The notes under the pieces were generated by a model, which made no database searches, was not told the DNA's origin, and worked only from the letters and a program-made list of their open reading frames with translations. A DNA stretch of 41,465 nt from an uncultured Spirochaetaceae bacterium (lineage in GTDB: Bacteria; Spirochaetota; Spirochaetia; Sphaerochaetales; Sphaerochaetaceae): positions 1 through 41,465 of the forward strand of contig CALXLA010000037.1 of assembly GCA_944389075.1 (NCBI GenBank). The letters are read 5' to 3'. The position numbers were made by a program, and so were the translations under genes. Numbering within the stretch: the first letter of the stretch is position 1; each line of letters begins with the position of its first letter. Positions 1 to 41,465 of the stretch are shown here, one piece after another.

Positions 1-1
1 A

Positions 2-325
2 TTCCAGAAGGATCCTGAGATAAAGGCATTCCTGATGACTCTCAAGACAGGAGGCGTTGGGCTCAACCTTACAGCGGCAGATTATGTATTCATATTCGAT
101 CCATGGTGGAATGCCGCGGCGGAGGAACAGGCTCTGAACAGGACACACAGGATAGGACAGAAGAATCCTGTCTTCTGCTACCGCCTGATTGCGAAGGACA
201 CGATTGAGGAGAAGATGCTTGAGCTGCAGATGAAGAAGAAGGAGCTTTCGGATAATCTGATCTCATCAGACAGTGCCGCACTCAGGACACTGACAGAAGC
301 CGAGATAGATGAGCTTCTGAGCTGA
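2..325 (+). CDS. SNF2-family DEAD/DEAH helicase, C-terminal end (5' truncated)
   Basis: The reading frame is open from base 2 and carries the last ~107 residues of an SNF2/Rad54-type ATPase. Helicase motif V (GGVGLNLTAA) is followed by the DPWWN block and motif VI with the QALNRTHRIGQ arginine-finger region, then the usual IEEKMLELQ tail, so the end of the protein appears intact. The family uses ATP hydrolysis to move along double-stranded DNA and displace or remodel bound proteins. The start lies outside the window, so size and N-terminal domains (for example a SWIM zinc finger) cannot be seen. The stop is 8 bases before the next gene, which implies co-transcription. Confidence 0.93.
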   Translation, partial: FQKDPEIKAFLMTLKTGGVGLNLTAADYVFIFDPWWNAAAEEQALNRTHRIGQKNPVFCYRLIAKDTIEEKMLELQMKKKELSDNLISSDSAALRTLTEAEIDELLS

Positions 326-333
326 GGTGAAGT

Positions 334-1977
334 ATGGTTCTTGATCAATATGATTTCAGCAGGCTTATCAGTATCGCACTCGATAGAGGTTATAGCTATT
401 ACAGCAGATTCAGCTTTGAGAATATCCTGTTCGGAGAAGACAGGAATCGTATAAGGGGTTATAAGAAAGCACTGGAAAACTGCAGAACCGAAGGCCCTGA
501 ATACATCAGGAATCTAATAAGCAGGAATTCACATGCATTCATCGCCTATGCAAAGGAACTGCTGAAGGAATCACCTCCACCATTCAGGGATGCTCTGAAA
601 AAAGCCGGAATAGACAGCGACAGCAATACAGCAAGGAATCTCCTTGAGCTATCAGGACTCTCATATATCTATGATACGAGAAATTTCCTGTCCAGACGAT
701 TTTCATTCGAAGGAATCTATCATGATATTCTCAGCGAGCTCTACCTGCCTCCGCTCTCAGTACCGGAGCCAACTGAAATCAACGAAAGAGACAGAATATT
801 CTCAATAGATTTTGACTGCAATGATATCTACTGGTTCTATTCCAGTCAGCCATATCTGAACACAAGGAAGAAAGCCGGGAGAACCTCTGCCAGAGGCAAT
901 CTCAACATGCCGCACATGCTTGCAGAGGATTATGGGCTCTATAAGGATGCGCTCTTCATATCATGCGCACAGATACCGAAACGCGAAATAAGGGAAAAGA
1001 CCATCAGAGCTGTAATCAAGGCGTATGAGGGGATGAGCTGTTACTACTCTCTTTTCGACAGCTCCCTTGCGGTGTCGCATCTGCCGATAGAACTGATCAA
1101 GAACAATGACGGCGTCTTCGGTTCCGTCAGGTACAGCTTCCCGGAAAGAAAAGGCCTTCTGAACATGCTCCGGATGCTTGAGCCTGGCAAATGGTATGGA
1201 AAATCAGACCTCTATCATTCATTCAGGAAAAGCGTTGCCATGTCATACGGCAATCTGAGCAGATTCGAAGTATTCTATCCAGAAGATGCTGTCGGCTCTG
1301 AAGATGGTATCAACTGTTTTGTAGACATACCTCTTTTCCAGTGCCACCTGATTGTCCTTGCAGAGCTTGGGATACTCAGGCTTGCAGAAAGAATGCCGGA
1401 AAGACTCATAGCCTCATCGGACACGGTCTATGCAGTCTCACTTACGGAATACGGACAATGGGCACTCGGCCTTACAGATGAGAAACCGGGATTCAGGGAA
1501 ATACAGGAAGACAGACCTTACCTTGACAGCAGGCTCCTGACTGTTACATATAACGGCAAGAATCCGCTAGTCTACTCATTCCTCAGCTCGATAGGAGAAA
1601 GAAAAGGCCAGAATCTGTGGATAGCATCTAGGGAAAAAGCCATATCCTCTCCGATAGAAAACACAGAAATACTCAGCACATTTCATTCAGTCATATCTCA
1701 GGATCCCCCGGAGAACTGGAAAGCATTCCTCTCATCACTTGAGGAAAGAAAGGAAATCATGGAAATGGAAGAACCGGGATACCTGTTCAGGGTCAGTGAT
1801 ACGGCAGAATTCACCAGATTCGTGAATGAGCATCCAGATATCAGGAAATACATAACAGTCGCAGAAGATGGGATGTTATTCGTCAGGGAATCAAAACTTC
1901 CGATCCTGAACCGCCTTATGGAAAAATACGGAAAGATATTCACTAAGAAGAGAACAGTCAGATACGGAAAATACTAA
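334..1977 (+). CDS. Uncharacterised 547-residue protein co-transcribed with SNF2 helicase
   Basis: I do not recognise a family. The start ATG has GAGGTGA 4 bases upstream, overlapping the end of the helicase gene, so translation is probably coupled. The protein is soluble (no signal peptide or membrane segment), rich in charged and aromatic residues, and has no paired Cys/His pattern that would mark a zinc finger. Many short helical stretches occur, with leucine-rich segments near residues 100-115 and 340-355. The C-terminal ~60 residues (EFTRFVNEHPDIRKYI and onward) end in a basic tail. A helper or target-recognition role for the SNF2 enzyme is only inferred from gene position. Confidence 0.85.
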   Translation: MVLDQYDFSRLISIALDRGYSYYSRFSFENILFGEDRNRIRGYKKALENCRTEGPEYIRNLISRNSHAFIAYAKELLKESPPPFRDALKKAGIDSDSNTARNLLELSGLSYIYDTRNFLSRRFSFEGIYHDILSELYLPPLSVPEPTEINERDRIFSIDFDCNDIYWFYSSQPYLNTRKKAGRTSARGNLNMPHMLAEDYGLYKDALFISCAQIPKREIREKTIRAVIKAYEGMSCYYSLFDSSLAVSHLPIELIKNNDGVFGSVRYSFPERKGLLNMLRMLEPGKWYGKSDLYHSFRKSVAMSYGNLSRFEVFYPEDAVGSEDGINCFVDIPLFQCHLIVLAELGILRLAERMPERLIASSDTVYAVSLTEYGQWALGLTDEKPGFREIQEDRPYLDSRLLTVTYNGKNPLVYSFLSSIGERKGQNLWIASREKAISSPIENTEILSTFHSVISQDPPENWKAFLSSLEERKEIMEMEEPGYLFRVSDTAEFTRFVNEHPDIRKYITVAEDGMLFVRESKLPILNRLMEKYGKIFTKKRTVRYGKY

Positions 1978-1989
1978 GGAGGATAATCA

Positions 1990-2952
1990 ATGATAGACCT
2001 TCACTCAGATACAATATACTCTCTCTGGTGCAGAGATGATGGAAGTACTATTGAGAAGAATGACCTCAGCATCAGAAAGGAAACCCTCATAAAGGCAGGA
2101 GTCCGAGGTCAGTGCCTTGCCCTGTTCACTCCGATGCACGAACATGTCCCGGAAAGAAAGAGAAGCCTTTCTCTCTGGCAGATAGTCTCTGAGCTTCATG
2201 ACAGATTCGTAAAAGAGACTGAAAGCGCAGGTATCCCATTGCTTACGGATCCAGAGGAGCTGAAGGATGGCAGGCTTCATGCAATACTGACAACAGAGGA
2301 AGGTGCTGCAATCGAAGGCGATATCTCCAGGCTGTCCATACTCAGAAGCTGGGGTGTCAGGATATTCGGGCTCACATGGAATTATGAGAATGAGCTTGCA
2401 TATCCTAATTCCACGGATCCAGACATCATGGCAAGAGGCCTGAAGAAGAAAGGATTCGAAGCTATAGAGGAATGTTCGCGGCTTGGCATACTCATCGATG
2501 TATCGCATCTGAGCGATGGTGGCTTTGATGACGTGGCTTCGCATATGAAAGGACCATTCTTGGCGACGCATTCGAATGCAAGAGCCATAACAGATGTCCC
2601 CAGGAACCTGACTGACATGCAGCTTAAAACGCTTGCGGATCACGGCGGCGTTACCGGTCTCAACCTCTGTCCGGCATTCCTCCATGATGAGAAAGCCACG
2701 GTTCCGGAATCAGCGGAAAGCAGGATATGCGACATGGTCCGCCATGTCATTCATATCTACAGGACAGCAGGCTCTGAAGTTCTTGCGATCGGAACGGATT
2801 TCGATGGAATAGAAGGAAAGCTTGAGATACGGACACACCAGGATATGCCGAAGCTGTTCGAGGCATTGTCTGCTGCGGGACTCCCATCATCTGCCATAGA
2901 CAGAATGGCATATGGCAATGCAGAGAGAGTTCTCAGCTTCTTCCGGAGATGA
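1990..2952 (+). CDS. Membrane dipeptidase family protein (peptidase M19)
   Basis: This 320-residue protein has the binuclear zinc motifs of the M19 (renal dipeptidase) family: the N-terminal HSD (His5, Asp7), the bridging Glu in AAIEGD (Glu109), DVSHLSD (His173) and THSNAR (His194). The family hydrolyses dipeptides, including D-amino-acid-containing ones. No signal peptide is visible, so it probably acts in the cytoplasm. The ribosome site AAGGAGGA (1976-1983) starts at the last base of the preceding stop codon and precedes the ATG by 6 bases, so it is likely the third gene of the helicase operon. Its 3' end overlaps the convergent MFS gene by 20 bases. Confidence 0.92.
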   Translation: MIDLHSDTIYSLWCRDDGSTIEKNDLSIRKETLIKAGVRGQCLALFTPMHEHVPERKRSLSLWQIVSELHDRFVKETESAGIPLLTDPEELKDGRLHAILTTEEGAAIEGDISRLSILRSWGVRIFGLTWNYENELAYPNSTDPDIMARGLKKKGFEAIEECSRLGILIDVSHLSDGGFDDVASHMKGPFLATHSNARAITDVPRNLTDMQLKTLADHGGVTGLNLCPAFLHDEKATVPESAESRICDMVRHVIHIYRTAGSEVLAIGTDFDGIEGKLEIRTHQDMPKLFEALSAAGLPSSAIDRMAYGNAERVLSFFRR

Positions 2953-4072
2953 TGGCAGGTATCATCAGGACAGCTGCCGTTCCAAAAGCAATGCACAGCA
3001 CTGGCATGGAAAAACCATAGCCTGATACATCGATTGCATGTCCGAATACTGCATTGAATATGATATCCAGGATACTGGCAGCACTTACAGCCACAGTCGT
3101 AGCCCTTGCTCCGAGAGAATCCGGGACATAGCGCCTTATGACAGATACAGTCGTAGGATACACGATAGATGCCGAAAAGCCCACGAGGAAAAGCAGCGGA
3201 AGGAAAGCTGTCCCGAAGGCCAGAGATGACAGCCCTGCGGATAATATAAGCGATGCAAGGATCATCTTCTCCGCCCCTATTCTATCGGCAAGATTACCAA
3301 GGAGCAGTCTTCCTGTCATTATGCCTGCAGAGAAAAGCGATAGCGAAAGACCTGCCGATGCCGCGCTGATCCCAAGATATCCGGTGCCATACATTATGAG
3401 ATAGTTGGTAATTCCATGCTCTGCTATCATGTAAAATCCAAGTGATAGCGTTATGAGGACAAGGACCATGGTCCTGATGCTGCCATGCCCTTTATCCTTA
3501 TGACAGACATCAGACTCCGGTGCGGCCTCGATCTTCATGCGCGATACGGCAATGGCGATCGGGACAAGCAGGACAGCAATTGATATGAGCACGGCATTCC
3601 AGGCCGCAGTGCTTGCAGAGAATCTTGAAAGTATAAGCTGAGAGCCTGATGTGCCTATCCCCTGTATGAAAAAAAGAGCATTCAGAAGCATCAGGCTCCT
3701 TGTGCTTGAGAATGAATCGGATATCAGATTGATAGCGGTATTGAGAAGCGTGGATATTCCCAAGGCAAGGAAGAAGCCGACAGCAAGAATCAGATACTCT
3801 CTTCCTCCGAGGAGTAGCAGCTCAGATAAAGCCAGCGCCAATGCAAAAGCCGCTATGGCCTTCTTCCTGCCGATTTTATCAAGGATGAATCCGCCACAGA
3901 GAAGGCATACCAGATTCCCAAGATAGCTTATCGACACAATCAGTCCTATCTGAGACATCGAAAAGCCATATACTTCTGTGAAAAGAGGCGTGAACACACC
4001 TCTGAGAGTATCGCTTATGCCCAGCAAGACCATCAGCAGCGCGCATACAAGATAAAGAGCTCGATTCCTCAT
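2933..4072 (-). CDS. Major facilitator superfamily transporter
   Basis: This 379-residue protein has about 12 hydrophobic segments and an MFS motif A-like loop (GGFILDKIGRKKA) between helices 2 and 3. A longer frame begins at a TTG at 4105, but I chose the ATG at 4072 because GGAAGG stands 4-5 bases upstream and because the promoter's -10 box (4092-4097) would lie inside the longer version. Substrate is not predictable. The gene diverges from the aldo/keto-reductase-like gene across a shared symmetric promoter and overlaps the convergent dipeptidase gene at its end. Confidence 0.9.
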   Translation of the reverse strand: MRNRALYLVCALLMVLLGISDTLRGVFTPLFTEVYGFSMSQIGLIVSISYLGNLVCLLCGGFILDKIGRKKAIAAFALALALSELLLLGGREYLILAVGFFLALGISTLLNTAINLISDSFSSTRSLMLLNALFFIQGIGTSGSQLILSRFSASTAAWNAVLISIAVLLVPIAIAVSRMKIEAAPESDVCHKDKGHGSIRTMVLVLITLSLGFYMIAEHGITNYLIMYGTGYLGISAASAGLSLSLFSAGIMTGRLLLGNLADRIGAEKMILASLILSAGLSSLAFGTAFLPLLFLVGFSASIVYPTTVSVIRRYVPDSLGARATTVAVSAASILDIIFNAVFGHAIDVSGYGFSMPVLCIAFGTAAVLMIPAIISGRS

Positions 4073-4085
4073 AGTGACCTTCCCG

Positions 4086-4128
4086 ATAATCATTATAGCA
4101 TTCAAGGCTTCACTGCTATAATCATTAT
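4086..4128. promoter_or_regulatory. Symmetric divergent promoter: two mirrored extended -10 boxes
   Basis: Two 15-base arms (4086-4100 and 4114-4128) form an inverted repeat with one mismatch, separated by 13 bases. Each arm contains TGCTATAAT, an extended -10 element, pointing outward: TATAAT at 4117-4122 on the plus strand and at 4097-4092 on the minus strand. With a 17-base spacer, the -35 position of each promoter falls on the other arm, so the two polymerases should compete. Predicted start points lie directly at the ribosome sites, giving leaders of only about 9-13 bases. Confidence 0.6.
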
Positions 4129-4137
4129 GGAGGCAAT

Positions 4138-5280
4138 ATGAATTACAGGAGACTTGGGAAGACAGGACTAATGGTAAGCGAAATAGGACTTGGTGCGGAA
4201 TGGCTTGAGCGCCATACGGCTGAGGAAGTCGCGGGAATCATCTCCTACTGCGAGAGCAAAGGCATAAATATACTCGATTGCTGGATGTCGAATCCGAAAG
4301 TCCGCTCAGATATCGGCAACGCAATAGCAGGAAAACGCGATAGATGGATCATACAGGGACATCTCGGTTCAACATGGCAGAATGGACAGTATGTGAGGAC
4401 AAGGGATCTTGAGAAAACGGAGGAAGCCTTCCAGGATCTTCTCACGCGCTTTCAGACCGGCTACATCGACCTCGGAATGATCCATTTCGTCGATGAGATG
4501 GATGAATTCAGAACGATAATCGATGGCGAGTTCTACCGCTATGCAAAGAATCTGAAGGACAAAGGTACGATACACCATATAGGAATGAGCACTCACAATC
4601 CGGAAGTCGCCAGGACAGCAGCTGAAAGCGGACTGATCGAGATGATTCTCTTCAGCGTCAATCCAGCCTTCGACATGCTTCCGGCAACAGAGAATATCGA
4701 TGACTATTTCACTGACTCCTTTTATGAGAACGGCGGCGGCATAACCCCGGAGAGAGCTGAGCTGTACAGGATCTGCGAACAGAATGATGTGGGCATCACC
4801 GTAATGAAAGGCTATGCTGGCGGAAGGCTGTTCAAGGCAGAGACATCACCTTTTGCTGTAGCGCTCACACCTGTACAGTGCATCCATTACGCGCTGACGA
4901 GACCTGCTGTCGCAAGCATACTTGCAGGCTATGATTCAAAGGAACATGTAGATGCGGCAGTTGCCTATGAGACAGCAACACAGGAGGAAAAGGACTATGC
5001 CACAATCCTCGCGAAAGCCCCAAGACATGCATATTCCGGGCAATGCACATACTGTGGCCACTGTGCGCCATGTCCATCAGGCATAGATATCGCAATGGTC
5101 AACAAGCTTCTTGATCTTGCTCTTATGCAGGATGAGATACCAGCTTCCCTGCGGGAACACTACAGAAGCCTTTCCGCAAATGGCAAGGACTGCATATCAT
5201 GCAGGAGCTGCGAGAAGCGATGCCCATTTGGCGTAAGCATCGCAGAGAGAATGAAGCAGGCAGAATCCGTATTCGCCTGA
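4138..5280 (+). CDS. Aldo/keto-reductase-like protein with C-terminal 2x[4Fe-4S] ferredoxin domain
   Basis: Residues 1-290 follow the AKR barrel (MNYRRLGKTGLMVSEIGLG at the start, IHHIGMSTHNP and TRPAVASILAG later). The C-terminal part has two four-cysteine sets, CTYCGHCAPCP and CISCRSCEKRCP, expected to hold two [4Fe-4S] clusters. The usual DTA-x-x-YG catalytic segment reads DCWMSNPK, so the catalytic Tyr is absent, and the T-K segment reads QGH, so the Lys is also absent; the His in MIHFVD remains. A redox role is likely, but classical carbonyl reduction is doubtful. GGAGG sits 4 bases before the ATG. Its stop codon directly abuts the stop of the convergent XdhC gene (TGA|TCA). Confidence 0.9.
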   Translation: MNYRRLGKTGLMVSEIGLGAEWLERHTAEEVAGIISYCESKGINILDCWMSNPKVRSDIGNAIAGKRDRWIIQGHLGSTWQNGQYVRTRDLEKTEEAFQDLLTRFQTGYIDLGMIHFVDEMDEFRTIIDGEFYRYAKNLKDKGTIHHIGMSTHNPEVARTAAESGLIEMILFSVNPAFDMLPATENIDDYFTDSFYENGGGITPERAELYRICEQNDVGITVMKGYAGGRLFKAETSPFAVALTPVQCIHYALTRPAVASILAGYDSKEHVDAAVAYETATQEEKDYATILAKAPRHAYSGQCTYCGHCAPCPSGIDIAMVNKLLDLALMQDEIPASLREHYRSLSANGKDCISCRSCEKRCPFGVSIAERMKQAESVFA

Positions 5281-6441
5281 TCAGAACATACTGCCGGAAC
5301 GCCTGAAGTAATTATCCACAGCTTCAAGCACACCTCCGGCAACTGCATATGCCTCATCTTCAGAGAATGCTTTCAGCTCTTTTGAGATTCCATGGCGTGA
5401 GACCATACCAAGATCCGTGCCATGAACTGTCCCTACTACAGCATCAGCATCTTCAGGAGCATGCATATCATCACCGATTCCAATCGTGAATCTTCCCTTG
5501 ATTCCACCGTTTCCTATGCATACGGAGACCTCAGGACAGAGACGGCCTATCGTGGAAGCATCATCAATGACAGGAATCTTCCCATCATCAAGTACCTTGA
5601 AGCAGTCCCGCGCTTCGGTAATCCTGACACTGTTTCCAATACAATCATGAGTCACGGCGATTACATCATAACCGGAATTCCGGAGTCTTTCAGTGACAGC
5701 TGAAAAGATAATTCCATCGCCTGAGACAGCAATGAGCCTGCGTCTTCTCTCACTCAGATCAAGCCCTGTCGTCCTGTTGTAGCTTCTCATGATTTCTGCA
5801 GTAATGGCCACAGCAACCTCAGCAGGTGTCTCTGCCGCGATATCAAGACCAGCAGGAGCATGCATGCCGCTCTGAGGTACTATCTTGGACCGTGACCCCA
5901 TATAGCCTACATAGAATGCCCTGGAATAATCTATATACGAAAGAATATCCTCGCTGCTGTGAACAGTGATGATCAGTGCGGAATACTCATCCAGGGAAAG
6001 GCCATCAAACACTTCCTTCCAGCTTTTTCCTGTATGACACTCTGCAGCATAATCGCAGCTGATGGCATTCAGGTCGTACAAATAGACTGCAAATCCGACT
6101 TCATGGAGAAGATCCGAAAGCGCACGCCCTACATGCCCATACCCCGCTATATACACTCTCCTGACAGGATTCACGACATCTATCATAAGCTCAAAAACCC
6201 CTTTGCCTGTATCAACGGAGATCCTCCGGCCCTTTCCTTCCGCTATCGCATCGCGAGCCGCCTTTATGGCCTCATCCTCCACAAGATGCCCCCCGATCGT
6301 CGAAGAGAAACTGCCGTCTTCCATTACAAGCATCCTCCCCGAAGACCTCGGGACCGTTCCAGATGTCCCTATGATGGTGACAATGGCAAACGGAAGGTTC
6401 CTGTACTCAAGATCAGCAGCTGTCCCGAACATTCCCCTCAC
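5281..6441 (-). CDS. XdhC/CoxI protein fused to a YqeB (EF2563)-like domain
   Basis: Residues ~15-225 match XdhC/CoxI: an N-terminal IIGTSGTVPRSSGRM segment, TIGGHLVEDEAI, and a Rossmann-like VYIAGYGHVGRAL (96-108). The family serves maturation of molybdenum hydroxylases. Residues ~235-386 resemble YqeB/EF2563, the protein linked to selenium-dependent molybdenum hydroxylases: RLIAVSGDGII, then VRITEARDCFKVLDDGKIPVIDD, then VVGTVHGTDLGMV. This part is shorter than free-standing YqeB. I prefer the GTG start at 6441 because it overlaps the upstream TGA (GTGA) with GAGAGG 8 bases before; an ATG at 6432 is possible. No hydroxylase genes are nearby. Confidence 0.85.
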   Translation of the reverse strand: MRGMFGTAADLEYRNLPFAIVTIIGTSGTVPRSSGRMLVMEDGSFSSTIGGHLVEDEAIKAARDAIAEGKGRRISVDTGKGVFELMIDVVNPVRRVYIAGYGHVGRALSDLLHEVGFAVYLYDLNAISCDYAAECHTGKSWKEVFDGLSLDEYSALIITVHSSEDILSYIDYSRAFYVGYMGSRSKIVPQSGMHAPAGLDIAAETPAEVAVAITAEIMRSYNRTTGLDLSERRRRLIAVSGDGIIFSAVTERLRNSGYDVIAVTHDCIGNSVRITEARDCFKVLDDGKIPVIDDASTIGRLCPEVSVCIGNGGIKGRFTIGIGDDMHAPEDADAVVGTVHGTDLGMVSRHGISKELKAFSEDEAYAVAGGVLEAVDNYFRRSGSMF

Positions 6442-7553
6442 TGCTCTGTCCTCTCTCCTGTGTTGCTGCGAGGCAGGCACTGGTCAGCAAAGGTATAGAA
6501 GATATGCCTTGCGACATATGATACCGTATCACGAGCGGTTTCGGAAACCGAGCCATATCCCGCATATGATGATTCCTCGATTTCCCCTATCCTGGAACCA
6601 TCAGCCGTGTACAGCGTGAAGATGATCGGATCGACAAAATAAGCCATCGGAGAGGAAGAGGAATTCCATCCCTTGAGATTGAAGCCATATTCATACGAGA
6701 GCTTTATGAAGATATCATCAGAGATATCCATCTTCTCATCTGTCTTCACCATGAAGACAGCATTTGCCGCTTCTTCTGGAGTATCGACGGAATAGGAGGA
6801 ATCATGGGTTATCAGAGACTCTGCTATATATCTTATGATATCGCCTTTCACTGCATAGTTCACATCCTGTGATATGAATTCATCATTCTCAAATGTATAT
6901 GTATCTGAAAGCGTCGTTGTCGCCATTCCGACAACCATGAAATCATCATTGAAGACAGGACCGCCGCTGTTACCTGGCTGGATTTCAGCTGAGAACTGGA
7001 ATCTGAGCTTTGTACCATCTATCCCGGACAGCGAATTGATGATACCTTCAGTAAGCTTCACCTCCTTTCCCATGATATCCGAATAAGGATAGCCAAGGAC
7101 ATTCACATGGGCTCCTTTATCAATACTATCCGCGAATATGAAAGAGTACGGCAGCGATACAGGAACCCGCAGGACAGCAACATCCGCAGCTCTCTCATTG
7201 CAGATGACTTCAGCTTCCACATCTTTCCCATCAATGACTACAGTGACGCTATCAGCATCTCCGACGACATGGGAATTCGTTATCAGGATATCGGAGGAAA
7301 TCGCAAAAGCAGTCCCTGTTGAAGATGAAATAAGACCTATATCCTCCTTATCCGCGACAGAATATGCATTAAAGCCGTAATATCCAAGATCTTCAGCGAC
7401 AATAGCAGAAAGCCCAAGAGGATCTTCAGAAGCATCAACCCATATAGTTGAATTCTCAATATCCGTATATTCTGGAAAATCGATATCATACAGCTGAAGA
7501 GATGTGGCGCATGATGTCAGCAGGATCAGCAGCAAAGGGAAAAGCTTCCTCAT
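6438..7553 (-). CDS. Trypsin-like (HtrA/S1-type) serine protease lipoprotein
   Basis: The N-terminus is a lipoprotein signal with lipobox LTSC (Cys15), so the mature protein should be membrane-anchored outside the cytoplasm. The catalytic triad of an S1C-like protease is visible: His95 in TNSHVV, Asp124 in AADVAVL, and Ser196 in QPGNSGGP. No PDZ domain follows; residues ~250-371 form a different C-terminal region that I cannot assign. GGAGGT lies 9 bases before the ATG. The stop overlaps the next gene's GTG by 4 bases, so the protease and the XdhC-like protein are translationally coupled, a pairing with no obvious functional logic. Confidence 0.9.
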   Translation of the reverse strand: MRKLFPLLLILLTSCATSLQLYDIDFPEYTDIENSTIWVDASEDPLGLSAIVAEDLGYYGFNAYSVADKEDIGLISSSTGTAFAISSDILITNSHVVGDADSVTVVIDGKDVEAEVICNERAADVAVLRVPVSLPYSFIFADSIDKGAHVNVLGYPYSDIMGKEVKLTEGIINSLSGIDGTKLRFQFSAEIQPGNSGGPVFNDDFMVVGMATTTLSDTYTFENDEFISQDVNYAVKGDIIRYIAESLITHDSSYSVDTPEEAANAVFMVKTDEKMDISDDIFIKLSYEYGFNLKGWNSSSSPMAYFVDPIIFTLYTADGSRIGEIEESSYAGYGSVSETARDTVSYVARHIFYTFADQCLPRSNTGERTEQ

Positions 7554-7571
7554 TTCCTTTTTACCTCCATG

Positions 7572-7599
7572 AAAAAAAATGCAGGGTATTCCCCTGCAT
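7572..7599 (-). terminator. Rho-independent terminator after the radical SAM gene
   Basis: On the minus strand an 8-bp stem (ATGCAGGG with CCCTGCAT, loop of 5) is followed by a run of eight T residues. It lies 6 bases past the stop of the radical SAM gene and before the protease gene. Confidence 0.85.
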
Positions 7600-7604
7600 T
7601 GATA

Positions 7605-8963
7605 TCATTTCTTCTTAGGTGTATTCGCCCAGAGCTCATCGGCTGTAGGCTTCCAGGTCTCAGCGTATGGCGTCGTCCTGTCGCAGAGCACATCAGCGCT
7701 TTCCGGTGACTCATAGTCCGTGGACACCGCGCCGGTCTCCTTCACCATGCCCCTCAGCTTCTCGGGATTCTCAAGCATAGGACAAGGCCTCAGCATGTTC
7801 TCATTGAACGGCTGTCCCTTCCTGTATGCCATGAACAGCGGCGACTGCAATGCCTCTACAAGAGTACACTCCCTTATATTCTTGTTCGAGTAGTGGATGA
7901 ACACACATGGCTCCACATCTCCCTTCGCATTGATATGGAAGTACCTTCTTCCTCCAGCGATGCATCCGCCTACATACTCAGCATCATTCTGGAAGTCCAG
8001 CGTGAATATCGCCTTTGTCTTCCTGTACTCCCTTATCCTCCTGTATACCTCGGTCCTCTGCTCCGGAGTCGGCAGAAGCTCAGGCACAGCTCCGTTGCCT
8101 ACCGGCATATAGTGGAAGAACCAGCAGAAGAATGCACCTGACTCTATCATGTAGTCGAAGAACTGCTCGCTCGAGATATCCGCATAGTTGCGGCTCGTAT
8201 AGCAGGTGGAGATTCCGAACGGAAGCTTATGCTCCTTCAGCAGCCTCATCGCATCCGCCACCTTCTTATAGATGCCGTTTCCTCTCCTGGAGTCATTGGC
8301 CTCTTCAAATCCCTCGAGAGAGATTGCCGGCACAAAGTTCCTGACCCTCAGCATCTCCTGACAGAAAGCCTCATCTATAAGCGTGCCATTCGTAAACGAC
8401 AGGAACTCACAGTCCGAGTGCTTCTCGCACAGCGCTATAATGTCCTTCTTCCTCACAAGAGGCTCACCGCCAGTGAAGATGTACATGTATGTACCAAGCG
8501 CCTTGCCCTGCGTGACTATCGAATCCATCTCATCCAAAGAGAGGTTCAGCCTGTTTCCGTATTCTGCCGCCCAGCAGCCCGTGCAATGCAGGTTGCATGC
8601 CGATGTAGGATCAAGAAGGATCGCCCATGGCACATTGCAGTTGTACTTCGCTTCGCTTTCACGTTCCTCGGCGGAACCCATTATAGCTGAATTGATGATG
8701 AAATTGCGGAAAAATGTCTTCCTGACATCAGTATCGAGCTCATAGAATCTCATCAGCAGCTGATACCAGTTGTCTTTCTTCTCAATCGCATTGCGGATGG
8801 CATTGCGCTGTGTCAGATACCAGCCATCTGGAAGCACCTTGTCCGCAAGGTCGAGAATCTTGATAGCATTCTTTTCTGGATCTTTTTCAAGATAGTTGAT
8901 CGCCTGATTGACGAAAATCGATGCAGCCTGGAGCTTTGCTTTCGCAACAAACCCATTACCCAT
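7605..8963 (-). CDS. Radical SAM protein with SPASM-like C-terminus
   Basis: This 452-residue protein has the CX3CX2C motif CNLHCTGC (Cys123, Cys127, Cys130) that binds the SAM-cleaving [4Fe-4S] cluster, then GGEPLVRK. Late cysteines (YVGGCIAGG, DVEPCVFIHYS, RPCPMLENP) suggest an auxiliary cluster of the SPASM type. The ~105 residues before the cluster motif are helical and typical of a family common in anaerobes; substrate is unknown. I chose the ATG at 8963 because GGAGGAGAA lies just upstream; a longer frame from 9011 would include the operator-like palindrome and has no ribosome site. It is transcribed alone and ends at a strong terminator. Confidence 0.9.
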   Translation of the reverse strand: MGNGFVAKAKLQAASIFVNQAINYLEKDPEKNAIKILDLADKVLPDGWYLTQRNAIRNAIEKKDNWYQLLMRFYELDTDVRKTFFRNFIINSAIMGSAEERESEAKYNCNVPWAILLDPTSACNLHCTGCWAAEYGNRLNLSLDEMDSIVTQGKALGTYMYIFTGGEPLVRKKDIIALCEKHSDCEFLSFTNGTLIDEAFCQEMLRVRNFVPAISLEGFEEANDSRRGNGIYKKVADAMRLLKEHKLPFGISTCYTSRNYADISSEQFFDYMIESGAFFCWFFHYMPVGNGAVPELLPTPEQRTEVYRRIREYRKTKAIFTLDFQNDAEYVGGCIAGGRRYFHINAKGDVEPCVFIHYSNKNIRECTLVEALQSPLFMAYRKGQPFNENMLRPCPMLENPEKLRGMVKETGAVSTDYESPESADVLCDRTTPYAETWKPTADELWANTPKKK

Positions 8964-8984
8964 ATGATTTCTCCTCCGGCATAT

Positions 8985-9000
8985 GATATTTGCAAATATC
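8985..9000. promoter_or_regulatory. Perfect 16-bp palindrome in the radical SAM leader
   Basis: GATATTTGCAAATATC is identical to its reverse complement. It lies between the predicted promoter (9058-9086, minus strand) and the ribosome site (about 8971-8978) of the radical SAM gene, where a bound repressor would block transcription. Confidence 0.5.
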
Positions 9001-9057
9001 CTTTTTGTCACGCAGACTACGGAAAGGATATCCTCTGAATATGCCCGAACACACTAA

Positions 9058-9086
9058 TCTATAGCCATGAAAATGCATTCAGGCAA
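9058..9086 (-). promoter_or_regulatory. Candidate sigma-70 promoter of the radical SAM gene
   Basis: On the minus strand TTGCCT (9086-9081) and TATAGA (9063-9058) are 17 bases apart. Each box matches consensus at four of six positions. Confidence 0.4.
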
Positions 9087-9112
9087 GCTTAAAAAATGAC
9101 AGATAGCTACTA

Positions 9113-9140
9113 TTGACTACTTATCTGGTACGATTATCAT
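9113..9140 (+). promoter_or_regulatory. Candidate sigma-70 promoter of the MATE gene at 9162
   Basis: TTGACT (9113-9118) and TATCAT (9135-9140) are each one base off consensus and are separated by 16 bases. The predicted start lies just before the ribosome site AGGAG (9148-9152). Confidence 0.55.
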
Positions 9141-9161
9141 TGCATTCAGGAGATTCTTGCT

Positions 9162-10502
9162 ATGGCTGGAAAGCATCAATTCACATCGAGGGAACTGGCT
9201 GCCCTGATCATACCGCTCATAGCTGATTCATTCCTTTCCATACTCATCGGCATGGCAGATACCATAATGGTCGCAAGATGCGGAGAAGCGGCAGTATCCG
9301 GGGTATCGCTTGTCGATTCGATATCGAATCTCCTTATCACGGTATTCAGCGCATTCGCGACAGGAGGCGCTGTCGTCATCTCCCAGTACCTCGGGCACAA
9401 GGAAGACGATAACGCAAAAGCAAGCGCCGTCAACCTGATCTACATCTCGGCTGCGATCTCCCTGCTGATGACACTGGTGATCCTTCCCATAAGAGGCCAT
9501 GTCATTGATTTCCTCTTCGGTTCGATTGAGGAAGATGTGAGGCTGTCCACGGATGAATACTTCGTTCCGATACTTCTTTCCTATCCCTTTCTGGCAGTCT
9601 ATTCTGCGATGACTGCAATATCCAGGGCTGAACGGAAGAGCTTCAGGACAATGGCTGTCTCTGCGATGATGAATGCAATCAATATCGGAGGCAATGCGAT
9701 GCTGATCTATCATCTGGGCCTCGGTCCCCGCGGTGCCGGAATCGCATCGCTTGCATCAAGAGTCGCAGGATGCATGGCAATGCTCATCATGATGATCAAC
9801 AGGAATGAGGATCTGAACATCAGAGGACTGCTGAAAGGCCCTGTCTCCCCTTATCTGATCAAGAAGATACTCAAGATCGCAATTCCCTCTGGCCTTGAAG
9901 GTGCGGCATTCCATGTCGGTAAGATAATGGTACAGTCTCTTACTGCAGGTCTTGGCACATCCGCGATGGCCATAAACGCTGTCGCGAACAACTACAATGG
10001 ATATGCGAACATCCCAGGAAACGGCCTGAATCTTGCCATGATAACCATAGTCGGGCAATGCAGGGGACAGAACAACATCAAGGATGTCAGATATTACACA
10101 TGGCTTCTCTTCGGCCTCGTATTCATTGCGACATTCATCGTAAACATACCTCTCTTCATTTTCAGTCCTCAGGTCATAAGCTTCTATGGCCTTCAGGATT
10201 CATCCCTGAGCGCCGCTATCCCGATCTGCAGGCTGTGCCTTGTGATGTGCACGACAATATGGCCATTCGCATTCACCCTGCCGAATATGCTCAAGGCCGT
10301 TGGCGATGTGAAGTATATACTCTTTGCCTCATTCTCCTCGATGTGGATATTCCGCGTAGGAGGCGCATATACCATGGTGAAGCTCTTCGGAATGGGCATC
10401 GAAGGCGTATGGTATGCGATGTATCTCGACTGGCTATGCCGTGGCATACTCTACTTCTGGAGAATCCGCAGCGGCAAGTGGGAAACGAAAAAAGTCATCT
10501 GA
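9162..10502 (+). CDS. MATE-family multidrug/toxin efflux transporter
   Basis: This 446-residue membrane protein has about 12 hydrophobic segments and the two-fold MATE layout. The first half carries ADSFLSILIGMADTIMVARCGE and GAVVISQYLG, and the second half the matching IPSGLEGAAFHVGKI and AMITIVGQCRG. The family exports cationic drugs or metabolites using a Na+ or H+ gradient; substrate is unknown. AGGAG precedes the ATG by 9 bases. It diverges from the radical SAM gene and converges on the lyase gene. Confidence 0.93.
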   Translation: MAGKHQFTSRELAALIIPLIADSFLSILIGMADTIMVARCGEAAVSGVSLVDSISNLLITVFSAFATGGAVVISQYLGHKEDDNAKASAVNLIYISAAISLLMTLVILPIRGHVIDFLFGSIEEDVRLSTDEYFVPILLSYPFLAVYSAMTAISRAERKSFRTMAVSAMMNAINIGGNAMLIYHLGLGPRGAGIASLASRVAGCMAMLIMMINRNEDLNIRGLLKGPVSPYLIKKILKIAIPSGLEGAAFHVGKIMVQSLTAGLGTSAMAINAVANNYNGYANIPGNGLNLAMITIVGQCRGQNNIKDVRYYTWLLFGLVFIATFIVNIPLFIFSPQVISFYGLQDSSLSAAIPICRLCLVMCTTIWPFAFTLPNMLKAVGDVKYILFASFSSMWIFRVGGAYTMVKLFGMGIEGVWYAMYLDWLCRGILYFWRIRSGKWETKKVI

Positions 10503-10513
10503 AGGAAGATTAA

Positions 10514-10539
10514 GCGGAACCTGCAACGCAATGTTCCGC
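10514..10539. terminator. Hairpin between convergent MATE and lyase genes
   Basis: GCGGAAC (10514-10520) pairs with GTTCCGC (10533-10539) around a 12-base loop. Neither side has a good T run, so it is a weak or factor-dependent terminator at best. Confidence 0.4.
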
Positions 10540-10584
10540 CTCAGTGCGTCTCTCTCAAAAGATGCAGGGATCCAGTTAACTTTG

Positions 10585-12030
10585 TCAGAGACTATCTCCG
10601 AAATCCCTTCTGAACGCTTTCACGATATCATCAAGCCAGGGCGTCACAGGCTCCAGACGTCCAAAGAAGAAGCGTAGCGATTCGGGTTCTTCCACGAAGC
10701 GCAGCCCGCCAACCAGATCGCGATGCTCATAGAGCCAGACAATCCTGTCAATTGCATACTCGACTTGAGATAGCGTGAAGACACGGCGCGGCATCGCGAG
10801 ACGCAGGAGCTCGACGGCAGCAAGGTGCTCAGATCCATCCTCCTCCCTTTGCTCAGAGATAGTGCCTCTCTCCATTCCCCTCACGCCGCCTGCCACATAC
10901 AATGCAGCCGCAAGAGCGCCAGCAGGATATTCTTCCTGTCTTACATGAGGAAGGAAGCATGATGCATCCAGATGACAGCCAAGGCCTCCTGGCGGTGTCA
11001 CGACAGGTACGCCTTTCCTGGCAAGCTCATCTGTCATGTACTTGATGAACAATGGTCCCTGTGAAATCACGCTCATATCCATTGTCTCATCAAGGCCGAC
11101 TGTCATGGCTTCCATCTCCCTGACACTCATTCCACCATAAGTAAGGAAACCTTCAAACATAGGAACAAGCTCCCTCATCCTCATGTAGAGCGCTTTGTCA
11201 TGCATAGCGATCCCGCCACCACGGGCAAAACCCAGCTTGCGTCCGGAGAAGTATATGATGTCCATCTTATCGCTGATTCTCTTCGTGATCTCCCTGAGAG
11301 ACAGATCCTTCGCACAGTCTTCCCTTTCTTTTATGAAATAGAGGTTATCCTGAAGGAGGCTGGCATCCAGTACTGTCAAAATGCCATGGCTGTGGGCAAT
11401 ATCGGCAGTCATCTCTATATTCTCAAGTGACAGAGGCTGTCCACCGATGAGATTCGTCCCGGCTTCGATCCTGATAAATGGAATCCTGTCGCTTTTCTCA
11501 TCGAGAAGCCTTTCCAGTTTCTCAAGGTCAAAGTTCCCTTTGAATGGATAGTCACTTACAATCTTCGTGCCTTCATCAACCACAAGCTCCGCAACACTTC
11601 CACCCAGACGCGTGATATGGGCTTTCGTCGTTGTGAAATGATAGTTCATCGGTATTATCGATCCAGGACGGACGAATGTCATCGCGATTATGTTCTCAGC
11701 GGCTCTCCCCTGATGGGCCGGGAGGAAATATTCTGTGCCGAAAATCTCATAGAGCTTATCAGTAAGCCGCGTGAATGTGGAACTGCCAGCATAACTGTCA
11801 TCAGCGACCATCATCGATGCAAGCTGTCTGTCACTCATGGCATTGACGCCGCTATCGGTAAGCATATCGAGGAATATATCCTTGTTCTTCAAGAGGAATG
11901 TATTGCATCCCGCTTCAAGCATAGCCTCTCTTCTTCGCTCTACAGGAACAAGGTCAAGCTTCTGTACGATCCGGACCTTGTGCAGTTCAAGGGGAATATC
12001 CTTCCCTGAGTAAAAACGTATCCCACTCAT
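10585..12030 (-). CDS. Beta-eliminating lyase (tryptophanase / tyrosine phenol-lyase family, divergent)
   Basis: This 481-residue PLP enzyme aligns by eye along its whole length with tryptophanase and tyrosine phenol-lyase: NTFLLKNKDIFLDMLTDSG, DDSYAGS (Tyr80), PAHQGRAAE, YPFKGNFDLE, GGQPLSLEN, and the Schiff-base lysine in FSGRK (Lys265). The Asp that contacts the pyridine nitrogen is kept (Asp222), but the Arg three residues later (Arg226 in E. coli TnaA, Arg217 in tyrosine phenol-lyase) is Leu225 here. Substrate is therefore uncertain. AAAGGAGG precedes the ATG at 12030 by 5 bases; an upstream in-frame extension to 12165 overlaps the promoter and is rejected. Confidence 0.9.
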   Translation of the reverse strand: MSGIRFYSGKDIPLELHKVRIVQKLDLVPVERRREAMLEAGCNTFLLKNKDIFLDMLTDSGVNAMSDRQLASMMVADDSYAGSSTFTRLTDKLYEIFGTEYFLPAHQGRAAENIIAMTFVRPGSIIPMNYHFTTTKAHITRLGGSVAELVVDEGTKIVSDYPFKGNFDLEKLERLLDEKSDRIPFIRIEAGTNLIGGQPLSLENIEMTADIAHSHGILTVLDASLLQDNLYFIKEREDCAKDLSLREITKRISDKMDIIYFSGRKLGFARGGGIAMHDKALYMRMRELVPMFEGFLTYGGMSVREMEAMTVGLDETMDMSVISQGPLFIKYMTDELARKGVPVVTPPGGLGCHLDASCFLPHVRQEEYPAGALAAALYVAGGVRGMERGTISEQREEDGSEHLAAVELLRLAMPRRVFTLSQVEYAIDRIVWLYEHRDLVGGLRFVEEPESLRFFFGRLEPVTPWLDDIVKAFRRDFGDSL

Positions 12031-12049
12031 TCCAGCCTCCTTTATCCCC

Positions 12050-12078
12050 ATTTTCAGGCAGAATGCATCACAGGTCAA
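12050..12078 (-). promoter_or_regulatory. Candidate promoter of the beta-eliminating lyase gene
   Basis: On the minus strand TTGACC (12078-12073) and GAAAAT (12055-12050) are 17 bases apart, leaving a short leader before the AAAGGAGG ribosome site. The rest of the 310-base divergent gap (12031-12340) is AT-rich and holds no open frame I can support. Confidence 0.4.
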
Positions 12079-12281
12079 TTTTATTATGCATAAAAAATGA
12101 ATAAATATCCAAGAACATGAAAGCAAGACAGCGAAACTTGAATTCCATGATGGCATGTTTCTCATCAGATACTGAGAATATGGCCACTAACCAGCACCTG
12201 CGAAGCTTTTTCTCTGATATAGGACCTTCTGGATGACATATTGATGATTTGCAACTTTTTCATGCCAATATCATCAGGGCG

Positions 12282-12290
12282 TGATAGAAT
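12282..12290 (+). promoter_or_regulatory. Extended -10 element of the ABC importer operon
   Basis: TG-A-TAGAAT forms an extended -10 box with a five-of-six core. No convincing -35 is seen at the proper distance, as is common for extended -10 promoters. It lies about 50 bases before the binding-protein start. Confidence 0.4.
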
Positions 12291-12340
12291 TCACATTGAG
12301 TTAACGGATTTTTCACATGTTGTTAATAAAGGAGGCAATC

Positions 12341-13693
12341 ATGTCGAAACTTACTAAATGCATTCTCGCTGCAATCATGATTGTGCTGATTGCATTGCCT
12401 GTATTCGCCAGCGGAAGCGGCGAAGCCGCCAAGGCATCAGGCCCATCAGCCGTACAGCAGATAATCGAACAGGCTGAAGGAATGAGCATGGAGGAACTTG
12501 CGCAGAAGGCTATCGAAGAGTCCAATGGCAAGACATTCTATGGAGTCGGCAACTCAAGCCGTGGCAACACAGCACTTCCTCTCTTCATCTCCTATCTCCA
12601 GACAATAGATCCAAGCTACACACTCAACTATGAGTGGCAGCAGCCAAAGAACAACAAGATCTTTGACCAGCTGACAGCTGATTCACTCAAAGAGACGGGT
12701 ACATTCGCAATGACCCTCATCCAGGATGGCAACCAGATTGAAAGCAAGATGGTAAGGACAGGCATCCTCGATACATTCATCCCTAAGGAATGGGCAGAGG
12801 CAAATGGTACAACCGCAGCTGAATACGAAGGCTATCTTCCTCTCCAGACCCTGAACAAGGTCTTCATGTACAACAATACAGGCAGCAAGACCTATGACAA
12901 TGTCTGGGATTTCGTAGCACCTGGCGAACATGGCCTTTTCATGGATATCGATTCGGAAATCGTTGGAAAGAACTTCCTCTACATGCTCACAGCTGACAGA
13001 TACTCAGCAGAGCTCAAGAGCGCATTCGATGCACTTTCCGATGAGGAAAAAGCTGTATTCCAGCCGACGATCGATCTCGTCGCATCTGATGCCGAGGACC
13101 TCGGACTCGGAGAGAACGGCAAGTATGCACTCGCATGGATCAAGCTCTGGGTCGAGAGCTACAACGCACAGACAGATGATGGACCTATCTGCAATACACT
13201 CGTATCCGCATCGGCAACAGACCAGTTCGGACTTCTTGTCTACTCCAAGCTCAGAAGCGTAGAAGAATCTGCTACAGTTTCGAAGAAGAACGTGGATATC
13301 GCGGCATATAACGATGGCTACCAGGGCTTTGGCGGATATGGATACTGCCACTACCTCTTCGTCACCGACAACTCACCGCTTCCATGGACAGCATGTGCAT
13401 TCATTGCATACATGGTCAACACAGCTGACGGCTTCTCAGCATGGGGCAAGGATATCGGAGGATACTCATCGAATCCTAACGTCGCAGCAGAGACAGAGGC
13501 TATCTACCAGCACATGACTGGCGGCATGGCAGAAGATGGAACAACAGTCGTCTATCCTGCGCTCAATGACCGTGGCGGCGACTGGTGGCTGTCCGAAGAC
13601 AGGCTCGTCATCGAAGACCCATCTTACTGCGCATCTGTTTCCTTCACAGTAGGAAGCTGGATCGAAATGCTTTCAAAGTACACACCGCAGTAA
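12341..13693 (+). CDS. ABC transporter extracellular solute-binding protein
   Basis: This 450-residue secreted protein begins with a signal peptide ending in LPVFA followed by SGSGEA, the pattern of many spirochaete binding proteins; no lipobox cysteine is present. Length and the mixed lobes (TGTFAMTLIQDGN, WDFVAPGEHGLFMDID, YGYCHYLFVTDNSPLPW) fit a large type-2 binding protein, and the neighbours suggest the Fe3+/polyamine/thiamine importer class, but the ligand cannot be read. AAAGGAGG stands 6 bases before the ATG at 12341; an upstream ATG at 12317 lacks a ribosome site. It heads a three-gene operon with a hairpin after it. Confidence 0.88.
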   Translation: MSKLTKCILAAIMIVLIALPVFASGSGEAAKASGPSAVQQIIEQAEGMSMEELAQKAIEESNGKTFYGVGNSSRGNTALPLFISYLQTIDPSYTLNYEWQQPKNNKIFDQLTADSLKETGTFAMTLIQDGNQIESKMVRTGILDTFIPKEWAEANGTTAAEYEGYLPLQTLNKVFMYNNTGSKTYDNVWDFVAPGEHGLFMDIDSEIVGKNFLYMLTADRYSAELKSAFDALSDEEKAVFQPTIDLVASDAEDLGLGENGKYALAWIKLWVESYNAQTDDGPICNTLVSASATDQFGLLVYSKLRSVEESATVSKKNVDIAAYNDGYQGFGGYGYCHYLFVTDNSPLPWTACAFIAYMVNTADGFSAWGKDIGGYSSNPNVAAETEAIYQHMTGGMAEDGTTVVYPALNDRGGDWWLSEDRLVIEDPSYCASVSFTVGSWIEMLSKYTPQ

Positions 13694-13704
13694 GCTCTGC
13701 TAAT

Positions 13705-13731
13705 GCCCCTGCAGGACTCTGCGGGGGCTTT
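13705..13731 (+). terminator. Attenuating hairpin between binding protein and permease
   Basis: GCCCCTGCAG (13705-13714) pairs with CTGCGGGGGC (13719-13728) with one G-T wobble and a 4-base loop, followed by TTTCTC. The short T run suggests partial termination, giving more binding protein than permease. Confidence 0.65.
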
Positions 13732-13754
13732 CTCACATCATATAGGAACAATCA

Positions 13755-15572
13755 ATGGCAAATACCAACACATCAGGCTTCAGACTTGCATTGAATAAGA
13801 CAAGGACCTTCCTATCAAAGCCGCAGAATGTGATACTCCTGCTGATGGGAATAGTCCTTACCTTCAGCACGCTTGCACCGATAATCGCAATTGCTGAAGA
13901 CACGTTCAAGATTCATCCCGGCACGATTGATGAATACCTGAGCGGAAGAAGCCATGGATACACATTGGCAAACTATCTGGATCTCTTCACATCGCCGCTG
14001 GCAAAGCGCAATCTCTGGGATCCGCTTATAAATACGATACTTCTGTCTGTAGGAGCTTGCGTGATCGCAATACTCTTCGGAGGCATATTCGCCTTCCTGA
14101 TCACAAGGACAGATCTCAAGGCAAGAAAGTATCTGAGCTCCATATTCATATTCCCATACATAATGCCCCAGTGGACTCTTGCAGTCGTCTGGCAGCACAT
14201 GTTCTCATCAAATGCAGTCACAGGAACATCAAACGGGCTCCTTGCATCATTCGGCATAATAATGCCTGCATGGTGGTGCGTAGGATTATTCCCGAGCATC
14301 ATAGTGCTTGGACTCCATTATGCTCCTTTCGCATACATACTGATCGGCGGGATATTCCGCAACATGGACGCGAATCTCGAAGAAGCGGCAACCATCCTTG
14401 ACACTCCGAAGTGGAAGTCAATGCTCAGAATCACGATACCGATGGTGAAGCCCGCGATTCTGTCAACAGTGCTCCTCGTCTTCGGAGGTGCCATGGGAAG
14501 CTACCCGGTACCTCATTACCTTAATCTGACAACACTCTCGACGAAGTATGTCTCGCTCAACGATAAATACACAGGAGAGGCCAGCATCCTTGCCATCATA
14601 ATGATGCTGTTCGGAGTTGCCATCATGTTCGTGAACCAGCTCAGCATAAAGAGCAGGAAGAACTATACGACAGTAACAGGCAAATCCGGGCAGATCTCGA
14701 AAGTATCGCTTGGGAAAGCTGGTAAGTATATCATCGCGATAATCCTGATAATCCTGACATTCTTCACTTCGATATTCCCTATCATCTCCTTTGCATTCGA
14801 GACATTCCTCCCGAACCCAGGAGACTACAGCTTCCTGTACACAGGTGATCCTTCGAACCTGACAACGAAGTGGTGGGTGACAAATGAGAACATCACGGAG
14901 AACGGCATGTACGGACAGCAGGGAATACTGCACAATCCGACGATATGGAGGGCATACAAGGGAACGATCCTCGTCGCTGTATGCTGCTCTCTCTTCGCAG
15001 GTACGATCGGAACGATGATAGGCTATGCAGTATCGAAATCAAGACGTTCCAAGGCAGCAGGATATGTCAACTCAATGGCATTCCTCCCCTACCTCATGCC
15101 TTCAATTGCCGTAGGTGCGGCCTTCTTCACGCTCTTCTCAAATGAGCACATCAACCTGTTCAATACATACACGCTTCTGATCATCACAGGAACGATAAAG
15201 TATATTCCTTTCGCATCCAGAAGCGCGCTTAACTCAATGCTCCAGCTTTCCGGGGAGATAGAAGAAGCCGCTCTCATACAGAATATCCCCTGGTACAAGA
15301 GAATGCTCAGAATCATCATACCGATTCAGAAGACATCGATACTCAGCGGCTATCTGCTGCCATTCATGACATGCCTCAGAGAGCTCAGCCTCTTCATGCT
15401 TCTCTGCGTACAGGGTTTCATACTTGCGACAACGCTCGACTACTTCGATGAAATGGGTCTCTATGCATTCTCAAGCGGTATCAATCTGATACTCATAGTG
15501 ACGATTCTTATATGCAATACAATAGTCAATAAGCTCACAGGCGCCAGCATTGACAGCGGAATAGGAGGTTGA
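13755..15572 (+). CDS. ABC transporter permease, two fused modules (FbpB type)
   Basis: This 605-residue membrane protein contains two tandem permease modules of about six helices each. Each has an EAA loop for contacting the ATPase: NLEEAATILDTPKWKSMLRITIPMVKPA in the first and EIEEAALIQNIPWYKRMLRIIIPIQKTS in the second. This is the fused arrangement of Fe3+, thiamine and related importers. A periplasmic loop of ~75 residues (FLPNPGDYSFLYTGDPSN onward) lies early in the second half. AGGAA lies 6 bases before the ATG. The ATPase gene starts 2 bases after the stop's first downstream base, so the two are coupled. Confidence 0.93.
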   Translation: MANTNTSGFRLALNKTRTFLSKPQNVILLLMGIVLTFSTLAPIIAIAEDTFKIHPGTIDEYLSGRSHGYTLANYLDLFTSPLAKRNLWDPLINTILLSVGACVIAILFGGIFAFLITRTDLKARKYLSSIFIFPYIMPQWTLAVVWQHMFSSNAVTGTSNGLLASFGIIMPAWWCVGLFPSIIVLGLHYAPFAYILIGGIFRNMDANLEEAATILDTPKWKSMLRITIPMVKPAILSTVLLVFGGAMGSYPVPHYLNLTTLSTKYVSLNDKYTGEASILAIIMMLFGVAIMFVNQLSIKSRKNYTTVTGKSGQISKVSLGKAGKYIIAIILIILTFFTSIFPIISFAFETFLPNPGDYSFLYTGDPSNLTTKWWVTNENITENGMYGQQGILHNPTIWRAYKGTILVAVCCSLFAGTIGTMIGYAVSKSRRSKAAGYVNSMAFLPYLMPSIAVGAAFFTLFSNEHINLFNTYTLLIITGTIKYIPFASRSALNSMLQLSGEIEEAALIQNIPWYKRMLRIIIPIQKTSILSGYLLPFMTCLRELSLFMLLCVQGFILATTLDYFDEMGLYAFSSGINLILIVTILICNTIVNKLTGASIDSGIGG

Positions 15573-15573
15573 A

Positions 15574-17187
15574 ATGCCTGAGATAAGACTTGAACACGTA
15601 ACTAAGAGATGGGGGAAGTTCTATGGCGTTGATGATCTCTCCCTGACGATAAAGGATAATGCATTCGTAACGCTGCTGGGACCTTCAGGCTGCGGCAAGA
15701 CAACTACGCTGAGAATGATCGCAGGTCTCGAGACTCCTACAAGCGGCAAGATAATGATCGGTGACAATGTCGTTTTCGACAGCTCAAAAGGCATCAATGT
15801 CCCGGCAAACAAGAGAAAGGTCGGATTCCTGTTCCAGAACTATGCGCTCTGGCCGAATATGACTGTATATCAGAATATCGCATTCGGTCTGTCGAACATC
15901 AAGGAGGAAATGGATTCCTACAATGCCGAGGCACGGGAAGCGGCAAGGCTGATTGATATCCTTGAGAATCCTGCGCAGGCAAAGGCAATCATAGAGGAAA
16001 GCAAGGGAAAGGATGGGAAGCCGGATGAGAAGAAGGCTCTTGTCTACCTTACAGAGAGCCTCATGATCCCGCTCTCGTCCGCATCGAAGCTGTATAAGGT
16101 GATCTCATCCGGGAATATCGGAAAAAGCATTGATTCCTTCAGATCTGCAATAAGCCAGGCAAAATCAAAGGACCAGCTTGATGAGGACTTCAGGATACTG
16201 AAAGACGGCAAGCCTGTAAGGACTGTCAGGAAGCTGACGAAGGATGAGATAGATCTTTCGGTAAGGCGCGTCTCAAAGCTTGTCAAAATCGGTATGTTCA
16301 TGGACCGCTACCCTGCTGAACTCTCAGGTGGCCAGCAGCAGAGAGTCGCAATCGCAAGGACATTGGCACCTGAGCCTTCCGTGCTGTTCATGGACGAACC
16401 CCTTTCAAACCTCGACGCGAAGCTCCGTCTCGAGATGAGGTATGAGCTGCAGCGTCTCCATGTTGAGACAGGAAGCACATTCGTATATGTGACGCATGAC
16501 CAGATGGAGGCCATGACGCTCGCTACTGATATCTGTCTGATGTCAAATGCGGTACTGCAGCAGTATGCAGCGCCTCTTGAGGTCTACAACAAGCCATCGA
16601 ATCTCTTTGCGGCAGATTTCGTAGGGAATCCTTCGATAAACTTCATTGAGGCAAGCGGAAGGCAGGAAGCAGATGGATCGATAGCTCTCAGCATTCTCGA
16701 TGGCATTCCCGTACATTTCCGGCCAGCTGAATCGGTAAATCTCCAGGAATGGCAGAAAAGACGCGAAGAAGAGGCTCATCAGAAAGAGGAAAGGCTCAAA
16801 GCACGTTCAAAAGAAAAGGACTATGTCGAAAAGAGCAACAAGGAGGAAATCTTCAGATACCACATACAGAGGACCGAGGAACTCGACGAATCCCTTGAAA
16901 GCGGCAGAACCGCGAACGATGATGACTTTGTAATCGGTATCAGGCCAGAGCTTCTCGTAATCGATGAGAACGGACCTATCGAAGGAGAGATATACGGAGC
17001 CATGCCTACTGGAATGGAATCCACGATAAAGGTATGCGTGAAGGATTATCTCCTGACAAGCGTCATATTCGGCAATCTCCATTTCAGAATCGGGACAAAA
17101 GTCCGGATGAAGATTGCAGAAAGCAGAATCATGCTATTCGACCGCAAATCCGGGAAATTCATAGCGCTGGGTTCCATCGAATTCTGA
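15574..17187 (+). CDS. ABC transporter ATPase with a large insertion in the helical domain
   Basis: Walker A is GPSGCGKTT (36-44), the Q-loop FQNYALWPNMTV (87-98), the signature LSGGQQQR (250-257), Walker B LFMDEP (271-276) and the switch His VTHD (306-309). In MalK-type ATPases Q-loop and signature are ~50 residues apart; here they are ~160 apart, so ~110 charged residues (about 110-222) are inserted. The C-terminal TOBE-like part (DFVIGIRPELLVID, 440s on) is also interrupted by a charged, coiled-coil-like stretch (~388-440). All catalytic motifs are intact. It energises the permease at 13755. Ribosome site GGAGGT overlaps the permease end. Confidence 0.92.
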   Translation: MPEIRLEHVTKRWGKFYGVDDLSLTIKDNAFVTLLGPSGCGKTTTLRMIAGLETPTSGKIMIGDNVVFDSSKGINVPANKRKVGFLFQNYALWPNMTVYQNIAFGLSNIKEEMDSYNAEAREAARLIDILENPAQAKAIIEESKGKDGKPDEKKALVYLTESLMIPLSSASKLYKVISSGNIGKSIDSFRSAISQAKSKDQLDEDFRILKDGKPVRTVRKLTKDEIDLSVRRVSKLVKIGMFMDRYPAELSGGQQQRVAIARTLAPEPSVLFMDEPLSNLDAKLRLEMRYELQRLHVETGSTFVYVTHDQMEAMTLATDICLMSNAVLQQYAAPLEVYNKPSNLFAADFVGNPSINFIEASGRQEADGSIALSILDGIPVHFRPAESVNLQEWQKRREEEAHQKEERLKARSKEKDYVEKSNKEEIFRYHIQRTEELDESLESGRTANDDDFVIGIRPELLVIDENGPIEGEIYGAMPTGMESTIKVCVKDYLLTSVIFGNLHFRIGTKVRMKIAESRIMLFDRKSGKFIALGSIEF

Positions 17188-17216
17188 AGGCAGATGGAAG
17201 GAGCTATCAGTAACAG

Positions 17217-17244
17217 AAAAGGCTGGTCAGATGGCCAGCCTTTT
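17217..17244. terminator. Bidirectional terminator between convergent ABC operons
   Basis: GGCTGGTC (17221-17228) pairs with GGCCAGCC (17233-17240) including one wobble, loop AGAT. It is flanked by AAAA before and TTTT after, so it works in both directions between the genes ending at 17187 and 17266. Confidence 0.85.
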
Positions 17245-17265
17245 CCATGCAGGTCGGAAGTGTTA

Positions 17266-18771
17266 CTACTCCCACTCCTTTATTCCTTTGAGGATATTCT
17301 CCTTCTTCCTGCGCTTCGGATCGATTGAATGAGCGACAAGATCCACCAGCTTTGTCAGGATTGCAGAGATCACGAAATACATGATCGCAGTTACAATCAG
17401 AGGGAAGAACGCCTCATATGTCCTTGATCTCACAAGATCGCTTATCTTCGTAAGGTCGAGAACTGCGATATAACCTACGACTGATGTCTCCTTGATGAGT
17501 GTGACAACCTCATTGCGGTAAATCGGCAGGAAGTGCTGTGCAGCCTGCGGCAGTATGATCCTGAAGAAGCTCTGGCTCTCAGAATAGCCAAGGGCCGTAG
17601 AGGCCTCAAACTGCCCTCTTCCGATTGCATTGCATCCTACTCTGAGCATATCGATCATGGAGCATGCGAACATCAGCGAGAATCCTACCACAGAGACCCA
17701 CATACCGCTAAGGCTCGAGGATCCGAACACAATGTAGTAAAGGATCATCAGGAGCAGGACCGTCGGCATTCCATGGATGAGCCAGAGGAAGAAATTCGTG
17801 GTCTTTATCGCGACCATGTAGCCCTTCCTGCATACCATGTATACAAGGAATCCAAGGATCGTACCTATCAGGATAGACATCACTGTTATCAGGATAGTGA
17901 CGCCAGCACCCTGTACGAACAGCTTCCACCTGCCTTCCCTGAAGAATGTCTTCTCGAAGCTCTGCTCAAGCTCCTGCAGGAATGTAAGTGATGACTCATC
18001 ATCTCCAAGTACGACAAGGCGGATAGGTGTCGAATAGTAGACATCAGAAAGCGTTCCAGTCTCATTGCGCTCTTCGCTGACCACGATATTCATTCCGATA
18101 TCATACTTACCGCTCTCAACGCCAGGTGCGATGGCCTCAAATGGGACTTCATAGAACTCAGGAGTATATCCATATGCTCTGGCAAAACGGCAGATGAAGT
18201 CGACATCGAATCCTGAGATATGGCCATTGCTTATGAAGGAAAATGGCTCATAGCCACCTTCGACAGCAACAGCTATCGTGCCGTTCTCTCCTGTGAAGCC
18301 TCCGACATCGCAAGTATCATTGACCGGATCGAAATCCGTGATCCAGTAATCATAAAGCTCATCAAGAAGGCCATTCTCATGACTTTCGGCAATGAATGCA
18401 TTGAGCTCTGACAGAAGCCTGTCCTGACGCTCGTTCTCACCGATTATACATGTCGCATTTATATATCCAGCAGGTTCCTCAAGGACCGTAAGCTCAGGAT
18501 GATTCTTCTTCTGGACACCATAGCTGACTTCCTCGATAAGATATGCATCGACCTTCCCTGATGTGAGGGCAAGGATCATATCATTAGGCATTGTATAGTA
18601 CTGTATTGTACTGTCAGGAACTCTGTCCTGGATAAGCTCCTCATAAAGGACTGCTGTCTGGACACCTATGTTCTTGCCATTCAGGTCCTCAATGGCAGTA
18701 TACTGCTGTGCAGCTGCAATCGATGCGGCAAGCAGCACCAGCAAAACAAGAAGCAGAGCAGCCTTCTTCAT
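17266..18771 (-). CDS. Polar amino-acid ABC importer: binding domain (permuted lobes) fused to permease
   Basis: After a signal peptide (1-21), residues 24-146 match the second lobe and C-terminal helices of a GlnH-type binding protein (LNGKNIGVQTAV, SGKVDAYLIEE, GLLDELYDYW). Residues 164-256 then match the first lobe (GTIAVAVEGGYEPFSF, GHISGFDVDF, GKYDIGMNIVVSEERN). The usual order is therefore swapped. Residues 285-485 form a GlnP-type permease with EAA loop EASTALGYSESQSFFRIILPQAA (389-411). Substrate is probably a polar amino acid. The ATG at 18771 overlaps the ATPase stop (ATGA), with GGAGG 5 bases upstream; a start at 18789 is less likely. Confidence 0.9.
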   Translation of the reverse strand: MKKAALLLVLLVLLAASIAAAQQYTAIEDLNGKNIGVQTAVLYEELIQDRVPDSTIQYYTMPNDMILALTSGKVDAYLIEEVSYGVQKKNHPELTVLEEPAGYINATCIIGENERQDRLLSELNAFIAESHENGLLDELYDYWITDFDPVNDTCDVGGFTGENGTIAVAVEGGYEPFSFISNGHISGFDVDFICRFARAYGYTPEFYEVPFEAIAPGVESGKYDIGMNIVVSEERNETGTLSDVYYSTPIRLVVLGDDESSLTFLQELEQSFEKTFFREGRWKLFVQGAGVTILITVMSILIGTILGFLVYMVCRKGYMVAIKTTNFFLWLIHGMPTVLLLMILYYIVFGSSSLSGMWVSVVGFSLMFACSMIDMLRVGCNAIGRGQFEASTALGYSESQSFFRIILPQAAQHFLPIYRNEVVTLIKETSVVGYIAVLDLTKISDLVRSRTYEAFFPLIVTAIMYFVISAILTKLVDLVAHSIDPKRRKKENILKGIKEWE

Positions 18772-19883
18772 CTTGCCTCCTCCATCCATCTGAACCTGAT
18801 GGAAATCATATGCTCGTATCCGAGTGGATCTGATTCGATGTCATCCTGCCGGAGATCCGTGGTAGGCTCTGCCAGAAGATCAAGGAACAGCCTGTTCTCT
18901 GATGAATCGACACTGAACTTCTCGCCCTTATAGCAGACAAGCATCGAAAGGATATCAAGCTTCTCTGAATACTCGACCTTCACAAGCACATCAGGCACTT
19001 CCGAATATGCGACAAGATTGTTCATCACGATCTCTTCGAAAGCGATCATCAGCTTCGTAAGACGCTCAGCCTCGATAAGAAGCTTCTCACCATAAGCCTG
19101 GAGCTCATCATTCATCGCCTCCATATCGAAATCAGAGGAATTGACTTTGTATGTAAGCGACGAAAGACGCTGTATGAACTTCTTGGTGATTTCCTTCTTA
19201 GGATGCTCGAAGATTTCCTTCGGAGTCCCTTCCTCATAGATGTATCCATCGTACATGAAAATGATCCTGTTGGAGATCTTCCTCGCGAAATCCATCTCAT
19301 GAGTGACAATCATCATCGTCCTGCCGCTCTTCGCAAGCATCTTGATAACTGACTGGACTTCTCCGATCATCGAAGGATCAAGGGCTGATGTAGGCTCATC
19401 GAACAGGATGATGTCCGGATCCATCGCAAGCGTTCTCGCAATGGCGATTCTCTGCTGCTGTCCGCCTGAAAGCTCTTCAGGATATGCGAATACCTTCGAT
19501 GCCAGACCTACCTGCTGAAGCAGATCCATGGCCTTGTCATATGCTTCCTGTCTGCTCCTTCCGAGAAGAGTGATCTGCGGATTCATGATATTCTCGATAA
19601 TCGTGAGATGGCCGAAAAGATTGAATGACTGGAAGACCATACCCATCTTCTTCCTTATCTCATTCAGATTACAGCCTTTCTCGGTGATATCCTGACCGTC
19701 CACGATGATGCTTCCAGATGTCGGCTCAGTAAGCATGTTGATGCATCTGAGAAGCGTTGACTTACCGGTTCCAGAGGGTCCGATGATGGAAATCACATCG
19801 CCGTCATTTATAGTAACGTCTATATCTTTCAGCGGGATTGTATCATCATCAAACACTTTTCTTAGGTGCTTAATCTCAATCAT
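18768..19883 (-). CDS. Polar amino-acid ABC importer ATPase with GHKL-like C-terminal extension
   Basis: Residues 1-240 are a GlnQ-type ATPase: Walker A GPSGTGKS (35-42), signature LSGGQQQR (138-145), Walker B ILFDEP (159-164), switch VTHE (193-196). GlnQ proteins normally stop near residue 240-250; this one has ~125 more residues. In them RLTKLMIAFEEIVMNNLVAY (274-293) looks like the N-box helix of RsbW/SpoIIAB-type GHKL domains, with E284 and N288 spaced as in EAVTN, followed by strand-like segments. A regulatory role of the tail is inferred. AGGGGAG precedes the ATG. The gene leads a two-gene operon with the fused permease. Confidence 0.9.
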   Translation of the reverse strand: MIEIKHLRKVFDDDTIPLKDIDVTINDGDVISIIGPSGTGKSTLLRCINMLTEPTSGSIIVDGQDITEKGCNLNEIRKKMGMVFQSFNLFGHLTIIENIMNPQITLLGRSRQEAYDKAMDLLQQVGLASKVFAYPEELSGGQQQRIAIARTLAMDPDIILFDEPTSALDPSMIGEVQSVIKMLAKSGRTMMIVTHEMDFARKISNRIIFMYDGYIYEEGTPKEIFEHPKKEITKKFIQRLSSLTYKVNSSDFDMEAMNDELQAYGEKLLIEAERLTKLMIAFEEIVMNNLVAYSEVPDVLVKVEYSEKLDILSMLVCYKGEKFSVDSSENRLFLDLLAEPTTDLRQDDIESDPLGYEHMISIRFRWMEEAR

Positions 19884-19907
19884 TGCACTCCCCTAAAAAC
19901 GATGGTG

Positions 19908-19924
19908 GATTGCAGACAGCAATC
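19908..19924. promoter_or_regulatory. Small inverted repeat in the amino-acid importer leader
   Basis: GATTGC and GCAATC flank the 5-base loop AGACA, between the predicted promoter and the ribosome site of the ATPase gene. It may be an RNA hairpin or an operator; no T run follows. Confidence 0.35.
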
Positions 19925-19947
19925 ATAAAAGAACACTTTCCAGCCCT

Positions 19948-19956
19948 ATAGTATCA
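19948..19956 (-). promoter_or_regulatory. Extended -10 element of the amino-acid importer operon
   Basis: On the minus strand TG-A-TACTAT is an extended -10 box about 65 bases before the start codon. The remainder of the 19884-20196 gap is AT-rich around 20000-20050 and shows no gene. Confidence 0.4.
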
Positions 19957-20179
19957 GACATCTACGGACTGAGCCACAGTATGTTTGCTAATTCGATAAC
20001 ATGCAAGAGGAAAAGCGCAAATAATGTATTATTTTTTGTTTAATTTCCTTTGTGTGAAGATTCAGAGGTTCCACATTCTGACGGACAACAGCAATCAAGG
20101 GCTGTCTCATGCCTTTTCCATCCCTGCCGACTGTCAGGAATCGCACATCTGCGTGTATCTCTTATAGGAACCTTTAAAG

Positions 20180-20191
20180 CTCCTTAAGGAG
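20180..20191. promoter_or_regulatory. Palindrome embedding the Rpn gene's ribosome site
   Basis: CTCCTTAAGGAG is a perfect 12-bp palindrome, and its right half is part of the AAGGAGG ribosome site (20186-20192). In RNA, CTCC could pair with GGAG around TTAA and mask the site. Confidence 0.35.
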
Positions 20192-20196
20192 GAATG

Positions 20197-21009
20197 ATGG
20201 AATCTTCTGAAAGCAGGAAGATGAAAGCGCTTAGCGAGATGAGCCTCATGGATGACACTCTCTTCTCGAAGTGCTTCGATGGCGAGAACGAGTGCTCTGC
20301 CCTTATGCTCAGGATAATCCTGGAACGCGATGACCTTGATGTAGTGGAGGCAAGGACGCAGAGGTGGATACAGAACATAGAGAGCCGCTCCGTGAAGCTC
20401 GACATCCTCGCCATAGACAAAGACGGCAAGATGTATGACGTTGAGATACAGAAATCGGATCTCAGGGCCCTTGAGAGGAGGGCCCGCTACTACAGCGCTA
20501 TGATGGATGCCGATACTCTCGAGAAGTCAAAGGGCTATGACAGGCTTCCCGAGTCCTATGTGATAATCATAACGAATGAGGATGTGTTCAGGGACGGGAA
20601 GGCAATATACAGGATAGAGAGACGCTTCGAGGGCTCATGGAAGCCATATGATGACGGGACTCACATAATCCATGTATGCGCTGTGAATGCAGACAGAGAC
20701 ACAGACCTCGGGCGCCTCATGCATGACCTTTCATGTACAGAGCCTGAGGACATGCATTACAATAGGCTCAGGGACAGGGTGAGCTACTACAAGAGGAAGA
20801 AGGAGGGAATAGCAGAGATGTCAGGCGAGATTGACAAGATGATCAGGGAAGGAATCATTGAAGGCGAAAGAAGAGGTCTTGAGAAGGGACGCATGGAAAC
20901 AGCCAGAAACCTCATTGCAAACGGGACTGTTCCTCTTGAGACTATTGCTGAATGCTCAGGGCTTTCCCTCGAGGAAGTCGAGAGCATGAGGAACAGCATT
21001 CATGCTTAA
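20197..21009 (+). CDS. Rpn-family recombination-promoting nuclease (PD-(D/E)XK transposase-like)
   Basis: This 270-residue protein has the Rpn/PDDEXK_2 layout: SLMDDTLFSKCFDG near the start, the nuclease core SVKLDILAIDKDGKMYDVEIQ (the D and E-x-Q of the catalytic site), then ERRARYYSAMMDADTLEKSKGYDRLPESYVIIIT. The tail (EKGRMETARNLIANGTVPLETIAECSGLSLEEVESM) is the usual C-terminal helical hairpin. Family members are DNA endonucleases linked to recA-independent recombination and are often multi-copy. ATGs occur at 20194 and 20197; I chose the second, 4 bases after AAGGAGG, because the first is only 1 base after it. It stands alone, with no terminal repeats seen around it. Confidence 0.88.
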   Translation: MESSESRKMKALSEMSLMDDTLFSKCFDGENECSALMLRIILERDDLDVVEARTQRWIQNIESRSVKLDILAIDKDGKMYDVEIQKSDLRALERRARYYSAMMDADTLEKSKGYDRLPESYVIIITNEDVFRDGKAIYRIERRFEGSWKPYDDGTHIIHVCAVNADRDTDLGRLMHDLSCTEPEDMHYNRLRDRVSYYKRKKEGIAEMSGEIDKMIREGIIEGERRGLEKGRMETARNLIANGTVPLETIAECSGLSLEEVESMRNSIHA

Positions 21010-21016
21010 ATAGCTT

Positions 21017-21041
21017 GCTGCCTGTCATTGCGGCAGGCAGC
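21017..21041. terminator. Hairpin between convergent Rpn and beta-glucuronidase genes
   Basis: GCTGCCTG (21017-21024) pairs with CAGGCAGC (21034-21041), loop of 9. It lies in the 40-base gap between two convergent stops, but no T run follows on either strand. Confidence 0.5.
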
Positions 21042-21049
21042 ATGTCAAT

Positions 21050-22870
21050 TCAGGCTTTGTAATCAAGCGGCAGGCTCTCCCACCTTTTCTTAAGCAGGAA
21101 TGCGACATCCTTCGGCTGGCGCTGACGGGTGAATATGCCTTTCTTGTTGCCATTCACTCTCATCAACCCTTCTGTAGTCTGGAAATCAGCAAAATTCCAT
21201 ACCTGCTCACCCCTGATGAAATCATATGAATCAAATACACGATGCTGAAGCTCAAGAACCTCATTCTGATACTCCTGAGACCACATCACGGAAGGTAGCT
21301 TATGCTCGGATGGAAGCGTATCTGCGCCATACTCAGTGAACACAAACGGCTTATTGAGATCAAGGGCCTTCCATTCATCCATCTCCGCACGGAAACGCTT
21401 CTCGGCATCTACGATCTCATATCCTCCGAGTATGTACCATCCATAGTACCTGTTGAGACAGATGAAATCAGAGAAATGATGGCATCTGCATCTTGTCGGA
21501 CTTGAATTCGATTCCATTGCGAAAGTCCTTGGCCTGTGCTGGATATCAAGATCATGGGCTGCTGCAAAAAGCTTCTCGAAATATGGAACGCTGTTCTCAT
21601 CTGTGGACTCTGGCTCATTGAGGAGACTCCATGCGATTACGCTGGGATGATTCTTATCCCTTGCAATCATCTCCTCGACTGCCCGCAGATGGGCCTTGAG
21701 GAGAATCGGGGTTGTAGGCTTGGAGAAGAATGACTTCGCTCCCTTGCCTGTTCCCGCATCAAGGAAGTTGACAAGACTTTCGAAAAGACCGACTCCTGGA
21801 ACCTCGTCAATGATGAGGAAGCCTTCTCTGTCCGCCATTCTGTATATCTCTTCATCATAAGGATAGTGGGATGTCCTGAACGAGTTGGCTCCAATCCATT
21901 TCATCAGCTCGAAGTCCCTCTTCATGACACCTATGTTGAAGCCTCTGCCGACTATATCGCTATCCTCATGCTTTCCGAAACCTTTCAGATACACAGGCTT
22001 GCCATTGATAAGGATATCCTTTCCCGAAATCCTCACATCCCTGATACCGATCTCAAGGCTATAGCTGTCAATTACCTTGCCGGAATCTGAAAGCTCGATC
22101 TTCAATGTATAGAGATATGCGTTTCTCACCTGCCAGAGATGCGGATCATCAAGATGTATAACACCTTCCGCTCCCTCTGATACCGCAACTGTGCGTCCAT
22201 CCTCATCGGAAAGAGCAAGCGTGACATCGCCTTTTCCTTTTACAGTCACATGGTATTCGATATCAGCAGAACCTTCCGAAACCAGGTACTTCGTATCTAC
22301 ATCAAAAATTGATGATTTCGGCACAGACAGGAGATAGACAGATCTCTGAAGTCCTGAATAGTTGTAGAAATCGAAATAAGGCTTCGACATCTTCCTGCCA
22401 TCGGAAAGCACAATCGTACGTCCACAAGGTATATTCGTCTCCGTAAGCTCATTATTGACACAGACAACGACCTTGTTCGTCTCTCCATATCTGGCTTTCT
22501 CAGTTATGTCTATGCAGAAAGGAAGGAATCCACCCTCATGCTCTCCTGCGAATTCTCCATTCAGGTAGACAGAAGCCCTGTGGGTGGCAGCACCGAAACG
22601 AAGGAAGACATCATTTCCTTTCATGAATCCAGGGACAACCACCTCCGTCTCATACCAGATATCCCCGGTGAATTCGCGGATGTTCTTCTCTGTATAAAAA
22701 TCCTGGAAGCTGGCAGGAACAGGTATCCTGTCATGACCGGGAATCCCATCATTCCAATGTTCATCTTTGCCCACATCATCCCAGTCGAGCTGGAACTTCC
22801 ACATACCATCAAGCTTCATAGCCGTCCTTGTAGGCGTATTAAGCGGATAAAGCATAGAATAATCGAGCAT
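21050..22870 (-). CDS. uidA: Beta-glucuronidase (glycoside hydrolase family 2)
   Basis: The 606-residue protein tracks E. coli UidA along its length: jelly-roll start (LYPLNTPTR, LDGMWKF), NNELTETNIPCGR, NYSGLQRSVYL, GFGKHEDSDIVGRGF, GANSFRTSHYPY. The acid/base is Glu419 in LLNEPES and the nucleophile Glu513 in FTEYGADT. The NxK pair that recognises the glucuronate carboxylate is present (Asn575, Lys577 in NGNKKGIFT), which favours glucuronidase over galactosidase. A loop of UidA-like length follows GLFESLVNF. No signal peptide, so it acts in the cytoplasm on imported glucuronides. TAGGAGG precedes the ATG at 22870; a frame extension to 22906 lacks a ribosome site. Confidence 0.95.
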   Translation of the reverse strand: MLDYSMLYPLNTPTRTAMKLDGMWKFQLDWDDVGKDEHWNDGIPGHDRIPVPASFQDFYTEKNIREFTGDIWYETEVVVPGFMKGNDVFLRFGAATHRASVYLNGEFAGEHEGGFLPFCIDITEKARYGETNKVVVCVNNELTETNIPCGRTIVLSDGRKMSKPYFDFYNYSGLQRSVYLLSVPKSSIFDVDTKYLVSEGSADIEYHVTVKGKGDVTLALSDEDGRTVAVSEGAEGVIHLDDPHLWQVRNAYLYTLKIELSDSGKVIDSYSLEIGIRDVRISGKDILINGKPVYLKGFGKHEDSDIVGRGFNIGVMKRDFELMKWIGANSFRTSHYPYDEEIYRMADREGFLIIDEVPGVGLFESLVNFLDAGTGKGAKSFFSKPTTPILLKAHLRAVEEMIARDKNHPSVIAWSLLNEPESTDENSVPYFEKLFAAAHDLDIQHRPRTFAMESNSSPTRCRCHHFSDFICLNRYYGWYILGGYEIVDAEKRFRAEMDEWKALDLNKPFVFTEYGADTLPSEHKLPSVMWSQEYQNEVLELQHRVFDSYDFIRGEQVWNFADFQTTEGLMRVNGNKKGIFTRQRQPKDVAFLLKKRWESLPLDYKA

Positions 22871-22914
22871 AGCACCTCCTAACGATAATCCCCATGACTG
22901 GCACAAATCGGATT

Positions 22915-22928
22915 ATTATCAGGATAAT
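22915..22928. promoter_or_regulatory. Operator-like inverted repeat upstream of beta-glucuronidase
   Basis: ATTATC-AG-GATAAT is a perfect 6-2-6 inverted repeat about 45 bases before the start codon, next to AT-rich -10-like sequence. The rest of the 22871-23104 gap shows no gene. Confidence 0.4.
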
Positions 22929-23084
22929 TCTACAGCAAGAGCAGCATTTTGCATAATGAAGCATACATGGAAGCTTCTATTGACAGCTCTGCTGGACATC
23001 AAGCCTTTCTGACATTTCCCGGGGAAAAGCATCATCCAGGATCACCGGAACCAGATGCTAAGAGACAAAGAAAAAGACTGACCC

Positions 23085-23115
23085 AAAAGACAGGAAGCGC
23101 CAGATCAGCGCTTCC
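23085..23115 (-). terminator. Terminator overlapping the trkH stop codon
   Basis: GGAAGCGC (23115-23108 on the minus strand) pairs with GCGCTTCC (23100-23093), loop of 7 that contains the trkH stop codon. A TTTT run follows after three bases. Confidence 0.65.
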
Positions 23116-24556
23116 AGAATGACTTCGTAAACAAAGCGTAGACAGTGAAGAGCTCCAGCCTTCCGACAAGCATCAGGAACGAACCTACGGAAAGCAGGAA
23201 ATCGGAGAATATCGAGAAGTTGCCGGAAGGTCCGACATCAGCCATTCCGATTCCTATATTTCCCAGAAGCAGGAAACTGGCAGTGAAGCATGTCTCGAAT
23301 CCATATCCCGAAAGCGAGAACAGCAGCGTCCCGATGAATCCGGTAAGGATGTATGTGGCAACGAATCCCGCGACAGAGAGTATTACATCGGGTTTCACGA
23401 CGCTCCCTGAGTATATGAGAGGAGTAACGGCCTCAGGATGAAGGCGCTTCCTTATGGCATTCTTCGCAAGCGACAGCAGCATCGATATCCTGACGACCTT
23501 GATTCCACCACCGGCAGATCCTGCACATCCTCCCACGAAAAAGAGCATGATGAGGAGGACTTTCGAGAACGCAGGCCAGAAGTTATAGTCAAAGGTGGCG
23601 AAGCCTGTAGTGGTTATGATCGATGCGACATGGAATGCCGCATAGCGCATAGCGGTGAAGAAGCTTCCATAGCTGTTGCTCGACTGCAGATTCAAAGTGA
23701 TCAGCAGCGTGAAGACAGCTATGATCCCAAGATACTGCCTCAGCTCCGCATCCCTGAACGCTTCCCTCCATTTGCCCTTCACCATCTTGAAATACAGAGC
23801 GAAATTCGATCCTGCTATGATCATGAATATCGTCACGACGATATCGACATAAGCGGAATGATAACTACCTATTGATGAATTACGAGGTGCAAATCCTGCA
23901 GCTCCCATGGTGCCGAACATGACAGTGACGGCATCAAAAAGCGGGATCTTTATCCAGAGAAGGAGGACCTGGATTACCGAGAACACCGTATAGATTGTCC
24001 AGAGCGCAAAAGCAGTGTGCTGAATCTTCGGCGTGAGCTTGTCCTTGGTAGGACCGACAGATTCAGCTCCTACAAGGCTGACTCCCCTTGTACCCATAAA
24101 CGGAAGAAGGGCGACGAAAAGGACCACGATTCCCATTCCGCCGAGCCAGTTCGTCATATTCCTCCAGAAGAGAATCGAATACATCTTATCCTCTATAGAC
24201 TGGAGTGCAGTAGCTCCTGTAGTAGTGAAGCCGGACATTATCTCAAAATAACACTGAGGATATGTCTCAAACGTACCAGAGATATAGAGAGGAAGTGCTC
24301 CGAAAGCTGTCGCCAGAACCCATGTCAAGGTTACCAGGAGATAGCTGTCCTTCGCCCTTATTATGATTTCATTTCCCCGTGTCGCGACAATCAGCACGAT
24401 GGAGAACAAGAGCATGGCAGCTTCGGTGATGCCAAAGGCTCTGACACCTTCTGGTTCATCGTAGTAGAATGCAAGCGCAAGCGAAATGAGCATCAAAGCT
24501 GCAACAAGAAGATGTATATATGCAAGTAGCCTGAGTACTGACTTCGTATGAATCAC
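23105..24556 (-). CDS. trkH: Trk potassium uptake system membrane subunit TrkH
   Basis: This 483-residue membrane protein has the four pore repeats of the TrkH/KtrB superfamily, seen as filter segments SGFTTTGATAL, FGTMGAAGFAPRNS, ITTTGFATFDYNFWP and the fourth LLLGNIGIGMADVGPSGNFS. It conducts K+ across the inner membrane, gated by TrkA. The start is GTG, overlapping the trkA stop by 4 bases (GTGA) with AAGGAG about 9 bases upstream. Final residues FTKSFWKR are the usual short cytoplasmic tail. Confidence 0.95.
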   Translation of the reverse strand: MIHTKSVLRLLAYIHLLVAALMLISLALAFYYDEPEGVRAFGITEAAMLLFSIVLIVATRGNEIIIRAKDSYLLVTLTWVLATAFGALPLYISGTFETYPQCYFEIMSGFTTTGATALQSIEDKMYSILFWRNMTNWLGGMGIVVLFVALLPFMGTRGVSLVGAESVGPTKDKLTPKIQHTAFALWTIYTVFSVIQVLLLWIKIPLFDAVTVMFGTMGAAGFAPRNSSIGSYHSAYVDIVVTIFMIIAGSNFALYFKMVKGKWREAFRDAELRQYLGIIAVFTLLITLNLQSSNSYGSFFTAMRYAAFHVASIITTTGFATFDYNFWPAFSKVLLIMLFFVGGCAGSAGGGIKVVRISMLLSLAKNAIRKRLHPEAVTPLIYSGSVVKPDVILSVAGFVATYILTGFIGTLLFSLSGYGFETCFTASFLLLGNIGIGMADVGPSGNFSIFSDFLLSVGSFLMLVGRLELFTVYALFTKSFWKR

Positions 24557-25911
24557 TGGAACAGCTCCTTGAGGTACCTGCTGTCTTCATGCCTGATTGC
24601 GAGAATGAGGCTGTCTCCTGCCTCAAACATGTATTCACCATCAGGAATGAGGGACCTTCCATCAGTCTTCCTTGCTCCCGCTATGATCACCCTGCTGCGG
24701 AAACGAACATCCTTAAGCTTCATCCCCATGTACCGGAAATCATCCTGGACGATGTATTCATAGACCTCCAGATCGCCATTGAACATCGCATGCATGGCAG
24801 ATACGCCATCGCCACGGAGGAACCTGATAACCGCATCGGTAGTCACATCGGTTATCGACAAAGCCACATCGACACCAAGCGAAAGAGCGAACTGCACATA
24901 GTTGTTATTCGACTTGATCTGCGCAATCGCTTTCCTGACACCTATCTTCTTCGCATAGCCCGACGTCACGATATTAAGCTCATCATTGTCAGTAAGGCTG
25001 ATGAAAAGATCGGCCCTGCCGAGATCCTCGTTCTCCCATATGAGCTCATCCGTGATAGACGCATTAAGGACCATCACCTCAGGATAGATCGATGCAATCT
25101 CATCAGCCATCTTCTCATCTTTCTCGATAAGACGTATCTTCTTCCTTTCCCTCGGCGTGAATGTATTCAGTAGGAAGCGTGTTATGCGCGAAGCCCCTAG
25201 TATTATGATGTCATTGGGTTCTGAGTATGCGGAATCCGCCGCAGAGCCGCTGAGAGCCGCATAAGCCTGATCCTTGTCGGTTATGATAGCAAGCACATCA
25301 CCATGCTTTATCTCGGTATCACCAGAAGGGATGATGACAGATGAATTGCGGTATATCGCAGTAACGACAAAATCATATGGAAGATTCTTTCTGAGATCCG
25401 AAAGCTTGCTTCCGCTCCTGATTATCCCCACTCCCTCAGGAACAGTGAACAGGATGAAATCAGTGCCTGGGAATATTATCGTATCCTGATAAAGCCCGTA
25501 TCTGACCGTATCGACGATGCGGAGAGCTCCTTCGAGATCCGGATTGATAAGGTGGTTTATCCCAAGTATCTTGTGAGAAAGCTCCTGCTCGCCAAGATAG
25601 CCTGCGGAACGTATCACGGCGAATATATTATCGACATTCGGGAAAGCCGATGCCACGATGCCGCAGCTTACTATGTTTATCTCGTCTGAGTCGGTGACGG
25701 AAATGACGGTATCAACATTCTCCGCGCCGGCCTCCTTCAGTTTCTCGATATCTGTACCAGACCCATTCACTGCAAGACAATCAAGCTTTGCTTCCGCAAT
25801 CTGACATCTGACTGCATTGCGGTCAAGGAATATGATAGAAGCGCCTTCCGCAGCAAGATGCTGCGCAATCCTCAGGCCACGTCTGCCTGCCCCGATAATA
25901 AGAATGTTCAT
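24553..25911 (-). CDS. trkA: Trk potassium uptake regulatory subunit TrkA
   Basis: The 452-residue cytoplasmic protein has two RCK units, each with a nucleotide-binding RCK-N and a RCK-C part. The first begins MNILIIGAGRRGLRIAQHLA with the acidic end of strand 2 in IIFLDRNA; the second begins DIIILGASRITRFLL with IRLIEKD. RCK-C parts end in the GDVLAIIT and GDSLILAIRH strands. It gates TrkH in response to NAD(H)/ATP. No clear ribosome site is seen before the ATG, and only 57 bases, mostly the dctM terminator, separate it from the upstream gene, so its expression signal is unclear. Confidence 0.95.
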   Translation of the reverse strand: MNILIIGAGRRGLRIAQHLAAEGASIIFLDRNAVRCQIAEAKLDCLAVNGSGTDIEKLKEAGAENVDTVISVTDSDEINIVSCGIVASAFPNVDNIFAVIRSAGYLGEQELSHKILGINHLINPDLEGALRIVDTVRYGLYQDTIIFPGTDFILFTVPEGVGIIRSGSKLSDLRKNLPYDFVVTAIYRNSSVIIPSGDTEIKHGDVLAIITDKDQAYAALSGSAADSAYSEPNDIIILGASRITRFLLNTFTPRERKKIRLIEKDEKMADEIASIYPEVMVLNASITDELIWENEDLGRADLFISLTDNDELNIVTSGYAKKIGVRKAIAQIKSNNNYVQFALSLGVDVALSITDVTTDAVIRFLRGDGVSAMHAMFNGDLEVYEYIVQDDFRYMGMKLKDVRFRSRVIIAGARKTDGRSLIPDGEYMFEAGDSLILAIRHEDSRYLKELFQ

Positions 25912-25923
25912 ATAACACTAACC

Positions 25924-25955
25924 CAAAAAAAGAGAGTCCGCCCTGAAGCAGACTC
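25924..25955 (-). terminator. Rho-independent terminator of the dctPQM operon
   Basis: On the minus strand GAGTCTGC (25955-25948) pairs with GCGGACTC (25941-25934) with one wobble, loop of 6, followed by TCTTTTTTT. It lies 14 bases past the dctM stop. Confidence 0.85.
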
Positions 25956-25968
25956 CCCTTGATTAAAA

Positions 25969-27357
25969 TCAATATCCGAAAAGCGGTATCCTGAAGATAT
26001 ACGGTATATATGTGAAAATAAGAAGCATCACTATCATGACAAAGAACAGCGGAAGCATCTTCTTTGCCGTAGCCTCCAGAGATGTCTTTCCAACAGCGCA
26101 TCCGACGAAAAGCGCAGAACCTACAGGAGGTGTGCAGAGTCCGATAGCGAGGTTGAAGATAAGCACGATTCCGAAATGGATTGGCGTCATGCCGAGCTCC
26201 GTCACGACTGGAAGGAGAATCGGGGTCATGATCATGATGAGCGGTGCCATATCCATGAAGCATCCGAGAATCAGAAGCAGGATATTGATGACGAGGAAGA
26301 TCACATAAGGATTGTCGGAGAATCCGATGAGCCCGTTCGTGATGGCTGCAGGGATTCTGAGACGTGTCATCATATATGCGAATGCCTTAGCAGTAGCGAT
26401 AAGCGTAAGGACAACTGCAAGTGTCTTAAGGGAGTTCTTGATGACCTTGCCGAAGTTCCTGAGCTTGTCAGCACGGAAGATGAAGTATGTCAGGATGAAT
26501 GTGTAGAAACATGCGACAGCTGAGCTTTCCGTAGCTGTGAACACGCCGGCACCTGTTCCAACAAGGATGATGATGAGCGTGAACATAGGAAGGATGGCGT
26601 TGATGACAACTCTCATGCAGTGCCCCAGAGCTATGCCGCCGATTGCAACCCAGCCCTCGCCCTCAGGAAGCTTTCCGCTCCTTCCATTGGCCTTACCGAT
26701 CCATCTGACTCTGTCGTCCTTGAACATCTTGTCACCCTTCGGGAAGTTGTGCTTATTCCTGAGGACGAAGATCATTAGCATGAAGCCAAGTCCAAGACAG
26801 ATTCCAGGAGCGAAGCCTGCATAGAAGAGCTGGCCGATTGATACACCACCACCTGCTGCAAGAGCATAGATGACCATGTTGTGCGATGGCGGGATGAGAA
26901 CGCCCTGGCATGCAGTCGTTACCGTAAGACCTACAGTGAATTCCCTGTCATAGCCCTGCTTGACCATCATCGGGATAACGACGGAACCAAGGGATGATAC
27001 ATCAGCAACAGCAGAACCGGAGATTCCTCCGAAGAACATCGAGTCAAGACAGTTGACGTATGCAAGACCACCGCGGAAGCGTCCGACAGCGAGGTTCGCA
27101 AGATCGACTATCTTATCGGATATCTGTCCTGCAGCCATTATCTCACCCATTACGATGAAGAACGGTATGGCGAGCATCGTGAAGTTGCTGACGCCATCTA
27201 TCATCATCCTGACCATCGTCGTAGGATTCGTTCCCGGGACAAAAGCCGTGGAGGCAATTGTCGAGATAAGCATTGCGAATGTGACAGGAACCTTGAAAGC
27301 CATCAGAAGGAAGAAACCTCCGATGAGCACGATTATCGCAATTGTAGTACTAGCCAT
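25969..27357 (-). CDS. dctM: TRAP transporter large permease subunit (DctM)
   Basis: This 462-residue membrane protein has the DctM pattern: AIPFFIVMGEIMAAGQISDKIVDLAN, RGGLAYVNCLDSMFFGGISGSAVADVSSLGSVVIPMM, VLIPPSHNMVIYAL, and late GCFMDMAPLIMIMTPILLPV. It carries the Na+-coupled transport path for a small, usually anionic, solute delivered by DctP. Its ATG overlaps the dctQ stop by one base (TGATG) with GGAGG just upstream inside dctQ. Confidence 0.96.
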   Translation of the reverse strand: MASTTIAIIVLIGGFFLLMAFKVPVTFAMLISTIASTAFVPGTNPTTMVRMMIDGVSNFTMLAIPFFIVMGEIMAAGQISDKIVDLANLAVGRFRGGLAYVNCLDSMFFGGISGSAVADVSSLGSVVIPMMVKQGYDREFTVGLTVTTACQGVLIPPSHNMVIYALAAGGGVSIGQLFYAGFAPGICLGLGFMLMIFVLRNKHNFPKGDKMFKDDRVRWIGKANGRSGKLPEGEGWVAIGGIALGHCMRVVINAILPMFTLIIILVGTGAGVFTATESSAVACFYTFILTYFIFRADKLRNFGKVIKNSLKTLAVVLTLIATAKAFAYMMTRLRIPAAITNGLIGFSDNPYVIFLVINILLLILGCFMDMAPLIMIMTPILLPVVTELGMTPIHFGIVLIFNLAIGLCTPPVGSALFVGCAVGKTSLEATAKKMLPLFFVMIVMLLIFTYIPYIFRIPLFGY

Positions 27358-28007
27358 CAGTTATTTCCTCCATTTGCATTCTCAGCAGCCTGCTGCTTGA
27401 GGATCTCCTGATAATCAACCTCTGGCTCGCTGTAGAGCAGATCCTCTGGCTTGAGGATGCCCAGGAGGAAGAGAATCGAGTCAAAAGTCATTACGAATCC
27501 ACCAATAGGAGCCGGAATATACTGAAGCCATGTCGGCCATCCAGTCATCGGCAATGAACCTGGTCTGAGGCGGACTATATACATGATTCCATAATAAAGA
27601 AGGAAAATTCCGCAGAAGAGCGTCGCGATATCCGAAAGGACATCCATGAACTTCCTCATCTTTCCTCCCTTAGGGAATCTTGAATATACCATCGTTACGG
27701 AGATATGCATATGATCCCTGACACCGATGGCACAGGCCAGGAACGTAAAGAGCGTCACGAGAAGACGCGGGATTTCTTCTGCCCATGTAATCCCAGAATT
27801 GAAGCAGAAGCGAAGCACTACATTCATGAATACAGTACAGAGCATGATCACAACCGCGAGCTGTGCGATTGTCAGGATGACTCTGTGACACCAGTGGTTG
27901 GCAAGCACGATATAGGCCCTGAACGGCACCTTGCCACCATACTGGGATTTATCGATTACCAGCTTGTTTTCCTGAAGCCAGCTTGTTTTCTTTGGTGATC
28001 CGGACAT
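27357..28007 (-). CDS. dctQ: TRAP transporter small permease subunit (DctQ)
   Basis: The 216-residue protein has four membrane segments in the DctQ layout: an N-terminal helix (ILTIAQLAVVIMLCTVFMNVVLRFCF), then SGITWAEEIPRLLVTLFTFLACAIGVRDHMHISV, and later FCGIFLLYYGIMYIV and YIPAPIGGFVMTFDSILFLLG. Both termini are longer than in most DctQ proteins and polar (N-terminal ~40 residues; C-terminal PEVDYQEILKQQAAENANGG). The ATG at 28007 has GGAGGG 7-8 bases upstream; a frame extending to 28061 would include the preceding terminator. Confidence 0.93.
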   Translation of the reverse strand: MSGSPKKTSWLQENKLVIDKSQYGGKVPFRAYIVLANHWCHRVILTIAQLAVVIMLCTVFMNVVLRFCFNSGITWAEEIPRLLVTLFTFLACAIGVRDHMHISVTMVYSRFPKGGKMRKFMDVLSDIATLFCGIFLLYYGIMYIVRLRPGSLPMTGWPTWLQYIPAPIGGFVMTFDSILFLLGILKPEDLLYSEPEVDYQEILKQQAAENANGGNN

Positions 28008-28029
28008 TGTCCACCCTCCCATTCGGAAT

Positions 28030-28068
28030 AAAAAAAAAAAGGAAATACGGGGGAAGAGCATTCCCCCG
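28030..28068 (-). terminator. Attenuating terminator between dctP and dctQ
   Basis: On the minus strand CGGGGGAA (28068... read as TTCCCCCG/CGGGGGAA, 28061-28068 with 28048-28055) encloses a 5-base loop, followed after a short spacer by eleven T residues. It probably keeps dctP expression above that of the membrane subunits. Confidence 0.75.
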
Positions 28069-28083
28069 CACTTATATCAGGAC

Positions 28084-29085
28084 TCAAAGTCCTGTGTTCT
28101 GAATCTGCTCGATGAGATCTTCGTAACCTGCACCATACTCAGCATAGAGCGGAGCCATCCTCTCCTGGAATTCAGCAAGCTGCTCCGGTGTGAGCTCAGT
28201 TACTGTAACACCTTCGGAAACAACTTTCTCCTCAGAAGAAGCTTCGCGGAGTGCCCACTGCTCGATCTCGTATGCCTGTGTTTCCTTTGCGCACTGCTTG
28301 ATGATCTCGACATCAGCCGGATCAAGTGTCTCAAGGACTGCCTCAGAAGCAAGAAGAATCTCAGGAACTCTTGTGTGTCCATCAAGGACGAAATATGGAG
28401 CTACCTGATAGTCGCCCATTGACTCATATGTAGGCCAGTTGTTCTCTGCACCATCGATTGTTCCCTGCTGGATAGCTGAGTAAACATCGTTTGGTCCGAT
28501 GCCTGTAACACCATTGCCGCCAAGGAGCTGGACCATCTCAACCATCATTGCGTTGTTCTGAAGTCTGATCTTGAGACCAGCCATATCCGCTACGCATGTG
28601 ACAGGAGTCTTTGTATAGAAGTTTCTAGCACCAGCATCATAGTAGCAGAGGCCGACGAGACCAGAGCCGGAAGCCTGGATTTCATCAAGCATTGACTGAC
28701 CAATCTCACCATTGAGGACTGCCCACATGTGGTCGCCATCTCTGTAGAGATAAGGAAGCTGGATTACATTGAGAGCTGGAACATAGGAAGCAACTGGGGA
28801 TGCAGAGACTCTTGCGAATGCAAGGTCACCGATCTGGAGAGCTTCGATTGAACCTGTCTCCTCACCATAGAGAGTACCGCCAGAATAGACATCGATCTTG
28901 ATTCTGCCTTCTGTCCTCTCTTCAACAAGGCGAGCAAACTCATAATCAGCAAGCGTTGTCGGGTATCCTTCAGCATGAACTTCCGAAAGCGTGAGTACTG
29001 TCTGTCCGCCTTCTGAGCTGCCGCTGGCAGCAAGTGGAAGAACAAGCGCAGCTGCGACAAGCAGCAATACCATGATTTTCTTCAT
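28084..29085 (-). CDS. dctP: TRAP transporter solute-binding protein (DctP)
   Basis: This 333-residue secreted protein starts with a signal peptide ending LPLAA, then SGSSEGG as in other spirochaete binding proteins. The DctP fold is recognised by EVHAEGYPTTLADYEFARLVEERTEGRIKIDVYSGGTLYGEE, then KTPVTCVADMAGLKIRLQNNAMMVEMVQLLGG, with the carboxylate-binding Arg in KIRLQN, and GTIDGAENNWPTYESM. It delivers a carboxylated solute to DctQM; the ligand is not predictable. GGAGGAG precedes the ATG at 29085; the ATG at 29109 lacks a ribosome site. Confidence 0.94.
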   Translation of the reverse strand: MKKIMVLLLVAAALVLPLAASGSSEGGQTVLTLSEVHAEGYPTTLADYEFARLVEERTEGRIKIDVYSGGTLYGEETGSIEALQIGDLAFARVSASPVASYVPALNVIQLPYLYRDGDHMWAVLNGEIGQSMLDEIQASGSGLVGLCYYDAGARNFYTKTPVTCVADMAGLKIRLQNNAMMVEMVQLLGGNGVTGIGPNDVYSAIQQGTIDGAENNWPTYESMGDYQVAPYFVLDGHTRVPEILLASEAVLETLDPADVEIIKQCAKETQAYEIEQWALREASSEEKVVSEGVTVTELTPEQLAEFQERMAPLYAEYGAGYEDLIEQIQNTGL

Positions 29086-29160
29086 TGTCTCCTCCTTCAT
29101 AAGAAACAAAACTACTGTTCATAAGATTTTCATATATAAATCAATCAATTGCAAGTTTCT

Positions 29161-29200
29161 TATAGATTTCTATCTATAGTAAAGTCATCAGTTGACTGAT
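29161..29200. promoter_or_regulatory. Twin palindromes upstream of dctP
   Basis: Two perfect inverted repeats stand side by side: TATAGAT-TTCT-ATCTATA (29161-29178) and ATCAGT-TG-ACTGAT (29187-29200). They lie 75-115 bases before the dctP start and after the preceding gene's terminator, where a local regulator would act. Confidence 0.5.
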
Positions 29201-29215
29201 ATTCATTATGAAATC

Positions 29216-29258
29216 AAAAAAAAACCAGAAGCCCCGCCCTTTCTGCATACGGAGCTTC
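29216..29258 (-). terminator. Terminator after the cyclase-family gene
   Basis: On the minus strand GAAGCTCCG (29258-29250) pairs with CGGGGCTTC (29236-29228) with one wobble, loop of 13, followed by TGGTTTTTTTTTG. It separates the cyclase/reductase pair from dctPQM. Confidence 0.8.
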
Positions 29259-29271
29259 TTTATGCCAATGG

Positions 29272-29961
29272 TTATTCAGTGAATCCCGGAAGGCCTTCTA
29301 TAGCATATGCACGCACAGGACATGAATCAAGTCCAAGTATCGGGAGCGGAGCATATGACATGAAGAAGACATCGCTTTCAAGCCTGTCGAGGTTCTTCAG
29401 TACTTCAAGGAATGTGATGTTCTCTGCAAGAAGCACATCATGGAATGGCTTCACATCCTCATTTGAGCTCTCAACGGAAACACCATCACCGAAGCCTATG
29501 CACTTTGCCTTGTGGTCACGGAGCCATACAGCAGTCTCCTCTGACACTCTCAGCCTCTTATCTTCCTCCGTGTTCGTCTTTTCCGTGAAAGGAGGAATCC
29601 TATATGGGCTGTCAAGAATGACAATGGAGTCATCCTTCATCTTAGGCAGGCAGTACTTATCGAGAAGTTCCGGTGTCACATAGCCACGGGGCTCAGCTTC
29701 CTCGATCTCGACATAGATGGCACGTCCCATGAAGCGGTCAAGCGGGACTTCCGCTACACTCGGCCAGTCATCGTTATGATGATAAGGACACTCGCAATGA
29801 GTACCGAGGTGGCTTGTCAGATCCATTATAGTGTGGAAATCAGGGATAAGCCCTCCTGTATTGAATCTGTAGAGATGACATCTTCTCGATTCCGTCTTCG
29901 GATCAAGAAGCTTCGTGAGGTCCACGACCCTGAGATTGCCTAACTTGTAAACAACATCCAT
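29272..29961 (-). CDS. Cyclase-family metal-dependent hydrolase (kynurenine-formamidase-like)
   Basis: The 229-residue protein has the family metal-binding motif HLGTHCECPYH (the usual HxGTHxDxPxH, with Glu instead of Asp), plus the late GFGDGVSVESSN and SYAPLPILGLDSCPVRAYAI segments. The family includes arylformamidases and cyclic-amide or lactone hydrolases acting in the cytoplasm. The ATG at 29961 is chosen because it is 7 bases after AAAGGAG; the ATG at 29967 is only 1-2 bases after it. It follows the reductase-like gene closely and precedes a TRAP importer, suggesting catabolism of an imported acid. Confidence 0.88.
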   Translation of the reverse strand: MDVVYKLGNLRVVDLTKLLDPKTESRRCHLYRFNTGGLIPDFHTIMDLTSHLGTHCECPYHHNDDWPSVAEVPLDRFMGRAIYVEIEEAEPRGYVTPELLDKYCLPKMKDDSIVILDSPYRIPPFTEKTNTEEDKRLRVSEETAVWLRDHKAKCIGFGDGVSVESSNEDVKPFHDVLLAENITFLEVLKNLDRLESDVFFMSYAPLPILGLDSCPVRAYAIEGLPGFTE

Positions 29962-29974
29962 AAACATTCTCCTT

Positions 29975-30886
29975 TCAGCAGTTAATGCCTATTTCCTCTT
30001 TCGCATGGATTATATCGACGGCGGCCCGTTGATATGGGACATCGATTCCATTTGCCTGCGCTCTCTTTACCACATAGCCAGAGATATAATCAACCTCTGT
30101 CTTCCTTCCATTCAGTATATCAGCATAAATCGACGTGTATGCATTGCATGCATTCCCTGCTTTCTCCCGGAGCATTGAAAGGACATCGTCATATGAGAAG
30201 GAATATCCGTCAGATGCGGCTGTCTCAACTGCTTCCTTCAGAAGCCTGCCCACCAATGAGAAGGCCGCCCCGCTTCTCCCGATTTCATCGATTGAGCACA
30301 TAAGGAGCGCTGTTGCCGTGCTGAGTGATGAATTAGTCAGGAGTTTACGCCACACGCTTTCCATCACAGAGGAAGATACTGATGTATCAATGGAAGATGC
30401 ATTGAATACTTCAGGAATCCAGGCAGGGACCTCACATTCCATCATGCCTATCTCAGTAGGACCTGTACCTCCATGTCTGAGAGTGCATTCATCGGAAAGT
30501 GATGCATTGTGCTCTGTAACGCCTATTATTATCCTGTCTTCAGGGAAAAATGCATTCAGCTCCTCAAAATGTCCGGCTCCATTCTGCAATGTCATTATAT
30601 ATGCATCATCAGGAATGAATTCCTTATATTCATCAATCACGGACACGGTACTTGCAGATTTGACGAAGAGGATCACAAGCTCCGAACCAGCCATCATCGA
30701 TTTATCGGTAGTGAAGACCGGATGGAAAACCCTGCGGCCATCCTTTACGAGAACTGTAATTCCATTCCTGTTCCTGAGCTCTGAACGCTCATTCCTTCTT
30801 GAGAAGACTGCAACATCGGCTGACAAGGAAAGATATGACGCGAAAAGGAGCCCCATAGCTCCGTCACCTATAATCGAAACACGCAT
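29975..30886 (-). CDS. 2-dehydropantoate 2-reductase-like (ketopantoate reductase family) protein
   Basis: This 303-residue protein begins with the nucleotide-binding MRVSIIGDGAMGLLFASYL and has LQNGAGH, the catalytic Lys region ESVWRKLLTNSSLSTATALL, and NGRKTEVDYISGYVVKRAQANGI, all typical of the ApbA/PanE family. Members reduce 2-oxo acids with NADPH. The pairing with a cyclase-family hydrolase and a nearby TRAP importer favours a catabolic 2-oxo-acid reductase over pantothenate synthesis. The start at 30886 has AAGGGAAG right upstream (short spacing); the ATG at 30898 has no ribosome site. Confidence 0.88.
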   Translation of the reverse strand: MRVSIIGDGAMGLLFASYLSLSADVAVFSRRNERSELRNRNGITVLVKDGRRVFHPVFTTDKSMMAGSELVILFVKSASTVSVIDEYKEFIPDDAYIMTLQNGAGHFEELNAFFPEDRIIIGVTEHNASLSDECTLRHGGTGPTEIGMMECEVPAWIPEVFNASSIDTSVSSSVMESVWRKLLTNSSLSTATALLMCSIDEIGRSGAAFSLVGRLLKEAVETAASDGYSFSYDDVLSMLREKAGNACNAYTSIYADILNGRKTEVDYISGYVVKRAQANGIDVPYQRAAVDIIHAKEEIGINC

Positions 30887-30934
30887 TCTTCCCTTCATGT
30901 ACAGAGATTACCATCTATGTGACAGGACTTTCAA

Positions 30935-30984
30935 GGTTACCGGATGACCGCAGTTGCCTGATAGCACCGGCTATTGGGGAAACC
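30935..30984 (-). other. Structured intergenic element upstream of the reductase-like gene
   Basis: On the minus strand an outer stem pairs GGTTTCC (30984-30978) with GGTAACC (30941-30935), one mismatch, and encloses the hairpin ATAGC-CGGT-GCTAT (30974-30961). There is no T run after it. It may be a leader RNA of the reductase/cyclase genes or a 3' structure of the lar operon. I recognise no known riboswitch. Confidence 0.35.
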
Positions 30985-30990
30985 AAAACA

Positions 30991-31575
30991 TCAGACAGAG
31001 GAGTATGAGACAGGAGACATGGCATCATCGAACTGTATGATGAAGCCTCTCCCGTTCGGAACGCTGATCTGGGAGAAAGAATGCCTGTCAAGGCTGAAAA
31101 GAGCAACGATGGCAGCACGCATTATACCTGAGTGCATGACAATTGTAGCAGAATCATGGCCTTTCTCCATTGCAGTCCTCACGGCTTTCATGACAGCAGG
31201 GACAGCACGCTCCATCACATCGCTCAGCGTTTCCTCATCGCAGACGGGCCGGTCCTCGATCCATCCGGAGAAATATCCATCGATATCCTCCTTCGTAGGC
31301 AGTATCCTGCCCTCAAGCGACCTGAAGTTGATTTCCTTGAAATCATCTGAGACGATAAGCGGCTTATCAGGAAAAAGGATATGGGCAGTCTCCAGACATC
31401 TTCTGAGAGGTGATGAGAAATATATTCCGCTTTCAGGATATTCAATAGTCTCCCTCAGTCTCAGAAGTTCCTTTCTCCCATTATCTGTGAGATCCACATC
31501 CATCCAGCCTGAAAGCATATGACGGACATTCGCCTCGCTCTCCCCATGTCTGACTAAGCACAACGAGAATCCCAT
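30991..31575 (-). CDS. Histidine phosphatase family protein (phosphoglycerate mutase-like)
   Basis: The 194-residue protein has the RHGESEAN phospho-histidine motif, SGWMDVDLTDNGR, YFSSPLRRCLETA, FKEINFRSLEG and the second catalytic His in IVMHSGIMR. The family contains CobC-type alpha-ribazole phosphatases and many small-molecule phosphatases; the FKEINFRSLEG segment is of the CobC/GpmB kind. Its ribosome site GGGAAG is formed by the last codons of larC, and the ATG follows the larC stop by 3 bases, so it belongs to the lar operon. It might dephosphorylate a cofactor intermediate, which is inference. Confidence 0.9.
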   Translation of the reverse strand: MGFSLCLVRHGESEANVRHMLSGWMDVDLTDNGRKELLRLRETIEYPESGIYFSSPLRRCLETAHILFPDKPLIVSDDFKEINFRSLEGRILPTKEDIDGYFSGWIEDRPVCDEETLSDVMERAVPAVMKAVRTAMEKGHDSATIVMHSGIMRAAIVALFSLDRHSFSQISVPNGRGFIIQFDDAMSPVSYSSV

Positions 31576-31578
31576 ATA

Positions 31579-32745
31579 TCACTTCCCTGCTTCATCAAGA
31601 GTCAGGCCATGGGCGATAGCGATATCCGACAGATCATCATACTCCATCTTCTCACGCCTCACCCCATATCCTTCTGATATCTTGATACGGACAGGGCCAT
31701 GACTGGTATCACCTGTACGGATAGCGCGGTCAAGCACGTATCTGTCATACACTGACTTCCTTATCCCGATAGTCGTTGTATAGCGGAAGATCGCATGAAC
31801 CATCTCTTCAAGCCTGTCCTCGCTGCAGATAACTGAAAGCATGATGCCGGGACGCGACTTCTTCATGCCGATCGGTACTGTATATACATCCTTCGCCCCG
31901 GTTTCGAAAAGCCTGTCAATTGCGAACCCTATCTCCTCCCCTGTCATATCATCGATATTGCATGAAAGGCCGATCACAGTATCTGAAGAGCCGGCTCTCT
32001 CCCCGATTACAGCCCTCACGCAGTTGGCAGCAGGGAAATCCTTCGTCCCCATGCCATATCCTGTTGCCGAGACATTCATCACCGGCATTCCCGAGAAAGC
32101 TGTCGCAAAATGTTTCAGGAGAGCAGCTCCTGTCGGAGTGCAGAGCTCTCCTTCGATATTGCCGGAATATATCGGAATGCCTGAAAGGATATTCAGCGTC
32201 GCCGGAGCAGGCACTGGCAATATCCCATGGGCGCACTTCACATGGCCAAAGCCTGTACAGACAGGAGAGACGATGACTTCATCAGGAGAAAGCTCTGCCA
32301 TCAGCATCGAAACAGCTGTGACATCAGCGACTGCATCCATCGTGCCGACTTCGTGGAAGTGAATCTCGGGAACAGGTACGCCATGAACAAGGCTCTCAGC
32401 CTCTGCTATCAGCGTGAATACCGCCATTATGTCATTCCTGACAGAATCAGGAAGCTGCAGATGTTCCATCACGACATGCTCTATATCATGCATTCCATGA
32501 TGATGGTGATGATGATCCCCATGATGATGTTCATGCCCTTCTTCCTCGCCATCGACAAGAATGGAGACATGTGTGCCTGTTATTCCGCATTTCACGGATT
32601 TCGAGATTTCCATCCGGACACCGGGAATCCCTAGCGCATTGAACCTGCTGACGAATGACTCCTTGTCAGGCAGAAGTTCAAGAAGAGCTGCCGTGAGCAT
32701 ATCGCCCGCAGCACCCATTCCGCAATCTATATAAAGCGACTTCAT
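31579..32745 (-). CDS. larC: Nickel-pincer cofactor biosynthesis protein LarC
   Basis: This 388-residue protein matches LarC: MKSLYIDCGMGAAGDMLTAAL, a His-rich stretch HEHHHGDHHHHHHGMH (71-86), EIHFHEVGTMDAVADV, PVPAPATLNIL, ELCTPTGAALL, CNIDDMTGEEIG and KKSRPGIMLSVIC. LarC is a CTP-dependent cyclometallase that inserts Ni into the pincer nucleotide. In Lactobacillus plantarum it is made from two frames by ribosomal frameshifting; here one frame covers both parts. Start codons at 32748 and 32745 overlap the larB stop; I chose 32745 for better spacing from GGGAGG. Confidence 0.95.
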   Translation of the reverse strand: MKSLYIDCGMGAAGDMLTAALLELLPDKESFVSRFNALGIPGVRMEISKSVKCGITGTHVSILVDGEEEGHEHHHGDHHHHHHGMHDIEHVVMEHLQLPDSVRNDIMAVFTLIAEAESLVHGVPVPEIHFHEVGTMDAVADVTAVSMLMAELSPDEVIVSPVCTGFGHVKCAHGILPVPAPATLNILSGIPIYSGNIEGELCTPTGAALLKHFATAFSGMPVMNVSATGYGMGTKDFPAANCVRAVIGERAGSSDTVIGLSCNIDDMTGEEIGFAIDRLFETGAKDVYTVPIGMKKSRPGIMLSVICSEDRLEEMVHAIFRYTTTIGIRKSVYDRYVLDRAIRTGDTSHGPVRIKISEGYGVRREKMEYDDLSDIAIAHGLTLDEAGK

Positions 32746-33497
32746 CATCTTCCTCCCTTGCGATGGTTTATCATGCTGGCAAGATATCCTGCTCCGAATC
32801 CATTATCTATATTCACTGTAGATACTCCGCTTGAACATGAATTCAGCATCGAGAGAAGCGCCGCAAGGCCATTAAACGATGCGCCATACCCGACACTTGT
32901 GGGAACTGCGATCACAGGACAGTCCGCAAGTCCGCCTATGACACTTGCAAGCGCACCTTCCATGCCAGCCACTGCGATAATGACCTCAGCATCCATGATC
33001 TCGTCAAGATGGCTCAGAAGCCTGTGAAGACCTGCGACACCGACATCATAAAGCCTGACGACCTCATTTCCCAGCACCTCCGCAGTAAGCGCAGCTTCCT
33101 CTGCGACCGGGATATCGCTGGTACCGCCAGTAGCGACCACAATCCGCCCTAAGCCATCAGGAGAAGGAACAGGACCGGCAACCGCGATTCTCGCATTCTC
33201 ATAGTACCTGATCTCATGTTTTCCCGACACTATACCAGCAGCTTCCTTTCCAAGCCTCGTGATCAGTATTGTATTCTGTCCGTTCTGCTTCATCGCATCA
33301 ATGATTCCGATAATCTGCTCTGGAGTCTTTCCGCTTCCGTATATTACCTCCGCCGCACCTTGCCGTATTTTCCGATGTATATCGACTTTCGCGAAACCAA
33401 GATCCTCAAAAGGCTTCTTCTTCAGTTCCAGCACAGCATCATCCACACTTATGCTGCCATTTCTGATGCCCTCAAGGAAACTCCTTATATCATTCAT
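32745..33497 (-). CDS. larB: Nickel-pincer cofactor biosynthesis protein LarB
   Basis: The 250-residue protein shows the LarB layout: an N-terminal helical part (ISVDDAVLELKKKPFEDLGFAKVDIHR), then a PurE-like part with GRIVVATGGTSDIPVAEEAALTAEVLGNEV, RLYDVGVAGLHRLL, VAGMEGALASVIGGL and the C-terminal NIDNGFGAG. LarB carboxylates and hydrolyses nicotinic acid adenine dinucleotide, the first step of pincer cofactor synthesis. The start at 33497 overlaps the larE end by 8 bases with GGAGG upstream. Confidence 0.96.
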   Translation of the reverse strand: MNDIRSFLEGIRNGSISVDDAVLELKKKPFEDLGFAKVDIHRKIRQGAAEVIYGSGKTPEQIIGIIDAMKQNGQNTILITRLGKEAAGIVSGKHEIRYYENARIAVAGPVPSPDGLGRIVVATGGTSDIPVAEEAALTAEVLGNEVVRLYDVGVAGLHRLLSHLDEIMDAEVIIAVAGMEGALASVIGGLADCPVIAVPTSVGYGASFNGLAALLSMLNSCSSGVSTVNIDNGFGAGYLASMINHRKGGR

Positions 33498-34239
33498 CTC
33501 TGGCCTCCAGATCAAGCAGTACGCCATCATAGCGCTTATTCATGAAATCAATAATCTCAGCCCTGTTTCCGATGATCTTATCAAAATCATCTCTGCGGAG
33601 CTCGAGTCTTGCCTTATTTCCCGTCATCCGGACACGGAAATCATAACACCCAAGCGATGCAAGGAAATCCTCAGCTTCTTCTGTCTTCCTGAGTTTCTCT
33701 GGGGTTATGATCTCACCATGGGCTATACGCGTCGCAAGACATGCATATGCAGGCTTGTTCCATGTGAACAGCCCGGCTTCCCGGGATCTTTCCCTTATCT
33801 CATCCTTGCTCAGTCCGCACTCACGGAGAGGAGAGCGGATACCGAGCTCTGCAAGAGCCTTCATGCCTGGTCTGTCGGATACATCATCGCTCGCATTCGT
33901 TCCATCAAGGATAAGCGGGTATCCATCAGCTTCAGCAGCCGAAGCTATCATACCCATGATCAGCTTCTTACAGTAATAGCACCTGTTTGCAGGATTTGAA
34001 GCTATATCAGGAACAGAAAGGACATCAGCATCTATGCAACGGAACTTCGCACCAAGAAGCTTTGCGATGCGTTCCGCATCCGCATATTCCCACTCAGGCT
34101 GGAATGCAGTACGTACATAGTATGCAGAGACATCAGCGCCAGACGCTACTGCAGCATACAGGAGATAAGCTGAATCAACACCTCCGGAAAACGCAATCGC
34201 AGCCTTGTTGTTTTTCTGGAAGAACTCTTCAATTGTCAT
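33490..34239 (-). CDS. larE: Nickel-pincer cofactor biosynthesis sulfur transferase LarE
   Basis: The 249-residue protein has the PP-loop SGGVDSAYL (18-26) for adenylylation of the substrate carboxylate, NPANRCYYCKKL (Cys87, Cys90), DGTNASDD, and KPAYACLATR with Cys167 at the place of the sulfur-donating cysteine. The extra CYYC pair together with Cys167 could hold a [4Fe-4S] cluster, as described for cluster-dependent LarE proteins, rather than a sacrificial cysteine. It adds the two sulfurs of the pincer cofactor. ATG at 34239 has AGGAG 7 bases before; GTG at 34245 is the alternative. Confidence 0.95.
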   Translation of the reverse strand: MTIEEFFQKNNKAAIAFSGGVDSAYLLYAAVASGADVSAYYVRTAFQPEWEYADAERIAKLLGAKFRCIDADVLSVPDIASNPANRCYYCKKLIMGMIASAAEADGYPLILDGTNASDDVSDRPGMKALAELGIRSPLRECGLSKDEIRERSREAGLFTWNKPAYACLATRIAHGEIITPEKLRKTEEAEDFLASLGCYDFRVRMTGNKARLELRRDDFDKIIGNRAEIIDFMNKRYDGVLLDLEARDE

Positions 34240-34250
34240 ACCCACTCTCC

Positions 34251-34781
34251 TCAGACATGGAACCTGTCATATCTATCATAGCAGTCCGTACAGAGCTTTC
34301 TGCCATTCTGTATGTGAATCCAGTTTGCACCTGCAAGCTCTCCGCAGTCATCACAGCGATATGTATCGAATATCCTGGCACGCTCTGGAAGAGGAATCCT
34401 GGCAGGCCCTGCATCGAAAAGCCGCGACAGGAAACCGGGATCGCAGTATCCCTCTATATCCCTTCCAGGATCAGGGAGCTCGCCTTTGAGTATGATCCTG
34501 CAGTTCTGCGATGACTTCCTGCCATAGAAAGAATAGGCTGTCTTCCCAGTCATATGGAAAAGGAGGCTTCCCCTTCCGGCTGTACATCCGAGCACTACCT
34601 GAATCGCATCTATTCCGCATGCGTCATTCTCGCTTATGCAGACCGCATCCTCATCGGTATCGGAATCAAAATCAACAAGCGACATCGCATAAGCCGAGGC
34701 AAGGAAACCTGCCAGAAGGCCTTTACACCTGTGCCCATGGAAATCTATGCATTTCTCCCACTGTCTCTGAATATCATTCAT
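34251..34781 (-). CDS. FmdE-like protein with C-terminal zinc ribbon
   Basis: The 176-residue protein begins with the FmdE motif FHGHRCKG (His15, His17, Cys19) and has NDACGIDAIQVVLGCTAGRGSL, matching the formylmethanofuran dehydrogenase subunit E family. Two CX2C pairs near the end (YRCDDCGE and LCTDCY) form a probable zinc ribbon. FmdE-family proteins outside methanogens have no settled function and often sit beside metal transporters. The start overlaps the upstream ATPase stop (ATGA), and larE follows after 11 bases, so it is embedded between metal import and cofactor synthesis. A metal-handling role is inferred. Confidence 0.88.
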   Translation of the reverse strand: MNDIQRQWEKCIDFHGHRCKGLLAGFLASAYAMSLVDFDSDTDEDAVCISENDACGIDAIQVVLGCTAGRGSLLFHMTGKTAYSFYGRKSSQNCRIILKGELPDPGRDIEGYCDPGFLSRLFDAGPARIPLPERARIFDTYRCDDCGELAGANWIHIQNGRKLCTDCYDRYDRFHV

Positions 34782-35542
34782 AGCGTGAACTCCTTTCTGA
34801 TTATAGCGAACCGCCTGCCATCAGCCTCTGCGATATCAGCATTTACGGCATAAACCTCTTTCAGAAGTGCTGAATCGACCTTGTCAGGAGTACACAGACA
34901 GCAGCTTCTGCCATTTTTCAGGAACAAGAGCTTGTCAGCATAAGCCATAGCAAGATTCAGGTCATGGAAGACCGCAAGCACAGCAATACCCTTCTCTGAA
35001 GCCATATTCCTGACAGCAGACATCATCCAGTACTGATTATGGGGATCAAGATTGCTCGTAGGCTCATCAAGAAGCATGACGCGAGGCTCCTGGACAAGAG
35101 AACGCGCGAGAAGGACCTTCTGCAGCTCTCCTCCCGAAAGCTCATCAAGATCCCTGAACATCAGATGATCAAGCCTCATTCTGTGTATCATATCACGGCA
35201 GATCGAGACATCCTCTTTCCCTGCTGAGAATCCCATATAGGGCTTCCTCCCAAGAAGAACAGCATCGAATACCGAAAGATGCGCAGCCTCACAGCGCTGT
35301 GGAAGATAGGCAATTCTTGCGGCAATTGCTTTCCTGTCCATTCCGCTTACAGGCACACCATCTATCAGGACATCACCACTCTCGGGTCTCCTCAGCCTGT
35401 CGATTGCGGAAATCAGAGTGCTTTTGCCGCTTCCATTCATTCCCATCACAGCAAGGACCTCGCCGTCCTGTACTGTGAATGAAATATCTTCCAATACTCT
35501 ATGTCTGCCATATGAGAATGAGAGATTCCTTACTTCAATCAT
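34778..35542 (-). CDS. Metal-chelate-type ABC transporter ATPase (FecE/BtuD family)
   Basis: The 254-residue protein has Walker A GMNGSGKST, Q-loop LPQRCEAAHLSVFDAVLLGRKPYM, signature LSGGELQKV, Walker B MLLDEPTSNLD and the switch His AVFHDLN, in the short FecE style. It energises the FecCD-type permease encoded immediately upstream; its ATG overlaps that gene's stop by 4 bases. Classical ligands of this class are siderophores, haem, cobalamin, and in some systems molybdate or nickel chelates. The adjoining lar genes make nickel plausible. Confidence 0.94.
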   Translation of the reverse strand: MIEVRNLSFSYGRHRVLEDISFTVQDGEVLAVMGMNGSGKSTLISAIDRLRRPESGDVLIDGVPVSGMDRKAIAARIAYLPQRCEAAHLSVFDAVLLGRKPYMGFSAGKEDVSICRDMIHRMRLDHLMFRDLDELSGGELQKVLLARSLVQEPRVMLLDEPTSNLDPHNQYWMMSAVRNMASEKGIAVLAVFHDLNLAMAYADKLLFLKNGRSCCLCTPDKVDSALLKEVYAVNADIAEADGRRFAIIRKEFTL

Positions 35543-36561
35543 CCGATTCTCCTTCTGCGGAACACAAGATAAAGGAAAAGCGGCGCGCCCATGAATGATG
35601 TCAGAGCTCCGACAGGAAGCACCACAGGAGGAATCACCATCCTGCTTGCGATATCCGCAGCTATCAGGAGACCTGCCCCTGCCAGAGCAGAACCTGGAAT
35701 GAGGAATCTGAAGTCATTGCCTGTGAATCTCCGCACGATATGAGGCGCGATCAGGCCGATGAAGCTTATGCAGCCTGTGAATGCAACAGAGACTGATGAG
35801 ATAAGCGCACAGAACACAAGGCTGACTGGAATCAGGAGCGCTGTATTCACTCCAAGGCTTCTGGCCGTATTCTCACCACTTTCGATGGCATTGTAATCCC
35901 AGCTCCGGGATATGAAGAAGACAAACGAAGCCATTGCGGATGATGCGATCACCGCAATCTCCTTCCAGCCGGCTCTTCCAAGATTTCCGAATGTCCAGTA
36001 GACAATCGACGCAACTACCTCATCATCGGCAAAATACTGTATGAGAGCTGTCGCTCCGCTGAACATCGAGCTGATTGCGACACCCGATAGAACTATGGCA
36101 GAAGGAGTCGCATCCCTGAGCTTCGAGAGCGCCAGGATCACGAGAGTCGTGATCATCCCTCCGCAGAAAGCGGCCGCAGAGACAAGATACATGCTTCCTG
36201 CTCCTGAAACGGCAATCACGACAGCAGCCCCAAAGGATGCTCCCTGGGAAACGCCGAGCGTTGAAGCAGAAGCAAGAGGATTCCGGAGGACATTCTGCAT
36301 TACAGCACCGCACATGGCGAGTGAAGCTCCTACGGAAGCAGCTGTCGCAAGACGCGGAAGCCTTATATTCCTGACTATTGCATTGAGCTGTCTTGAGGAA
36401 GTCCCCGCGATGGCTTTTGCGGCATCAAGGATGGAAATATCGGCAGAGCCTGCCATCAAAGAGGTAAACGATAAAACAATGGTAATGACTGCTATCGCAA
36501 GAAGGACTCTTCTCTTATGTCCCGTATATTCCTGATAAGTCTTACCCGGATACTTATCCAT
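35539..36561 (-). CDS. Metal-chelate-type ABC transporter permease (FecCD/BtuC family)
   Basis: The 340-residue protein has about ten membrane helices and FecCD signatures: RLPRLATAASVGASLAMCGAVMQNVLRNPLASASTLGVSQGASFGA, SGVAISSMFSGATALIQYF, and late GLIAPHIVRRFTGNDFRFLIPGSALAGAGLL, PVGALTSFMGAPLFLYLV. The start overlaps the binding-protein stop by one base (TGATG). As a homodimer it forms the channel used with the ATPase at 34778. Confidence 0.95.
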   Translation of the reverse strand: MDKYPGKTYQEYTGHKRRVLLAIAVITIVLSFTSLMAGSADISILDAAKAIAGTSSRQLNAIVRNIRLPRLATAASVGASLAMCGAVMQNVLRNPLASASTLGVSQGASFGAAVVIAVSGAGSMYLVSAAAFCGGMITTLVILALSKLRDATPSAIVLSGVAISSMFSGATALIQYFADDEVVASIVYWTFGNLGRAGWKEIAVIASSAMASFVFFISRSWDYNAIESGENTARSLGVNTALLIPVSLVFCALISSVSVAFTGCISFIGLIAPHIVRRFTGNDFRFLIPGSALAGAGLLIAADIASRMVIPPVVLPVGALTSFMGAPLFLYLVFRRRRIG

Positions 36562-37694
36562 CAGCGGACTCCGACTTCAAGCTTTCCATAGACAAGACCA
36601 TCACTCTCCATCTCATCGAAGAAATCGCGGCCAAGCATCATCTCCATGATCTCGCTGGATTTCCCACGGAAATCAATATCGCTGAAGCTATCAGGGAAAA
36701 GGACCGTACCCGCATAATATGCATTCATCAGCAGATATGTGATATTCGGCCCTGCTGAATTTGTCGATGGCATGGAATAGACATTCCCTTCCTCAATTGC
36801 GCGGATAGATTCAAAATAGGCAGGATTCGCAGCATACTCAGAATTCACGATATCCATATTGCCCGGGTCCAGGAATATGATATCAGGATCCCATTCTATT
36901 ATTTTCTCCGGATCTATCTCGAACCCATCATCGCCTATGTACGCAGTCCCGGAGGCAAGAGCCGCAGCTTCCGCATCACCTGTCTGTGCAGCAGCAAGCT
37001 CATCAGCGGCATTGAGCGCACCTATAGCCACGAACGGAGGAAAGTTGACATAAGTGAATGCAAACCCATGCCGTCCGTTGTATGTGACCGCACCTGTATA
37101 TGCCAGAAGTTTTCCTGAATCCGGGATACCATCCGTTCTCCGCGCAAGATCCGCCTTGCATCCATCGATATATGAGAGGATCTCCTCGCAGCGATCTTCG
37201 GCACCGACTACATCCGCGAATATCCTCAATGACCGGTAGAATCCCTCATCTATGAAGCCATGAGCCCTGTATCTTATGCTCACGACAGGAATCCCCGTCT
37301 GCCGCTGAAGCTCATCGCATGCATCCTCATCAAAGCCTGCGATGATGACATCAGGCTGGAGCATGATGATCTCCTCAGCATATGCATTGTTCTCGCCGCT
37401 GCCGCCTCCGCGTCCTACAGGCGGAAGATCTGCAAGCACATCATGATAGACCGGGCTGTAGTCATAGCGTGCCGATTCTGAATTGATATCGCTGAGCTCC
37501 GCACCTGCAAGCATATCGACGACACCAAGATATGCAGCCATACGAGGTCCCATTGAGCCAACAGCAACAATGCTGTCAACTTCAGCAGGAATCTCGACTT
37601 CCCTGTTCCAGACGTCCACTACAGTTCTTGCATCATCAGCAGACACAGGAGACAGAACCGCACACAGCAGGATGATAATTGATAAGACTTTCAT
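36561..37694 (-). CDS. Metal-chelate-type ABC transporter substrate-binding protein (FecB/BtuF-like)
   Basis: The 377-residue secreted protein has a signal peptide (MKVLSIIILLCAVLSPVSA) and the two-lobed type-3 binding-protein pattern: VVDVWNREVEIPAEVDSIVAVGSMGPRMAAYLGVVDMLAG, IIMLQPDVIIAGFDED, and the second-lobe WDPDIIFLDPGN and AIEEGNVYSMPSTNSAGPN. No lipobox is seen. The long linker helix expected in this class fits residues ~145-190. No strong ribosome site precedes either ATG (37694 or 37718); I chose 37694 because it begins the signal peptide directly. A structured leader lies upstream. Nickel or another transition metal is the inferred cargo. Confidence 0.9.
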   Translation of the reverse strand: MKVLSIIILLCAVLSPVSADDARTVVDVWNREVEIPAEVDSIVAVGSMGPRMAAYLGVVDMLAGAELSDINSESARYDYSPVYHDVLADLPPVGRGGGSGENNAYAEEIIMLQPDVIIAGFDEDACDELQRQTGIPVVSIRYRAHGFIDEGFYRSLRIFADVVGAEDRCEEILSYIDGCKADLARRTDGIPDSGKLLAYTGAVTYNGRHGFAFTYVNFPPFVAIGALNAADELAAAQTGDAEAAALASGTAYIGDDGFEIDPEKIIEWDPDIIFLDPGNMDIVNSEYAANPAYFESIRAIEEGNVYSMPSTNSAGPNITYLLMNAYYAGTVLFPDSFSDIDFRGKSSEIMEMMLGRDFFDEMESDGLVYGKLEVGVR

Positions 37695-37748
37695 TGAAAA
37701 ATACCGGATTGCAATCATAAGAGCGCTATTCTACGGAATAGCCGATAT

Positions 37749-37800
37749 CAGATTGCAGGAATCGAATCCATACCCCGGGGGCTACAGTCCCCATAATCTG
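37749..37800 (-). other. Structured leader RNA candidate before the metal importer operon
   Basis: On the minus strand CAGATT (37800-37795) pairs with AATCTG (37754-37749) and encloses two inner hairpins: GGGG-ACTGTAG-CCCC (37792-37778) and GGA-TTCGAT-TCC (37769-37758). It starts ~50 bases after the DUF3842 stop and ends ~55 bases before the binding-protein ATG. It could be a metal- or cofactor-sensing leader; it does not show cobalamin-riboswitch boxes, and I cannot assign a known class. Confidence 0.4.
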
Positions 37801-37848
37801 CTTCGTGCAGAATTATCATGAAGAAAGTACAGGCTATAGGCTATGAAG

Positions 37849-38256
37849 TCAAGCAATTTCGGGGCGCAGGCGATCAACAACTTCCTTCACAAGAGCTGAA
37901 ATGCTCAGATCACTGACGCCTACAACGATATTGTCACAATGATTGACAGGTATCAGCATCCGCTTCGCCCTGCTCTGGCATACAGCGAGAGCCATCGCTG
38001 GAGACACCTCCCCTATCATGGAATCAGCAATGACTATCCCGATAGGCCCTATGATCACATCGGCATCCCGGGAAGCGACTATGACAGGATTCTCACCTGT
38101 CGCGGCATAATCCGCACCGGCTTTGAGCATAGCAGCTGTTGCCAGGGAATTCGTACCGATTGCCGTTATCTTCTGTTCAGGAAAAGCTGCTTTCAGAGAA
38201 GCAACCACCTGACGGCCTATTCCTCCTCCCTGAGAATCAATCACAACTATCTTCAT
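37849..38256 (-). CDS. DUF3842 family protein
   Basis: The 135-residue protein matches the DUF3842 pattern: MKIVVIDSQGGGIGRQVVASLK, TAIGTNSLATAAMLKAGADYAATGENPVIV, DADVIIGPIGIVIADSMIGEVSPAMA, and RMLIPVNHCDNIVVGV. The start resembles a glycine-rich nucleotide-binding loop. Function is unknown. GGGAGG precedes the ATG at 38256 by 6 bases; a longer frame to 38361 would run through the promoter. It lies upstream of the metal importer and lar genes on the same strand, so a link to metal or cofactor metabolism is possible but unproven. Confidence 0.9.
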   Translation of the reverse strand: MKIVVIDSQGGGIGRQVVASLKAAFPEQKITAIGTNSLATAAMLKAGADYAATGENPVIVASRDADVIIGPIGIVIADSMIGEVSPAMALAVCQSRAKRMLIPVNHCDNIVVGVSDLSISALVKEVVDRLRPEIA

Positions 38257-38278
38257 GCTATGCCTCCCTCTTGAACAT

Positions 38279-38306
38279 AATATATATGTATACGGAAGCA
38301 GGACAA
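38279..38306 (-). promoter_or_regulatory. Candidate promoter of DUF3842 and possibly the downstream metal/lar genes
   Basis: On the minus strand TTGTCC (38306-38301) and TATATT (38284-38279) are 16 bases apart, four and five of six matches. It lies about 20 bases before the DUF3842 start. Confidence 0.5.
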
Positions 38307-38398
38307 GAAGCATCGCAGAACAATGGCCTACACGAATAATAAACAGTACTGAGCTTCTCAATTCCCATATTGGGGCTTACTATCAAATGGGTAGGAAT

Positions 38399-39781
38399 AT
38401 GAAAACACAGACACCAGAAGAGAAATACAGGACAATGACGGAAACCCCTGTAAAGAGGCTTATACTTACACTGTCTGTACCCACTATAATCAGCAATCTG
38501 ATATCAACGCTTTACAATGCCGCTGATACGTTTTTCGTAGGTCAGATATCGACAAGCGCATCTGCGGCTGTCGGTGTCGCACTGTCGCTTCAGGCAGTAA
38601 TACAGGCGATCGGCTTCTTCTTCGGGCAAGGAAGCGGAAACAACATGTCAAGGAAACTCGGAGCTCATGACGAGAAGACAGCAGAGGAGCTTGCATCCAC
38701 AGGATTCTTCTCAGCACTCATATTCTCAACCGCTGTCACTGTGCTTGGGCTGATTTTCCTCCGTCCCATGTCGATATTCCTCGGTTCTTCGGAGACAATC
38801 CTGCCTTACGCCATGGACTATATGTTCTGGATACTCATCGCATCGCCATTCATGGCATCATCCTTCGTTCTGAACAACCAGTTGAGATTCGAAGGAAATT
38901 CATTCTATTCGATGATAGGCCTGACCACAGGCGGAATACTCAATCTGTTCCTTGATCCGCTATTCATATTCATCTTCGATATGGGTATATCAGGAGCAGC
39001 GCTGGCAACAGCAATAAGCCAGATTGTAAGCTTCCTGATACTGTTCATACTCTCACAGCGCATAGGAACGGTGAAGATACGGCTGCGATCATTCAAACCA
39101 TCGATGAATATGCTGAAGATGATAACGAACGGAGGCCTTCCATCACTGTGCAGGCAAAGCGTGACATCTGTCGCAATGATTTGCCTCAACAATGCAGCAC
39201 TCCCATTCGGAGATGCGGCAATAGCCGCAATGGCAATCGTGAACAAAATCGGCAACTTCACGAATTCCGTCCTGCTCGGAGTCGGTCAGGGATTCCAGCC
39301 TGTCTGCGGATACAACTATGGCGCAGGACTGTACAAACGAGTGAAAGACGGCTTCTGGTTCTGCGTAAAGATGATGTCAGCGGTACTGCTCATATTGGCT
39401 GTAATAGAATTCATATGGGCATCCCCTATTGTCGGGTTCTTCAGGAAAGGAGATGCGGAAGTCATCGAAATCGGGGATATAGCTCTCAGGCTGAGATGCT
39501 TCACGCTCGTATTCTCAGCATGGATAACAATAAGCAATATGCTGCTCCAGACAACAGGAAAGATGTGGAGGGCTTCCATACTCGGATTCGCCCGCCAGGG
39601 AATCATACTGATCCCGATAGTATGGATACTGCCTCCTCTGATAGGTATATGGGGAATACAGATAGCGCAGCCTCTTGCAGACATAGTAACATTCGCGATG
39701 TCAGTGCCTATGACAATGAGTGTCATAAGGCAGATGAATGAAGGGGTGAGAAATGAAAGCATATTCTCCAATGCCAAATAA
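38399..39781 (+). CDS. MATE-family efflux transporter
   Basis: The 460-residue protein has about 12 hydrophobic segments and strong MATE hallmarks: PVKRLILTLSVPTIISNLISTLYNAADTFFVGQ, FFFGQGSGNNMSRKLG, and LLGVGQGFQPVCGYNYGAG in the second half. It is only distantly similar to the MATE at 9162 and is of the NorM-unlike DinF/VmrA kind common in anaerobes. In-frame ATGs at 38387 and 38399 have weak ribosome sites; 38399 gives the typical family length. An earlier in-frame start at 38255 would overlap the DUF3842 gene and is rejected. Confidence 0.92.
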   Translation: MKTQTPEEKYRTMTETPVKRLILTLSVPTIISNLISTLYNAADTFFVGQISTSASAAVGVALSLQAVIQAIGFFFGQGSGNNMSRKLGAHDEKTAEELASTGFFSALIFSTAVTVLGLIFLRPMSIFLGSSETILPYAMDYMFWILIASPFMASSFVLNNQLRFEGNSFYSMIGLTTGGILNLFLDPLFIFIFDMGISGAALATAISQIVSFLILFILSQRIGTVKIRLRSFKPSMNMLKMITNGGLPSLCRQSVTSVAMICLNNAALPFGDAAIAAMAIVNKIGNFTNSVLLGVGQGFQPVCGYNYGAGLYKRVKDGFWFCVKMMSAVLLILAVIEFIWASPIVGFFRKGDAEVIEIGDIALRLRCFTLVFSAWITISNMLLQTTGKMWRASILGFARQGIILIPIVWILPPLIGIWGIQIAQPLADIVTFAMSVPMTMSVIRQMNEGVRNESIFSNAK

Positions 39782-39824
39782 GTTTCCATAAAATGCAAAT
39801 ATGCATCATTGTCAATGAAGCATC

Positions 39825-39854
39825 AAAAAGTCCACCGCATCTCTGCAGTGGACT
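39825..39854 (-). terminator. Terminator after the beta-helix lipoprotein gene
   Basis: AGTCCAC (39829-39835) pairs with GTGGACT (39848-39854), with a further GCA/TGC pairing at the tip. On the minus strand a TTTTT run follows. It may also serve the convergent MATE gene. Confidence 0.75.
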
Positions 39855-39916
39855 AGATTCAATTATCTGAAGGCCCATATCAGGGTTGCTTCCAAAAATC
39901 GATAAGATTCCCAAAC

Positions 39917-40657
39917 TTACTGAGCATCTGCAGGTGCTGTTGTTGTGTGTGTACCACACTTTACAATTGCACCGTTATTATCAGTTGAAATTCTCTCTGC
40001 AACAGCCTGATCTGTTTCAGTACCTGTCTTTGAGAGTACGTTGATATCGGTCTCTCCCACTCTTTCAGTAAATGTATTTCCAGTCAGGGTAACAATAGCT
40101 TCTGTCTCCAGATCAACCTTTGTGCTTCCTGTGATTGTATTGTTTCTTACAGTAGCTTTTGTCATACCAGCATTATTCTCATCGAAATAGAAAGGCATAC
40201 GGCAGTCTGTGAATACAGAACCCTCAATAGTTGCATTATCGCCTTCAACGGTTATTCCTCTGCCAGTTCCTGTGCTTGTCAGCGAAATATCATAGAAACG
40301 AACATTATCAGCACCCTGTGCTACATTGATGATCTCATCGTTATTACTTCCGGAAATTGCGAGCGATTCAACACTGACAGTACTTCCTGTTATGACAATT
40401 CTATTCGCACCAACTGTAATTGCGGCATCATCATCTGCACCTTTAAGAGTCACTCCATCAACACTTACCTCAAGGTCTTTTGTGAGGGTAATCGTACCAT
40501 CGATAATTATTGTCTTCTCGCCAGCTGTAGCCGCAGCATCAAGCTTTTCAATAAGGTCATCTTCTCCTGTTACAGTTACACTCGGTGTCGATGGATTGCA
40601 AGCAGTAAAACCAAATACTACCATTGCAGTAAGAAGAGCTATAAGAAGCTTTTTCAT
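39917..40657 (-). CDS. Surface lipoprotein with right-handed beta-helix repeats
   Basis: The 246-residue protein has a lipoprotein signal with lipobox FTAC (Cys20). The mature part consists of short repeated strands: KTIIIDGTITLTKDLEVSVDGVTLKG, RIVITGSTVSVESLAISGS, VRFYDISLTSTGTGRGITVEGDNATIEGSVF, TVRNNTITGSTKVD, VTLTGNTFTE. This is the pattern of a parallel beta-helix (pectate-lyase-like coil). No catalytic residues are evident, so adhesion, glycan binding or a structural surface role is possible. AGGAGG lies 10 bases before the ATG. Its promoter spacer has a run of eight G, suggesting phase-variable expression. Confidence 0.87.
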   Translation of the reverse strand: MKKLLIALLTAMVVFGFTACNPSTPSVTVTGEDDLIEKLDAAATAGEKTIIIDGTITLTKDLEVSVDGVTLKGADDDAAITVGANRIVITGSTVSVESLAISGSNNDEIINVAQGADNVRFYDISLTSTGTGRGITVEGDNATIEGSVFTDCRMPFYFDENNAGMTKATVRNNTITGSTKVDLETEAIVTLTGNTFTERVGETDINVLSKTGTETDQAVAERISTDNNGAIVKCGTHTTTAPADAQ

Positions 40658-40691
40658 ATTCCAATTTCCTCCTATGGATATTACTGCACTG

Positions 40692-40724
40692 ATTTTACCC
40701 CCCCCTCTGGTTCAATTCTGTCAA
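40692..40724 (-). promoter_or_regulatory. Promoter with G8 tract in its spacer, upstream of the lipoprotein
   Basis: On the minus strand a perfect TTGACA (40724-40719) and TAAAAT (40697-40692) are separated by 21 bases, of which the last eight (40705-40698) are all G. Slippage in the tract would change the spacer length, which is now longer than the 17-base optimum. Confidence 0.6.
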
Positions 40725-40817
40725 CCTTTTACTTGTGAATTCACCCCTCCCCGGTAAGCTTTTGTCAACATGATTCTTCTCCGTCTTTTACCTTCGGAGG
40801 ATTTCATGGAAAAATTT

Positions 40818-40834
40818 CTTCACCTTAGGTGAAG
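40818..40834. promoter_or_regulatory. Hairpin/operator-like inverted repeat
   Basis: CTTCACC and GGTGAAG flank TTA, a perfect 7-bp inverted repeat about 35 bases upstream of the -35 box of the rightmost gene. With the two promoters it accounts for most of the 40658-40921 gap. Confidence 0.4.
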
Positions 40835-40869
40835 GCATATTAATGGCCTAATTTATGAGAAAATAATGC

Positions 40870-40898
40870 TTGCGCTTTTGATTATCTGACCATATTCT
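40870..40898 (+). promoter_or_regulatory. Candidate promoter of the rightmost gene
   Basis: TTGCGC (40870-40875) and TATTCT (40893-40898) are 17 bases apart, each matching consensus at about four of six positions, and end about 23 bases before the GTG start. Confidence 0.5.
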
Positions 40899-40921
40899 GC
40901 CTGAAAAGGGGAAGGATTATA

Positions 40922-41465
40922 GTGATCAAGCATATCTCTATCACAGGCTACAGGATGAGGCCTGTTCATGACATATTGTCACGTTCTTTCGTTTCTGCCA
41001 TAGACAGGACCGCTTCATTCCTGGATATGGACCTCACCGATTTCATCAGCGGGCTTGATGGCTTTGAATGGAAGCCTGAAGGAAGACACATGAAGTTCTC
41101 TCAGGAACTCTACTCCTCCATTCCCGGGACAAAGGCTGCAACTCGCCCTGCTTTGATATCACTGCAGAATGCAGCTGATGGATTGGGAATATCGCTTGAG
41201 GAATTCATTGAGAGATGCTCCGTTTCCGATGACGGGATAAGGAAGACAAGGGTAAGCTTCGGTCCGCTTCCGATGAGGACTGTAGCGGTGCTGTTCATAG
41301 CCTTCAGATGCATAGACAGCTGCTATGACATGAGGGATCTGAGGACCGACTACTCGGCATATGGCGGATGGGATATATCGCTGATCAAGCTCAATGAGGT
41401 GCTTGATGCCATATCCATGTCATATGATGATTTCCTCAGTCTGGCGGATTCAGATGAGATTGAAG
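40922..41465 (+). CDS. Unrecognised protein with XRE-like helix repeats (3' truncated by window)
   Basis: A frame open from the GTG at 40922 to the window end encodes at least 181 residues. GAAGGA lies 5 bases before the GTG. Three 16-residue blocks align without gaps: IDRTASFLDMDLTDFI (27-42), LQNAADGLGISLEEFI (81-96) and LNEVLDAISMSYDDFL (157-172). They resemble the last two helices of Cro/CI-type HTH domains, and RPALISLQNAADGLGISLEEFIE in particular reads like such a domain's end. DNA binding is only inferred, as the recognition helices are not clear. The codon style matches neighbours. No stop is seen. Confidence 0.7.
   Translation, partial: MIKHISITGYRMRPVHDILSRSFVSAIDRTASFLDMDLTDFISGLDGFEWKPEGRHMKFSQELYSSIPGTKAATRPALISLQNAADGLGISLEEFIERCSVSDDGIRKTRVSFGPLPMRTVAVLFIAFRCIDSCYDMRDLRTDYSAYGGWDISLIKLNEVLDAISMSYDDFLSLADSDEIE

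Follow-up and report, generated by a model that had tools for sequence, protein, structure and literature searches.

In the passages of PMC7864442 that deal with them, TP0126 of T. pallidum carries a poly-G tract between its -35 and -10 boxes and is transcribed best when the spacer measures 17, and porA of N. meningitidis has a poly-G in the same position that sets the spacing, the optimum being likewise quoted as 17; the earlier note on this DNA had likewise named promoter tracts as switches of outer-membrane genes in T. pallidum and Neisseria. The tract of T. pallidum tprL ranges from 7 to 11, nine being the commonest length (PMC7864442), and among clones of T. pallidum 24 of the 46 poly-G/C tracts of at least 8 were found in variant lengths, as was none of the shorter ones (PMC10013896). 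In the vlp system of M. hyorhinis the promoter of every lipoprotein gene contains a homopolymer tract of its own, and each gene is switched independently of the others (PMC10502178). A search of the literature for phase variation in Sphaerochaeta found nothing, and a survey of homopolymeric tracts published in 2010 deals with coding genes; the mechanism discussed here is already known, and what is new, within the literature searched, is its use across an uncultured genus of spirochaetes.

The window, that is, the whole stretch of 41,465 nucleotides that was analysed, is contig 37 of a 2.23-Mb genome assembly, the other stretches of which were read around their G tracts. Its features are the following:

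40719-40724, minus strand: -35 box TTGACA, from the sequence, kept across the promoter family of the genus
40706-40718, minus strand: spacer before the repeat, GAATTGAACCAGA, of 13 nt where 9-10 are usual, from comparison of the genus promoters
40698-40705, minus strand: poly-G tract GGGGGGGG, eight G between -35 and -10, from run counts and shuffles
40692-40697, minus strand: -10 box TAAAAT, from base conservation at the sixth position in the genus
40668-40673, minus strand: ribosome binding site AGGAGG, from the sequence
39917-40657, minus strand: lipoprotein gene of 246 aa with lipobox FTAC, plausibly a beta-helix, from signal peptide, profile match and model
39829-39854, minus strand: terminator hairpin 3' of the lipoprotein gene (z -4.1), within a repeat also present at several other poly-G lipoprotein loci
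40738-40768, minus strand: broken second promoter TTGACA-N10-GGGGAGGGG-TGAATT, at a mosaic join between two poly-G loci
40922-41465, plus strand: divergent gene, truncated where the contig ends, with at least three copies in the genome beside poly-G lipoproteins

Read on the minus strand from 40724 to 40692, the promoter is TTGACA-GAATTGAACCAGA-GGGGGGGG-TAAAAT, with a spacer of 13 + 8 = 21, and 34 nt separate it from the ATG (40657) of the 246-aa gene, the product of which starts with MKKLLIALLTAMVVFGFTAC, a lipoprotein signal peptide with its lipobox. The coordinates, both boxes, the 21-bp spacer and the eight G given in the earlier note were all correct when the sequence was read again. Boxes recognisable as -35 and -10 thus enclose a run that reaches eight G, which is the arrangement of TP0126- and porA-type switching. 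The likeness to TP0126, as well as to tprE/G/J and tprL, is that of one spirochaete to another, with about 7-11 G between the boxes of an outer-membrane gene, and the tprL range of 7-11 is much the same as that of the genus treated here (8-12), although the tract of tprL overlaps with its -10 region; porA shares the position of the poly-G, but is a single porin gene of an unrelated bacterium. In T. pallidum, moreover, it is a few genes of porin type that are concerned, whereas here it is a repertoire of lipoproteins that share both promoter and leader.

GGGGGGGG is the only run of G or C longer than six within the 41-kb window. By itself a G8 run is unremarkable, with 0.45 expected per window and at least one present in 29 of 100 shuffles; the full unit of boxes and tract, searched as TTGAC-N6..14-G8-TAnnnT, appeared in none of the 100 and is not a product of chance. 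A chance homopolymer or an assembly artefact could still be argued from the expectation of a G8 run in about three of every ten such windows, and from the contig ending in a repeat 760 bp from the tract, yet it is exceedingly improbable in view of the absence of the whole unit from the shuffles and its recurrence, as TTGAC-N5..15-G8-TA, in 37 of the 48 independently assembled genomes of the genus; a single genome has as many as 14 sites, and the reversed control pattern yields no site at all. A chance G run as the source of the unit is ruled out by the shuffles together with these genus controls.

Within the same genome, GGGGGGGGTA occurs 16 times against three occurrences of the reversed control pattern, and runs of eight or more G are found at 18 distinct places. 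Half of these (9/18) sit between a TTGA-type -35 and a TAnnnT, 32-42 bp 5' of a lipoprotein start codon, on nine contigs, so that the check proposed in the earlier note, a search for other lipoproteins with poly-G leaders, gave eight more behind the same unit besides the window gene. Their leaders are alike (MKKLIVIALSAMMLFAFTAC and variants), while their bodies are different or distantly related, the nearest in the genome having 32% identity over 113 aa. A search of the genome with the leader peptide, blind to the promoter, retrieved nine genes, and all nine carry a G tract, be it pure, short or interrupted: seven are pure tracts of 8-10 G, one is G6-T-G3 and one G6. The nine lipoprotein genes each with their own homopolymer promoter recall the vlp family, in which a common leader also precedes different bodies; this likeness is one of architecture, kinship of the proteins not being expected, and differs in that the vlp tracts are poly-A and gathered in one clustered locus, whereas these are poly-G and dispersed over nine contigs.

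The tracts outside the lipoprotein promoters sit in the usual genes of contingency switching, namely HsdS, a restriction helicase and glycosyltransferases. One (L164, C4:26699-26707) is a G9 inside an HsdS fusion in which two HsdS-like halves are joined in frame, and another (L168, C27:17292-17301) is a G10 that throws a large restriction helicase/methylase out of frame; both are likely to be phase-variable restriction systems. Two further tracts (L176, L177) lie within glycosyltransferase genes or at their starts, and one (L166) where a small protein of outer-membrane type has its signal peptide. In another lipoprotein gene (L178, about 4142-4150) a poly-C, C9 on the minus strand, apparently lies just past the lipobox cysteine, with the frame read by eye, and seems to be a translational rather than a promoter switch.

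At the level of the family, 51 of 139 genomes, from 5 of 22 genera, contain TTGAC-N5..15-G8-TA, most of them belonging to the genus of the window and one neighbour, and the well-sampled genus g16 has a G-tract promoter in just one genome. The neighbouring genus g2 (G054-G069) has similar G-tract promoters, with 16 as the commonest spacer against 19 in the genus of the window. Of 69 genus promoters read with their flanks, 66 had a downstream frame, and in 57 of the 66 a lipobox followed, by a loose rule; two more loci (L232, L233), not among the 57, are also lipoproteins. In 98% of 65 genus promoters a T stands at the sixth position after the tract, and since the search had demanded only TA, the -10 box can be argued to be real. 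Starting from the protein, the window lipoprotein found 17 matches in the genus, and 15 of them have a G tract before the gene: 10 pure tracts of at least 8 G and 5 interrupted by one A or T (for example GGGGTGGGGG), the remaining 2 having none. Beyond the family, TTGACA-N-G8-TAnnAT occurs in many gut-associated clades (L047-L126), among them Clostridia, Lachnospiraceae, Saccharibacteria and Spirochaetes, and the spacers of at least 82 such sites in other bacteria peak at 16 and at 18-19, both observations coming from a scan run without a control pattern; poly-G promoter switching may be widespread among gut bacteria.

Across 150 promoters of the genus the spacer spans 15-22 bp, 19 being clearly the commonest length (68 promoters), followed by 18 (31), the tract has 8-12 G with a mode of 9, and the non-repeat part measures 9-10 nt in 118; in about a third the spacer is 18 or less at G8-9. 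A compensation between the length of the tract and that of the remaining spacer was considered and dropped, the relation being weak and not significant. Where promoters of one genome are identical up to the tract, the number of G differs in 15 of 18 groups (8 and 9 within one genome, 9 and 12 within another), a comparison of paralogues within a genome rather than of alleles, with one genome per species; the pattern is what slippage would leave.

Tracts interrupted by a single base, which for that reason should hardly slip, are found before lipoprotein genes at several loci (L303, L304, L312, L314, L315, L325-L354). Among 22 of them the spacer is exactly 19 in 16, against 68 of the 150 pure tracts (Fisher p 0.02, post hoc), a difference that falls to p 0.24 when restricted to promoters with the usual 9-10-nt part. 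These interrupted tracts are possibly locked switches, with a hint that 19 bp may be the spacing that is worth preserving. The same figures, together with the fact that interrupted tracts stay rich in G, could be turned to another account, namely that the G-rich spacer is a fixed feature, such as a regulator site or a structural element that favours a spacing of 19 bp, in which changes of length are incidental. We consider this improbable, for most members retain a pure tract of 8-12 G, the length of which varies between near copies, and tracts of this kind are also found inside coding genes, where a promoter role is impossible.

What the genomes display directly is a common architecture that is enriched and goes with lipoproteins, together with differences in tract length between promoters that are otherwise alike. 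The best explanation, and one that we consider quite probable, is slipped-strand phase variation of the spacing of sigma-70-type promoters over a repertoire of lipoproteins. During replication the G run would gain or lose single G by slipped-strand mispairing, the number of G would alter the distance between -35 and -10, and this distance would switch transcription of the lipoprotein. As the same G-run promoter stands before the lipoprotein repertoire throughout the genus, its bacteria probably switch these lipoproteins on and off at random through gain and loss of G; and since at least nine lipoproteins of this genome would each be governed by their own G-tract promoter, a population could show many combinations of coat proteins. 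Exposure of these lipoproteins on the surface, and a benefit in the form of evasion of host or phage, would complete the scheme. Two points speak against a switch of spacing: the window spacer, at 21, is well removed from the mode of the genus, and that mode is 19 rather than the textbook 17, or the optimum of 17 in TP0126. The proposal in the earlier note of a candidate phase-variable surface antigen is thus well supported in its first half, a phase-variable lipoprotein, by the recurrence in genome and genus, the protein-first search and the differences in tract length, while surface location and antigenicity are presumed from the class of the protein. A more ambitious version, in which the whole genus would have a combinatorial coat of up to about 14 promoter-leader units per genome that switch independently, with the tracts acting as crossovers for promoter shuffling and the interruptions locking a preferred and working spacing of 19 bp, not 17, seems to us rather unlikely as a whole.

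The window copy departs from its relatives. Its spacer of 21 is at the long end of the 15-22 bp of the genus because the part preceding the tract has 13 nt instead of the usual 9-10, a length that it shares with only 3 of the 150 genus promoters. A spacing of 19 bp would need G6 and one of 17-18 bp would need G4-5, in other words a loss of 2-4 G, so that the suggestion in the earlier note, that losing a few G would bring the boxes to optimal spacing, holds in its direction, the spacer being too long; its ease is doubtful, since the G4-G6 tracts that result probably slip rarely, and such a loss may be no easy switch here. The promoter is also, by sequence comparison, a mosaic of two poly-G loci: 41000-40739 of the window matches the poly-G locus of contig 38 at 93% identity, and 40748-40643 matches that of contig 36 at 91.5%, with the join within GGGGAGGGG (40752-40744) and a broken copy of the promoter remaining upstream. 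Given the 13-nt part, the 21 bp at G8 and the mosaic promoter, the assembled allele is predicted to be weak or OFF, and it may switch back only rarely.

From here it could be supposed that the window holds a worn-out or locked-off member of a family the rest of which switches, a fusion of two loci with a spacer too long to be rescued by slippage. The length of the spacer, the rare 13-nt start and the join with its broken promoter upstream are all in keeping with this; on the other hand, both boxes, the G8, the ribosome binding site and an intact 246-aa frame are retained, and an A ahead of the tract is seen in further copies within the genus, so we entertain it only tentatively. An orthologous locus was not found in another species, and similarity at the DNA level beyond the genome itself consists of short stretches.

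As regards the protein, the earlier note had ascribed beta-helix repeats to it. The window lipoprotein matches no Pfam family at E<=0.001 and has a weak match to NCBIfam TIGR03805 beta_helix_1 (E 6e-6, 25.5 bits, below the cut-off of 141.5). An AlphaFold model from the single sequence shows short, regular strands together with a cap helix (residues 21-130 at pLDDT about 70-90; mean of the model 61), and its fold matches, of low TM, are mostly right-handed beta-helix enzymes, pectate lyases among them, the best being 7xks (E 6e-4, TM 0.30). A beta-helix is thus plausible for this protein, if weakly supported; another member of the family (L171) scores above the Pfam Beta_helix cut-off. Other poly-G lipoproteins differ from it in having bodies of unrelated kinds, one of which gives a weak Ig-like match, and therefore the switch is tied to the lipoprotein leader and not to the beta-helix.

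The divergent gene, of about 280 aa, ends contigs 36, 37 and 38 and begins contigs 13, 41 and 50, and it is this repeat that breaks the assembly (loci L172, L173, L235, L236, L237; L232, L233). In genome G022 two of three homologues are likewise divergent and adjoin a poly-G lipoprotein; the gene was rejected as an obligatory partner of poly-G lipoproteins, being present in just 2 of the 48 genus genomes. Its product matched none of the protein families or solved structures searched, its structure model (pLDDT 38) is unusable, and its C-terminal part, by eye, is possibly a helix-turn-helix. On the other side, the terminator-like sequence belongs to a dispersed repeat (window 39829-39880, minus strand; L169 4833-4907; L172 3371-3429 and 4326-4383; L173 1668-1724), which may help whole gene units to recombine.

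Poly-G phase variation in spirochaetes has been documented in the agent of syphilis, a bacterium that is hard to grow and to manipulate. The uncultured genus described here appears to use one standard G-tract promoter for much of its repertoire of lipoproteins, so that the rules of spacing, switching and locking could be read from existing metagenomes, as tract lengths in raw reads over dozens of promoters; and if 19 bp were the ON spacing, this would cast doubt on 17 bp as the spacing to which tracts of this kind are assumed to tune promoters.
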